Assembly (NCBI GenBank): GCA_963575745.1 | Contig: CAUYUJ010018052.1 | Coordinates: 136,501-200,500, forward strand | Reading direction: 5' to 3' | DNA length: 64,000 nt | DNA from: Prorocentrum cordatum | Lineage: Eukaryota > Sar > Dinophyceae > Prorocentrales > Prorocentraceae | Part shown: piece by piece, positions 1 to 64,000 of the stretch | Numbering within the stretch: the stretch's first letter is position 1 | Layout: every line of letters starts with the position of its first letter | Made by a program: the position numbers and the translations under genes | The notes under the pieces: model-generated | The model's input: the letters and a program-made list of their open reading frames with translations, nothing else | The model's database searches: none | What the model was told of the DNA's origin: nothing

Positions 1-1077
1 GCGCGAAGGCGCCAAACGACTCGAAGATGTCCTGGTTCCAGTGTGCGAGGCACCCGACCGACATGAAGAGAATCAGAAGAACCTTCATGCAGGTGAAGGC
101 ATTGGTGATCATCTTGCCACAGTCCCCGCCAGCGGTGACCAGGATCACGCACAGGAGCATCAGGAGGCCAGCCAGCCAATCGAGATGAGGCTGGTCAAGA
201 ATCTCGTGCACGGTGGTGGCCTCCACACTGTGGTTTCCAGAAGTGACGCTATTGAACGAACTTGCATAGCGACCCTCCAGGCTGGACCAAGGCGTGAAAC
301 ACATCCTGGTGAACGCAACGCTGTTGACCATGCTCGCCACATTCCCCGACCAGCTCCTCTTGGAGGCCAGGAAATTGGCACCAACACCAGCGCAGGGGGT
401 TGCCTCCACATGGGGAAGATGATCCTAGATTTTGGTGTTGGTGGTAATATTTCGGTCACCTTGGAAGCCAGAATATTACCACCATCACCGAGATTGGGTG
501 GGATCGTCTTCCCTCGGTGGAGGCACACCGCCGATCTTGGTGTTGGTGTCAACCTTCACGCCCGGAAGATCCTCGCGACGCCAGCCCCAGAGATGCCGTA
601 CTCCAGGGTGAGGCACACAGAGCTGATCACGGCAGCAAGCTCACCCAGGCAGTGGAACGCGAAGACGTAGGTCGAGCCCCTTGTGGGCAGCCGCGCTGAC
701 AGCTCCATGAACGACAGAGCCGAGAGCAGACACGCAGCGCCAGCAACCATCCACGAGAGCACGGCTGCAGGTCCAGCTACTGGCAATACCTCGCCGCTGA
801 GGACGAAAACTCCAGTGCCAACACAGGTCCCAATGCCGATGCATATTAGATCGAAGAGGCCCAGCTTCGGACCCTCGAGCTCTGCGGCTGCCGCGGCCTC
901 TTTCAATATCGCTGCCATTGTTTTGCGCTTCGCGGACATCTTCACGACCTCCACGGTGGCCATGGTTGGCAAGTTCTCCACGCTGACGCCCTCATTATCA
1001 TAGTCGTCCTCAGACCTTGGATCGGACACGTCCTCTGAAGTCGCGTCGTCGCTGTCGCTATCGCTCTCGAGCGCCAT
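1..1077 (-). CDS. Cationic amino-acid transporter (APC superfamily), 5' part, two exons, runs off the window
   Basis: Predicted membrane permease that moves amino acids across a cell membrane. Exon 1 is 1077-572, the intron is 571-357, and exon 2 is 356-1, still open at the window edge. Residues 1-60 are an acidic, Ser/Asp-rich cytosolic N-tail. Residues 73-96 form the first helix with the APC signature GIGTCVGTGVFVLSGE (81-96). Residues 125-139 carry ELSARLPTRGSTYVF, matching the ELAARxPxxGSxYxY segment of CAT transporters, followed by the LEYGISGAGVAR segment. Exon 2 adds two hydrophobic segments (WLAGLLMLLCVILVTAGG and a later one after ITNAFTC). Start: the ATG at 1077-1075 is the first in this frame; an upstream TTG extends the frame by nine codons but is an unlikely start. 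Without intron removal the frame closes four codons after the donor. Family assignment is strong; substrate is unknown. Confidence 0.88.
357..571 (-). other. GA-AG intron of the transporter gene, 215 nt
   Basis: On the coding strand the exon ends ...GTCGCGAG, the intron starts GATCTTCC and ends CCAAGAG, and the next exon starts GAGCTGG, giving Ala-Arg-Ser-Trp across the junction. The donor is GA rather than GT; dinoflagellates are known to tolerate GC and GA donors. The intron length is not a multiple of three, so it must be removed to keep the frame. Boundaries are inferred from frame and family similarity, not from RNA. Confidence 0.75.
364..565 (-). mobile_element. Introner-like palindromic element, copy 1, inside the transporter intron
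   Basis: The element fills all but about 13 nt of the intron. Its two halves are imperfect reverse complements. The outer arms carry CACCAACACC / GGTGTTGGTG, followed by a GCCTCCAC...GATCC block and a GGTGGTAATATT block on each side of a short centre. It is flanked by TCCTC at 355-359 and 570-574 (plus strand), a likely target-site duplication. Related copies lie at 8400-8530 and 48005-48202. Non-autonomous, no coding capacity. Confidence 0.75.
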
Positions 1078-1217
1078 TGGGAGGTCGCAGGCAAAAGTGA
1101 CCAACCCTCACGCTGCGTGGAGCTCGATGCCAACTACGCAACTGCTCTCAACCGTAGCCCCACTCTCGGCCTCAGGCCTTGAGCACCCCCGCCTCGAGCC
1201 AAAGCTGTGGAAGACGC

Positions 1218-1328
1218 CGAGGAGGAGGAGGAGGAGGAGGAGGAGGAGGAGTGAGGAGGAGGAGTGGGGAGGAGGAGGAGGAGGAGTGAGGAGGAGGAGG
1301 AGGAGGAGGAGGAGGAGGAGGATGAGGA
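1218..1328 (+). repeat. GGA trinucleotide array
   Basis: Nearly pure GGA/GAG repeats with a few GTG and GGG interruptions. Long open frames over it (poly-Arg or poly-Ser) are artefacts. It sits upstream of the transporter start codon (1077), so it could lie in the promoter or 5' region. Confidence 0.9.
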
Positions 1329-1757
1329 GTCAGGGCCCACTGGATCGTGACACCGAGGAGTAGGATCAGAGTAAGCCCATGGTGCATCAATGATGCTGTT
1401 ATGCACCCTCCCGTCCAGAGCCCTGTCCTCACGATTCCCGACAAGCAATCCTTGTCACTGCTAGGAGTGCAGGCGATAGGCCCGCTTTCAGAAAGAACCG
1501 GCCTCCTCTAGCTACGAGACGCGCGCAAATCCAAGTCCAGAACATCGACACACCTCATCGAGAACCTGTCACTTGAAAAGGCCCCTCCTTCCTGTCGCCC
1601 CCTCCCTTCGTGACTGCCCCCTCGCGGACGTTGCTGCTCATCCCCGGTGGGCCGATGGCCGGATCCAACTCCTCCGCGCTGCGTGAGCCGGGCCGGCCCG
1701 TGCGCTCCCGCTGGGCTTCGCCTGCGCCGCACCACCGCGCGCGTGGCCGCGACGCCA
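1329..1757. other. Unique-looking GC-rich spacer, no gene seen
   Basis: No conserved motif in any frame. It separates the GGA array from a TG-rich tract. It may include upstream regulatory sequence of the transporter, but no motif supports that. Confidence 0.4.
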
Positions 1758-1960
1758 AAAGTGCGTGTGTGTGTGTGTTTGTGTGTGTGTCTGTGTGTTT
1801 TTTGTTCTGCGTGTGCGTTTGCGTGCGGACGCCGATGGGTGTGGAGCCCCTGTGTGTGTGTGGAGCCCGATGTCTGTGGTGCCCTTACGTGTGGAGCCCC
1901 ACGCGCGTGTGAAGCCCCGACTGTGGAAACCTGTGTGTGTGTGCGTGCGTGCCTGAGCTG
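1758..1960 (+). repeat. TG-rich microsatellite region
   Basis: Runs of GTGTGTG and TGCGTG broken by unique bases and by repeated words such as GTGTGGAGCCC, which recurs several times between about 1840 and 1915. No coding value. Confidence 0.8.
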
Positions 1961-2479
1961 CCCCGGTACGCAAGGCGCAACACGCAGCGGATTGACACGG
2001 AGCTCCACACGCAGACTGAACACGTACATTCTGAACACGGACGTTTTGAACACGGCACGTGTTGCGTTTCGAAACGTGCGCATCAGAGCAGCTAAGGTGC
2101 GTGCTTCCGCTGGAATCCAGCAGGCAATCCACGGGCAACGGCCAAAACCCTATCGTGGCAACCGCTGGAAGCCGAGGACCCGCCCTCGGGCTGTGGCAAC
2201 ATCCGACGGCGGCGGCAGCAACTGGGGCCCGGCAGCCAGGGGCACTTCCTCACAGCCGGCACAGACAAGAACCCCTCTAAGTGCAAGCGCGGTTTAGGGA
2301 AGTTCAGCGCTTCGTTCCGCAAGCAGGGCTTTGCCGAAGGGGTCCTCGCTTATCGGAGCAAGAGGGCAAGTGCCCATGCCCGTGGCGGCCAGGGTTGCTC
2401 AGGTCGCTCGGTAGTCTTATCGGGCGTGTCTTATATTGTCTTGTGTTTTACGTCGTTTTGCTTTGCTCTGGCATCGCCT
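1961..2479. other. GC-rich spacer, no gene seen
   Basis: Only short open frames without recognisable domains. A run of near-repeats of GAACACGGACGT-like words is visible around 2020-2055. Confidence 0.35.
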
Positions 2480-2995
2480 GTGTTTTCCATGCTTTGTTAC
2501 AGCATGCCATGCTGAGATCTGCCTTGGCATTTCATTTACTGCTGGGCAGTGCAGAGCAATTCAAGGTTCAGACATGCTGCGCAATGCTATGCCGTGCAAT
2601 GCATGCCATGCCAGGGTTTGAATTGCTACGCTGGAGCGCGAGATGGCATGATCTGCTTCCCACTGAGATGGAACACAATGCCGTGCTGTGTTGCGCGATG
2701 TCATGATATGCGCAACAGTTGTTGCAAAAGCAGTGCTGTGGCGTCATACGCTGTGCACCGCTATGCTTTGCAGCAGTGCGCAGCGGTGCGTTATACCATG
2801 CCGCGCTATGTTAAGCGGTGCAGTACTTGGCCATGCCACACTCTGCTCCCTACTTTGCAACCGATTGCAATGTGATGGCTCGATACGCAGTGCTCCACTT
2901 AGCTATGCTAGACATTGCCATCCAGAGGCCATGCCTTGCCATGTTGTGATGTGCCATGCTGCGGCATGACATGCTCCGAGGTGCTGATGTTATAT
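2480..2995. repeat. Degenerate short-word repeat (ATGCC / GCTATG family)
   Basis: The words CATGCC, GCTATGC, TGCGC and GCAATGC recur about every 5-10 bases, giving a degenerate array with an approximate 5-bp step. The same logic appears more cleanly at 32015-32210. Base changes are mostly CG versus TG or CA. Confidence 0.6.
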
Positions 2996-3841
2996 CCGTG
3001 CTTAGTGTATGATGTGCGATGTAGTTGGGTGATCAGTTAGGTGGTGGCATTCAACGAAACAAACTGCAATCTTACCCAATGACATGCTATTACATCAGGC
3101 GTCGCTACGATACAACATCATGCGGAAGTGCTACGTAGTGCTATGATATACGGTGTGTGTGTGTGTGTGTCGTCGCACAGTGTTGCTCACGTATCGTTGC
3201 ATGTTATTGGCAAAGTACCTGCCCCCAGTATGCATAATGCCCAGACCGGAAATTGTGCCTGGCTGGCTGCCTGGCTGAACCTGCACGCGAACGAACGACC
3301 CACGAACCGGCCTCAGAGACCAAACCATTGACGACGCGCGAGCGCCTAGGCAGATCGGGCAACTATTGAGGAAGGCTTGTGACACAGTCGCCGACATCCG
3401 TGCGTCCAGCAGCAACATCACACACGAGGCTGCAGCAGGGGGGGACGGGAGGACCGACGACGGGGAGACGGCAACATCAGCGCATGAGCCGAAACACACT
3501 CCTGCGGTCAGGAACTTCTGCTTCGCGTGTCGCGGCGGGGGCCCCGGCGACACGCTGTGCTCTGCCAGCTGATAGCGCGTCGCTCCGCTCCGCGGGGCGA
3601 GACGCCTGAGGGTTGGGATGTGGACAGCGTGCCGCGCCGAAGCACGGCAGGCCAGAACCGTCGGCGCGACCCGCCAAACCCAGAATCCCGGCCGCAGCTT
3701 TTTTCCGTCGCGGCGGCGGCAGAGGCGATCCGCTCGCGCGTGGAGCAAAACGGGGCTACGGAGCTGCGACTCGGTCGCGCATGCAGGGGGGAGGAAGGGG
3801 GCACTCTCGCGCGGCATCCCGACCGTGACACGCAACATTTA
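2996..3841. other. Spacer, no gene seen
   Basis: Contains a short GTGTGTG run near 3152-3168 and GC-rich DNA with frames in all phases but no domain signature. I see nothing I can call. Confidence 0.35.
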
Positions 3842-4723
3842 GCTCGGGCGTGTGCCCCTACAGGCGGATTTGGGACGAAAAATCCGCCGACCCTGTCGGC
3901 GTGTGTGAGGGGCTTCTCCGTTCGACTCGTCGTCTCCGTCGTCTCCGCTCTCCCCCTCCCAAGGCTCTCCTCCTCAAGCGCGCTATCCAAAGCGAAATTA
4001 AACGACGTCGTAATGGAGTCGAAGGGAAGCCCCTTCCCTTTGATCCCTTCCCCGCAGGGGGGGGGGAGGGGGGGGTCCCGGGGCAGATACGACGCCCGCC
4101 GGGGCGCACTTTCCTCGAGCGGGCACGCACGGGATGCACTGACTCCTCCTCCTGGTCCTCCTCCTCCTCCTCCTCCTCCTCCTCCTCCTCCTTTTCCTCC
4201 TCCTCCTCCTCCTCCTCCTGCTCCTCTCCTCCTCCTCCTCCTCCTCCTCCTCCTCCTCCTCCTCCTCCTCCCGCAGAGGCGTCCCGGGAGCGGGCCCCGA
4301 GTCAAAATACCACCCCCCTAGGGCGCATTTTCCTCGAGCGGGCACGCCCGAGATGCACTTCTTCCTTTTCCGGGAGCACGTCCCAAATCAGAATATCACA
4401 CTCCCGGGGCGCATTTTCTTCGAGCGGGCACACACAAAGGATGCACTTCCTCCTCCTCCTCCTTCTCCTCCTCTTCCTCCTCCTCCTCGTCCTCCTCCTC
4501 CTCCTGCTCCTCATCCTTCTCCTCCTCCTCCTCCTCCTTCTCCGCTTCCTCCCCCCATTCCTAGCCCTTTCGATCAGGGTCGGCGGCACCGGCCGTCAAG
4601 CCTCTCCAATAAAAAAACACCCCAGCAAGTATTCAAGAAGTACGCGACAATTATCAACAAATCTTCCCCTGACTACTTTTTTACTATTTTTGCAGATCCC
4701 TCCTGTAGAGGGACAGGCCCGAC
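3842..4723. mobile_element. TIR element family 2, copy 1, expanded by internal TCC arrays
   Basis: The left end (CTCGGGCGTGTGCCCCTACA at 3843) and right end (reverse complement GTCGGGCCTGTCCCTCTACA, ending 4723) are inverted copies of each other and match the ends of the 157-bp element at 54543-54699. Sub-terminal sequence is also shared: GGGACGAAA after the left end and an AAAAAACAC...TCCCC...TACTATTTTT stretch before the right end. The extra internal length is TCC arrays and three repeated blocks. A TA dinucleotide precedes the left end only. Confidence 0.6.
4098..4553 (+). repeat. TCC arrays alternating with a repeated block of about 40 bp
   Basis: The block GGGGCGCAYTTTCCTCGAGC...GATGCACT occurs at about 4096-4139, 4320-4360 and 4405-4446. 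TCC arrays follow the first copy (4142-4272) and the third (4447-4553). The block and array seem to have been duplicated as a unit. Confidence 0.75.
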
Positions 4724-5279
4724 TTCACGCAACAGTCGAGTCCACAGCTCGACTCGCCGACGACTCGCCGACCCGCTGCGGCACCCCGCCCGCGGCACGC
4801 GCCCCGGGGGCGACTCGGACGCACGCCAAGCGAGGACAGACGCCCCCTCGGACCCCCCCGCGCCGTAGATCCCCGAGCTGGGCCCCAACTCGTCGCCCAG
4901 TCGTTGACTCCCCTACGCCCCGAGAGCCCGAACGTAGCGAGAAACCTCAGGATCCCCCTTCCTTCGTGGCGACGCACCCGGGGCTCGACCCGACGACGCA
5001 CCGAGCCGCTGCGCGGTGGGCCAGGACCGGCGGCGCGGTACGATAAAGCCAAAACTCCCGACCGTGCCATGCGACACCCGAACACACGCCTCGCAACCCG
5101 GCCACAAGCCCACGGGCTCGACCCGACGACTCACCGATCCGCTGCGGGACGCTCTAGCCCCACCCGCGGCACGCGGGGCCCGAGGAGTCCGGCGGTGGCC
5201 CCGCGGTCGCCGCCCGCCACCGGCACCTCCAGCCGAACGAGGGCCTGCCGGGAGGGGAGTGCTCCTCCTGGTCCCTCGT
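4724..5279. other. GC-rich spacer with loose internal repeats, no gene seen
   Basis: The words GGGCTCGACCCGACGAC and CTCGACTCGCCGACGACTCG recur at about 4755, 4980 and 5115, so the stretch is partly a degenerate minisatellite. No domain in any frame. Confidence 0.4.
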
Positions 5280-5280
5280 C

Positions 5281-7503
5281 CTCCACCCTCCTCCGTCCTA
5301 CTCCTCTCCGCCTCCTCCACCTCCTCCTCCCTCGTCCTCGTCTTCGCCTCCTCCTTCGCCTCCTCCCACGTCCTGACTCATCCTCCCCGTCCAGGATTTC
5401 TCCTTCTGGCAAACGCCTCCCTGCCGCACCCCCAGACGTGTCATATAAAGGGCGGGCCAGGCGTTTCGCACGAGACTTCCGCACCGTCTGCGATCCCGAA
5501 GCCTGATAATTTGAAGCCGTTGCACGGATGGAGGGCGGGTCGTCCTCCTCCTCCTCCTCCTCCTCCTCCTCCGCCCTCCTCCCTCCTCTCCTCCCTCCCT
5601 CCTCCCTCCTCCCCTCCCCTCCTCCCTCCTCCTCCTCCCTCCCTACTCCCTCCTCCTCCTCCTCCTCCTCCTCCTCCCTCCTCCCTCTCCCTACCTCCTC
5701 CTCCTCCTCCTCCTCCTCCTCCTCCTCCTCCTCCTCCTCCTCCTCCTCCTCCTCCTCCTCCTCCTCCGCCTCCTCGCTCCTCCTCCTCCTCCTCCTCCTC
5801 CTCCTCCTCCTCCTCCTCCTCCTCTCAAAATGTGGCTCTTGCATTCGCGCCGTGCACGCTCGTCGCAAACACTGCAACGGCATCACGGACGGACGGCGGC
5901 TCCTTTTCAACGTGCGGCTCTCGCTCCTGTGCCGCGCACACTCGCCCTGGACGGTTGCAGCAGGTTTCGGGACGGAGGGCACGCTGCTTTCAAAATGTGG
6001 CTCGCGCCTTCGCTCCGAGGCACAAAAACCATCACGCCACTAATTTTGGGCCCCAGGTCCCACTGAGGCCCCAGGGGCCCCAGATTAGTGAAGCGATGTT
6101 TTTTCCCACGTAGGAACCCCGAAATTCATCACTTCACTAAACCGAACCCAGGACGAAAGTCAGGGGCCGAATTGCTGCTGTGATGCAACATAGGTCTCGT
6201 ATTCGCGCCGCCCGCATGCGCCGCACAACAACTGAAGCAGCTTCAAGGATAGTCGGCGGGCCGTTTTCTTCAGACTGTGGCTCTCACTCTTTACGGCTGC
6301 GCACCTTCGCCTTCCAAGAATGGCAGCACTTTCACAGGCTGTGCGCGATTCGCTTTCAAAACGCGGCTCTCGCCCCAGCACCGCACACATTCGTCCCACA
6401 AGTGCGCAATAATAGGATTCGTATGGTTGAAGACCCCGGGGTGGTGTTCTGGCGCGTGTCAAGGCTGTCATGATGCAACAACCACGTTCGTTCGTGGTGT
6501 TAAAACCTAAGGAATCGTGTTCTGGCACTTGCGGGGATCGCCAGAAAACGATCGTCACACAGATTCGTGGCGCTGTAGTCCCACGAAACACGTGCTGGTA
6601 CGATAGAAGATACTCAGACCGTTGCCTTCCATTAGGGCACCCCCCGCAATGAAAGTAAATTCTGGGAGGAACCTATGTGGAGGGATCTTGGAGGGATGGT
6701 GTATTGCAACATCGTTGGTGCGTCCTGGGTTTGCACCTCTCCTCCTCCTGCTCCTCCATCCGTGTTCTTTCTGCAGAACTCCACCCCGTCGCGCCCCCAG
6801 ACGTGTCCGTAGGGCGGGCCTGGCGTTTCGCTTCAGACTATCTCGCCACTTCTGATCCTGAAGCTGGTAGTTTGCCACAGTTTCACGTGTGGTGGGCGGG
6901 TGGTTTTCACAATGTAGCTCTCGCCTCAGTGCCCCGAGCATTCGTTTCAACCATTCGCAGCGGTTTCGCACATGTAGATGGCGGCCCGTTTTCAAACTGT
7001 TGTTCTTGCTGTAACGCCGCGTGCAATCGCTTAAAACGTTGCATCAAATCCAGTTTCACGGATGGGTGGCGGGTCGTTTCCAAAATGTGGCTCCCGCCCT
7101 AGCGCCGCACACACTCGTCTTGAACATCAACAGAAGTTTCAAGGGTTCTTGGTAGGATCTACGATTGTCAGGACGCAGCGGTCGCGTTGATTTGTTGTAT
7201 TGGAATCCCAGGAATGATGCACTGGCACGACTCAGGGTTCTGAGGACGCAGAGGTCACGTTGATTCGCGGCGTTGAAGTCCCAAGAATGGTGTTTTGCTA
7301 AGAATAAGAATTCTCAGACGGCTGTCTTCCAATGGGGCGCTCCCGCGCATCCCGCATTGAAAGTAAAGTACTGTACGGAGTTAAGAGGAGTGACACTGGG
7401 TGTAGAGTTTACTGCAACATCAAAGTTGCGTCTTGGGATTGTACTGGTCCTCCTCCTCCTCCTTCTCACTCCTCCTCTCCCCTCCTCCTCCTCCCTCCTG
7501 ATC
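5281..7503 (+). repeat. Composite repeat, two consecutive cycles
   Basis: Order seen: TCC-rich 5281-5380; head 5404-5520 (CACCCCCAGACGTG, GGGCGGGCCAGGCGTTTCGC, GAGACTTCC); satellite interrupted by a large TCC array 5546-5826; satellite units 5826-6420; module B 6430-6600 (ATTCGTGGCGCTGTAGTCCC); module C 6610-6730 (GGAGGGA...TATTGCAACATCGTTG); short TCC 6735-6765; head 6775-6870; satellite 6875-7130; module B twice 7145-7300; module C 7310-7440; TCC 7448-7503. The same order recurs at four other places in the window. No coding frame spans it. Confidence 0.75.
5546..5826 (+). repeat. Long TCC array
   Basis: About 280 bp of almost pure TCC/CTC. It interrupts a satellite unit between GGCGGGTCGT on its left and CTCAAAATGTGG on its right; intact units read GGCGGGCCGTTTTCAAAATG. 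The array therefore expanded or inserted at a defined point of the unit. Confidence 0.85.
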
Positions 7504-8142
7504 CGCTCCTTTTCGCATGTCGGGTCACGCGGGTCTCGTCCGGCGCTTCCCCCCGATAGGGCACCTCCAGCTGCACAGGGGCCTGCCAGGAGGGGAATGC
7601 TCCTCCTTCGAGCTTCGAGCTGCAAACCTTTCGTTCTCCGAAGTTCTGTTGCCCTCGAACCCCTCCCACACGAAAGCGCGGGAGGGGGGGGATTTCTTTT
7701 CGAGCACGACCGCTGCGCTGCATGCTGATAGCACGCTGGAAATTGGGGTTGAGTCCACTGCAATGCTGTTTCAACTGGCCTGGATGTACTTGCTATTGCC
7801 CCTTCGAGGGTCGAACCGAGGGCCCGTACACTGCTCACACAAGTTGGCCAGGCGAACACCAGACGAATAACATTTGCAAGCTTGCACGCGACCCCGAGGG
7901 AGCCGTTAGAGCAGTCAAACAAAACACACTTTGTGTTGAGGTCCCTCCAGGTTGGGGCAGACTTCTTGGGGGACTGCTTGCAGTGTCCAAGGTATGGGTG
8001 GACGTGGCCTTCGCCCCGGAAGGTACGCAAACAAGCCCGGCACTGCCAGAAATGCTGGGGAACCAGAAGGCGGGCTCATCCACGACCACTGGTGGGGCGC
8101 GAGGGGACTGCCCGCGGCACCTTCTCACACACTTGGAATGAG
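7504..8142. other. Unique-looking spacer, no gene recognised
   Basis: Several open frames of 70-240 codons exist on both strands, but none has a domain, signal or helix pattern I can name, and coding-like third-position bias is not consistent. I call nothing here. Confidence 0.35.
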
Positions 8143-8240
8143 GAGGAGGAGGAGGAGGAGGAGGAGGAGAAGGAGGAGGGGGAGGAGGGGGAGGAGGAGG
8201 AGGAGGAGGAGGAGGAGGAGGAGGAGGATGAGGAGGAGGG
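8143..8240 (+). repeat. GGA trinucleotide array
   Basis: About 100 bp of GAGGAGG with a few AAG and GGGGAGG interruptions. Confidence 0.9.
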
Positions 8241-8399
8241 CCGACGGCGGCAGCACGCTCCTGCGAAGGCCGGGGTCTTGCATGTCCGTGCCGAGCTGCG
8301 TGGCTCGATCGGCCGCACCGTTCCCGACACGCCTGCGGCGCTCGGCCTCGTCGGCGTCAGGATCATCGAGGGCCTGGGGCGCACAAACTTTTTTCGGGA

Positions 8400-8530
8400 G
8401 GCACACCAACACCAACATCGGCGGTGTGCCCCCACCGAGGGGAGGTGCTCCCGCTCTCGGTGATGGTGGTAACAGCTTGGCTTCCTAGCTGGCCGAAGTA
8501 TTACCACCAACACCGAATTCTAGAACCATC
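8400..8530 (-). mobile_element. Introner-like palindromic element, copy 2, truncated
   Basis: It shows CACCAACACC, then a CGGCGGTGTGCC arm, then CTCGGTGATGGTGGTAA, a centre with TTGGCTTCC, then TATTACCACCAACACCGAAT. This matches the copy in the transporter intron read on the minus strand. The distal outer arm is missing, so the hairpin is incomplete. No gene context is recognisable around it. Confidence 0.65.
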
Positions 8531-9339
8531 GTCCCGGCGGACGAGACCAGCCTAGGGACGCTTGGGTGAGAGATGCAACTTTTGAGCCGGGACCGGCCGT
8601 CCGGGCATTCCTATAGGCCCACCACGGAATGTTCTTAGAACCCAAACATGTTCTAAAATCGATAGCCATGTTCTTAGAACATTAACCCGATGTGTTGAAA
8701 CAAGACAGTCCCAGCCAGAAACGTTCGAAGAACATTTCATGGAATCCACAGCAGGTTATCAGGTAGGCCTATGGGCACGCCAGGACGTTTCGCCACTGCT
8801 CGAGCAACACGCAGGGCAGGCTGTGCAGACTGACGACGTTCGCCCAGTCCGAGTAAGAGATGCGAAGGGCCGGAGGCGACAGCTCCCTCCGTCGCACAGG
8901 CCGTAAGCTCGCCCGCCCGGGGCGCCTGGGGACAGCCATCCCAGGCAGCACCCCAGGACGCCAGCAGGTGGCGCCAGAGGCCCAGGCACGGCCAGCCCCG
9001 ACCCAGCTGCTGGACGCACGGACGGCACGCCGCGTGCGGGAGCCATCCAGAACGACGTGGCCCCGCGTGCGCACAGAGCCCACGGGCGGGGCAGCCATGC
9101 CTCCGGCCTCGAGGCCGTGCCCTGCTCCTCTCAGTGCGGCCCGCGCAGCCCTGGGGCTTCGTCGGCCCTGGCTGCCCTGTCAATGGGAGCTGCTGGGGTC
9201 CGCCGGGGGCCCCGCTGCACGGCCCCTGCTTGTGCCGTTATGCGGCCGAGGGCGGCCCAAGCTGGACGCCTACTGGGGCTGCCCGATGTTTTGGCTCCCT
9301 CGCGCTCTGGGAGCCTGGTTGCGCCAATGCTGCTAATCC
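8531..9339. other. Spacer with a small palindromic cluster, no gene recognised
   Basis: At 8629-8745 the word ATGTTCTTAGAACAT or close variants occurs four times in both orientations, giving a loose hairpin. The rest is GC-rich DNA without recognisable products, despite long open frames on both strands. Confidence 0.4.
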
Positions 9340-9552
9340 CCTCCTCCTCCTCCTCCTCCTCCTCCTCCTCCTCCTCCTCCTTCCCCCCTCTCCTCCCTTT
9401 CGCCATCCCCCTCCTCCTCCTTCCCATGGGTGGGTATCTCCGTTTTGAACAGAGCACTGCTACCCCCTCCTCCTTCCCCTCCTCCTCCCGCCTCCTCCTC
9501 CTCCTCCTCCTCTCTCCTCCTCCTCCTCCTCCTCCTCCTCCTCCTCTTTCCT
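9340..9552 (+). repeat. TCC arrays flanking a short unique insert
   Basis: TCC runs at 9340-9420 and 9462-9552 with unique sequence between them. Poly-Ser, poly-Leu, poly-Pro and poly-Glu frames here are artefacts. Confidence 0.85.
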
Positions 9553-9599
9553 GCCTGCCTCTTACCTGCCCCCTGCCTCGCCTCTCTGTGTGCTACGGC

Positions 9600-10530
9600 C
9601 TGCTGAAACTGCACAATTGTCGCCGCTTGCGTGAGCTCTTGGGGGATCCAGTGGAGTGCGGCCTTACCCATATTCGAACGGGACCTCGCGATCCTCGGGC
9701 ACTGCCAAGTGCACATCTGTCGCCACTTCTGTGGGCTTGTGGGGGGTCCAGTGGGATGCGGTCCTTCCCAGGGCATCGCGCCTCCTGGGGGCTACAATTT
9801 CCATGGCTGTCGCCGCCTTCGGAAGCTGCTGGGAACTCCAGCGGAGTGCGGTCTTATCCAGATCCAAGCGGAACCTCGGGCTCCCTGAGAGCTTTTAATC
9901 GCGCAAGCGATACCTCGCTTCCTGGGGGCTGCACACTGCGTGGAGGTCGCCACTTTCCTGAGGACCTGGGAACTCCAGCGGAGTGCGGCCTTACCCATCT
10001 GCAAACTGGACATCTTGCTCTCTGGGCGCTGCTAATGGCGCAGCCGCCGCCACTCTCGCGAAGACCTGGGAGTTCCAACGGATCATGGTTGCAGCCGTAT
10101 CAAAACGGGACCTCGCGTTTCCCGAATACTGCTCAACCGCGCAACGGTCGCCACTTTCGTTAGCTACGGGAGGTCCAGCGGGGTGACGCCCTGCGCGGAT
10201 CCAAGCGATACCTCGCTCTCCCTGGGGTGCTGACGCCAGCGCATCTGTCGCCGCTGTCGAGAGCCCCTGGGAGTTACAGCAGAGTGTGGCCGTATTCATA
10301 TCCAAACTGGACCTCGCACTCCCTGGACGCTATCATCTGCGCAACCGCCGCAGAGGTCGTGAGAACCTGGGAGCTCCTAGACCTCTGCTCCAAGGGCGCT
10401 ACCAATCGCGCCACTGCCGCCGCTTTCGTGAACGCTTGGGGGGTCCAGCGGAGTTTTGCCTTACGCGGATGATGCAAGATCTCCTCTTCTTGGGCGCTTC
10501 TAGGTCCAGCGGAGTGACGTCTTACATCTG
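9600..10530 (+). repeat. Degenerate minisatellite, unit about 100 bp, about 9 units
   Basis: The anchor word GTCGCCRCTT (variants GCCGCCGC) recurs at about 9619, 9719, 9806, 9945, 10045, 10146, 10246, 10345 and 10416. Each is followed by a GGAGYTCCAGCGGAGTGCGG-like word and then CTGGGGGCTRC. Units have diverged strongly, so this is an old array. No stable frame. Confidence 0.7.
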
Positions 10531-10664
10531 CAAGTAGCTTTCCTCCGATGTCGCCCCATTGTGCTTCCTTGGGGGCGTACAGCACGGACAACACGCCCTC
10601 TCAAATGGTCACTCGTCTTGGGCGGGGCTGTCGATCTTGCCCCACTTGTCGCAGATGGGTTGGG
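10531..10664. other. Short spacer, nothing seen
   Basis: Joins the 100-bp minisatellite to a CT-rich tract. Confidence 0.3.
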
Positions 10665-11226
10665 TATGTCCCCCCCTCTCTCTCCCTCTCTCTCTCTCTC
10701 CATTCCCCCCCTTCCCATGCTTCCAGTCGCCGTTCACCACCCCCCGTTCCCGACCCCGCCCGCACCCCTCCCCCCCAGGGAAGGGAAGCTGGCCTCCCGC
10801 CACCTTGCCTCCGCAAACCCACTCCGGGCCAGGAACCCGGCGGACGGGGCCTGCCGACCCGGTCGCCGAGATCGGGGCCTGGAGCCTAGGCCTGTGGAGC
10901 CACGGTGACGGCGGCGGCAGGAGGAGGAGGAGGAGGAGGAGGAGGAGGAGGAGGAGGAGGAGGGGAAGGAGGAGGAGGAGGACGAGGAGGAGGAGGTGGA
11001 GGAGGAGGAGGAGGAGGGGCCCTTTCCGCCCTGTCCCGCCCTGTCCCGTCGGGCACTCTCGGGACTCCCGGGCTCCTGGCTGCGGCCCCTCCCTTGGTCC
11101 GCATCTCCTCCCCGCCCGCCTCAATCTCTGCTACCGCTGTGGCCTTGCCCCTCCTCTCTCTCCCTCTGTCTCTCTCTCTCTCTCTCCCTCTCCCTCTCCC
11201 TCTCTCCCTCTCTCTCTCTCTCTTGC
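10665..11226. repeat. CT dinucleotide tracts and a GGA array
   Basis: CT runs at 10672-10702 and 11150-11224 and a GGA array at 10918-11018, separated by GC-rich unique DNA. The two CT runs are strikingly pure. Confidence 0.8.
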
Positions 11227-11587
11227 CCTCCTCTCAAGCGAGTCGCGTGAGTGTGCTGAGCGTCGAGCGTGTTCTACCAGCTTAGTTATGATTGTGCGCC
11301 TCTGCGGCGAGTCGTGCCCGATCCGTCGGTGCGTCGGCTCCCCAGGGCCCGAGGTTGGAACTGTTGGGGCGTGTCCAGGCCCCCGCTCAGCTTCGGCTGG
11401 CAGCCGCAAATACTGCCGAATGGTTCAAAAGGAGGAGGAGGAGGAGGAGGACTACGGTCTATGTTTTGGTGGAGGCCCTCGACGGATCGATCCTCGCCTC
11501 AGAGTGGCGCGACTCAGAGCACACGGCGCTCCTCCCGCGTTATGATCATTATGTTTGTTTTTGCTATCCTCTCGTTCACTCTCACCC
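11227..11587. other. Spacer, no gene recognised
   Basis: Includes a short GGA run near 11428-11450. No domain in any frame. Confidence 0.3.
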
Positions 11588-12660
11588 CCTCTCCTCCTCC
11601 TCCTCCTCCTCCTCCTCCTCCTCCTCCTCTTCTCTTCCTATTGCTCCTTGTCCTCCTCCATTGTTCCCTCTCTCGTTCTTCCATGTGCTCCTCATCCTCC
11701 TCCTTCTCGTCCTCCTCCTCCATTTCCTTCTGCATAACTTCTCCATGTCGCACCCCGAGGCCATTGTTTAGCGCGGGCCAGGCGTTTCGCTTGAGACTTC
11801 CTCATCATGTATGACCCTGGACCTTAGCGCTTCGCAGATGGAGGGCGTGCCGTTTTCAAAATGCGGTTCTCGCCTTACCGCCGCGCATGTTCGTGTTAAG
11901 CATTCGCTCGCAAGGAGTTTTATGGATGAAGGGCGGGCCGTTTTCAAAATGTGTCTCTCGCCTTAGCGCTGCGCGCATTCGTTTTTTGTTCACAAAACTG
12001 TGAGCGTTCCAAGGATTGATGGCGGCCATTTTCAAAATGTAGCTCTCGCCTTAGCGCCGCACGCATTCTTTCTAAAACATGTGCGCAAGTTTCACGGATT
12101 TAGGGCGGCTCCTTTTCAACATGTGGCTCTCGCCGTAGCGCCGTGCGCATTCTTTGTTTAGACTGTGCAAGAGCTTCACGGATTGAGGGCTGGCCGTTTT
12201 CAAAATGTAGCTCTCGCCTTAGCGCCGCACACATTCTTTCTAAAACATGTGCGCAAGTTTCACGGATTTAGGGCGGCTCCTTTTCAACATGTGGCTCTCG
12301 CCTTAGCGCCGCGCGCACTCGTTTTAATCAATTGCAGGATTTCCACGGATTGCCATGATCAGCGCACCAGAAGCGACATTTTGAAACGATTCAGTGGGGG
12401 CGCGACTGGTACGTTGATTCGCGGTGTTGAAGTCCCAAGGATGGCGTTCTGGTACGATTCAGGATCGTCAAGACGCAGACCCATGGCGCTAGAACCCCGA
12501 GAGCAATGCGATGGCATGGTTCAGGGTCTTCAAATGGTTGTCTTCCAACGAGACAGTTCCCTCAGTGGTAATGATCCGTTGTAGGGGCCTATGAAGAGGG
12601 AGCTTGGAGGGAGGGTTTATTCCAACGTCGTTGAAGACACTTGGGTTTACGCTGGTCCTT
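11588..12660 (+). repeat. Composite repeat, one full cycle
   Basis: TCC 11588-11737; head 11735-11820 (CATGTCGCACCCCGAGG, GGGCCAGGCGTTTCGC, GAGACTTCCTC); satellite units about every 80-100 bp from 11825 to 12345 (GGCCGTTTTCAAAATG, GCTCTCGCCTTAGCGCCGC, GCATTCGT); module B 12350-12480 (TTGATTCGCGGTGTTGAAGT, CAGGATCGTCAAGACGCA); module C 12500-12655 (TTGTCTTCCAACG, GGAGGGAGGGTTTATT); then the next TCC array. The modules align with the other copies in the same order. Confidence 0.78.
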
Positions 12661-12945
12661 CTCATTCTCCTTTTCGTCCTCATCCTCGTCCTCCTCCTCC
12701 TCCTCCTCCTCCTCCTCCTCCTCCTCCTCCTCCTCCCCCCCTCCCGCTGTTCCTCCTCCTCCTCCTCCCCTCCTCGTTCTCCTCCTTCCCCATCGCTCCC
12801 CGTTCCCCATCCCTGTCCCCTCCCCCCCCTCCTCCTACATTCCCCTCCTCCTCCCTCGGCTTGCCTCTCTCTCCTCCTCCTCTCTCCTCCTCCGTCCGCC
12901 TCCTCCTCCTTCCTCTCATCATCATCTCATCATTCATCACCATCA

Positions 12946-13018
<73 letters not shown>

Positions 13019-13245
13019 CTCTCCCCCTTCTCCTCCTCCTCCTCCTCCTAATCCTTTCTCCTCTTCTCCTCCTTCTCCTCCTCCTCCTTCACGTCCTCCT
13101 CATTCTGCTTCTCATTATCCTCCTCATTCTCCTCCTCATCCTCCTTCTCATTCTCCTCCTCATTCTCCTCCTCATTCTCCTCCTCATTCTCCTCCTCCTC
13201 CTCCTCCTCTTCTTCCTCCCCTTCTTCCTCCTCCTCGCGCTAACA
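12661..13245 (+). repeat. TCC and ATC trinucleotide arrays
   Basis: TCC arrays at 12685-12925 and 13022-13245 flank a pure ATC array at about 12930-13017. The second half contains the longer unit CTCCTCATTCTCCTC repeated several times. Confidence 0.88.
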
Positions 13246-14050
13246 CTACACTGCACACACGTCGGAGGCGCAACCAGTCCATGCACGACACAACGCAACA
13301 CGTGCACAAACACATACGCAACAACAAAATCGTGCTCTGCCTCTGTGCCACAAGGATCGACGAGGCGCCGCACGTCGCGGCTGGCCTGTGGCGCAACCGC
13401 TCCGACCGGCGGCGACGAATACCACGGCAGCCAGGGGGCCCGTGACCCCGGGCGGTGCTGGCTGCACTATTCCACCGTCCCTCGGTCGAGGGGGAGTGTC
13501 CTGTCTGCGCTCCTCCAGGGGACCGCCCCCTAAGGGGCAGGGGAGATCCCCCAACAGCACACAAAGCGAGGGGGGGCAGTCCCGAAGAAAACAGCGAAGA
13601 GGACCCCATCCGAGGGCGGTGGCGCAGGCGTCATCGCGTACTCGCCAGGAGCGTGGCGACGCGCTGCAACTAATGCTACATCACTGTGGCGCGGCACGGT
13701 GGCCGGAGAAAACCGCCCTCGCTGTGACTGCCGCCGCCTCTATCCCAGCGCCTGCTGATCCCTCATGCTGGCGCTCATCTGCCGCTTCTCTGTCTGGCTC
13801 GCTCCGGCGCCGCAACCAGTCTATGACATCTTGATGCGTTCAGGGGAGCACGGAGTCTGAATCTCCTGAGCACCCCGGTGGGGTGCCGCGACTTCCAAGA
13901 CGGCCTCGTGCATGTTCACCTGAAGTTTCTCACGTCCGCTGTGTGCCCCCTGACCCTCCATGCTGGAAGTCAAGGATGCCATCCTTCTTCCGCTCCTCGC
14001 CGCTGTGGTCCTCCTGAATCTCTCTCGCTCTCTCTTTCCAGGCTGCCTCG
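13246..14050. other. Spacer, no gene recognised
   Basis: GC-rich unique-looking DNA. The phrase CGGCGCCGCAACCAGTC near 13810 partly echoes GGAGGCGCAACCAGTC near 13264, suggesting a small duplication. No domain signature. Confidence 0.35.
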
Positions 14051-15230
14051 CTGCAGTCTCCTCCTCCCCCTCCTCCCTCCCCCCTCTCCTCTGCCTCCCT
14101 CCCCCCCTCTTCTTCTCCTCCTGCCCCTCCTCCTCCTCCTCCTCCTCCTCCCTCCTCCTCCTCCTCCCGACCCCTCCTCCTCCAACTCTCACCCTCCTCC
14201 TCCTCCTGTTTCCTCCTCCCCCTCGCCCTCCTCCTCCTCCTCCTGCTCCTCCTCCCCCTCCTCCTTTCCTCCTCCTCCTCCTCCTCCTGCTCCTCCTTCT
14301 CCTTTTCCTTCTCATCCTTCCTCCCCCCCTTCTCCCCCGATCCCTCTTCCTCATACATAACTCCTCCCTGTCGCATCCCGAGACGGGTCGGGAGGGCAGG
14401 CCGGGCGTTTCGCCTGAGACTGCCTCGCCAGTTGTGCTCCTGCAGCTTCGAATGTGCAACACCTTCACGGATGGAGGGCGGGCCTTCTTCAAAACACGGC
14501 TCCCGCTCTCAACGCCGCACGCACTCGTCGAAAACGTCCACGCAGGCGCTGCACGGACGGAGGCCGGGCCGTCCTCAGAAGGTGGCTCTCGCCTGGGCGC
14601 CGCGCGCACGCTTCTTCAACGTTCGCAGCACCTTCGCGGATGAAGGGCGGGCCGTTCCCAAGACGTGGCTCTCGTCGTGGCGCCGCGCACATCCGTTGCA
14701 ACTCCTTGCAAGGGCTTCGCGGGTGGCGGGCGGGCCGTCAAGACGTGGCTCTCGCCTGACCGCCCCGCGTGCATTCGGTCTCAAAAGCCGGGAGAGCTTC
14801 CAAGATGGAGGGCGGTTCTTTTTACAGATGTCGCTCTCGCCTTGGCGCCGCTCACAGTCGTCTTAACAGTTTACAGCACTTTCAAGGATACTTCTGGCTG
14901 GCGTCCCAGGCATGCTGTTTTGGAACGGCTTGGGACTGTCAAGACGCAAGGGTCGCGTATATTCGCGTGTTTTTTTTAACGTCCCAGAGATCATGTTCTG
15001 GCACGATTTAGGATCGCCAAGTCGCAACATTGACGTTGATTCGCGGCATCGTAATCCCAGGAATGGTTTTGGCACCTTTGAAGATGTTCAGACGATTGTC
15101 TTCGAATTGGGCCCTTCCCGCAGTGGAGACGAATCCTTGCAGGAGCCTGTGCAGAGGGAACTTTGAGGGAGGGTTTCTTGCAACATCGTTGATGAGCCTT
15201 GGGTGTGCCCTGGTCCTCCTCCCCCCCTGT
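14051..15230 (+). repeat. Composite repeat, one full cycle
   Basis: TCC arrays 14060-14330; head 14358-14450 (CTCCCTGTCGCATCCCGAGA, GGCCGGGCGTTTCGCCTGAG); satellite units 14450-14880; module B twice between 14890 and 15070 (GATCATGTTCTGGCACGATT, TTGATTCGCGGCATCG); module C 15085-15200 (GACGATTGTCTTCGAATTGG, TTGCAACATCGTTGATG). It ends in a short TCC/CCC-rich tract, as the other cycles do. Confidence 0.78.
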
Positions 15231-15535
15231 CCCTCCTCGCTCTCCGCCTCCGGCTTCCCCTGCTCCTTCCTTCTCCCGCCCCGCCTCGCGGCCCCTCGGC
15301 GCCGCTCGACCTCCCTGGGCCCCTGCCCGGGTCCCGCCGTTGGCTCCCGATGCAGGCTGGGGGGTCGACCTCTGGCTTGACACCGACGTCGGGAAGGAGA
15401 CTTCAGGGCAGGGGGCGGAAGCGTCGGGGGGAACGAGAGGGGGGGATAGCAAAGGGCCAGGACAGAAAGGGGCAGGGCAGGGCAGCTTTCGTACCCCCCC
15501 CCTTTCCCTATCCCCCCCCATTTGTTTATCCCCCC
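15231..15535. other. GC-rich spacer, nothing recognised
   Basis: Homopolymer-like C and G runs are frequent. No gene evidence. Confidence 0.3.
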
Positions 15536-15605
15536 CCTCTTCCTCCTCCTCCTCCTCCTCCTCCTCCTCCTCCTCCTCCTCCTCCTCCTCCTCCTCCTCC
15601 TCCTC

Positions 15606-15632
<27 letters not shown>
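15536..15632 (+). repeat. Pure TCC array
   Basis: About 95 bp of uninterrupted TCC repeats, one of the cleanest in the window and so probably young or actively changing in length. Confidence 0.92.
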
Positions 15633-15639
<7 letters not shown>

Positions 15640-15874
15640 TTTGTTCGGCCCGAAAGTGGGGACGGGGAGGCCGCAGCCAGGAGCCCACGGCCAAGGCCGG
15701 GAGAGGGAAAAATGGATGCCCGCGGCCGCCGCCGGGGCTCCACGCGGCCGAGGCTCCGAGCCCAGACCTTTTGGCGGACGTCGGCGCCCCGGCCGGGTCG
15801 GCAGGCCCCGTCTGCCAGGCTCGTGGCCCAGAGGGGGCTTGTTCGGGCGTTGCTAGGAGTGCCCCTGGCCCGAG

Positions 15875-16022
15875 GTAACCCCCAGCTTTTCGCTCCATTT
15901 TTGAGCCCCTGGGGCCCTCTGGGCCTCGTTAGGGGTGCTCTGGAGGCCGGCTGGGCCACCCTGGGAACCCTGGGGGCACCTTGGGCCAGGGGCACTTCCA
16001 GCAACACCCGACTTGTGGAGGC
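15875..16022 (+). repeat. Dispersed repeat of about 140 bp, copy 1 of a pair
   Basis: Shares with 19415-19560 the words CTTTTCGCTCCATTTT, GGGGCCCTCTGGGCCTCGT, CTGGGGGCACCTTGGG and CAGGGGCACTTCCAGCAACA, in the same order and spacing. The two copies differ by scattered substitutions. Function unknown. Confidence 0.75.
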
Positions 16023-16254
16023 AGGGTGACGCGGCGGCCAGCGGTCCTCTCCCCGGGGGAACGGCGAGCCGCATCGGTGCAGGGACCGGCGCAGGTCTGG
16101 GAACCCCGGGGCCAGGAGAGCCGCTTCGCCGCAGGCTGCGGGATCGGGGCCAGGCAGCGGCAGCGGCCCAGGCGCAGGTGCTGAATGCACGGTAGGGAGG
16201 GGCGGGCACGCCGCAGAGTGCCACGTCTTTTGATAGTAACACTGTAGATAGAAG

Positions 16255-16693
16255 AGGAGGAGGAGGAGGAGGAGGAGGAGGAGGAGGAGGAGGAGGAGGT
16301 GGAGGAGGAGGAGGAGGAGGAGAGGCTGAGGGGCGGGCACGCCGCAGAGTGCCTCTGCCCCTGACTTCGCCTCTCGTCTTCTCCGCTGGGCCCCCCCCGC
16401 GCCTTTGCGTCTCCTCTGCCTGCCTGGCCAGAAGCACCGTCAGACATTCGCGTCGGGGTTGTGACGTTGGGGAGAGTAGTGTGAAGAGGAGGAGGAGGAA
16501 GAGGAGGAGGAGGAGGAGGAAGAGGAGGAGGAGGAGGAGGAGGAGGGGGAGGAGAAGGAGGCGGAGGAGGGGGAGGAGAGGAGGAGAGGAGGGAGGAGGA
16601 GGGAGGAGGAAGGAGGGAGGAGGAGGGAGGAGGAGGGAGCAGGAGGCGGAGGAGGAGGCGAATGAGGAGGAGGAGGAGGAGGAGGAGGAGGAG
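16255..16693 (+). repeat. GGA arrays
   Basis: GGA runs at 16255-16322 and 16487-16693. The phrase GGCGGGCACGCCGCAGAGTGCC occurs directly before (16201) and directly after (16334) the first run, a flanking direct duplication. Confidence 0.85.
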
Positions 16694-17015
16694 GGAGCAG
16701 GGAGCCTGGGAATGAGCAAATGAACAGCGTTGCTTCGGGTTGCTCAGCGAAGTGCAGCAATATTGGTGCACTCTCCAGGGGAGCACAGGGCTTCCCAACA
16801 GAGACGTCAGCTCTGTCTCTTTTGAAACAGTTTGCAGCGGGACAAACTGTCAGCTGAAGCGCAAGCCAATCCATCTTTTCCCTGTTCCACCTCCCCCTCT
16901 GTCTTCGCCTGCGCCTGCGGCACCGCCCGATGGCGGAGGTGGCGGTGCTGCTGATCCTCCTGGAGCTTTCAAGCCCGTGAGATTCGCATATGTACGAGCC
17001 AAGCATTGCTGGAAA
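16694..17015. other. Spacer, nothing recognised
   Basis: Unique-looking DNA; no domain in any frame. Confidence 0.3.
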
Positions 17016-17157
17016 AGCGCGTTCCACGACTCGCAAAGTAACTACCCGCAAATGGCCAGGATCCGCCGCGGGGGATTTACGATACATTCCGTCGAGGAAG
17101 GCCTGTTTTTTTCTGACGTTTGCGAGTAGGCACTTTGCGAGTAGTGGAACGCGCTCG
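17016..17157. mobile_element. MITE-like inverted-repeat element, 142 bp
   Basis: The left arm starts AGCGCGTTCCACGACTCGCA. The reverse complement of the right arm starts AGCGCGTTCCACTACTCGCA. The match continues as AAGT..CTACYCGCAAA for roughly 35 nt. The centre is short and has no coding capacity. No second copy was found in the window and no clear target duplication was seen. Confidence 0.65.
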
Positions 17158-17934
17158 GTGATTTGCGGGGAGACCGAGCGGCCGCGGCGCTCTGCATGGT
17201 GGCGAGTGCCACCCATCCCTGCCGGGCAGCCGAAACAGGGAAAGAGCGGACGGAAACTCCGGATCGCCGAATGCCCGTCGAGCGGCGACAATACAACCAC
17301 CGGCCGCGCTTCGACACCCGCACACGTCTCTGGCGGTCCGCCTGCTCGGCGATCCTGAGACCTGGCGCCCGATCTTCTCCCGTCTAGAGCCCTGCCTCCT
17401 CCTGCTGGCCAGCTAGCAGCTCCCCGCACCTGGGCCAGCGGAGGGAGGGCAGCGGCATCGGCTCTGCGATAGCTCCCACGCCCGGGTCCGTCAGCGGGGA
17501 TCGGGGGCACGCTTGGGGCCGCCCCCTCCCCCGTCGGCGCTGCCGCTCGCCTCCTGCGCCCCGCTCCGTCCTCCTGGCCTGCGGGGCCACCGCGCGGGCC
17601 TTTGGGGCGGCCGCTCGGGACGAGCCTCGGCATATCCCCGGCGCGGCCTCGGCGCGGCGCCGCCGCTGGGACGCCGCCCGTGGGGCCCCGAAAACACGTC
17701 CGCTCGAGGCCTCCCAGACGGGGTCGGAGTAGAGTCGGGGCCCTGCAGAAGGAACCCTTTTCGTTGGGGAGGGGCGCCGCGTTCCTTAAGTGTTTCACAG
17801 CTTGCCTCCGGCTTTCCTTATATGTTCGACAGGAAATCGAAGGTTAACTTATGGAAAAAAGGGGCCTCGTTCCTTATTTAGGGTTCCTCAGGTCAACGCC
17901 CCGACTGTAGAGGGGGCCGGAGGGTCGCGCCGCA
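17158..17934. other. GC-rich spacer, no gene recognised
   Basis: A long minus-strand frame (16440-17798) crosses this stretch but also runs through the MITE and a GGA array, so it is not credible. Confidence 0.35.
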
Positions 17935-18090
17935 TCGCCGATGCCTCGGCGATGCATCGGCGACGCATCGGCGATACATCGGCGATGCACTGGCGACATC
18001 GGCGATGCATCGGCGACGTCGACGTGAAGCCAATCGGGCTGCACATCGAGCGGCACCGGCGATGCGTCGGCGATGCGGCGCGATCCTCTG
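17935..18090 (+). repeat. Minisatellite based on CGGCGATGCAT, 10-11 bp
   Basis: CGGCGATGCAT and CGGCGACGCAT words repeat about a dozen times. The main variation is CG versus TG. Confidence 0.75.
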
Positions 18091-18424
18091 GTCCCATCTC
18101 CGACCCCATCCGGGAGGCCCAGATCCGAACCCCTGCGGGAACTCCCCAAACCTCCGACCTCCCCAGTCAGCGCATGGCACCGGTTGCCTCCGGTCCCGCT
18201 CCCCGCGGGGGGCCTCGTGCACCGCCATCGCCTGCTGCAAGCCTTTGGGCGGCGATCGAGGGGGGGAAGTGAGAATGAGAAGGCCTTCTCGGAAAACGGC
18301 GGGGCTTCTCAGGAGCTCTCACGCCTTCGGAGGAGTTCTCTGTGTCTTCCTGGGAAGGCTCAGAACACTCCTCAGAAGAAGGCAGGGGGACTTCCGAGCC
18401 TTCCCGCCCCTTCCCATTTCCCCA

Positions 18425-18640
18425 GGAGAGCCCAGAGTCGAATCGATAAGTCGAATCGGCGATCGAAATTAATCGAATTGGTGCCAAGTCGGAAGGAGCC
18501 GAATCGGCTGAAATCGGCAGAGTAGTACGGCCTCACTGAGAAATCGGCATGCCCAAAGCGGACTCTGAAGCCGAATCGCACCGGCATCGGAACCCGTCGA
18601 AATCGAACCGACTCGAAATCGGAGGGATCGAAGCGAGCCC
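18425..18640. repeat. Degenerate AATCGG / TCGAAATCG short-period repeat
   Basis: The words GAATCGGC, TCGAAATCGG and CCGAATCG recur with spacing near 10-14 bp. A similar AATCGRCGCT pattern reappears at 19200-19345. Confidence 0.6.
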
Positions 18641-18761
18641 TGCTTCCCCCCCCCCTCGCCGCCGAGCCTTGACGCACCGACACGGACCTCTGCTCCCTCG
18701 GGGCCAGCATGACCGAGCCGACCGCCGCCCCCGTCGGCGGCCTCTGGCCGCCTCCTCCCTC

Positions 18762-19065
18762 AGGAGGAGCAGGAGGAGGCGGCGGAGGAAAAGGGGGAGG
18801 AGAAATGAGGAGGAGGAGGGAGGAGGAGAAGGAAGAGGAGGACAAGGAGGAGGAGGAGGAGGAGGAGGAGAGGAGGAGGAGGAGGAGGAGGAGGGAGGAG
18901 GGAGGAGGAGGGGAGGAGGGAGGAGGGAGGAGGAGGCGGAGGAGAGGAGGAGGAGGAGGAGGAGAGGAGGGAGGAGGGGAGGAGGAGGAGAGGAGGAGGA
19001 GGAGGAGGAGGAGAAGGAGGAGGAGGAGGAGGAGGAGGAGGGAGAGGAGGAGGGAGGGAGGAGGA
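18762..19065 (+). repeat. GGA array, about 300 bp
   Basis: Long GGA/GAG stretch with AGGGAGG and AAGG interruptions. Confidence 0.9.
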
Positions 19066-19199
19066 GCTGCCCCGCCCCTCGCGCGGGCGGCGCCCCCCCC
19101 CCCCGGAACGGCACGCGAGCCTTCTGTGGCACCTCGTTCGGCGGTTGCCAAAGGTGCCCCTTTTGGCGGCAACTCATGGGAGCCTCCCCTACCCTCTTG

Positions 19200-19345
19200 T
19201 TGCCTCTTGCGAATCGTCGCTCATCGACGCGAGTCGACGCTAATCGACGCTACATCGGCGCTAAATCGGCGCTAAATCGGCGCTAACCGACGCTACATCG
19301 GCACGTCTCGGCGACTCCCAGACGCTAATCGACGCTAGTTGACGC
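19200..19345 (+). repeat. Minisatellite AATCGGCGCTAA, about 11-12 bp
   Basis: AATCGACGCT, AATCGGCGCT and CATCGGCGCT occur about ten times. Related single words continue to about 19650 (ACCGACGCTAACCGGTGCTA). Confidence 0.75.
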
Positions 19346-19414
19346 TCAAGACGGACTTGAGAGGGTATACCAGGGTCCCATGATTTGCTACCAAATGTCC
19401 CTGGCCTGATGTGC

Positions 19415-19560
19415 CCCAAACTTTTCGCTCCATTTTGGCCCCACCTGGGGCCCTCTGGGCCTCGTGAGGGGTTCTCTCAAGGCCGTGGGGGCCTCCTTGG
19501 AAATCCTGGGGGCACCTTGGGACAGGGGCACTTCCAGCAACACCCGACTCATAGGGGCCT
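19415..19560 (+). repeat. Dispersed repeat of about 140 bp, copy 2 of a pair
   Basis: Partner of 15875-16022; same conserved words in the same order. Confidence 0.75.
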
Positions 19561-19660
19561 CTCGTGCGTGTCATCTTTCTGGCTCTGGCGAACCGACGCT
19601 AACCGGTGCTAGTCGGCGCTATTCGACATTCAATCTACGCTGGTCGATGCGAAGTCTGCG

Positions 19661-19959
19661 CTTTCCCATCGACTTGCAGAAGCCAGCGTGCGGTAGCGCA
19701 CCCTTGAGACGGAATTTCGAGGACAGGCAAGGGCCCCATGAATTGCCACCGAACGAGCTCTGTGGCCGCTGGCGGAGGCGCCCTCCGAGCTTAGAGGAAG
19801 AGCAATCGGCGTACAATTGATCGTTCGGAGGTCCGCGCAGCCCTCAAGAAAGCTTGCGCCCATGCAGGTGCCTCTTTTCTTCGAGGGCTGGAGGTGGGTG
19901 ACCGCTGCGGGGCTTCCCCGTCGGAGAGGCCTCCGGCCAAGCGCGGCCCGACCCGACCC
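19661..19959. other. Spacer, nothing recognised
   Basis: No domain or repeat stands out. Confidence 0.3.
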
Positions 19960-20552
19960 TCCTCCTCATCCTCCTTCTCCTCCTCTTCCTCCTCCTCCTT
20001 CTTCTTCTCCTCCTCCTCCTCCTCCTCCTCCTCCTCCTCCTCCCCCTCCTCCTCCTCCTCCTCCTCCTCCCCCTCCTCCTCCCCCCTCCTCCTCCTCCTC
20101 CCCCTCCTTCCTCCTCCTCCTCCTTCTCCTCCTCTTCGTCTCCTTCTCGTCCTCCTCCTCCTCCTCCTCCTCCTCCTCCTCCTCCTCCTCCTCCTCCTCC
20201 CCCTCCTGCGCCGACAGTTCCCTTCCGCGGCGCCCCCCTCGCCCTCGAGGCTCCCCTGTGGCCGCCTGGCCAGCCTCGGAGCGAGACCCGGGGCATGCTG
20301 TCTGGGTCACAAGACACTGCGCGGGCGCCGCGCCTCGCGATGCGCGACGCGCGGCCCTCGCGCCGCCCCCCCGGGAAAGGGCCATCGCTCTGGCCCAGAC
20401 CGCGAGGCGCGAAGCGCGGCTGTCCTTGAGCCCCCGCGGGTGGCCTAGGCCTCTGAAGGGGCTGGCGTGCCTGCGGAGGAGGAGGCGGAGGCGGAGGGGG
20501 AGGGGGAGGGGGAGGAGGAGGAGGGGGAGGAGGAGGGGGAGGAGGAGGACAG
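19960..20552. repeat. TCC array (19960-20210) and GGA array (20477-20552) in opposite orientation
   Basis: A 250-bp TCC-rich array and a 75-bp GGA/GGGGGA array flank about 270 bp of GC-rich unique DNA. The opposed orientations could pair into a large hairpin. Confidence 0.85.
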
Positions 20553-21121
20553 CGCACGCGCTGCGACTCCGCCTCCTCTCCAAGGAGTGGGCAGCGCGAC
20601 GCAGCGCCCGTGGGTACAATCGGCATCGGCTGGGTGGGAGATCGACGGATCGCTCGGCGCAGTGGCCCGAAGCCAAGGTTGGATAGGACGGCGTCAGCAC
20701 TCTCCCGCCGTCGGCAGCTGACCAAAGACTTCGACCCACTTGCTGGCGCCATTCCCTCCCAGACGAAGCCCTGACAATCGACCCGAGGTGAATCGCGCCG
20801 CGGACACGGAAGCGCTCCGATGTACCAACCGCGAGCAGAGAGCGCTCGCTCGCACGCTGCTGGGCGAGAGCCGCAAATCACGCACGTCCGAGTCGTTCAT
20901 CACTACACTCGCACCTGGCCTTTAAACGGGCCCAAACACATACAAGCAAATACACACAACTCCAAATTTTTCCTTCTTTTCGAATATTCTCTGGATTTTC
21001 GTCTTTCCCCCCCCTCACCCCCCACATCACCTCCCATATTTCCCCCTATGTTCCGGGGACTCGACGGTTGATTGTGTCTGTGTGTTTTTCCCCTCCTGAG
21101 CCTTACCCGTCACACGCAAGT
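20553..21121. other. Spacer, no gene recognised
   Basis: Composition shifts to more A+T at about 20920-21010 with CACACA and TTTTC runs. No domain in any frame. Confidence 0.3.
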
Positions 21122-21583
21122 ATGTACATGGGACTGGTGGCGACAGCCTTTGCGATAGAACTCGCCAGCGTGGCTGTCCTGTTAGTGCTTGCCAGCGCAG
21201 CTCTGCCAGTGCGGCCCTGGAGTTGGCGGGCAGCCACAACGCGAGAGGGTCCTTCGACACCTGGCCAGGGGAGGACGACGGGCGGGTTGCGATCGACAGC
21301 AGCACCGCGTGTTTTCGTTGAAGGGGTGCGGAGCGCGGCCATCCCTGCTCGACTCGACGATGCGGCAACTGCAAAGCGAATCCAACAAGTCGCCGGGCGG
21401 ACGAGACACTTACATCAGTCGAACTGCACTCAACAAGCTCATGCACCATACCGTGGCCTGGTAGAACACGATTGCGCTGCAAGCGGACATCACCCCCCAG
21501 GACCAGAATGGCCGACGACATCGCGAACAGGACGCGGACCGAGGACGACAGGGAGAGGAGGGGGGAAGGAGGAGGAGGAATAA
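21122..21583 (+). CDS. Possible small secreted or single-pass membrane protein, unrecognised
   Basis: Open frame of 153 codons from ATG 21122. The N-terminus MYMGLVATAFAIELASVAVL continues into a hydrophobic stretch to about residue 33, resembling a signal peptide or one helix. The rest is basic and Thr/Arg-rich and ends in Glu repeats from a GGA tract belonging to the neighbouring composite repeat. Third-position bias is moderate. Other frames over the same bases also read without stops, so this may be chance. Confidence 0.15.
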   Translation: MYMGLVATAFAIELASVAVLLVLASAALPVRPWSWRAATTREGPSTPGQGRTTGGLRSTAAPRVFVEGVRSAAIPARLDDAATAKRIQQVAGRTRHLHQSNCTQQAHAPYRGLVEHDCAASGHHPPGPEWPTTSRTGRGPRTTGRGGGKEEEE

Positions 21584-22525
21584 GACCCATCGGCGATGTT
21601 GCAATACAACTCTCCCTCTAATGTCCCCTCTTCGTAGCTCCCTACAAGGATTCAGCTCCAGAGGGAAGGGCCCCGTTGGAAGACAATCGCTTGAAAATCC
21701 TGAAGCGTGCCATGTTGCGCCCTGACGATCCTGAGTCGCACCAGAAGACCATTCCTGGGACTTCAACACCGCGAATGAACGTAACTGCTTTGCCCTGACA
21801 GTCCTACATCGTGTCAAAAACACCGTTCTTGGGACGTTCGCACTAATAAACTCTTGGGGCGAATGTGCGTGGCGCTAAAACAAAGACCACATTTTGAAAA
21901 AGTACCGCCCTCCATCCGTGAAGCTCGTGCGAACTCTTAGAACGACTATACGCGGCGCTACGGCGAGAACCACATTTTGAAAACCGCCCGCTCTCTGTCC
22001 GTGAAGCTCTTATACATGTCAAAAGACGAATGTGCGCGGCACTAACGCGAGAACCGCATTTGGAGAAGGTGTCGCCCTCACCCCGTAAAGCTGTTGCAAT
22101 TTGTTTTGGAGAATGCGCGCGGCGCTCAGGCGAGAGCCACACCTTGAACAGGTGCCGCCCTCCATCGTGAAACTGCTGAAAGCTTTTAAAGAGAATGTGC
22201 GTGGCGCTCAAACGAGACCCACAATTTGAACAGGTGCCGCCCTCCACCGTGAGACTGTTTCGAACTTTTGGAACGAATGCACGCGGCGCTAAGGCGAGAG
22301 CCACACTTTGAACAGGCGCCGTGCTCTATCTGTGAAGCTCTTGCGTTGTTGTAAAGCGAATGCGCGCGACGCTGAGAACCACATTTTGAAAACGGTCCGC
22401 CCTCCAACTGTGAAGCTGTTGCAAATTATCAGCGTAAAGACCACAAGTGGTGAGGCAGTCTCAGGCGAAACGCCATGCCCTCCCTGCCGACACGCCTCGG
22501 GGTGAGACAGGGAGGAATTACTCAT
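21571..22525 (-). repeat. Composite repeat, one full cycle, inverted
   Basis: Read on the minus strand: head 22525-22440 (CACCCCGAGGCGTGTCGG, GGGAGGGCATGGCGTTTCGC, GAGACTGCC); satellite units 22440-21850 (about seven, with TTCAAAATGTGG and GCTCTCGCC); module B 21850-21715 (TTCATTCGCGGTGTTGAAGT, CAGGATCGTCAGGGCGCAAC); module C 21715-21590 (CGATTGTCTTCCAACGGGGC, TATTGCAACATCGCCGATG); then TCC. Same order as the plus-strand copies, so the cycle has moved or inverted as a unit. Confidence 0.78.
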
Positions 22526-22594
22526 TCGGAACAGGGGATGGAGGAAGAGAACTGGTGGGCAGCGTGGTTCCGAACATTGCTTGCCCAAGCGGGT

Positions 22595-23100
22595 GGGCAC
22601 ACACTCGCACACACGCACGAACGCAAACACAAGCAAACGCACACATCCACACACAAACACGCACAGTCACACACATATTCGCACATACGAACATCCACAT
22701 TCACACATATTCGCACACACGCACACAATCACACACACATTCACACATACATTTGCGCATACACACATTCACACACACATTCGCACACATCCGCTCATTT
22801 ACGCACACAAGCAGACACTTTCACAGACACATTCACACACAAACACACACGCACACACTCAAACACATTCACACATACAAACACATATCTGTACATATAC
22901 ACATATATGGATATTAGCACATACGCGCATTCACACACATTCACACACATACACACATTCGCACATACACACATCCACCCACACGCACACGCACATACGT
23001 TAACACACACGCACACACGCACACACACACACATGTTTACACACAAACACACACATTCACATACACACGCATTCACACATACACGCACGTTTGCACACAT
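22595..23100 (+). repeat. CA-rich interrupted microsatellite
   Basis: Words CACACA, ACACATTC and ACGCACA alternate for 500 bp with no pure run over about 20 bp. The pattern is more like a degenerate 6- to 12-bp repeat than a simple dinucleotide tract. Confidence 0.8.
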
Positions 23101-23599
23101 GGTGCGGAGCGGGGGTGTGGGCAGGAAAGGAAAAGACGAGGATGAGGGAGAGGAGCGGGAGTAAGACTAAGCTTGATACGAAACTGGCTCAAGTTCGCAT
23201 CGCGGTGAAGCGGGCACGATTGTCCAGGATATCGCGAACAGCCCAATAGTGGAAGCAACGGGCGCGACCGAGAAACGACCGAGAGGATGTGGCACACTGG
23301 GAACTGAAGACGTGCGGAAGCGCGTGTAGCTACTAGCTGGCCTGGCGGGGGCTACTAGCTGGCCTGGCGGGGTCTCTTGAAAGCTGTTTTGGTAAAAGCT
23401 CCGGGCGCGAGAGCGGCCCGAGACCGCACTGCGGACGCAGCCGCGGAGCACGTCGGCCCCAACTGCCGCGCGGGGGGGGCGCGTGTGGCTGAGCTGCGCG
23501 TTTTGCTCTTCGAGAGCACACATCGCCGAGAGCGCTGCCTCCGCGGCCTTGGCGCTGCCGTCCGGACAATGTGAAGGTGAGGGTGAAGGTGTGCCATAC
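23101..23599. other. Spacer with one short direct repeat
   Basis: CTACTAGCTGGCCTGGCGGG occurs twice in tandem at about 23331-23375. Otherwise no gene evidence. Confidence 0.4.
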
Positions 23600-24173
23600 G
23601 CCCTACGGCGCGTCGGCGCGGCGTGCGTCAGCATTCAAGCGAGCTCGGCAAAGGTGGCACAGCTGCTTCGCCCACTCCAACCGGGGGGTGCCGATAATCC
23701 GAACGTGCACGTCGTTGAGCGGTATCATGGTCCCCAGGTAGAACACCGCGTCACGTAGCGGACAGCGGTCACCTCCTTCTGCAAAGCCGCACAATGAGGT
23801 CCGGGCAATGTAATGGGAGAAAATGCTCGTGCGGGCGAACCCCCAAGAAATCGCATAGGCATGCTTCCGCTGGGGGTTGGCCAAGGCCGAGACGCTGCCC
23901 GCAGAGGGCGTGGAAGGTGTCGCCAAAAACGTGATGCTGGAGAATGTCCCCCCCTCGCGGGCAGTTGAAGATGCACCCTCCTGCCCTTCCAAAGCGGAGG
24001 GCAGTGATCCAGCCGTTCCAAGCAATACGAATTTGACACGCCTGCGCTCTGACAGGGAGGAGAAGAGAGACAAGAGCAAGAACGTTAAGCCGTCGATCTA
24101 TCGAGAATGACACGGGATGTCTTGTCTGATAAAGCCCCCCAAACTTGGATTCTAGATTAGCTGCTCGCTTCAA
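23600..24173 (-). pseudogene. Remnant of a non-LTR retrotransposon reverse transcriptase, C-terminal zinc-knuckle region
   Basis: The minus frame from 24173 contains WNGWITALRFGRAGGCIFNC followed by PRGGDILQHH. This is a Cys-x3-Cys-x8-His-His pattern preceded by a W-N-G-W...RF segment, as in the post-polymerase tail of dinoflagellate non-LTR reverse transcriptases. The usual final Cys of the knuckle is not present. The tail continues with a DFLGVRP segment. A second minus frame (to 23603) carries VFYLGTMI. No polymerase catalytic YxDD box is visible. Frameshifts and missing upstream domains show it is dead. Family assignment comes from motif memory, not a search. Confidence 0.5.
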
Positions 24174-25137
24174 AGCCCCCTACCCCTACGGTCGAAAATC
24201 AGACCGGCTGGTCTGCGATGGCGACAAGCAGGGCTAAGCAGTGCGGCAAGGCTCGGGGCCACTAGAGGCTGGTGGCGGGAGCCGCTTCGGCAGCAACTAG
24301 GGTCAGCGGTGGTGGGGGCGAGTGGTGGGAACCAAAGTTGGCGACGGCCAAGGCTGGTGGGCGTAAACGGGGGCTGGTGCCAGCTCGTGGCGGGCGGGAT
24401 CCAGCTTGGGCAACAGCCAAGGCTCGTGGGGGCAGCCGCGGGCCAGAAGAGGCCGGAGTTGGGAACCACCGTGCTAGGCATGGGCTAGCAAGGGCTAGTG
24501 GCGGGAACTGGCGTTGGCGATCAGCAAGGCCTCTGAAGCCAAACACGGCCTACCACGGGGTATTGTTACCTGGTGTTGACAAGAACGGTCGTTTCCAAAA
24601 GCCACGTGTACTTCTCTTAAGGCGAGTAACCCCTGCAGCTCAAGCGCTATTTTTTGGGGCGTCGCTCTTCAAGAACTCATCTCGCAATGGAAATTTCCCT
24701 CCTCCCCTCCCCCAGATAGCCAAGCATCCTCCTTCGCGGCGACCGATCGCAAGATCCCTGGGCCGTGTTTAGAGAATGTAATGAAGTGCCCAAATGTCCG
24801 ACAATTATGGATACTGGGGGCTCAAATATTGTAGGATCCTTCGGAGGGCTCAAACACCCAATCTCGCGGACCCATCTCACTGGACTCCTTGGGCCCCAGC
24901 ATGACTGGGCAACCGGATTTTTCATGAAGCAAGACGTCGCAATCTGGCCTGGATCCCGTCACTTCTTTGCCAAGTGCCGATCTCACTAACAGCCACTTAA
25001 CTAACGGTGGCGAAACTAACCCATGTGGCCAGATCGGACAGCCGAATCTCCTCTGGCGCGGCCTTCGTATTCCCCATATCCTACGACTGGGTTCTTGTGA
25101 TTACGCAGACCGCGTCGACTCCCTCTCCCCTCCTCCT
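24174..25137. other. Spacer, no gene recognised
   Basis: Includes loose repeats of GGTGGCGGG and GGCTGGTG at 24240-24510, then AT-richer unique sequence at 24540-25100. A plus frame at 24765-24989 reads through unique sequence but has no domain I know. Confidence 0.35.
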
Positions 25138-25600
25138 CCCTCCTCAGTCTCGCTCATACTCAGACTCGCTCATACTCAGACCCACTCGTACTCGGACCCG
25201 CTCAAAGTCAGACTCACTCTTCCCCACTGTGACTCAGCCACGTCATGTCCTGAGTTCGTTTCATTCATCATGCACACTCAGAGTCGCTCATCACTCAGCC
25301 TCCTCTGACACACCCACTCGTACTAAGACTCGCTCCTAGTGGGCTCATGTCTTCACAGTTTGTTGCAGTCAGACTCACTCACACACAGGCTCAGACTCAC
25401 TCACACACAATCACACTCGCCAAGCGTACACTCACCCACACACGCAAACACTCTGTACAGTCACTCATCACACATCCTGCCCAGACACACTCTGCACATT
25501 CACTCATAACTCGCACTCACTCGTGCTCAATCTCACCTTTCCTCACGCAGACTCAGGCACATCACAGCCACACTCAGACTCACTCCTGCCCATAATCGGT
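25138..25600 (+). repeat. ACTCAGACTCGCTC-type minisatellite
   Basis: CTCAGACTCGCTCATA, CACACTCAGACTCA and related words repeat for about 450 bp. The same family reappears at 26695-26930 and 27430-27610. Confidence 0.75.
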
Positions 25601-25619
25601 CATGCACACAGGTTGTCAG

Positions 25620-26640
25620 GATGTCTAAGGCGAGGCGCTGGTTTCAGCACCCCCAAGTGGGACCACATGGGGGGTATCTCACGGGCCCGTTAGCGCCTGG
25701 ATTGTGGGGATGCTTCAGGCGGTTTGCCCGTTTCCGTGCCCAACTTCCTCTTCTTACGGAGCAGTTTGAAAAGGTGTCTCAGGCGAGGCGCTGGTTTCAA
25801 AACCCCAAATGGGAACGCCAAGTGGATGTCTCACGGTCCCTGTTTGCGCCCAGATTGTGGGGATGTCTTCAGCGGCTTGCCCTGCTGTGTGCTCAACATC
25901 TTTTACGTCAGGAGCATTTCGCAAGGATGTCTCAAGCGAGGCGCTAGTTTCAACACCCCGTGAAGGGGAACGCCAAAGGGGGCATCTCACGGGCCCGCTA
26001 GCGGCGCTCAGATTGTGGAAACGGTGTCTTTGTTTGCGTGCCCAACTTTTTTCGTTTCCGGAGCATTCTGCGAGGATGTCTCTGGCGAGGCGCTGGTTCC
26101 AGCACCCCCTAAAGAGGAGCGCCAGGGAGGGTTATTTCACGGGCCCGTTCGCGCCAAGATTGCTGGGATGTCTTAGGCAATTTCAATTTTTTCTGCCACC
26201 CCCACACTTTGTCGCTCAGTGGTCCAATGGTCACCGCGATATAGGCGGTGTGGCAGTTGAGGCACCGCCACGGGAAACCGTCACAGGTGGGGACAGTCCG
26301 GGTTTCGCGCCCAGATTGTGGGAGCTTCTCAGGCGGCTCGCCTGTGTGTCCCCCCCTCCTATTTATGTTTTTTGTTGTCCAGTGCTCACCGCGAAATAGC
26401 GAAATAGCAAGAACAAAATTTGAGCACGCCATGGGGGGGCCGCCGCTGGTGGGGGCATTCCAGGATCCGCGCTCACATTGGGGGAGATGCAGCAGACGGT
26501 GTGCTTGTTTCTGTCCCGTCAGATTTTTGGTTGGTGCAAGGCTCACCGTGATATAGCAGGCGTGACACTCGGGCACCCCAAAGCGGGGCCGCCAGGGGTG
26601 GGAAAATCCCAGGGCTCGCGTCCAGATCGTGGGGGGGGGG
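25620..26640 (+). repeat. Tandem repeat, unit about 152 bp, then a diverged subfamily
   Basis: The anchor GGCGAGGCGCTGGTTTC recurs at about 25630, 25780, 25937 and 26090, each followed by CACGGGCCCGTT and GATTGTGGGGATG words. From 26220 the units change to a type with GGTCACCGCGATATAGG and GCGCCCAGATTGTGGG and a longer period. One more unit of this second type lies at about 27630-27690. The array is hemmed in by ACTCA minisatellites on both sides. Confidence 0.75.
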
Positions 26641-26694
26641 GCTCAGGTGGTTTGCCTGTCTGCCCCCAAGATGTTTCTTTGGCATTGTGTGCTC

Positions 26695-26930
26695 CTCACT
26701 CACTCACTCACTCACTCACTCACTCACCTCTTTGTCCTTTCCCCCGCTCGGGCGCACCCACTTGCACTCGAACTTATTCATCAGCACCTCTTCCTTACTC
26801 AGACTCAATCGTCACATTCAGACTCGCGCGTATTCCGATTCGATCAAATCAGGCTCGCACTCAGGCTCATTCTCAGACTACCTCGCATCCAGCCTCACTC
26901 ATATTCAAATATGTATAAGCTCAGACACGG
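26695..26930 (+). repeat. ACTC tetranucleotide run and ACTCAGACTC minisatellite
   Basis: A pure (CTCA)n run at about 26697-26728, then degenerate TCAGACTCG words. Confidence 0.8.
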
Positions 26931-27429
26931 TCTCGCCCACAATTGGTATTCTATAGCCCGAAAACACAACGCCCGAGCTGGTCGCGCGCGATGCGCGCGG
27001 CCCACCTCCGAGGAGGGTGCCCAAGGTGCCTGCATGGACTCGCATGCAGTTGGCCCATAAAACCCCAGGCCGGAGCCCGAGAACAGCGGCGGCTCACGTA
27101 GCCCGGAGCCGCCACAGCTGCATGGGGCCTGCTGGAAGCCAGCCACAAGACACGGGCGCCGGCGCCACACCCACTTGCCGGCCGGCCCAACGAAACATTG
27201 GATTACTCACAGCAGCGTCGGGACTTAAGTTCCCCCTCGCCTCCGTATGCGTTAGGAGGCCTCCGTGCGGTAAGTCCGTTTACTGGAGCCCCTCCAGGGT
27301 GGATCTGGGGGCCGGATCCTACACTCGGCTGGCTCGGCCGAGTGGCAAGAGTCTCTCCCCAAGCTGTGTCCAGCAAGGGTGACGATCAGGCTGCTACCCG
27401 CCTGTTTCCCAGAGGAGGCCGACTCGCCC
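26931..27429. other. Spacer, no gene recognised
   Basis: GC-rich unique-looking DNA. GCGCGCGATGCGCGCG at about 26984 is a short palindrome. No domain. Confidence 0.35.
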
Positions 27430-27690
27430 ACAACCAGACCCACTTGCACTTAGATTCGCTCGCAATCACGCAGTCATACTCACGCATACTCCAACCCACT
27501 CGCATTCACGCTGACAATATCCAAATCCATCGCGCTCGACCGTACTCGAGTCTACTCACACTCCGACTCGCTCACACTCAGATCACCCACGCTCATATTC
27601 ACTCGCACCAAATCCCACACACACACACATGGGTACCGCGAAATAGCCGGCGTGGCACTTGGGCACCCCAAGTGCCAGCAGGCGCCGCGA
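27430..27690 (+). repeat. ACTCGCACTCA minisatellite and a stray unit of the 152-bp array family
   Basis: Degenerate ACTC/ACTCGC words, a CACACACAC run near 27615, then CCGCGAAATAGCCGGCGTGG, which matches units at 26390 and 26550. Confidence 0.7.
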
Positions 27691-27821
27691 GTAAAACGCC
27701 AGAGACTGGGCGTAGCAAAGCAATGCGCACTTGCCTGAATTTCCGCGGGGCAAACCGTTAGAGAAACTCCCCCTCGCTTTTCCACTTGTGCTTCCCTCGT
27801 CCCCCTGAAACATGTCCAGAG

Positions 27822-28486
27822 GAGGAGGAGGAGGAGGAGGAGGAGGAGGATGTTACTGAAGTCATCGTTGTCGCCGTCGTCGTCGTCGTCATTGCCGCGC
27901 CTGTCGTTTACGACGATTTGTTTTCACGCCCATGTACTCATGGACAAAGCTCCTCAACGAAACGTGACAGAGTTTGACATGCCAACCTGTGGATATCCGC
28001 GTCGACTAGTTCAACACAGCGGGTGTAAACGATACGGTCATCGTGCTACCAACCGGGATGCAAAATAAGTAAGGATCCCTTTTCAGTCCCAGAAGTGCCT
28101 AGGTGCACAAGGAGCGCCAGAAGAACAACCTTGGAGCGACCGAAGGAACAGCGATCCCTTTCCCAACCCCCTATTTCAACGTCTTGGCTGCGGGAGAGGG
28201 TCCACGGCCAAGTCTTCCCTGGCACTGCGTCTTTGTGCAAGACAGCGGGTGTATACTGGAGGAGGAACAGGAGGCGGAGGAGGAGGAGGAGGACGAGGAG
28301 GAGGAGGAGGTGGAGGAGTAGCAGGAGGAGGCAAGAGGACGAGGAAGAGGAGGAGGAGGAGGAGGGCGAGGAGGTGGAGGAGGAGAAGAAAAAGGAGGAG
28401 GAGGAGGAGAAGGAGGAGGAGGAGGAGGAGGAGGACAGGGAGGACCACGACCAAGACGACGAGGATCGACGACGACGACCACGACC

Positions 28487-28520
<34 letters not shown>
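27822..28520 (+). repeat. GGA arrays grading into a GAC array
   Basis: GGA at 27822-27853, GTC/GTCGTC near 27865-27893, GGA at 28258-28440, then GACGAC at 28455-28520. Between 27900 and 28250 there is AT-richer unique sequence without a recognised gene. Confidence 0.85.
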
Positions 28521-29269
28521 CCCTCCGAGGCGTCCCTCCGAGGGCTGGCCAGCGCACGCCCGCCTGCATCCGCTGGCTCCGCGGGGAAGCGGTCGGCGCG
28601 GGCTGGGCCCGCCCGGGGACCGCTACGCGGGGGGCGGCCTCGCCGGGGGGTCGGCCCTCTCGAGAAGTCTAAAGGCGCTCTTCCGGGTCGCTGGCCACCG
28701 GAAGGCGGGCGACACCTCCTCTGCCGGGGACGACGGGTGGGGAGGCGAGGGAGGAGGACGATGGCCAACACTCGGGCGAGCGCACCAAAGGCCTGCCTAG
28801 GACAAAAAGGCCTGCACGTCATCGAGGGAAGCCACCCGAACATCGGGCCTGGTGGGCGGGAACTCTCCGAGGGTTTTTGGAACTCCTTGTTTCCGTCCTC
28901 CCTGTTCAGATTCCCTCCTCCTCCTCCTCCTCCTCCTCCTCCTCCTCCCTTTCTCCCCGCCTCCTCCTACTCGTGCTCGTCCTCCTTCCTTCTCACTACC
29001 CTTCCTCATCATCCTCTCATATTCCCTCCTCCTTTTCTTCCTTCCTCCCACGTCTTTCCCCGCCACATCCCTACTCCCAGTCTCTCTCTCTCTCTCTGTC
29101 CTCCCTCCTGCCACTAGACCCAGCAGTTAGGAATGGCGACCGGTCGTGGCAGTAGCTGCGTCGGTGCAGCGCCAGCGGTCAGCACCGCAGATCATTGACC
29201 ATTGACCAATGCAAGTTTCAGCCCAGCAACAGACCCTTCGACGAGTCCGTACAAGCTCCCGCCCGCATC
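28521..29269. other. Spacer with a TCC run, no gene recognised
   Basis: A TCC array at 28912-28947 and a CT run near 29083-29097. GC-rich DNA without domain evidence. Confidence 0.35.
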
Positions 29270-29734
29270 ATGTCTCTCCGCCCCCCATCGCTACAGGGCC
29301 TTCTAAAGGCCAGACCGAACGAGGTCAAATGTAATCGCACAAGGGAACCGCCCCGCGCGCTAAGATGGCGAACGCATCGTTTTTTGACGGCGGAAAAAAA
29401 CTTATCCAAACGATATCTGCCTCTGTTTAGCCATTGCAATGTGCCGATCGAGAGTTGTGCCCTTCGCATCAGGCCCACGCGACCTTCATTCCTGACCTCC
29501 ATCGAGTGTATTGAGTCCCTCCTGTGCTCTTCGGCCCCCATGAACTCCGAGTTCTGGACGGGGCCAGCTGTTGCAGATCTTCTTTGCCCTCCCCCCAGCA
29601 GAACTGCGGTGGCTTCAGAGTTGCAGCAGTTCCGCAATCTTCCGGCCCCATGGACTGCGGAGCCGCAGGAAGGTCCAACGACAACGCCCAATTCAGCCCC
29701 GGCTACGGACAATAACGGGGACTCAGGATCATAA
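29270..29734 (+). CDS. Hypothetical protein, unrecognised, low confidence
   Basis: Open frame of 154 codons from ATG 29270 to TAA 29732-29734. It is not built from repeats and has balanced composition. The first half is basic; the C-terminal 60 residues are rich in Pro, Thr and Asn and look disordered. No domain, helix or signal peptide is visible. Third positions are only moderately GC-rich. It could be an exon of an intron-containing gene, or chance. Confidence 0.25.
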   Translation: MSLRPPSLQGLLKARPNEVKCNRTREPPRALRWRTHRFLTAEKNLSKRYLPLFSHCNVPIESCALRIRPTRPSFLTSIECIESLLCSSAPMNSEFWTGPAVADLLCPPPSRTAVASELQQFRNLPAPWTAEPQEGPTTTPNSAPATDNNGDSGS

Positions 29735-29981
29735 GGCGAAGCTGCGGCTGCACAGCTCCTGGGCACGGCGCAGGTGCATGCATCCACGAGCCATCCCCCT
29801 CCCTTGCCTCCAGTTGTCACATTGGAGCAGCGGAGGCGCACTCAGAGCCACAGGGAGGGAGCACAGCGAGCGCCAGGAAAAGCTTACGCAGTAGCCCCCC
29901 AAGAAACCACAATAGGAGACCCTCAACGAATGAACCGCGCACGCAGGGGTCTTCCGGCGCCATCCCGGAATGCTTAAGTAG

Positions 29982-30860
29982 TGCGCGGGCACGCGCCAAC
30001 GGTTTCGCCCCAGCCTTCGCCCAGGCACCTCTATCTCGCGGACAGATCTGGGAAGTCCGAGGGGGATCGGCCGCGCGAGCACAACTTCGAGGACTTCGGG
30101 CCATGGTGGACAGGAGACAGGTCGAGGCTCTTCGAGAGGACAGTTCGGTCATAGCCGTGATGTTTCGCACCAGCAGTGGCTCTCTCAACAACGCGCTCTT
30201 CCCAAATCTGTTCTGTCTGCGCCGCCGGGAGATTTCCCACCGCCGTCCAACAATGCAAGCTTCTACGAAGCGACGGCCTTGCCTCCTCCACCTCGTGCCC
30301 CCGCCACCGCCGCCACCTCCGTCGGAATGGATAGGAAAGGCGGCCACGCCCATGCCGCTTACAGGAGAGGAAGCGGGCATGGGGCAATGGCCCTAGCCCA
30401 TCCCCAGTCGAGTCTACTCGCACCTGTTGCTTGCCTGCCTGCTCCAGCCTCGCCCAAGGCAGCTCCAGCAGCATCCAAGTCGGCAGTGCAACGCCGTTCG
30501 CTGTTCGAGATACCCTCGAGTGCGGGCCACGACAGGCAGCGCAGAGATGTCTGGCGCAGCGAGGCCATCGAGCTCCTTCCCAAGCACGGCCAACTCAAGA
30601 CGGCAAGAGCTGCGGCGGCCGCCCGCCTCGGATCCTTCGACGGGATTCGGAAGCACGCAGGCGGTAGGCCAGTGTTCCAGTCCCGAGATGGTCGCACGGA
30701 ATCATCCTCGGAGGCACAGCTTACCGATGATCTGGCCCCCACCGCGCCCGCTGAAGATCATCCGCCTCCGCCCAAGCCTGGCGCCCCGCTTTGTGTGGTG
30801 AGGGCAGACGTTCGCAGGCGGCACCACCAGCAGGTCAGGCCAGGTCAGGTCAAGCCGTAG
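29982..30860 (+). CDS. Possible exon of an unrecognised protein
   Basis: A frame open from just after a TAG at 29979 to TAG at 30858-30860. The first in-frame ATGs are near 30327 and 30387. The stretch from about 30470 to 30790 has G/C-biased third positions and reads like a soluble, charged protein (DVWRSEAIELLPKHG, then an Ala-rich helix), followed by a Pro-rich tail. The 5' part is rich in Pro, Gln and Ser. No known domain. If real it is probably an internal or terminal exon; splice sites were not resolved. Confidence 0.25.
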   Translation, partial: CAGTRQRFRPSLRPGTSISRTDLGSPRGIGRASTTSRTSGHGGQETGRGSSRGQFGHSRDVSHQQWLSQQRALPKSVLSAPPGDFPPPSNNASFYEATALPPPPRAPATAATSVGMDRKGGHAHAAYRRGSGHGAMALAHPQSSLLAPVACLPAPASPKAAPAASKSAVQRRSLFEIPSSAGHDRQRRDVWRSEAIELLPKHGQLKTARAAAAARLGSFDGIRKHAGGRPVFQSRDGRTESSSEAQLTDDLAPTAPAEDHPPPPKPGAPLCVVRADVRRRHHQQVRPGQVKP

Positions 30861-31338
30861 GCTGGGGCAGCCCATGGGCACGTGCACGGGGCATGGGCCG
30901 GGACCCCGTCTTTGACGGCATCCGCCCTGCAAGCTGCGGAACGAGGCTGTGGATGCGCATGCATCATTCTGCTGTGCTTCAAATGAGGGAGAAAGGACGC
31001 ACGGGGGGAAGGGAGGGACGCACGACGAGCGGAGACGAGAGGCGAGGCCAGGCCAGGCCAGGCCAGGCGGCGAGGCCATGCCGTGAGGCGCCACCAGCCA
31101 TGGCATCTTTTCCTCGCCGTGCCCGAGCCACCAACGGCCAGCAGGCCTTTTTATTTTTCTTCAGGGCAGCCCCAGGAGTCCGCGCGCGCGCAGCCGCTGC
31201 CGCCCCCCCCCCCAGGCTTCCCATGCCTGGGAGCGCAGGCGGAGCAAGGCCAGAAGGCCAGCCACCGCGCAAAAGGGCACAAGCCTTTTGGTTGTTCAAA
31301 TTGTTTTTGCATGGTGAGCTGGCCTCGGTGGCGCCTCA

Positions 31339-31371
<33 letters not shown>

Positions 31372-31889
31372 GTTCTTTGTTTTCTCTCTCTCTCTCTCTC
31401 CCCCTCTCTCGCTTCTCAGCCTGTGGGGCCAATCTTTTTCTTCCTTGAACTCGGGCGCGAACGCAGAGCTGCGCCAGGCTGGCCCCTCCTACTGTCGTCT
31501 TCGTCCCCTGCCCCTCCTCCCGCCACTTGTCCTCGCTGCCTCCCGTACTTTGGCCGCCGCCGTTATTCTTATCCCAGGGCCCCCCTCTCTGTCCTAGGCG
31601 CGTTCTCATGGTGTCTAGGTCTGCCAAGGGCCCCCTCTCCCTCCCTCTTCCTCCCAGGTCGTTGCTGCCTTTGCTGATGGACCAACAGCCTCAGCTCACA
31701 CGAATCCTCCGTTTTTATCTCTCACGCCTCAAGCCTTGCTCGGCATACAGCTCTGCGTCAGCATCGTAGCTGCCTTCACTGAAGGACAACCTGTTCCCTA
31801 CCTAGGCTCTGCCTAGAAGGGTTCTTACTGTCTTGGCTTAAAAGGGGCCGGGCAGTGTAAATCGCCCCGGGCGGTTCCCCCAGTCCCCT
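30861..31889. other. Spacer with CT and AGGCC runs, no gene recognised
   Basis: AGGCC repeats at 31055-31075 and near 30830; CT dinucleotide runs at 31338-31372 and 31383-31402. Unique GC-rich DNA otherwise. Confidence 0.4.
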
Positions 31890-32210
31890 GGGACCCAAGC
31901 AAAAGCAACAGCAAAGGTAAAAGCAAACGCGCGGTTCCCCCAGTTGCGCTCCCTGGGTGCCAAGCAAAAGCAAAAGCAAAGGCAAAAGTGAAGGCAAACG
32001 CGAAGGCAAAGCAAAAGCATAGCATAGCATAGCATAGCACAGCATAGCATAGCATTGCATAGCATAGCGCAACATAGCATAGCGCAGCATAGCATAGCAT
32101 AGCATAGCATAGCCTAGCCTAGCCGGGCCCATAGCATTGCGCAGCATAGCATAGCATAGCATAGCATAGCATAGCACAGCATAGCGCAGCACAGCATCCA
32201 CTATTGCTGC
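31890..32210 (+). repeat. GCAAAA hexamer block followed by a GCATA pentamer array
   Basis: GCAAAAGCAAAAGCAAAG words at 31898-32018, including a duplicated block (CGCGGTTCCCCCAGT at about 31868 and 31929). Then GCATA / GCGCA repeats at 32015-32210 with CG-to-CA/TG variation. Confidence 0.85.
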
Positions 32211-32454
32211 TGCTAGGCTGCAACTATGTTGCTTTCCTAGAGGCTCCAACTCCTAGGTAGGGTCGCACTGGGATATGTTTTTCTCCACGCTTGCAGTGCA
32301 AGTCTGGCTTCCGGGTAGCATGTCAGGCTCCTTTGGCGCACCCTAGGGAAGCGCTTTTGTATCCTGTCCCCTTTTTCACAACCCAGCGCCTGCCAGAGCA
32401 GAACCCACCAATCGCTCTACCTCTCTATCTCTCTCGATAAAGTTGCCATGGTGG
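32211..32454. other. Spacer, nothing recognised
   Basis: AT/GC-balanced unique sequence. Confidence 0.3.
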
Positions 32455-32900
32455 CCCCTCGCCCCCTGGCCCGCGATGATGGCGGATCATGAACAGGTTG
32501 CACCCTCGCCGATGGAGGACACCTTTCAGGGCAACCAATGACAATCTCGTTGTACAACTCCGACATCCGCCAGTTCCGCAAGCGGAGGCCCGCTATCCAC
32601 CCAGGGGAGTGGAAGCTGCCAAGCTGCCGAACGACATGACCTACCCGTTTATATGAAAGTTGATCGGGATCACCATGCGCGACAGCCAGGTTTACGAGGA
32701 GTGACGCTGGGAATGGGTGCGAACCCCTGGGCTCCCGTCCATCGCGGAGGTGAAGGGGATGCTTAGGGAGCACTCGCGCTCCCTCGCGGCCGTCACCAAT
32801 CCAGAGTACATGCAGATTCCTTCCAACTTAAACTGCACGACAGCCTCGTTCCATGAGCCACGCGCTGCTTTCAAGGCCAGGCTCACGATACTTGGGCGAA
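32455..32900 (+). pseudogene. Decayed coding tract of unknown family, two in-frame TGA
   Basis: From about 32606 one frame reads with clean codon bias: VEAAKLPNDMTYPFI, then TGA (32654-32656), KLIGITMRDSQVYEE, then TGA (32702-32704), RWEWVRTPGLPSIAEVKGML and on to about 32895. Both TGA codons are what C-to-T change in a CpG would make from CGA. Upstream, 32485-32600, other frames also look coding (MTISLYNSDIRQFRKRR), suggesting frameshifts. I do not recognise the family. A 205-bp dispersed repeat starts directly downstream. Confidence 0.35.
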
Positions 32901-32929
32901 GGTCCTTCCTTCACTTTTCTTTTCCTCGG

Positions 32930-33140
32930 GCGTTGGCAGAACTGGGTTTAATGGGATCTGGTTTAGTGATGTGTACTGGGGGACGCCCCCCCGTCCCGCT
33001 CCACTAACCGGAACTGCGGTTTTCCTAACAAAAACACCAGCTGCGGCAGACCTGGTCTAGTGATCTTGGCCAACTTAGGGGCTCCAGGGCCCTACTGCCA
33101 AGCGGGTCCCCTTACCTGGGGTCCTGGCTATACCCGTTTC
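32930..33140 (+). repeat. Dispersed 205-bp repeat, copy 1
   Basis: Shares with 35428-35636, in order: CGTTGGCAG, CTGGGTTTARTGGGA, GATGTGTACTGGGGGACGCC, CCACTAACC, GCTRCGGCAGACCTGGT, GGTCCCCTTACCTGGGGT and CTGGCTATACCCG. No terminal inverted repeats and no coding. Confidence 0.8.
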
Positions 33141-33339
33141 CCCTTCTTCATTCATTCCGAGCTTCCCTCTGCCGTCCTCGCCCCGAGAAGGCCGCCGATT
33201 CGCCGCCGCGCCAGGTCGAGAGAGGCGGGGTAGGAGCAATCGGATGCTTCGCCGACCTTTCTTGGCCTGCCGAACCTCCTCCATGCTCCTGAGGCTGGCG
33301 GCGCTCGTACCTGTAAACTGGTGGGGCAGGTTTTTGCAC

Positions 33340-33465
33340 TCAAAACCTAATTTTGAAATGCGAAAGCCAGTTTTGGCTTCAAACAACTGGGTTCTTGAAT
33401 TCAAGAAACTCAAAAAACAGTTCTGGAATTCAAAAACCAGTTTCTTGAATTCAAAATCCAAGCTC
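33340..33465 (+). repeat. AT-rich minisatellite with AATTCAARAAMC words
   Basis: TTGAATTCAAGAAACTC, TGGAATTCAAAAACCAG and TTGAATTCAAAATCC lie in tandem, with spacing about 22 bp. Sharply more AT-rich than its surroundings. Confidence 0.7.
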
Positions 33466-34655
33466 CCATGGTAGAAAGTCGCAACCTAGATTCGATGCAA
33501 GCACTGCGTCTTAGATTCGAGGGCATTCGCAGCCCTCAGAGAGTCGCAGCTGACCATTATTACCCATGATCATGCGCTGCTGCTGTCCCTCCTCCCTCTC
33601 GCCTCATCATGCACACACACAGAGGTGGTCGATGTGCAGGTTCCATGTCCACCCATGGCCTTTTTGAAGGCAAAACCTGGGCAGGCTCCTTCGGTCGTGG
33701 AAGCGTCGTTCCAAGTGTTGCCAGGCGCTGACCATAGCCACTTGTACAAGGTGTGGGAGGCACTGTACCTACGGGAGGTGCCCGTACCCATCCCTCCCCT
33801 CTTTGCTATTCCTTGCCCTCCACCCCTCAAAGGCCCAGCGCATCCTTTCTTCGCCCGACGGCTCTGCATAGTCATTTTGGCTCTCGAGCCCATCTCCTCC
33901 TTCTCGCTCGCCTGTCCAATACGATAGGCATCCCACCAGATCGCACTGGGTATGGTGACATACTGCTACAGGCCTTTTTGTTGCTCACCCCAAAGTAAGC
34001 AACCAGCCAAAGTATGTGCTGGCCCAGCTGTGCAAGGGAAAGTCGCCTCGTACTCTTGCATTTTCCTCTATAAATATCCTCATCCCCCTCGCTCATTACC
34101 AACAACTCCTGGCGTGGCGATTGGCCGTATCAGCAGCGGAAGACGCTCGGACGTTTTGGCAATTGGGGCACTAAGCCTGCCTGCGCGCACCTGGCGCCGT
34201 TACACGTCAAGCTGTGGCGTACAACTGCCTCAGGTCAAAAGCCCTCCTGCCAGGAAGTGCGCCCTTTGCTGTCTCTCGCAGTGTCTGTGTTGCGTGTTTT
34301 ACTCGCTGGGGCTTCGTCTTCGAATGCAACCACTGGCCCATCTGGTCAGGCACGTCGGAATATGTCGGATCATTGTGTTGCTCGCTGATCGTCGTCCTCC
34401 TTTTGCTCAGCTTTCTCCTCCTCCTCCTCCTCCTCCTCCTCCTTCTAATGTTCCTCGTTGTGGCTGCCTTCTCGTTCCTTGCAATCCTCCCCCTTCCCCC
34501 TCCTCTAGCCCCTCGGTTTCGCTTCGAGTGGCGGCGGGAAAGGCGCCAGCATGATGTATGTTGAAGAGCCCGCAGCCCAAGACCAACGCCTGGCTTGCCC
34601 TTTGTTTGGTTACGCGTGGCGCTGAGGGGCGATGGTGCTAGGAGCATGTGTGCTG
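33466..34655. other. Spacer, no gene recognised
   Basis: Unique-looking sequence. TAGTCATTTTGGCTC at 33868-33882 resembles the dinoflagellate spliced leader (see findings). A short TCC run lies at 34412-34445. No domain in any frame. Confidence 0.35.
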
Positions 34656-34895
34656 CCCAGAAGGAGAGAGAGAGAGAGAGAGAGAAAACAAAAGAGAAGA
34701 GTTAACAGGATACACGCACATACACACACATATGTATATATAGAGACAGAGAGAGAGAGAGAGAGAACGAGAGAGAGAGAGAGAAGCATATGATGCGGTT
34801 TCTGTGAAGAGAGATAGAACAACAAAAACGCTAAATAGGGAGACACAGTGAATGGAAGAGAGACGGAGAGAGAGAGAGAGAGAGACAACGACGGG
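34656..34895 (+). repeat. GA dinucleotide tracts
   Basis: GAGAGA runs at about 34662-34685, 34744-34785 and 34863-34886, separated by AT-rich linkers with TATATA. Confidence 0.85.
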
Positions 34896-35427
34896 GCGGA
34901 GTTCAGGCATAACACAACGACGATGACAACGAATAGGCATCACAACTACTTCGAATATTAATACACTGTCCGCGTCCAGAAGCCCCTTGTCTTCGCTCAA
35001 AAGATGCAAGGCGATCTTCAGTGCCTGGCCGATTGCGATACCGATCGCGATGCCAACTAAACCCCCGAACGTGTGATCCAATCATCGCCCAGATCACGGT
35101 GACCAATATCTGGATCTCAAACCTGCTGCCTGATCGAACCAGACGGCTGGGTGATGAATCCTACCAAATACCTTGCGATCGTCCCGTCGCCGATCAAAGT
35201 TGTTGCGGCGTGCGATGACCCGGACAGCAGCATGACCAAGCCCATCGACCTCGAAACCCAATGACGTTCAGAACGCTCAAATGCAGCCCCGCGGCCAACA
35301 AAATAGTGCCCACCAGAACCCGCAAGGGACGGCGGGCCACGCCGAGCCCGAGCGCGCAGAAGCGCGCCTCCTGACACCGCCGGACTGCAGCTGGGAGCGT
35401 CTTCTTCCATATGAGCGGGAAAGGATC
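34896..35427. other. Unresolved tract with weak coding signal
   Basis: A plus frame at 35117-35264 reads LIEPDGWVMNPTKYLAIVPS and on to TGA with a plausible bias. Minus frames over the same area read as hydrophobic helices (VGIAIGIAIGQALKIAL). Both cannot be right, and each is broken by stops and frameshifts. I cannot say which strand, if any, once coded. Confidence 0.2.
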
Positions 35428-35636
35428 GGTCGTTGGCAGGACTGGGTTTAGTGGGACCATGTTTAATGATGTGTACTGGGGGACGCCCTCCCGCCCCATT
35501 CCACTAACCAGAACTGCCGTCACCCGAAAAACACGAGCTACGGCAGACCTGGTTTAGTGATTCTGGCCAATTTAAAAGGCTTGAGGGCCCTACTACTAAC
35601 GGGGTCCCCTTACCTGGGGTTCTGGCTATACCCGAA
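35428..35636 (+). repeat. Dispersed 205-bp repeat, copy 2
   Basis: Partner of 32930-33140, same orientation. Confidence 0.8.
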
Positions 35637-35935
35637 AGGAGGGAGAGCGGCGGGGGGGAGGAAAGTTAGCGGATCGTACCCGCGGGCCCTTCCCCAGCGC
35701 AGCGTCCAGGCGGTGGGCATCACAAACAAAAATTCGCTTGCGAATTATTCAGCTGCATGAGTTTCGCCGTGCCCCCTTCCTCCTTCATCCTCCCTCTTCC
35801 CTCCTCTCCCCCTCTTTCCCAAACTAGGTTTTGCCAAGGGGGATCTTACTTCACTGTAAGAAGAACCGGCGGGCGCGGGGCCTGTCGTCAGAGCCGTTGC
35901 TCGGGGTTCCTCGGGGTTGAATGGGGTTGCCGCAG
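35637..35935. other. Spacer, nothing recognised
   Basis: Unique-looking; leads into the 10-bp array. Confidence 0.3.
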
Positions 35936-37025
35936 TGCCAAGCAAAACAAAGCAGTGCTAAACAATGCCAAGCCTCGCCAACCAGTACCAAACAATGCCA
36001 AACAATGCCAAGCAACGCCAATCACGCAATACCAAGCAATGCCAAACAGTGCCAATCAGTGCCAAACAATGCCAAGTAACGCCTAATAGCGCGATGCAGC
36101 GCCAATCAATGCCGAGCAGCGCACAGCAGTAAAGTCCAACAAATGCCCAGCATCGCCAGGCAATGCACACCAATGCCAAGCAGATGCCAAGCCAATGCCA
36201 AACAACGCCAAACACGCAAGGCACAGCAAAGCAGTGTCACGCAATGCCAAGCAACGCATGCCAAGCAACGATAAGCACACAACGCCAAACAATGCCAAGC
36301 AACGCCGACCAGTGCCGAGCGATGCCACGAATTGCCGAGCAATGCGAAGCAACGCCAAGTAATGCCAAGCGACGCCAAGCAACGCCATGCAATGCCAATC
36401 CATGCGCGCCAAGCAGCGCCGGGCAATGCACATCACCGACATGCCAAGCAACGATCCCAAGTCATGTCAACCAGCGGTAAGTAATGCCAAGCCATGCCAG
36501 TTCCAAGCAATGCAAGCCATGCCACGCAGTGTCAAACAATTGAACGCACCGCCCAACAACGCCAAATCAAACAAAAGAAATGCAAACATATGTCACGGAA
36601 TGCCAAGCCACGCAATACCAAACAATGCCAAGCGATGCCAAGTATGATCAAACAGTGCCAAACAATGACAAGCAATGCCATGTAATGTCAAGGCATTCCT
36701 GGCATTACCAAACAATGCCAAGCAAGGATACCAAGCAATGTATGGCCACGCCGAACAATGCCGCGTACAATCAAGCAACGATCAAGCATTGCCAAGCAAC
36801 GCGAAACACTGCCAAGCACTTCCAGGCCGATCCGTGCGGATCAGTGCCGCGCAACGCCAAGCACTGCCAAGCAACGCCAAGCAATGTCAAGCAATGCGAA
36901 GCAATGCCACGCAGTGCCAAACAGCACCCAGCAGTGCTTAGCAACGCCGAGCAGCGCCAAGCAGCACCAAACAATGCCGAGCAGCGGTTCCAACCAACGC
37001 CAAACGACGCAACGCAGTCCCAAGG
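35936..37025 (+). repeat. 10-bp tandem array AATGCCAAGC, about 1.1 kb
   Basis: Roughly one hundred degenerate units of AATGCCAAGC / AACGCCAAGC. The commonest change is ACG versus ATG, i.e. CpG against TpG. A 10-bp period cycles through all three frames, which explains the long Cys/Trp/Leu-rich and Gln/Asn-rich open frames on both strands. The period is close to one DNA helical turn. Confidence 0.9.
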
Positions 37026-37937
37026 AGTGCTTTGCACTGCGTTGCTCGGAGCTGCTTCGGATTGCGTCGGGAGCAAGAAGAATCCACGCTGGGATCGCGC
37101 CAGGCCCTTTTTCTGTACACCCATCGTGCTACCATGAAGGAACGCCCACTGAGGAACGAACGGGATGTCCTGGCCACGCCAAGCCTCGTCCACGAATAGG
37201 CCCCCCGGACCTGGACCTGACGAGCGCCCCGAAAGCCGAACCCCCTCCCCTCCCTTTCCTCCTCTCCGCTCTTCCTCTCCTCTCTCGTTACTCATCTCCC
37301 TTGTCATTGCACTGGCCTGGCAGACGTGCTGCAGCGGATTTCTGCGTGGACTTTTGCCCGAAACGGCGAGCGAAAAACGAAGTGAATGTCGCTTGAATTT
37401 CTTGGGGCTTCATTCCTGACAAAAAAAAAAAACAAAAAACGGAATTCACCTCGAAATCCGGAACGAAATTCTCCGGGACACTCCGGGCCCATCCCATCGT
37501 TTTCCGAACGAAATTCGCTCTGCGATGTTGGCGCGATGACCCTTGCCTTCTCCCTGTTCTGTTCTGCTGTTGTGCTGGCCCCACTGAAAGGAGCAACTCC
37601 CAAACGCAGCCGGTCAGTCTAGACACCAGTCAAGAATCCCGGAAACATGACCAAGGCGCCCAGTGCCATCAATGTGTGGACAGAGCAACGGCAGGAAGAG
37701 GAAGCCGGCGGCGAGGAGGGGGAGAGGAACGACAATGAAACACGAGCACGGGAGCAGCAAGGAGGAGGCAGGGGAGCGAGGGAGAGAGGAAGCAGCAAGC
37801 AGACGGACGAGTGAAGGAGCGGACCGGCGGGCAGAACCAGAGGAGAAGGGAACGGGAGACAAGGACCTGAACATGCAAGCCTCAGCGAAAGCCTCTTCAG
37901 AGCTTCGCCAATGGGCCCTGCCTTGAGCGAGCAGTAT
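37026..37937. other. Spacer with an A-run, no gene recognised
   Basis: A 12-nt A run at about 37421-37432 followed by ACAAAAAACGG, then GAATTC/CGAAATCCGGAACG words repeated to 37520. No domain. Confidence 0.35.
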
Positions 37938-38282
37938 TCACCCAACATTGTGGAATGGGTCCTCGCATTCGGCGCCGCCGTTAACCTTGGTGGTCAGTTG
38001 TGACTCCCACCGCCAGGCCTTATACCTGGTCTTGTGGATACCACAACACTTGCTGTGATGCCATGCTTGCCCGGACCTCCACGAGGCAAGACACCACGTG
38101 AGGAGAGCGACGCAACAGACACCATTCATGCGGGCGAAGTGTCCTGCGAATCTAAGAGCTCGCAACCGCCGCATCTGGTTTGTTGCGCCACCGCACTGTT
38201 CCAGAAGCCGCTGGCCACGACGATATAAACGTCTCCAATAAGAACCGATATCCTCGCCAGGTTCTCCGCGGACGTTTGCCAC
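37938..38282 (-). pseudogene. Reverse-transcriptase tail remnant of a non-LTR retrotransposon
   Basis: The minus frame reads EDIGSYWRRLYRRGQRLL, then RALRFAGHFARM, then KTRYKAWRWESQL. A G-H-x-A-R-M followed some 30 residues later by R-Y-x-x-W-R-W-E is the pattern I associate with the C-terminal tail of dinoflagellate non-LTR reverse transcriptases, after the polymerase core. The frame ends at TGA soon after the RWE motif, and no catalytic core lies directly upstream, so this is a fragment. It is on the same strand as, and downstream of, the ORF1-like remnant at 39850-40718. Confidence 0.5.
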
Positions 38283-39849
38283 AGCAGCAAACTTGCGTTA
38301 GGCCCATGCATGCAGGGTCCGCGTCTGGGCTTTTGTGGGAACCCAATTTCCTGCTAGCCGCAGCAAGGAAAACGGCATACATTATCAAGGGCGGCCCTCC
38401 GTCTCAAAGACACAGAAGAGCAGTGCAACGTTTTCTTCCACTGGTGGAATACCTTACTCGCCTGCGCCAAGCGGCACTCTATTCCAGCAGCACCACTGCC
38501 GCTGGACAAGCCGGCCACATTGCCATCGAACACAAAGTGCGGCGACTAGGCCACGTGTTCTCCCTTGCCTTCTCCCTCTCCCTCCCTCTCCATCCCTCTT
38601 CCTGTTCCTGTCGCTGTCGTTCCCTCTTGTCCTTGCCCCAGTCTCCCGGACAGCCCCCTAGACGCACAACGCGAGCTTCGGGGCTGCCCGTAAAGTCACC
38701 ATCGGGGGCGCGAGCGCCCGCCTGGCCATCCAGGTCGAATGCGCCAGAAACGCATTGCTGCCCCTAGCCGGCGCCGCCCTGGACCAACAGAAATGCTTCG
38801 ACCATCTCGTCACCGAGGTCTGCCTCCGCCCGGCGGCCCACGCGGGGTGCCCGACAAACAAGTCTGCGCGGCAGGACAACATTAAAGCTGAGCGCGTTCG
38901 GCACGTCCAGGAATCTGGCGCGCATTCCTCAACTCTTGTCCGTGCCAGCGGGGTCGCCAGGCCAACTCGTGTTGCCTGGGGGACATCGAACCACTGATGT
39001 GCGCGTGGGCCCAGAGTAAGCACAAGTATGTCCCGCGCGGCATGCAGGAGGACAGGGGGATTAAAGGTGATGCCTCCCGCAGCCGCCGCTCGAAACCCTC
39101 CAGAACGTAGGTTGGCCCTCCACTCTGGAAGTCTTCCAGAGTAGGAGGAGGACCAGAGGGGACGAGGAGGGGGAGGAGGACGAGGCGGAGAAGGAGGAAG
39201 GGAAAAGGGGCGGCGAAAGAGGGACGGCGGGCGGATTGAGGCCAACGATGAGAACATTGCTCTTACCTTTGTCCCACAACCACGGCGATGACGCGGAGGA
39301 TGGGGCGGATATCGAAATCGCGGGCCTCGGAGGTCGAGGGTCGGGCGCCCGCCCAGCCCCCTCCTCACTGCAGGGGCGCGACCTTGCCGAAGGGCCTCAC
39401 GACGTCGAGAGCCTCGCCCTCGAACTCCCCGTCGCCATGGCGACGAGCCTCTTGAACTCCATCCCCCTGGAGTTCTCCTCGAACGACGGCCCCTCTGGGC
39501 GCCTGGGGCCTCTCACCTCCTGCAGGAGGGAGAGGCACGAGGCCTCGAGCGATGGCGAACGACGGCGAGGAGCGCCAGAGCAGCGCCGAGATGCGCCACC
39601 GATGCCGTCGGACGCGCTCCCGGCGGAGTCCCTCCCCACGGGCCTCCACCGCGGGGGGCGCGCCCGGCCCGAGAGGATGGCACGCCCCACGGGCCTGCAT
39701 GCCATCCGGGCGGCAGCTCCTTCTCGGAGAGATGCTGCACACCGGATGCACATCGAAGAAGCGCCCAACGGGGACCCTGTTTTGATGTGGGGGGGCCCTC
39801 CATCCGTGCAGCTGCCGCGCGCGGCTGCACGTCGGGTGATACGTTGGGG
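38283..39849. other. Spacer between the two retroelement remnants
   Basis: Contains CT-rich (38565-38600) and GGA-rich (39138-39200) low-complexity DNA and GC-rich frames on the minus strand with no polymerase or endonuclease motif I can identify. It may be the scrambled body of the same retroelement. Confidence 0.3.
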
Positions 39850-40718
39850 GGGGCGTCTCGAGCGATAACCCCAGTGTGGAGAGGAACTGCCCTCTCCTCC
39901 TCTTGACGGCCACGCGGGCCTTGAGCTGGTCATGTTCACCTCTCGCGTTTGAAGCCTTCATGGCCGCGTCTGCAAACAACGTGATCCGTGAGCAACTGCC
40001 TCCGCCAGTCAGCAGCTTCCAACTCCTCGTTGTCCAACTCTTCACCGATTCCGAAAGCGAAGGCCGTACCGAAATCGATCGTGACACCGCCACTCTAGCT
40101 TCCCAACAGAGCCGCCAAGGATAACGTTGGCTGCAGGTCGGGAGCGGTAGTAGGACCAGTAGGGGCCAGTGATGCAACCATCTGTGCGAGTGTGTCGTAA
40201 TCCTTCTGAAAGGGAATCAAGCTTGTCTTTGAATTCACATACCTACGTCCAGTGGGATTCCACATCGTGCTGCCATTTGTGGTACTGGTCCAAAACCTTA
40301 GAGAGGCGGCCTGATTGCTGGCCGAACAGACGACGAGCTTGAGCCATGCGGGACTCCACAGGTTTCGTGGGGTGTTGGCTTCTCGTTGAGCTCATCCAAA
40401 CGCTTCTTGCACGCAAAAGCTAACACATTCTGCCCTGATGTGGTGGATGCCGACACCGGCTGCTTCCGACTCCCCAGCCGTGAGCCGAACGATCGGGTTC
40501 AACAGTGGTGGGCGGACCAGCAAACCAGCACGAGTCGGACTGAAGGCGACATCTATGACCATGGGTTCTGTGGATCTCCAAGTGCCGCAGTGCTTGCACC
40601 AGTGGAACAAGTGAGGGTTATTTTTTACAATCGCACATGAGGCATGTCCAAATTGCTTTGGACTTTTTTTCTGGCCAGCGAGCTTAGGGCTTGTAGTCGA
40701 AATCCAAAGAAGAAGCAC
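39850..40718 (-). pseudogene. Retroelement ORF1-like remnant with a zinc motif and helical segments
   Basis: Minus strand, in several frames. A segment with HLFHWCKHCGTWRSTE (near 40610) has a C-x2-C motif. Then comes MAQARRLFGQQSGRLSKVLD, continuing into KWQHDVESHWT, a likely helix (about 40350-40240). Then QKDYDTLAQMVASLAPTGP, GEELDNEELEAADWRRQLL and DAAMKASNARGEHDQLKARV toward 39890. The pieces are in consistent order but need frame changes, so the gene is dead. A zinc motif followed by charged helices is typical of retroelement ORF1 proteins; the identity is inferred. Confidence 0.4.
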
Positions 40719-40917
40719 GTGAATAATTCATCGAGCCCCTCATGCTTGGCACATGTGCGTAAAGAATGTAATCGTAGTTCTGTCTGAAAAACGCGGCACA
40801 GCCGCAGTCCAACGGACAGAGTAAAGCGGTGAAGACTGGTGAGGCCGCGACATCCCCTTGCGAAAAAAACACGTCCCTGAGCGAAGCGCTAATTACGGAC
40901 TTGAGCCGGCATGGCAA
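40719..40917. other. Short spacer
   Basis: Nothing recognised. Confidence 0.3.
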
Positions 40918-42310
40918 CGGAGGGAGGAGGAGAAGGAGGAGGAGGAGGAGGAAAAGGAGAAGACGAGCAGGAGGAGAAGACGAGCAGGAGGAGGAGGAGG
41001 AGGAAGAGCAGGAGGAGGAGGAGGAGGAGGAGGAGGAGGAGGAAGAGGAGAAGGAGGACGAACAGTGGAGGAGGAGAAAGTGGAGGAGGAGGAGGAGGAG
41101 GAAAAGGAGAAGGAGGACGAACAGTGGAGGAGGAGAAAAGAGAGGAGGAGGTGGAGGAGGAGGAGGAGGGGGGGAGGGGGGGACGACGACGACGACGACG
41201 GCGACGACCCTCCGCAGGCCTGGCGCGGCTCCGAGGGCCTGGAGGCCCCAGCGCAGGCGGGGCCACGGTCGCACTCCGCCTCTGGCGGCGGGGAGAAGGC
41301 GTCCACCGGTCGGCGCGCCGCCCGCCGGGATCCCGTCCTGAGAGCGCCCTGGGACAGTTCTCCCCCTCGCCCTGCCGAGAAGCTGCTCCCCGTGCCTCCC
41401 AGGGCCAGCCCCCCAGAGGCTCGAGGCCGTGTCGGGGGCAGCCCAGAGGCGAAGTCCGAGCCCCAAACCCTCGTGCAGAGCGCACGGGGCATGACAGAGG
41501 GAGCCCCCTCGCCCTCCGAGCCCCGCCCCCCTCCCCTGGGGGGCGCCCTGCTGGCCGAGGTGCCGCCGGGCTTCTCCGCGGGAGCCGTGGAGCCGCCGCC
41601 CGGGCTGGCAGCGGTGGGCGGTGACGCGGACTCCTCTTCTGCCGTCCTCCTCGTTTCCGTGAATCCTCGTTGTTATCGTCCTCCTCCTCCTCCTCCTTCT
41701 CCTGGAGGCGGAGGAGGAGGAGAAGGAGGAGGAGGAGGAAGAGGAGGAGGAGGAGGAGCGGGAGGAGGAGGAGGATAAGGAGGAGGAGGAGGACGGGGCT
41801 CAGGAGGAGACGGAGGAGGAGGAGGAGGAGGAGGAGGAGGAGAGGAGGAGGAGGAGGAGGATGAGGAGGAGGAGGAGGAGGAGGAGGAGGAGGGTGAGGG
41901 TGAGGGTGAGGGTGAGGAGGAGGAGGAGGAGGAGGAGGAGGAGGAGGAGCTGGAGGAGGGGGAGAAGGAGGAGGAGGAGGAGGAGGAGGAGGAGGGAGGA
42001 GCAGGAGGAGGAGGCGGAGGAGGACGAGGGCGCATAAAGATGAGGGAGGAGGGATGAGGGAGGATGAGAAAGCAGGAGGAAGGATGGATGAGGACAGGGA
42101 GGAGGAGGCGGAGGAGGAGGAGGAGGATCAGGGCGGAGGGCAGAGGGAGGAGGAGGGGGAGGAAGGAGCAGGAGGAGGAGGACCAGGGCGGATGGCAGAG
42201 GGAGGAGGAGGAGGAGGAGGAGAGAAGGAGTGGAGGGAGCAGGAGGAGGAGGAGTTGGAGGTGGATGAGGGTGCACAAAGAGGAAGAGGAGGAAAAAGAG
42301 GAGAAAAGAG
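40918..42310 (+). repeat. GGA-rich block with several arrays
   Basis: GGA arrays at 40918-41190 and 41690-42310, separated by 41191-41689, which is GC-rich with GAC repeats at 41184-41205 and no recognised gene. The phrase AAGGAGGACGAACAGTGGAG occurs at about 41053 and 41110, showing segmental duplication inside the array. GAGGGT repeats lie at 41890-41915. Confidence 0.88.
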
Positions 42311-42673
42311 GGTGAACGAGGAGGGATGATGGTCATGACGATGATGATGCTGCTGATGATGATGCTGCTGATGATGATGCTGATGCTGATGATGATGATG
42401 ATGATGATGTTGATGTTGATGATGATGCCGATGCTGATGCTGATGCTGATGCTGATGCTGATGATGATGATGCTGATGATGATGATGATGCTGATGATGA
42501 TGATGATGAGAGAAGGAGGAGGAGGATGAGGAGGGGGAGGAGGAGGAGGAGGAGAGCGAGGAGGAGGAGGAGGAGGAGGAGGAGGAGGGGGAGGCGGAGG
42601 CGGAGGCGGCGGAAGAGGAGGAAGAAGAGAAGAGACGGAAGAGGAAGAGGAAGAGAGGGAGGAGGAGGAGGAA
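42311..42673 (+). repeat. GATGATGCT array followed by GGA array
   Basis: GATGAT and GCTGAT triplets for about 180 bp (42326-42508), then GGA/GAGG with GGCGGAGGC variants to about 42673. Confidence 0.9.
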
Positions 42674-42751
42674 TCACTTGTCGTGTGATACGCTCTCTTG
42701 TACCTTGCCCGTTTCCCCTTCCTGCCCTACTCTCCAAAACAGGCGGCGGAC

Positions 42752-43105
42752 ACACACACATTCACATGCACACACACACACGCACAAGCACACACACACA
42801 CACGCACGCACGAACGCATGCACGCACGCACACGCACACACACACACACGCGCACAAGCACATACACACACACACGCACAAGCACACACACACACACACG
42901 CACGCACGAACGCATGCACGCACGCACGCGCACACACACACACACACGCACACACACACAGACACACACACACACACGCACACGCACACGCACACGCACA
43001 CACACGCACACGCATACACACACACCCACACACACACACACGCACACGCACACGCACACGCACACGCACACGCACACGCACACACAAACACACACACACA
43101 CGCCT
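42752..43105 (+). repeat. CA / ACGCAC microsatellite
   Basis: CACACA with ACGCAC variants. A block of about 95 bp containing GCACGAACGCATGCACGCAC is present at about 42800 and again at about 42900, so part of the array was duplicated as a segment. Confidence 0.88.
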
Positions 43106-43134
43106 ATAGAGCCGAGCCGAGGGGGAGGGGGGGT

Positions 43135-43560
43135 GGACGAGGGGGAGGAGGGGGAGGAAGATGAGGAAGAGAGGAGGAAGAAGAAGAAGAAGAAGAAGAA
43201 GAAGAGGAAACGGCTGTTTCCTGGGACCACGATTCGAAGATCGAGGCTGTTGTTTCGGTTCCCGTGTTTGATGGGTCCCCTGGAAAGCGGCGGTCTCGAC
43301 GGCTACACACCCGTCTGAAATTCTCGCCCGAACGCACCCCTGGATCTGTCCAGAGTGGGAGGAGGAGGGAGAGGAGGAGGAGGAGGAGAAGGAGGAGGAG
43401 CAGCAGGAGGAGGAGGAGGAGGAGGAGGAGGAGAGGGGAGAGGAAGAGGAGGAGGAGGAGGAGGAGGAGAAGAAGGATGAGGAGGAGGAGGAGGAGGAGG
43501 GGGAGGAGGAAGCCGAGGAAAACGAGGAGGCTGAGGGGGAGGAGGAAGAGCCTCGGCGGG
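43135..43560 (+). repeat. GGA and GAA arrays
   Basis: GGGGAGG and AAGAAGAAG at 43140-43205, unique sequence 43206-43354, GGA arrays 43355-43535. Confidence 0.85.
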
Positions 43561-43599
43561 TAGCGGGTGCCCTGGGTTGGACAGGGAGCGGCTCGTGAG

Positions 43600-44700
43600 A
43601 AACTTGATGGTGGAATTGAACAATTCTTCGCACGTGTTGTTCAATCGTTGTTGTTTGAACGAAATTGTGGTGACGTCTGTAGCAATTTTCGATAGGGAAG
43701 GGGAAACATTTTTGTTTCCGTGTTTCGACCGGAGAAGCAAAGCGAATTTGCACGCAGTTTGTGTTTCTGAAAAGTGGGTTCTATCAGACATTGTTTGGAA
43801 TGATTGTTTAGACTTGCCGGAAGTTTTTGGAGAGAGTCCGGATCCGAGAGTTTTTGCGGCCCTGATCTCGTATCGAGTTTTGTTTTGAAACTGTCTGGGA
43901 CGGATCTAGCGTTCTGTATCGCGGTGTAGGAAGATCTTAATCGATATCGATGGCCGAAGTATTCGTATGTACATTAGATACATCGCTTATTTAAGCGTCA
44001 TAGAGTCAGCGACCCGGAGAAATACAGAGGAGTGCAAGTCACATCGTTAATATCGAAAATTGTGAAGCGAGTTTTTAAGCTCGTTTTTTGGTGGGGAGCT
44101 TGAAGTCTCATCTAATTCGAATATTTTGCAGATGCGATTTATTTAGCATTGAATGATGCATTGTTACGATGTCTGAGGCGTTTGCAGGAGTTCGCCATAT
44201 GTGCCGGGGTTTGCCAAATGTAACATTTAATTGACTTAATGATTTACAGGAATTTGTCAGAGTGTCAGTTTTGGCGAGAATTCCGGATTATCGAGTCATT
44301 TGTTTGTCTCTATTTTTTCTTTTGTTTGTCTCCATGTGCACAAGAATGTGTTGGCAGTTTAATGCTTCGGAGTTGAAATGCGTCTCTCGTAAGGTCGATG
44401 CTAAGGATTGGAATTGCTTTCACGAAGGCCCGATTTTGGAGCGGAGTTTGGTTTGGATTAGAGCCCATCGTGATGTGTAGCTCTCCTCTCCTTCGCCTCC
44501 CTCGCCGAGCTCTGTATTTTACCTTAAACTCGTTTGTAAGCATTTTCCATAATGAGCCAGGTTGTGCATTTCTCGAGTTTTATTGTAGGTGAGTGTTTTG
44601 GGCAGTCTAGTGAGCCATGGGGCCCATAATCGAGCGGGACAGGTCCCGCAATTTAGGTTTGTCCTAGTTTGAGTTCTGTAGGTCCATTACAGCCCGCGGA
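43600..44700. other. AT-rich island, no gene recognised
   Basis: Base composition drops sharply to AT-rich for about 1.1 kb, unlike almost all of the window. A plus frame reads MVELNNSSHVLFNRCCLNEI and on to TGA at 43886-43888. Another runs 44262-44480 with a hydrophobic segment. Neither resembles a family I know. No repeats are visible. Possibly a foreign or recently inserted segment. Confidence 0.4.
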
Positions 44701-46865
44701 CAGACCATTTGAGCAAATGTGCACACATGTTTTTGTTGCCCTCTGAATGTGCATTGTATGGTAGCATAGCCGTACCAAAGGCCAGCGTGTAGTGTAGCAG
44801 ACCGTGCATGCAGGCAGCGCGGGTGCAGCAGAGGAGCAGGGCGGGCCACCGCAACCGTTGGCTCAAGCGCGAGAGGAAACGGATTCCTTATCATCCATCC
44901 GCCGGTCCACAGCCTTCCCCAATCAAATTTAGTGGACACACTGGGGCCCGGAGAGGCCTCCACGCCACCCCACGTACGGCACGGGCGGCCGTGGCAACGA
45001 GTTGTCGGAGCGAGGTGAATCGTGTGATGTCGTGGTGGACGGATCTGGCACACAATGCATCATAGCGGATTGGAATCGTGCTGCCTTCGCCGCCGAATTC
45101 TTACAGCCAGGTGTCGAATACACAATGCGCGCCAGGATGCTGGCCCCAGTGTGGCCGATCCTGCGCCAGTCGCCACAAGCGGCCGAACATTGCGACCCTG
45201 CCACTGCTTGTGAGCGCGTCACTGCCATGAAGACCCCATGCAATAATCACAAGGGCGCCGCACGTCTTCCTAATGCCTCGGGTCTGGCCCACTGGGGACC
45301 TAAGAGGACGTTCGCTGGAGTGCGTAGCCGTCCAGCAAGCCCTGGGCTTTGATGTGGCAGTGGAAAAGAAGCATACCGCACGCCTGCGCACCTATCTGAT
45401 GAAGTAAGTCAGGCCCTTCCTCTAGACGAAAAGCGCATAGCTCTCGCGAGTCTGGATGCGGATCGCCTTGCGAAGCACGCGCTCACCATCCACCCTCAGC
45501 CGTCACTTGCTGGTCTCGAGGAGCTGGATCGGCGGGTGGAATTCTCTTCTCTTGTGCTAAGGTGGTTGGAGCTGTTCTTCGCCTGCTTCCTGAGCTTGAG
45601 TTTGTGCGAACCCCGCATCAGGCGCGCCGCCCTAAAATCCGACCTCCTCCCGACTGGCATGAGTGGCCGACTCTGGACGGAGGCGAGATGTTCAAAGGCG
45701 GGACGAGTTTTTTTTGGGGGGGGGCTCGAGAGCGAGGCCCGACCTAGAAACCTGTTGTTCTGGTTTCGCCAAGGCCCCGAGGCGCCTTGAGGGTGCTGAG
45801 TCTGTGAGAATGCATGAGCTGGGCTTTGCGGCCTTGAACAAGACTTACACACCGATGATTGCTTGCACCACGCGGTATATACACTAGACACAGCTGCCAG
45901 TTGCTCGGCCAGATTTGCTTTAGGACCCTGGGGCCCTCAGCTGAACATGCCCTGACAAATATTCGAATGGTCGCCACCTGCGCGAGCACCGGCCAAGCCG
46001 GTGCTCCTTGCCCCATCCAGGCCCTGGCGCTGCTGGCAAAGCGCACTTGGTCGACAACGATCGGCGTCGAACACTTGCCGAGCGCATCAGGGCCAAGCAG
46101 GCGAGGTGAGGTGCAGGTGATCCGCCTCGGGCCGTGTGCCTCGCCGCTCCCCCCAAGGGCGCTGGGGGACCCAGCTGCCCCGCCCCCTGGGGGTTTCCTC
46201 CGCCCGTCGTGTTCCTGTTACTTTGGCCTCGTGCGGTTCCAGCTCGATCCGACCCCCCCCACGGGCGACCACCCCTTGGTTGGAAGGCTGCTTTGGGTGG
46301 CGATGGCTGCATCCAGACGAGCACCGAAGGCAACCACGACAGGAGAAGGTGGAGGAGAGGGTGACAATCTCGGTCGGTCGGTCGGTCCGTCGTGGCGCGG
46401 TGAAGTCCGTAGCCTGTGCTGGGAGGGGACAGGGCAGAGAAACCATGGAACATGTGCAACGCGTGCGCTTGCAAAGGGGGGTAAAAAAGGGGAGGGGGGG
46501 GGGCACGAGACCCGGAACACAAGACTTCCTCCGCGCTCCCCGCAAGGGCGGGGTGCCCCCAGCGATGTCATCCGGCGCCCCTGTGAGCCATGCAGCGGTT
46601 GGCCATATGGAAGTCGGCAATCGGACCCATCGACACAAAGCAAGGCGACGCCCACTCGTGCGTCATCCACTCGCCCACCTCTCCCAAGCACGCGGGGAAG
46701 AGGCGGGAGACATCCGAGACAATGGAAGACGCGAGCAGACTGCAAAGCTGCTGAGGGTGAACTCTCGCCTGCGCAGTCATCCACTCACGACTCTCACCGA
46801 GCCCCAGCACAGAACAGATGAGCGCAGCGTCCACATCGCCCCCGCCTGGGCCTGCAGTCGGCAAC
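44701..46865. other. Spacer with weak coding signals, no gene recognised
   Basis: The plus strand at 45300-45780 has two adjacent frames with plausible bias (CVAVQQALGFDVAVEKKHTA, then LDEKRIALASLDADRLAKHA) that would need a frame change at about 45405. A stretch at 45860-46120 also reads without stops. No domain is identifiable. May be decayed coding DNA. Confidence 0.25.
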
Positions 46866-47310
46866 CTCCTCCTCCTCCTCCTCCTCGCCCTCCTCTTGAT
46901 CCCCTCCTCGTCCTCCCCGTCCTCCTCCTGATCTTCTCCTCCTCCCGCCCGTCCTCGTCCCCCCCTCCTGACCTTCTCCTCCCTCCCGCACCCTCCCGGT
47001 GGGCCTCCTGCAGCCTCCCCCCCCGCACCCTCCCCCCGATCTTCCCCTCCTGCACCCTCCCCCCCCGCACCCTCCCACTGGGCCTCCTCAGACATCCCGC
47101 CTCCGCTGCCGTGCCTGTCGGCCGGTACCCCTCGACGGCGGCTCCCCGTTTCCTCCTTCTCCCCCTCCTCCTCCCCCTCCTCCTCCCCCTCCTCCTCCTC
47201 CTCCTCCTCCTCCTCCTCCTCCTCCTCCTCCTCCTCCTCCTCCTCCTCCCCCTCTTTCTCGACGGCGGTTCCCATTTCCTCCTCCTCCTCCTCCTCCTCC
47301 TCCTCCGAAC
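46866..47310 (+). repeat. TCC arrays with a duplicated segment
   Basis: TCC runs at 46866-47000, 47160-47250 and 47278-47305. The phrase CGACGGCGGYTCCC occurs at 47142 and 47260. CTCCCCCCGCACCCTCCC words repeat at 47020-47090. Confidence 0.88.
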
Positions 47311-47800
47311 CCAAACATGTGAGCATCTCTTGGGAGGTCGGCTTTTGCTTCCGCCGCCTTCCGCCGCCCTTCCGCCAGCTACCGCCAGCGGAAGGGGCCT
47401 CGTTTTACTGCCGCCGCCTTCCGCCGCCCTTCCACCAAGGAAGAGATGGCAGCTCCTTCGACCTGCGAAGGCAAGGCCTTTTTCGAACGCCTCACGTGTG
47501 CATACACGCATTCGTACTCCAGATTTCGTAATAAAGGGAGGTGGATCTTATTTCGGGGGGGTCTTTTCCAGGCTATCTTGGAGGGCCTGGGGGCCCCTGG
47601 GGGGGTCTGGGGACGATGTTTTGGAGGGTTCTCCCACGGGGGAGGTCTGAAATGGCTCGTCTTGGAGGGTCCAGACCCCATCCCTTTTATTACGAAATCT
47701 GGAGTACTCGTATTCCGAAGCATTCGGAATAACGTCACCCCTCCGAGCCCGAACCTTGCCGACCCCTGGCCCTGGAACCCCTTCGGACGATCTTGCGCGG
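47311..47800. other. Spacer with a duplicated 40-bp block
   Basis: TGCCGCCGCCTTCCGCCGCC occurs at about 47409, with a near copy at about 47346. Further on, CGTATTCCGAAGCATTCG and CGTACTCCAGATTTCG are loosely inverted. No gene. Confidence 0.4.
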
Positions 47801-47870
47801 GGCGGAGGAGGAGGAGGAGGAGGAGGAGGAGGAAGAGGAGGAGGAGGAGGAGGAGGAGGAGGAGGAGGAG
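47801..47870 (+). repeat. GGA array
   Basis: About 70 bp of GGA repeats. Confidence 0.9.
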
Positions 47871-48004
47871 CGCCCCTGCCGGGCGGCCGAGCGGCCCCCG
47901 CGAGAGCCCAGAGCGGCCCCCGACACCCACCAGACGCCCGAAGACTGCCCAAGGAGGACCCCCAGGAGACCATCGAGCAACAGAAAAAAGGACGTCCCAA
48001 TCGG

Positions 48005-48202
48005 AGGCCTGGAAATTGGCACCAACACCAAGACAGGGGGTTGCCTCCACAGGGGGAAGGTGATCCTAGATTTTCGGTGTTGGTGGTAACAGTTCGGCCA
48101 CCTTGGAAGCCAGAATATCACCACCATCACCGAGATCGGGATCGTTCTTCCCTCGGTGGAGGAACAGCGCCGATATTGGTGTTGGTGTCAATCTCTAGGC
48201 CT
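48005..48202 (+). mobile_element. Introner-like palindromic element, copy 3, full length
   Basis: Starts AGGCCTGGAAATTGGCACCA and its reverse complement starts AGGCCTAGAGATTGACACCA, giving terminal inverted repeats of about 25 nt. The inner arms (TTGCCTCCAC...GGTGATCC against GATCGTTCTTCCC...GGTGGAGG) and the GGTGGTAA / ATCACCACCATCACC centre match copy 1. Flanked by CCCAAT at 47996-48001 and 48207-48212, a likely target duplication with a 3-4 nt spacer, as at copy 1. No host gene is recognisable. Confidence 0.72.
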
Positions 48203-48204
48203 GC

Positions 48205-48510
48205 GACCCAATGTTTGTGCATGATTTTCTGGGCGTCCGAGACCGCCCAGGAGTCGGTCCACACACCTCGGCGGAAGCTGCTTGAGCCGACAGCGTGTTC
48301 CGGCATGCCTTTTCTAAGCGTTTCCCAATACGCGTGCCCAGAAGCTCTCCAGAAGGCACTTCGGAAGCTCTCTCCAGGTCCTTCCAGAAGTTCTTCGCCG
48401 GGCCTTTCCACGCCATTCGGGCGCCCTGTTATCTGGGATTTGGGCCCCACAAGTGATTTCCCAATGTTTGTATATGATTTTCTGGGCGTCCGAGACCGCC
48501 CAGGAGGCCC
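48205..48510 (+). repeat. Duplicated block GGCGTCCGAGACCGCCCAGG
   Basis: CCCAATGTTTGTRYATGATT followed by TTCTGGGCGTCCGAGACCG occurs at 48207-48252 and again at 48460-48508. The first copy starts exactly at the right flank of the introner-like element. Confidence 0.75.
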
Positions 48511-48950
48511 GAACGTCGGCCTTCAAATACCCAAAAGGGCCTCAAGACAGTGCAAGAAAACCCCAAGACGGCCCAACAGGCCGTCAAGATGGCCCGAAGA
48601 GAGCCCCATGTCGGCACAAAATATCCAACATGTTCCCCAAACGCTCCAAAACCGTGACCTGGATGTTGAGGGAGACCGTAGTTCCCAGCAAGGTGGCCCG
48701 AGAAAGCCCCCAGATGCCCCTCCAAATGCGCCCAAGAGTCTTCCACTGGCCCCTTAAAAGCCCCTAGAAGAGGAATGAGGGAAAGACAACGAAGACCATT
48801 CATACAACGACGATGACGAACATGGGAACAATGCGTTATCGCTATGATTACTGATATTACATACCTCTTATCCCGACAGAATGCCAAACTTGAAGGGCCA
48901 AGGTGCGTGGCGCGAAACGCCCGTGTAGCCTTGCGTATGCACGTCGGCAC
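48511..48950. other. CCCAAGACGGCCC-type degenerate repeat, no gene
   Basis: Words such as CCCAAGACGGCCCAACAGG recur loosely to about 48730, then unique sequence. Confidence 0.45.

Positions 48951-48954
<4 letters not shown>

Positions 48955-48990
<36 letters not shown>
48955..48990 (+). repeat. TA dinucleotide run
   Basis: About 32 bp of TATATA. Another TA-rich run lies at 51435-51475. Confidence 0.9.
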
Positions 48991-49129
48991 CTTCTCGAAT
49001 ATTCTTATAAGGGAAACCCCCCCCCCGTACATAAATTCGGCCCCTCGGACGTGAAAGTCGAAAGTTCGGATTCGGACCCCCTCCAGGCCACCCTGCGCCG
49101 CTCGGCCGGGCCCACGAACGCTTCCCGGA

Positions 49130-49650
49130 CGGTCCCGGGGAGACCCGAGACGGCCCAAGATCGCTCCGGGACGGCCCATGAGCGCTCACAGAGGGACCAC
49201 ACACGGCCCAAAAGGCTCCCAAGAGGTCCCAAGAGAGCTCAGAGAGGCTCCCCAAGAAGGCTTCGAGAGACTAATTTCGTCAATTTCGTATAGTTTTTCC
49301 GAGTATTTGGCCGTTTCCGCTTTCTCCGCTTTCTGCACTTCACGACGGCCCCATAGGCCCCCAAAACCGCCCAAAGGAGGCACAAGAGGTCCCCACGACA
49401 GCCCCAGGACGGCCCAAGACGGCCTCAAGACTCTCCAACGAGCGCCCGGGACGAGCCCAGGAGGCCCCAAGACTCCCCCAACAGAAGCCGAAAAGGAGGA
49501 ACATGACGCACCAAGAGGCCCCCGAGAGGCCCCAGACTCTCCCCAGACGCCCCAATCAGGTCTCAAGCCCCCGAGAGGCCCAAAAAATGCCCCCAGGGAT
49601 CCCCAAAACAGCCCCCAAGACGGCTCAATAACGCACCCAAGGGTCTCCCA
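49130..49650 (+). repeat. Degenerate CCCAAGAGG / CCCAAGACGG repeat
   Basis: CCCRAGA words recur every 9-12 bp for about 500 bp (GGCCCAAGACGGCC, CCCAAGAGGCCCC). The same words interrupt the 9-bp array at 50463-50545 and occur reverse-complemented at 51880-52160. Confidence 0.7.
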
Positions 49651-49781
49651 ATGCGGCCCCAGGAAGCTACAGTCATCAACATCCTTCGGAAATAGATACG
49701 CTTCCACCTCATTTGTGCCCTGGGCTTCCACGACGGCAACAATGAGTCGACAAGACGTGCAAGCTCCGCGAACCCCCCTAT
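49651..49781. other. Short spacer
   Basis: Nothing recognised. Confidence 0.3.
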
Positions 49782-51020
49782 GAGCCCTATGGACCCTATG
49801 AGCCCTATGCGCCCTACGACCCCTACGATCCCTATGAACCCTACGGGCCTTATGAGCCCCATGAGCCCTTTGAGCCCTACGAGCCCTATGAGCCCGATGA
49901 GCCCTACGAGCCCTATGCGCTCTATGAGCCCTATGACCCCTACGAGCCCTATGAGCCCCATGAGCCCTATGAGGAGCCCTACGAGCCCCATGAGCCCTGT
50001 GCGCCCTATGATCTTTACGATCCGTGTGAGCCCCATGAGCCCTATGAGCCTTATGAGCCGTGTCAGCCCGATGAGCCCTATGAGCCCTATGAGACCTATG
50101 AGCCCCAGGAGCCCTACGAGCCCTATGAGCCCTGTGAGCCCTATGGACCCACTGAGCCATATGAGCCCTATGAGCCCTACGAGTCCTGCGAGCCCTATTA
50201 GCCCCATGAGCCCTGCAAGCACTGTGAGCCCTATGGGCCCCAAGAGCCCTATGAGCCTGATGGCCCCTATGAGCCCTACGGGCCCTATGAGCCCTATGCG
50301 CCCTACGAGCCCTACGAGCCCCATGAGCCCTATGAGCCCTATGAGCCGTACGAGCCCTATGAGCCCCATGAGCCCTGTGAGCCCTACGAGACCTATGAGC
50401 CGAGTGAGCTCTACGAGCCCTTTGAGCCCTACGAGCCCTATGAGCCCTATGCGCCCTATGAGCCCAAGACGGCCCCAAGACAGCCCCAAGACAGCCGAAG
50501 ACACGCCCAAGACAGCCCCAAGACAGCCCAAGACAGCCGAGACCTATGAGCCCCATGAGCCCTATGAGGTATGAGCCCTATGGGCCCTACGAACCATATG
50601 CGCCCCATACGCCCTGGGGGACCCAAGATCCCTCTGAGACCGATGAGCCCTATGAGCCCTATGAACCCTATGCGCCCAATGAGCCTTATCAGCCCCATGT
50701 ACCCTATGAGCCCTATGAGGCCTATGAGCCCCATGAGCCCTACGAGCCCTATGAGCCTCATGAGCTCTATAAGCCCTATGACCCCTGCGGGCCCTGTGCA
50801 CCCCATGGGCCCCATGCCGCTCAGGGCGTTCACGCGGGTGAAGCGCGCTGAGAGCCCTTTCAGACTCATGCACCCCACGGCCCACGCTAGCCCACAGAGC
50901 ATGACGAGCCCTATGAGCCCCATGGGCCCCGTCGACCCTATGAGCCCTACGACCCGGACGACCCGTCCTGAACCTGATCACCCTTCCGGGCCCAGTGGGC
51001 AAAATGACCGCCATGGGCCC
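49782..51020 (+). repeat. 9-bp tandem array TATGAGCCC, about 1.2 kb
   Basis: Over a hundred units of TATGAGCCC / TACGAGCCC, broken at 50463-50545 by CCCAAGAC repeats and fading after about 50870. The period is a multiple of three, so each frame encodes a constant tripeptide: Tyr-Glu-Pro, Met-Ser-Pro or Ala-Leu with stops on the plus strand; Gly-Leu-Ile or Ala-His-Arg on the minus strand. The main base change is TAC-G to TAT-G, which is silent in the Tyr-Glu-Pro frame. It is also exactly what CpG decay gives, so it is not evidence of coding. Confidence 0.92.
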
Positions 51021-51720
51021 CATGATCCGAGGAAGCCCCATGAGCCGACGCGGTCCACGTGGCCAAAGACCATTGGCTTCGGCGATGCCTTGGGCGCTCC
51101 GCGCCTCCGCGCCCAATGAGCTCATCAGCCCGAGAGCCCCTTCTGAATTCAAGCTCGGCTGCGGACACTGGAAACCCCATGGCCCCCAGGTGCCGCGATG
51201 CCCGACGTTTCCCATCTCCACATTCCGCCCCCGAACTTCTAAGATCCAGTCACGGCAAAGAGCCTTTCAGCACACTGACCCAAAGAACCCAATGAATCGT
51301 ATCAGCCCTATGGGCCCCGTGAGCCTCATTGCCAAATCAGACCGCGGTGCGTGCGACCACGGGTAGAGGCGAACCTCGCTGACGCCATGCGACCAAGATT
51401 TTAAAGGCGAAGCGAAGCGAGCCGGTAAAATCTTGTATATATATGTTATATATATATATGTATACACAGATGCATATGTACAGATAAGACTGAATACGTT
51501 TCTTGAACTTGGGCATGCAAGTGGAAAAACAAAACGGTAAAACAAAAACGTTAGCGATAATTGTTTCTGGCCTTTTTCCGGCATCGTCGTCAACTTAATG
51601 TGTTCATTGTCCTTTCCTCATGTTGCTTCTTCCTCTTCCCAATTCTCGCCCTACCCTGCAAATTTCTGCCCATCGTCCTGAGCTCTTTTTGCAGATGCTC
51701 CTCCTTGGAGTCCCTTGGTG
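51021..51720. other. Spacer with a TA-rich tract, no gene
   Basis: GC-rich at first, then AT-rich with TATATA at 51435-51475. No domain. Confidence 0.35.
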
Positions 51721-52250
51721 GCCTCACGTAAATTATTAAGGGCTTCTGCAGACCTTCTGGAGGCCTCCTGGGCGCCTTCTGGGGGTTTCTCAAAACCTCC
51801 TCGGGTCACCCTGCTTCCAACCGTGGTCTCCTTAAACGACCGGGTCACGATTTGCGATTTGGAATGCTTCGGGGCTCATCTTGGAGCCATCTTGGGCCGT
51901 CATGGGGCTCTCTTCGGGCCAACTTGGGGAACTGTTGTGCCGTCTTGGGGCTCTCTTATACTGCCTGGAAGCCCTTTTGGGTACTCGTGGGGCGATTTTC
52001 GGCCCTCCTGGGCGGTCTTGGACTCCCAGAAGACCGAAGAACAGAGATCTCCTAAAATCACACAACAACTTTTTGAACTCAATGTTTGTTGCGCTTCGCA
52101 AGCGTATTGTCATATTTGGGCCGTCTTCGGGCGTCTGGTGGGTGTCTGGGGCATCTTGGGGCCCTCGCGGGGCTGTTCAGCCGCCCTGCTGACCAGTTTG
52201 GGCCTGTTGCCCAGGCCCAGCACCCAGGCCCAGCAGGGGCTTCTGGGGGA
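51721..52250 (-). repeat. Reverse-complement CCCAAGACGG-type degenerate repeat
   Basis: TTGGGGC, TCTTGGGCCGTC and CTCTCTTCGGG words repeat. The area around 52120-52160 (GGGCGTCTGGTGGGTGTCTG) mirrors 47920-47945 (CACCCACCAGACGCCC). Confidence 0.55.
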
Positions 52251-52258
52251 CCTTGCCG

Positions 52259-52394
52259 ACCAGCCATAACTGGGGGAGCTGTGGTCCTTACCCCCCTGGG
52301 GGAACTCATCGCGTCGACGATCTCTTGAGAGGGGTGTCGAAGTCGATGGGTCCCCCAGAGGGGTAAGGACCACAGCTCCCCCAATTGTGGCTGG
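52259..52394. other. Long inverted repeat (hairpin), arms about 68 nt
   Basis: The left arm contains GGGGGAGCTGTGGTCCTTAC and the right arm its exact complement GTAAGGACCACAGCTCCCCC. Pairing extends outward (CCAGCCATAACT with AATTGTGGCTGG) and inward (CCCCCTGGGGGAAC with GTCCCCCAGAGGGG). The loop is very short. Could be a MITE or the source of a hairpin RNA. Confidence 0.75.
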
Positions 52395-53826
52395 CCTGCC
52401 TTCTGCAAGAGCTTCCGGGGCCCCCCCCGAGTCCATGGATCCTGGGGGGGGTCGGTCTCTTTTGGGGGGGGGGTCCCGCCCCCCTGGATTGCACAATTCT
52501 AGAAAAGGTAATGCCGCCACTTCGCCACCTGACGGCCGATATGGGGCAATGTCCAGGCCTTTCTGCCATACATCAAGAACATCGCATAATCGACGTTCTT
52601 CCTGCTAGTATTGACGTTTTGTCACAGTCGTTGCAATGATGGGAGGCGGAACGCATCGCGCGCGAAAAAGCGACATTCTGCTCGCGCCCCAGCGCTGCGC
52701 CCGTGTTCTGTGAAGATTCCGCACCCGCTGGGGCACAGCGCAAGGCCTTCTGTTCGCCTACACCCGTCGGCCTCGGGCCCGCACTCGGCAGAACGACGTG
52801 TGCCTCGCTCGCCCAAGCGCAAGATTTCTTCCTGAAAGCTGTGCTCCCGCCTCGGCGGGGCGTAAATCTTCCCGATCGCTCGCCCTACTGGAGACTGGAC
52901 CGGAAGCTGCTCTGCGTTTGGCAATAAGCGTGGGGGGGGTGCCACCCCCGCCGGCAGCCACAAGTCGACCCCCGTCGCAAGAGAACTGTGCCGCGCGACG
53001 TCGACACCAGTCGGCCCACCGTCACTCGCTGCAAAAAAACAAACGCCTGGCCCACGGGCGCGTTCGAGTTGACATTGACCCACGTCGGGGGGGAACCCCC
53101 AAGCTTATCACCAAACGCAAAGAAACTCGAGAAATGCAGGTTGTTTCAGATTCCACGTTCTCCCCAAAAATTGCGATCCCACTTGTGCGCGACGCATGTT
53201 GTTCCTCTGCGCGCGCGTGAATGCCGTCCGTGGGCTCTGAGAGGGCGCGCGCCAGTCCCAGGATTCACTTGTGCCAGCATTGGTTTCTCTATGCCATGTG
53301 TGTGTATGTGAGCGAGCGGGGCCCGTTGACTCATTCAAGGTACATGGCCTGAATTTGAGTGTTCGCTCAGTGTTGTATGTGGCCGCCGCATGGATCGGGA
53401 CAGAGTTTTGTGGTTTCGGGCTCGGCTAAATATGCATTGAACCTCGCCGTGTGCGTACAGTACCTCCCCCTGTTGCTGTACGCGGTGTGCGTCTCATCCG
53501 AAGTCTTCTCGCTTTCGGAGGCGGCACTTCAGGGGCGTTGGCGTTGATGTCAAAAAAAGCCCTTTATTCTAAAGGTGCTTTCTTCCCTGAAGCATACGCT
53601 CCTCCGTCATGCATGTTTGTTCGCCGTTACGGAACCTCAAGGAGGAAGGGCATTCTGACGTTTCCAATGTTTTCGGGTGCCTTGGGGAAGTTTCTGGACG
53701 CTTCCCGATGTTCCGGGAGAACGGGGAGTATGTGAGGAGAGGAGGGGGGATGTTATTGGTCGAAGCCTTCTGCGCAGCAAGGCGCCCAAAGGGGCTTGTC
53801 CAGATGGGTCGGCCTCCTCACGATGG
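52395..53826. other. Spacer, no gene recognised
   Basis: Long G runs near 52440-52480. Frames of 90-150 codons occur on both strands without any domain. Confidence 0.35.
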
Positions 53827-54112
53827 AAGATGCCTCCTACTCCTTCTCCTCCTCCTCCTTCTCCTCCTCCTCCCCCTCCTCCTCCTCATTCTCCTCCTCC
53901 TCCTCCTCCTCCTCCTGCTCCTGCTCCTCCTCCTCCTCCTCCTCCTCTCTCCTCCTCACCCTCCTCCTCCTCCTCCCTCCTCCTCCTCATCCTCCTCCTC
54001 CTCCTCCTCCTCCTCCCCTCCTCCTCCTCCTCCTCCTCCTCCTCCTCCTCCTCCTCCTCCTCCTCCTCCTCCTCCTCCTCCTCCTCCTCCTCCTCCTCCT
54101 CCTCCTCCCCCT
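53827..54112 (+). repeat. Long TCC array
   Basis: About 285 bp, nearly pure TCC, ending in a C run. Confidence 0.92.
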
Positions 54113-54542
54113 CCCCCCCCCCACCCTTCGAAAACTGCACCCTTGTCTGGGGCCTTTTTTGCCCATGACTCCGCTGCAGCACCCTAGACACGGGAACTCG
54201 CCTGCCACATGGCGTAGAGTGCCACCTGCGGCTCTCGGTAAAGGGTAGGTACCGCATGCGTCGTTGAAGCACAATTCGCTCCCAACTTTGCGGGGCTGGC
54301 CGATTGATGGCGCCATGATCCAACTCCACAAGGTCAGCTGGCGAAATCACCGGCGTCCCACTGGAACTTCGTTGCTCCGTGCAGAACAGCCGCAGCCACT
54401 TGGTCGGCCAGCCACTTGGGGGATGGTCGCTGACAAATTTGGCGCACGCTCTGTAACGAGGCGCGCTCAGGCAATTACATAATCCCACCTGCCCGCTGGG
54501 CGGCCAGCGAGCTGAAGGACCCTCCCGAGACCCCTCTCCTTA
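54113..54542. other. Spacer, nothing recognised
   Basis: Unique-looking sequence. The phrase CAGCCACTTGG/TCGGCCAGCCACTTGG is locally duplicated near 54392-54418. Confidence 0.35.
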
Positions 54543-54699
54543 GGTCGGGCATGTCCCCCTACAGGGGGATCTTGGACGAAACATCAAACATGACCCAAAA
54601 ATGTCCCCCCAAAAAATAAACACATGTTCAAACAAATCGTCCCCAGGCTATTTGTCGACTATTTCTGGATATTCCTCCTGTAGAGGGGCGTGCCCGACG
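54543..54699. mobile_element. TIR element family 2, copy 2, compact MITE, TA-flanked
   Basis: Left end GGTCGGGCATGTCCCCCTAC; reverse complement of the right end CGTCGGGCACGCCCCTCTAC; the match continues as AGGRGGA. Flanked by TA on both sides (54541-54542 and 54700-54701), the target-site signature of the Tc1/mariner superfamily. No coding capacity. Confidence 0.7.
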
Positions 54700-55435
54700 T
54701 AACCTTCACCTGGATCCACCGAGTCCCTGGGCGGAGGTGCTTCTCCCTCCCGACCGGCCCTGCTCGGGGTCCCCGCCTCGACCCCCCGAACGGTGTGAGG
54801 GCCTCGCCTGTCGTCTGAGGCTGGAGATCTGCCGGGTAGGCAGGAGGAGACCCCCAGCAGAGCGCCCCAACTACTGCTGGTGGCCATGCATCGTACTCGT
54901 CGCTGGGACGACCAGGAGAACGATGGTGATGAGGAGGACGAGGAGAAGGACGACCAGGAGGGGGAGGACGGGGGGACGACAACGACGGTCACACCATCTT
55001 GTGAGCATGGATTACCAACTGGTATGGCCTTCATTTGTTTCTCCTCCTCACTTGTACCCACCATCGAAGTCCATGAATCGCTCCACTTTGGGGGGGGGAA
55101 GCACTAAGCATAGAGCGCCTTTCGTTTTAGAGTTGGGGACAATAGATGCGCCTTGTGCAGAATTGTCCCAGCATAATATGGCTCCGAACGATGGGGGGAA
55201 ACTAAACGCCACCCCAGAACCAACAAGACAACCCAAGAGGGTCCCACGAACCCCCAGGCAGATGACCAGGGGCCCTTGAGATAGCCTAGGAGGTCCTCAA
55301 CAAGTCATCCGCCATGTGCCCAACACCCTCAACGCAGAGGACCGAGGAGGCCTCCGATATACATGCGAGTACCAAGAGAACCATGAGAGGCCTCCAAGAC
55401 GTGCGCTACACTACCTTCTGCGTGGTGTGGCTCTC
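54700..55435. other. Spacer, no gene recognised
   Basis: Includes GGAGGACGAGGAG-like and ACGACC words at 54930-54990 and a CCAACAAGACAACCCAAGAG stretch near 55219. No domain. Confidence 0.35.
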
Positions 55436-56993
55436 TCTCCCCTGCTCCATCCCTTCTTCTTATACATAACTCCACGGTAGGACGGCCAGGCGTGTCGCTG
55501 GACATTTCCTCATCACTAACTTGCAACAATGTCACTAGTTGAGGGGGGCTTTCAAACCGGAACTCTCGCCTTAGCGCTACGCGCATTCGACTTAAACGCT
55601 TGCAACAGCTTCACGGATTGATAGGGCCGGTTTTCAAAATGGAGCTCTCGCCTAAGCGCCGCGCACCTTCGTCCTATAACTCGCAACCGTTTTACGGATG
55701 GAGGGTGAGTCATTTTGAACATGTGGCTATCGCGCGCACATTCGTCCTGAAAGCTTGGCAGTTTCAGAACTGGGGGCGGTTCCTTCTGAAAACGGGCCCT
55801 TCGCCTGAGTGCCGCGCACATTCCTCTAACAAAGCTCGCAACAATTTCACGGGTGGAGGGGGTCGCTTCCAAAAAGCGGATATCGCCTTTGCGCCGCGCG
55901 CAATCGTCCTGGAAATTGCAGCCGTTCCACGGATGGAGGGGGAGTAATTTAGAAAATATGGCTATCGCCTTAGCGCCGCTCACATTCGTCCTAACAGTTT
56001 GGCAGTTCCAATGATGCAGGGCGGCTCCTTAACAAAAAAAGGCCTTCCGCCTGAGTGCCGCGCACACTCCTTTCACGACAATCGCAAGCATTTCACGGAT
56101 GAGAGGGCGGACCGTTTGAGCTCTCACCTTGGCGCCGCGCGCACCCGTGCTAACATGTCGCAGTGCTGAACGGATGGCGGCCGGTTCCTTCTCACAGTGG
56201 GGCTCTCGATTTCGCGCCGCGAAGATTCGTCTCACATTCGAAGGATTGCAAAGGATTGCAAAAAAACCCTTGAACGAAGGATTGCAAAAAACCCTTGAAC
56301 GAAGGGTTTTGTTGCAATCCTTTTTTTGCAATCCTTGGTTTTTTGCAACAGTGTCAGGGATTGAGCACGAGTCGTTCTCCTCACGGGGCCCTCGCTTCAG
56401 CGCCGCGCGCATCTGCCTCCGCTGCAACGCTGAGCATGATGGAGGACCGTCCTTCTCCAAAACGGAGCTCTCGCGTGAGGTTAATGTTAACAACTCTGAA
56501 ACCTCAACGCCCGTAGCGCTGCACTGATCCATGGCGGCTCTTGTTCAAAGTGTGGTTGCCGCTGGATACTTCCTCGAAGTTCATGACCACTGATGCCAGG
56601 TTGTGCAACAATTCCACGGATGGGAGGCGCGCTCCTTCTTCGGAAACGTGATCGCGCTGGACACCTCGCTGCACTGTATGAGCAAAACTTCCGCGTTCCT
56701 GAATACGCGCGAAACACCTGCTAGGCAATTCTGCTTCAAAGCGGGACCCCCACCACACTTGCAGGCCCAGCTGTGATGGTCTTTCGGGGTGGAGGGGTTC
56801 TTGCAGTGAGAAGGAACTTGCAGGGGCGTAGGGTGACTTGGGACAGGAGGGTGTATTGCAAGATCGCTGACGCATCTTTGGTTTACTATGGCCCTCCTCC
56901 TCCACCCCTTCGCTCCTCTCCTCCTCCTCCTCCTCCTCCTCCTCCTCCTCCACCTCCTCGCTCCTCCTCCTCCACCCCCTCGCTCCTCTCAGA
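55436..56993 (+). repeat. Composite repeat, one full and diverged cycle
   Basis: Head 55440-55530 (CATAACTCCACGGTAGGACG, GGCCAGGCGTGTCGCTGGAC); about ten satellite units 55535-56700 (TTCACGGATGGAGGG, TCTCGCCTTAGCGCCGC); module C 56790-56885 (GGAGGGTGTATTGCAAGATC); TCC 56900-56993. Module B is not clearly recognisable. Divergence from the other cycles is higher, so this copy is older. Confidence 0.72.
56236..56346. repeat. Direct and inverted repeats of GGATTGCAAAAAACCC
   Basis: GAAGGATTGCAAAAAACCCT occurs twice in the same direction and then inverted (AGGGTTTTGTTGCAATCCTT), followed by another TTGCAATCCTTGG. It can fold into alternative hairpins and interrupts a satellite unit of the composite repeat. 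Confidence 0.75.
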
Positions 56994-57868
56994 CAAGGCC
57001 ACGCAGGACCGAATCAGGACAGGCCAGCACAGACCCGGGGAGGAGCATGAGCGAGACACAGACCAATCACCTACACATGGGTCGCAATCTCCTACTTGGT
57101 ATGCCCCTCCTCATGCGCCTGCTCCTCCTCTGCCCAGCCCTGCTCCTCTTCTCCCTCATCACTCCACATATACCTGCAGTTAACCTGGTCATCTCCCCCA
57201 CCCGCCTCATTCTGATCCCTCCTCTTTCACGTAGCGAAAGAAAGGCTTCCCAACTTTTTGCGGGCCAGCACGCGACGGAGGAAGGAGGAGGATCAGGAGA
57301 AGGAGGAGAAAACGGAGGAGGACGAGGATGACTTCAATGCACCGCCACGAACCCCCCAAAGGCACGACCATGCTTTCAGAGCACGGGCGCGACTCTGGCC
57401 CCTAGATATGCTGGTGGGCACCGCGAAGCGTAAATGGATCGAATGTGCATGCAAGCAGGTTCGCACTACAAGCATACCAGCACGTTGGCACGCGAATGTC
57501 GAAACGCGCGTGGGTGTACAACTACCGCCATCATCTTGATGACGGGCTTTAGCACGATGCGACGAACAAGAAATAACATTCGGCAAGGTGATGTATTGTC
57601 ATGAAGTGCAAGAGAATTCGTATGACTGGGACGTCGCACTGGATCAACATCTGCTATGGCCAACCCGTGTGGACAAAAGACAGTTCTTAGTGAACGCAAG
57701 TCTCAACAGCCTTTCGTATCACTTTCAAACGTTTGACGAACAGCCAGTGACGAAAGACGATGCAATGCACCGAGCAGAACCATTAGAAAAAATGGGCGGG
57801 GCGTATATGACGCGATCAAGGCATGTAATCAACGACGGCGAATCCCCCGTTCGCGGGCCTCCGCCGGC
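56994..57868. other. 3' flank of the channel gene, no second gene recognised
   Basis: On the plus strand 57591-57872 is an open frame (MYCHEVQENSYDWDVALDQH onward, about 94 codons) in AT-richer DNA, convergent with and ending at the channel stop codon. I know no family for it, and it may be chance or the channel's 3' untranslated region read backwards. Confidence 0.3.
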
Positions 57869-58459
57869 CTAGCCGTCCAGGTCCGCCCTTCTGTCAGTTC
57901 CCAGGTGCGGGATCTGCCCAGCCAGTGAAGGAAAGGCAGCGACGGTGTCACAGGTCTCCGCCACACCAGCGCCGACACAGGCGAGGCAGCTCCTCATTTC
58001 GTCCAACATGCTCTTCTGTTGGCGCAAAGCAGACTTCATCTCGAAGCTCATCGTATAGAGGTCTAGGCTGGTGGCCATGCCTTTAATCCGCAAGAAGCAT
58101 CCGATCATGATGTCGATGTCGATTTCAACGTCGTGTCCGGTGGACTGGGCTATCATGGTGAATAGTTTACCGGCCTCCTTGATCTGTATGCCGCGCTGCT
58201 CCAAGAAGTGTCTGAATTCTGGCACCTGGCAGATTGCATCCTCGAACTCTGCTGCGTTCAGCGTTGCCGAGCCGTCGATATCCATCTCGTTGAATAAGTT
58301 CTTCAGCTCGGCGACCTCTTGTACCTCTGCGCGGCGCTGGCGAAGTAACAACTCCTGCCTATCTGGCTCAGCCAGGCACATGGCTTTTTCGATGAAAAGA
58401 GCAGTGACGACATTCCAAACTGCGATGGCAAAGAACGCGATGTAGAATCCGGCGGCCCC
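57869..58459 (-). CDS. Voltage-gated cation channel, last exon (S6 plus EF-hands)
   Basis: The exon encodes 196 residues to the stop at 57871-57869. Residues 1-27 (GAAGFYIAFFAIAVWNVVTA continuing LFIEKAM) are the inner pore helix S6. Residues 60-71 are a canonical EF-hand loop, DIDGSATLNAAE, with Asp, Asp, Ser, Thr, Asn and Glu in the calcium-binding positions. Residues 95-135 hold a second EF-hand-like unit (GKLFTMIAQSTG...IDIMIGCFLRIKGMATSLD) that lacks the first acidic ligand. The layout matches the calcium-sensing ion-transport proteins common in dinoflagellates. The voltage sensor and selectivity filter must be upstream, beyond the window or in unseen exons. The acceptor is placed at CCCCAG, 58460, on a codon boundary. 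No frame damage. Confidence 0.85.
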   Translation of the reverse strand, partial: GAAGFYIAFFAIAVWNVVTALFIEKAMCLAEPDRQELLLRQRRAEVQEVAELKNLFNEMDIDGSATLNAAEFEDAICQVPEFRHFLEQRGIQIKEAGKLFTMIAQSTGHDVEIDIDIMIGCFLRIKGMATSLDLYTMSFEMKSALRQQKSMLDEMRSCLACVGAGVAETCDTVAAFPSLAGQIPHLGTDRRADLDG

Positions 58460-59050
58460 CTGGGGCATCGGCGAGGAAGATGTCTGTCCCTCCCCCGCCC
58501 ATTCGCCTGACGCAATCCATCGTGCAGGTGGGTGATGTGTCCCGAAGGACACATGATAGCCCGAGTGGGTACCAAGAGGTCACCCAGACTGCCCAAGAGG
58601 AGGCACGGGAGGCCGCCAGGTTGGCTCAAGAGGCCTCACAACTTGCCCTGGAAACTAAAGCGCACCTGGCAACCTGGAGGCAATATCCTGGCACAAGGGT
58701 CCCGCGCGTATGCGTTTGTGCTGGCGGCTGCAGGCGCTTGCATGGGCGAGCAAGCGTGCGTTCCAGCGCCGAACGAACGCTAGCGCACTAGTGCCTACAA
58801 TGCCATGTTAATTCCTACTAGCACTTACTTGATTCCCTGGGGCTTATTTCATGTCTTTGTTGATTTGATAGGCCTCCTTGTCGCGCCTTCAATGCACATT
58901 CCGTGTTCGCTTACAACTTTTTGTGATCATTCGATTCCCTGGAGTTTCTTATGATCCAGGCGGGTTCAATACAACTCCTGTTTTATTACGGGGGTCCTTA
59001 CACACTACAAATTCTAAGAATTATCCTGGCGACGAACCCAACCATGCGCA
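58460..59050. other. Probable intron of the channel gene
   Basis: No further channel motif upstream of the acceptor on the minus strand. Sequence is unique and AT-richer at 58790-59040. If the donor lies outside the window, the 89-bp array and the 210-bp array are also intronic. Confidence 0.4.
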
Positions 59051-61080
59051 GCTGTGAGTACCGCGTTGTGGGAACCGCTCTCGGTGGAAACCCCTATGGG
59101 GCCACGATCCTCATGAGGGATGTGCCGAACTGGGCGGGGGGACGCATGCAAACTCTGCCGCTGTGGCCTTCGGTGGAGCTCCCCATGGGGCCACGATCCT
59201 CGTGAGGGGTGTGCCGAAATGGGCGGGGGGACGCATGCGAACCCTGCCGCTGGGGCCTTTGGTGGAGCTCCCTATGGTGCCACGATCCTCGTGAGGGGTG
59301 TGCCGAACTCAGCGGGGGAACGCATGCAAACCCTGCCGCAGGGGTTTCGGTGGAGCTACCTCTGGGGCCGCGATCCTCGGGAGGGGTGTGCCGACATGGG
59401 CGGGGGGACGCATGCAAACCCTGCCGCTGGGGCCTTCGGTGGAGCTCCCCATGGGGCCGCGACCCTCGTGAGGTGGAGCTCCCTATGGGGCAACGATCCT
59501 CGTGAGGGGTGTGCCGAACTGGGCGGGGGGGCGCATGCAAACCCTGCCGCTGAGGCCTTCGGTGGAGCTCCCCATGTGGCCACGAACCGTGTGAAGGGTG
59601 TGCCGAAATCAGCGGGGGGACGCATGCAAACCCTGCCGCAGGGGCCTTCGGTGGAGCTGCCTCTGGGGCCGCAATCGTCGTGAAGGGTGTGCCGACATGG
59701 GCGGGTGGACCCGCTGGGGCCTTCAGTGAAGCTCCCTATGGGGCCACGGTCCTCGTGAAGGGTGTGCCGAAATGGGCGCGGGGATGCATGCGAACCCTGC
59801 CGCTGGGGCGTTCGGCGGAGTTCCCTATGGGGCCACGATCCTCGGGAGGCGTGTGCCGACATGGGCGGGGGGGCGCATGCAAACCCTGCTGCTGGGGCCT
59901 TCGGTGGAGCTCTCCATGGGACCATGCACCGTGTGATGGGTGTGCCGAAATGGGCGGGGGAACGCATGCGAACCCTGCCGCTGGGGCCTTTGGTGGAGCT
60001 CCCCATGGGGCCACGACCCTCGTGAAGGGTGTGCCGAACTGGGCGGGGGGCGCATGCAAACCCTGCCGCTGGGGCCTTCGGTGGAGCCCCCTATGGGGCC
60101 ATGAACCGTGTGATGGGTGTGCCGAAATGGGTGGGGGGACGCATGCGAACCCTGCCGCTGGGGCGTTCGGCGGAGCTCCCTATGGGGCCACGGTCCTCGT
60201 GAGGGGTGTGCAGAAATCAGCGGTGGGACGCATGCTAAACCTGCCACTGGGCCCTTCGGTGGAGCTCCCTGTGGATCCATGAAGCGTGTGAAGGGTGTGC
60301 CGAACTGGGCGGGGGGATGCATGCACACCCTGCTGCTGAGGCCTTCGGTGGACCTCCCTGCGGGGCCACGATCCTCGTGAAGGGTGTGCCGAAATGGGCG
60401 GGGGGACGCATGCGAACCCTGCCACTGGGGCGTTCGGTGGATCTTCCTATGGGGTCACGCTCCTCAAGATGGGTATGCCGAAATCAGCGGGGGATGCATG
60501 CAAACCCTGCCGCTGTGGCCTTCGGTGGAGCTCCCCATGGGGCCACGATCCTCGTGAGGGGTGTGCCGAAATGGGCGGGGGGACGCATGCGCTGGGGCCT
60601 TTGGTGGAGCTCCCTATGGGGTCACGATCCTCGTGAGAGGTGTGCCGAAATGGGCGGGGGGACGCATGCGAACCTTGCCTCTGGGGCGTTCGGCGGAGTT
60701 CCCTATGGGGCCACGGTCTGCATGAGGGGTGTGCCGAAATGGGCGGGGGCGCGCATGCAAACCCTGCCGCTGGGGCCTTCGGTGGAGCCCCCTATGGGGC
60801 CGCGATCCTCGTGAGGGGTGTGCCGAACTGGGCGGGGGACGCATGCGAACCCTGCCGCTGGGGCCTTCGGTGGAGCTCCCTATGGGGTCACGATCCTCGT
60901 GACGGGTGTGCCGAACTGGGCGGGGGAACGCATGCGAACCCTGCCACTGGGGCCTTCGGTGGAGCTCCCTGTGGGGCCACGAACTGTGTGAGGGGTGTGC
61001 CGAAATAGGCGCGGGGACGCATGCGAACCCTGCCGCTGGGGCCTTCGGTGGAGCTACCTATGGGGCCACGAAACATTGTC
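59051..61080 (+). repeat. 89-bp tandem array, about 22 units
   Basis: Each unit carries GTGTGCCGAAMTGGGCGGGG, ACGCATGC, CCCTGCCGCTGGGGCCTT and GGTGGAGCTCCCTATGGGGC. Unit starts (GTGCCGA) are at about 59119, 59211, 59300, 59388, 59507, 59598, 59688 and so on to 60999. Several subtypes alternate (CCACGATCCTCGTGA, CCATGAACCGTGTGA; AACTGGGC, AAATCAGC). The unit is 89 nt, not a multiple of three, yet several frames stay open on both strands, so the resulting open frames of up to 216 codons are not evidence of coding. Confidence 0.92.
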
Positions 61081-61440
61081 TTGGGTGGGTGAAACGCAGG
61101 GGAGTGGCAAGGAGGATGGGAGGAAGGAGGCGGGGGAAGAGCAGGGGGGAGAAGGAAGAGGGGAACGTGGGGCGCTGTCTCTTCAAAACGAGGACCCAAC
61201 ACCACAGGATGGTTGGGAAAAACATCTATAGATGTATGTATGTGTGCGTGTGTCTGCACACCTGCGCGCGGAAATCGATTCTTGACCCCAGCGTCGTTCG
61301 CAAAGGCGGGAGCGGGAAACACGTGCGTCCGGGGCCCCACCGAGCCCGACATCGGCGCGCTCCTTAGGAAATGCAGATTGCCTGGTTCCATGACGACTTC
61401 AATTGGCAGAAACTTCGAACTTCGACAACTGACCATCTCT
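61081..61440. other. Spacer, nothing recognised
   Basis: A GGA/GGGGAA-rich stretch (61090-61180) and unique sequence. Confidence 0.35.
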
Positions 61441-61680
61441 GCATATACATATATGTATGTATATATGTATGTATGTATGTATGCATGCATGCATGCATGC
61501 ATGTATGTATGTATGTATGTATGTATATATGTATGTATGTATGCATGTATGTATGTATGTATGTATGTTTGTATGTATGTATGTATGTATGTATGTGTAT
61601 CTACACATGTTGCTTATATACGTACATACACACATGTATATATGTATATATATGTATATGTATAAATGTGTATATGTTTG
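61441..61680 (+). repeat. ATGT tetranucleotide array
   Basis: TATGTATG with a GCATGCATGC block (61482-61502) and TATATG variants near the end. Confidence 0.92.
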
Positions 61681-61859
61681 CCCCCCCCGCAAGATCATAC
61701 ATTTTAGCTTGAATCGTATTCACGTGCATCATATTCTGATTCATCCTTCCCTTCTCTTCTTCCGTCCTCCCCCTTCTCCAAACACAATTCCTCCTCCTCC
61801 TCCTCATTATCCTTTCCGTTTCCTCCTCTTTGCAGTAACACAAAAACAGACATACAGAG
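61681..61859. other. Short spacer with TCC words
   Basis: Nothing recognised. Confidence 0.3.
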
Positions 61860-63650
61860 TGTTTGGCGCCTTCGGTACAAGGAAACGCTCTGTTGTTGTG
61901 TTGTTTTCTGGCTTCTTGGGTCTAGGATGCAAGGAAACACGGTGTAAGTTTGGTTATTTGGGTTTTGTGGGCTTGGAAAGCTCAAGTGCTCCCCGCGGCC
62001 TCCCCCCCAGCACCTCCTCCTTCCCTTTTCTCTCCTTGTTGCAAAACAAGAAAATCAAGCATACGCAATGTTTGGCGCTTTCGATGCAAGGAACCGCTGT
62101 TTTTTATATTATGATGTGTTGCTTGGGTCTAGGATGCAAGGAAACACTGCGTATGGTTGGTTACTTTGGTTGTGTTTTTTTGGGTTTGGAGGCTCAAATG
62201 CTGCCCGCGGCCTCCCCCCCCCAGCGCCTCCTCCGTTCCTCTCCTTCTCCTTGCTGCAAAACAAGAAAACCAAACATACACAGTGTTTGGCGCCCTCGAT
62301 GCAAGGACGCGCTGTGTATCGTTGTTTGTTTCCGTTTTTTGGTTGAGGATGCAAGGAAACACTCCGTATGTTTGGATACGTTGGTTTTTGCGGCTTGGGG
62401 GGCTCAAGTGCTTCCCGCGTCCCCCCAGCGCCTCCTCCTTTCCTTTCCTCCTCCTTGTTGCAAAGCAAGAAAACCAAACATACACGGTGTTTGGCGCCCT
62501 CGATGCAAAGAAACGCTGTGTAGTTTTGGTTGGTATGGCATTTCCGGTCTAGGATGCAAGGAAACACGGTATATTTCTGGTAAGTTTGTTGTTCTCTGGC
62601 TTTGGAAGCTCAAGTGCTCCCCGCGGCCTCCCCCCCAGCACCTCCTCCTTCCCTTTTCTCTCCTTGTTGCAAAACAAGAAAATCAAGCATACGCAATGTT
62701 TGGCGCTTTCGATGCAAGGAACCGCTGTTTTTTATATTATGATTTGTTGCTTGGGTCTAGGATGCAAGGAAACACTGCGTATGGTTGGTTACTTTGGTTG
62801 TGTTTTTTTGGGTTTGGAGGCTCAAGTGCTGCCCGCGGCCTCCCCCCCCAGCGCCTCCTCCGTTCCTCTCCTTCTCCTTGCTGCAAAACAAGAAAACCAA
62901 ACATACACAGTGTTTGGCGCCCTCGATGCAAGGACGCGCTGTGTATCGTTGTTTGTTTCCGTTTTTTGGTTTAGGATGCAAGGAAACACTGCGTATGTTT
63001 GGTTACTTTGGTTTTTTGTTTTTGGAAGCTCAAGTGCTCCCCGCGGCCTCCCCCCCAGCAGCTCCCCCTTTCCTTTCCTCCTCCTTTCTGCAAAGCAAGA
63101 AAACCAAACATACACAGTGTTTGGCGCCCTCGGTGTAAGGAAACGCTGTGTAGTTTTGGTTGTTCTGGTATTTTCGGTCTAGGATGCAAGGGAACACGGT
63201 GTATTTCTGGTAACGTTTTTTTTTTGTGTGGGTTTGGGAAGCTCAAGTGCTCCCCGCGGCCTCCCCCCAGCTCCAGTGTCTGGCGCCCTCGATGCAAGGG
63301 AACGCTGTGTATAGTTGTTCTTTCTTGTTTTATTGCTTGGGTCTGGGATGCAAGGAAACACTGTGTATGTTTGGTTATGATGTTTTTTTTGGCTTTGGAA
63401 GCTCAAGTGCTCCCCGCGTCCACCCCCAGCATCTCCTCCTTTCCTTTCCTCCTCCTTGTTGCAAATCAAGAAAACCAAACATACACTGTGTTTGGCGCCC
63501 TCGATGCAAGGAAACGCTGTGTATTCTGATTGTTTAGGATGCAAGACAACACGGTGTATGTTTGCTTATTTTGTTTTGGGGGGTTCTGGAAGCTCAAGTG
63601 CTCCCCGCGCCCCCCCCAGCACCGCTTCCTTCTCTTCCGGAGCCCCTAAA
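61860..63650 (+). repeat. 210-bp tandem array, eight to nine units, with higher-order duplication
   Basis: The anchor CTCAAGTGCT is at 61981, 62193 (AAATG variant), 62403, 62609, 62821, 63029, 63242, 63392 (shortened) and 63593. Each unit has CCCGCGGCCTCCCCCC, a TCCTCC stretch, TTGCAAARCAAGAAAAC, GTGTTTGGCGCCCTCGATGC and GGATGCAAGGAAACAC. Units 1-3 (from 61981) and 4-6 (from 62609) are nearly identical pairwise, so a 628-bp trimer was duplicated recently. Interrupted frames only; not coding. Confidence 0.9.
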
Positions 63651-64000
63651 CCCCAAAACACAACATCACAAAAAAACATCATTGTGTTTCGTTGCATCCG
63701 AAACCGAACATGCCAGAACAACCAAGCACACACAACGACTCCTTGTATCGAGGGCGCCAAACACTGTGTATGTTTGGTTTTCTTGCTTTGCAGAAAGGAG
63801 GAGGAAAGGAAAGGGGGAGGTGCTGGGGGGGAGGCCGCGGGGAGCACTTGAGCTTCCAAAAACAAAAAACCAAAGTAACCAAACATACGCAGTGTTTCCT
63901 TGCATCCCAGACCAAAAAAAACGGAAACAAACAAACATACACAGCGTGTCCTCGCATCGAGGGTTCCAAACACCGTGTATGTGTGGGTTTTCTTGCTTTG
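63651..64000 (-). repeat. Inverted continuation of the 210-bp array
   Basis: From about 63665 the same unit runs in reverse: GAGGGCGCCAAACACTG near 63750, GTTTTCTTGCTTTGCA near 63777, GAGCACTTGAGCTTCC at 63841, GTGTTTCCTTGCATCC near 63892. The array therefore turns around at about 63655 and continues past the window. Confidence 0.88.

Follow-up and report, generated by a model that had tools for sequence, protein, structure and literature searches.

A palindromic MITE in a transporter exon of Prorocentrum cordatum very probably became an intron with both splice sites drawn from its duplicated target

Introns made by introner elements have been described in several lineages, and the available parts of the reports cited here allow comparison with copy A, a palindromic MITE copy that coincides exactly with an intron of a transporter gene in the dinoflagellate Prorocentrum cordatum. 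In an introner family of Florenciella the insertion site supplies the 5' as well as the 3' splice site (Gozashti et al. 2022, PMC9860276), and in Florenciella and copy A alike the element brings no splice sites of its own, both being taken from target bases. The Florenciella family, however, was found as introns, whereas the family of copy A as sampled is a general MITE, and the Florenciella example is 67 bp long by its coordinates, against 210 bp for the palindromic copy A. Introners of Symbiodinium microadriaticum, also a dinoflagellate, share with copy A the terminal inverted repeats, a short duplication and a 5' splice site derived from it, but their duplication is 4 bp long and their 3' splice site lies in the element, whereas the 5-bp duplication of copy A holds both sites (PMC9860276). 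The introner elements of Amoebophrya resemble copy A as hairpin introns with inverted repeats and with direct repeats of 3-5 nt across the exon borders (Farhat et al. 2021, PMC7789003); they differ in their very diverse splice motifs and in that no family-specific inverted repeats were found by the authors, whereas copy A is bordered by GA-AG and belongs to one defined MITE family. In P. cordatum itself, repeat-bearing introns were reported to be enriched, and the donors were GT in 24.7%, GC in 51.4% and GA in 23.8%, with AGG at 79.7% of acceptors (Dougan et al. 2023, PMC10666404). Copy A agrees with that description, but in its available part that report defines the elements by pattern alone and mentions neither the copy A family nor its free copies or target duplication. 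For Polarella glacialis, 12,253 introns from recent introners are given (Roy et al. 2023, as cited in the review PMC11453091); these dinoflagellate introners are like copy A in that introns were gained recently by transposable elements. Published precedents exist both for introners that derive their donor and acceptor sites from the target and for dinoflagellate introns that carry inverted repeats and repeats at their boundaries; copy A cleanly exemplifies a known route of intron gain. Literature on this MITE family itself was not found, as judged by titles and the beginnings of abstracts.

The window, the whole stretch of DNA that was analysed, covers 64,000 nucleotides of contig CAUYUJ010018052.1 (C17203 in our numbering) with a G+C content of 59.3%, and searches were made in the genome of 4,128,499,153 bases on 21,875 contigs. 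The transporter gene is encoded on the minus strand (Table 1), has several introns and occupies positions 124 to 6825 of the joined stretch, about 6.7 kb in all. The exon 1 product is identical to the predicted protein P0001, and differs from a second protein of 669 residues, P0039, only by A12V; over residues 1-345, P0039 is 99% identical to the gene. The spliced frame gave a Pfam match to AA_permease_2 (4e-13). Three PDB alignments among the matches listed, all to amino-acid transporters, ran without gaps across the intron 1 junction, and 25 of the 27 rows of a protein alignment were likewise ungapped there, the other two stopping at the junction or earlier.

Table 1. Positions of the transporter exons, intron 1, the target duplication and the MITE copies in the window (caret, cut point)
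Feature	Position	Strand	Remarks
Exon 1, cationic amino-acid transporter (APC/CAT-like)	572..1077	-	ATG 1077-1075; ends ...GTC GCG AG
Intron 1, 215 nt	357..571	-	GA-AG in register GAG^GATCTT...CAAGAG^GA; phase 2, inside Arg169
Exon 2, start	1..356	-	G AGC TGG ...; extends beyond the window edge, below 136501 of C17203
Target duplication, upstream copy GAGGA	570..574	-	Contains 5' splice site GAG^GA
Target duplication, downstream copy GAGGA	355..359	-	Contains 3' splice site GAG^GA
MITE copy A, foldback	360..569	.	210 bp between target duplications
Donor-side element end, rewritten relative to family	548..569	-	Coding strand TCTTCCGGGCGTGAAGG for TCGCAGGCCTAGAGG
MITE copy B	48001..48206	+	CCCAA at 47996-48000 and 48207-48211; AGG absent from target
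MITE copy C, partial	8397..8535 (approximate limits)	-	

Intron 1 had been predicted from the sequence as a 215-nt intron flanked by GAGGA, and on the coding strand this pentamer was found exact in both copies (574-570 and 359-355). Removal of the 215 nt restores GCG AGG AGC TGG in frame, again as predicted for cuts at GAG^GA. The cut may be placed in six equivalent registers, each removing 215 nt and giving the same mRNA, and P0039 fits all six with 0 mismatches. The spliced reading joins the exon 1 end ...GTCGCGAG to GAGCTGG, the uninterrupted site being GCGAGGAGCTGG; P0001, which comes from a contig equal in length to C17203, has the same junction. When intron 1 is retained, a stop appears within five codons of the junction, and when it is removed, the transporter frame runs on. 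Among the six registers, only GAG^GATCTT...CAAGAG^GA combines a donor and an acceptor in forms that dinoflagellates are reported to use, in agreement with the rule of a donor G[TCA] and an acceptor AG followed by G (GAG^GATCTT...CAAGAG^GAG). GAG^GA would thus be the register in use, and the spliceosome presumably the machinery that removes the intron. The proposal that insertion into this pentamer explains the GA donor holds, but is less sharp than first stated, as introns 3 and 4 of the same gene are also compatible with GA-AG and 23.8% of the donors of the species are GA (PMC10666404).

Splicing of intron 1 is very probable, since P0039 reads through the junction and the contigs that encode it measure no more than 2,512 nt, against about 6.7 kb for the gene; given that span, the P0039 contig is very probably a transcript. 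P0039 differs from the genome and P0001 by A12V and A338V, besides the stretch in which P0001 departs, so that it represents another allele or strain. Together with the course of P0001, which leaves the transporter-family frame after exon 2 (residues 339-434), this could mean that the insertion is unspliced and the gene copy broken, P0039 having come from a strain or locus that lacks the insertion. P0039, however, maps to this locus exon by exon with the frame open in the matched exons (its final approximately 40 residues before the end being resolved only in part), and in view of this mapping the shift in P0001 is probably a wrong splice choice or other gene-model error. In addition, no second locus for P0039 was found in the genome, where all matches outside C17203 were at most 60% identical. 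A broken, unspliced copy is therefore very unlikely, and we retain the reading in which intron 1 is spliced out.

The other introns of the gene showed features of their own. The P0039-matched intron 2 in C17203 (950 nt) has no listed register ending in AG (for example, GC...CC); its single mismatch to P0039 fits A338V, and a missed micro-exon may be present. Exact border repeats of 5 to 7 nt were observed at introns 3, 4 and 6 (CAG^GA, AG^GACGG and G^GTCG; C17203:127000-137700, minus strand), and intron 4 is flanked on either side by an almost exact repeat of about 25 nt of exon sequence. Introns 3 and 4 are without terminal inverted repeats. Introns 2-5 were considered as foldback elements and rejected, as their terminal 80 nt are no more inverted-repeat than shuffled sequences.

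Intron 1 folds as RNA at -102.7 kcal/mol (z -8.4), and 0 of 200 dinucleotide shuffles were as stable. Copy A and its reverse complement are 68.5% identical, a value that averaged 51% +/- 2.4 and reached at most 56% in 200 shuffles. The foldback is strong and far beyond chance, but its description as near-perfect was excessive because the arms are only 72-88% complementary, and the element, first taken as 202 bp, measures 210 bp (360-569). Read on either strand, its first base is T and its last base A, so each splice site needs bases of the target. A search of the window against Rfam gave nothing at the gathering score. A search of viral_contigs for a 20-mer from the element gave no exact match, and three stretches there fit a P0039 pattern, none of them a relative.

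That the element is mobile and palindromic was supported by its copies in the genome. The 30-base left end occurs exactly 631 times and its reversed control 0 times, and in a DNA search with copy A 40 of 2,972 candidates were scored, all 40 places being 90-100% identical to the query. We fetched 89 copies, 39 by similarity to copy A and 50 from among the 631, taken in the order of the contigs; both ends were recognisable in 80 of the 89. The terminal inverted repeats of the family are TTGGAGGCC...GGCCTGCGA. Perfect 5-bp flanking repeats were found in 57 of the 80 copies, representing 55 independent sites, with four of five bases repeated in 11 more; mismatched pairs as a control gave 14 perfect repeats in 5,000. 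Dispersed near-identical copies with fixed ends, terminal inverted repeats and a target duplication of fixed length identify the family as a MITE. A 5-nt repeat at an intron is in itself weak evidence, because AG^G is the splice consensus and intron 3 has such a repeat without inverted repeats; the case for a target duplication therefore rests on the family statistics. Since the family shows 57 of 80 perfect repeats against 14 of 5,000, GAGGA can be assigned as a MITE target duplication holding both splice sites, as originally proposed. Family targets lean to C-A-N-T-G, a preference from which GAGGA departs. The body of copy A deviates by 2.2% from the family consensus (four substitutions and a 4-base insertion), compared with a mean of 4.5% in other copies, indicating that it is not an old insertion.

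Comparison loci for the empty site were paralogues of at most 60% identity, not orthologues, in the same genome. All three that were fetched with exons covering the codon (C14, C17541 and C17066) are uninterrupted there; the matches in C3781 and C13511 end before it. The C14 paralogue reads GCC AGG AGC TGG, of which AGG AGC TGG is the same as that restored in the gene with copy A. The following course of events is, in our judgement, highly likely. A palindromic MITE, as a non-autonomous DNA transposon that makes 5-bp target duplications, would have entered the transporter exon at GAGGA, presumably moved by a transposase, the insertion point lying within an AG^G proto-splice site. Duplication of the pentamer would have placed one AG^GA on each side, one serving as donor (GA) and the other as acceptor (AG^G), both accepted in this lineage, and the element would be spliced out with the mRNA left unchanged.

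The C14 paralogue carries, elsewhere in an exon, an almost perfect palindrome of 153 bp (L064:3811-3963; G000:C14:82310-82462) with TCACC on both sides. Its removal restores ACLTLEYG, and no register gives G[TCA]-AG, implying that the gene is either broken or spliced without AG. The 26-base end of this palindrome has 5,913 and 5,891 genome occurrences with at most one mismatch, and 0 when reversed. No near-identical protein was found for this paralogue, the highest identity being 56% in the best 120 of 146 matches.

The donor-side end of copy A is unlike that of its family. Its 20 nt are 30% divergent with two extra bases, compared with an average of 5.9% in other copies, and 0 of 80 other copies are as changed at that end. 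Six of the ten substitutions of copy A fall within this one tenth of its length, the last 20 nt (binomial 1.3e-4), and the end now pairs poorly. Because it departs from the family, the point at which the element first joined the exon is less securely placed on this side. The donor-side 20 nt might even not be element sequence, as would be expected if an older intron had occupied the site and the MITE had later inserted next to its splice sites. The element and one pentamer, however, account for all 215 nt with no remainder, and the three paralogues have no intron there; we consider an older intron extremely improbable. Under the preferred reading, insertion of the MITE into an uninterrupted exon, the rewriting of the donor end may have come about by selection for splicing, by repair at insertion or by local conversion. 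That it followed insertion, with the host selecting a better 5' splice site and the transposon now midway in being tuned into an intron, is possible but rather doubtful. Two other accounts of this end were rejected. One was a separate subfamily characterised by a donor-like end, but the 31-base end matches the genome once within three mismatches, at copy A itself. The other had the rewritten end freeing the splice sites from the hairpin, of which folding gave no indication, mean donor pairing being 0.84, against 0.71 with consensus ends.

Whether the family spreads mainly by making introns, copy A being one of many, was then considered, for the original prediction had called copy A an introner. 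Such a view is consistent with copy A being an exact intron, and with the reported enrichment in P. cordatum introns of inverted repeats at the ends (8-20 nt) and direct repeats (3-5 nt) in the available part of PMC10666404. AGG targets on either strand (AGG or CCT) number 11 of 57, above the 7.7 expected from the flanks, but composition-matched triplets are equally frequent (GAG or CTC, 11; GGA or TCC, 10), leaving no clear AGG enrichment in this sample. The number of splice-competent copies is 15 when targets starting with GG in the sense orientation are included. In 12 of these, scanned although not in every frame, no Pfam match was found across the joined empty site, an absence compatible with exons of unknown proteins; the other three (L073, L081 and L082) are low-complexity. 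The T...A ends of the element on either strand, which leave each splice site dependent on target bases, also argue against a true introner. The proposed genome search did yield many copies with 5-bp duplications, but no second exact intron was recognised among the sampled family copies. The copies in C14090 and C3235, which BLAST extended to the full query, were rejected as sister introns, as the extension lies in their flanks and they have duplications of their own, AACTC and CATCC. A true introner is thus unlikely, and judged by the copies sampled this is an ordinary MITE family that has produced an occasional intron in copy A.

These observations indicate that landing at an exonic AGG proto-splice site turns an ordinary MITE, itself lacking splice sites, into an intron, an indication that rests on one locus, its uninterrupted paralogues and a measured target duplication. 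For genomes with relaxed donors (GT, GC and GA), they suggest that the supply of new introns may follow MITE traffic in exons, without specialised introners. The rewritten donor end provides a testable case of tuning after the birth of an intron.

When the window was scanned de novo for inverted repeats accompanied by 5-bp duplications, seven hits were obtained, against 0-1 in ten triplet-block shuffles; copies A and B were missed, as their ends lie below its pairing threshold. Two MITE-like candidates were noted in the window, one of 169 bp at 15843-16011 that has ends TCGGGYGTTGCTRG and is flanked by CTTGT repeats, and one of 273 bp at 63490-63762 whose 14-base inverted ends GTTTGGCGCCCTCG are identical and lie between copies of ACTGT. 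A long GGA/GAG repeat is located at 1215-1322, just upstream of the transporter start.
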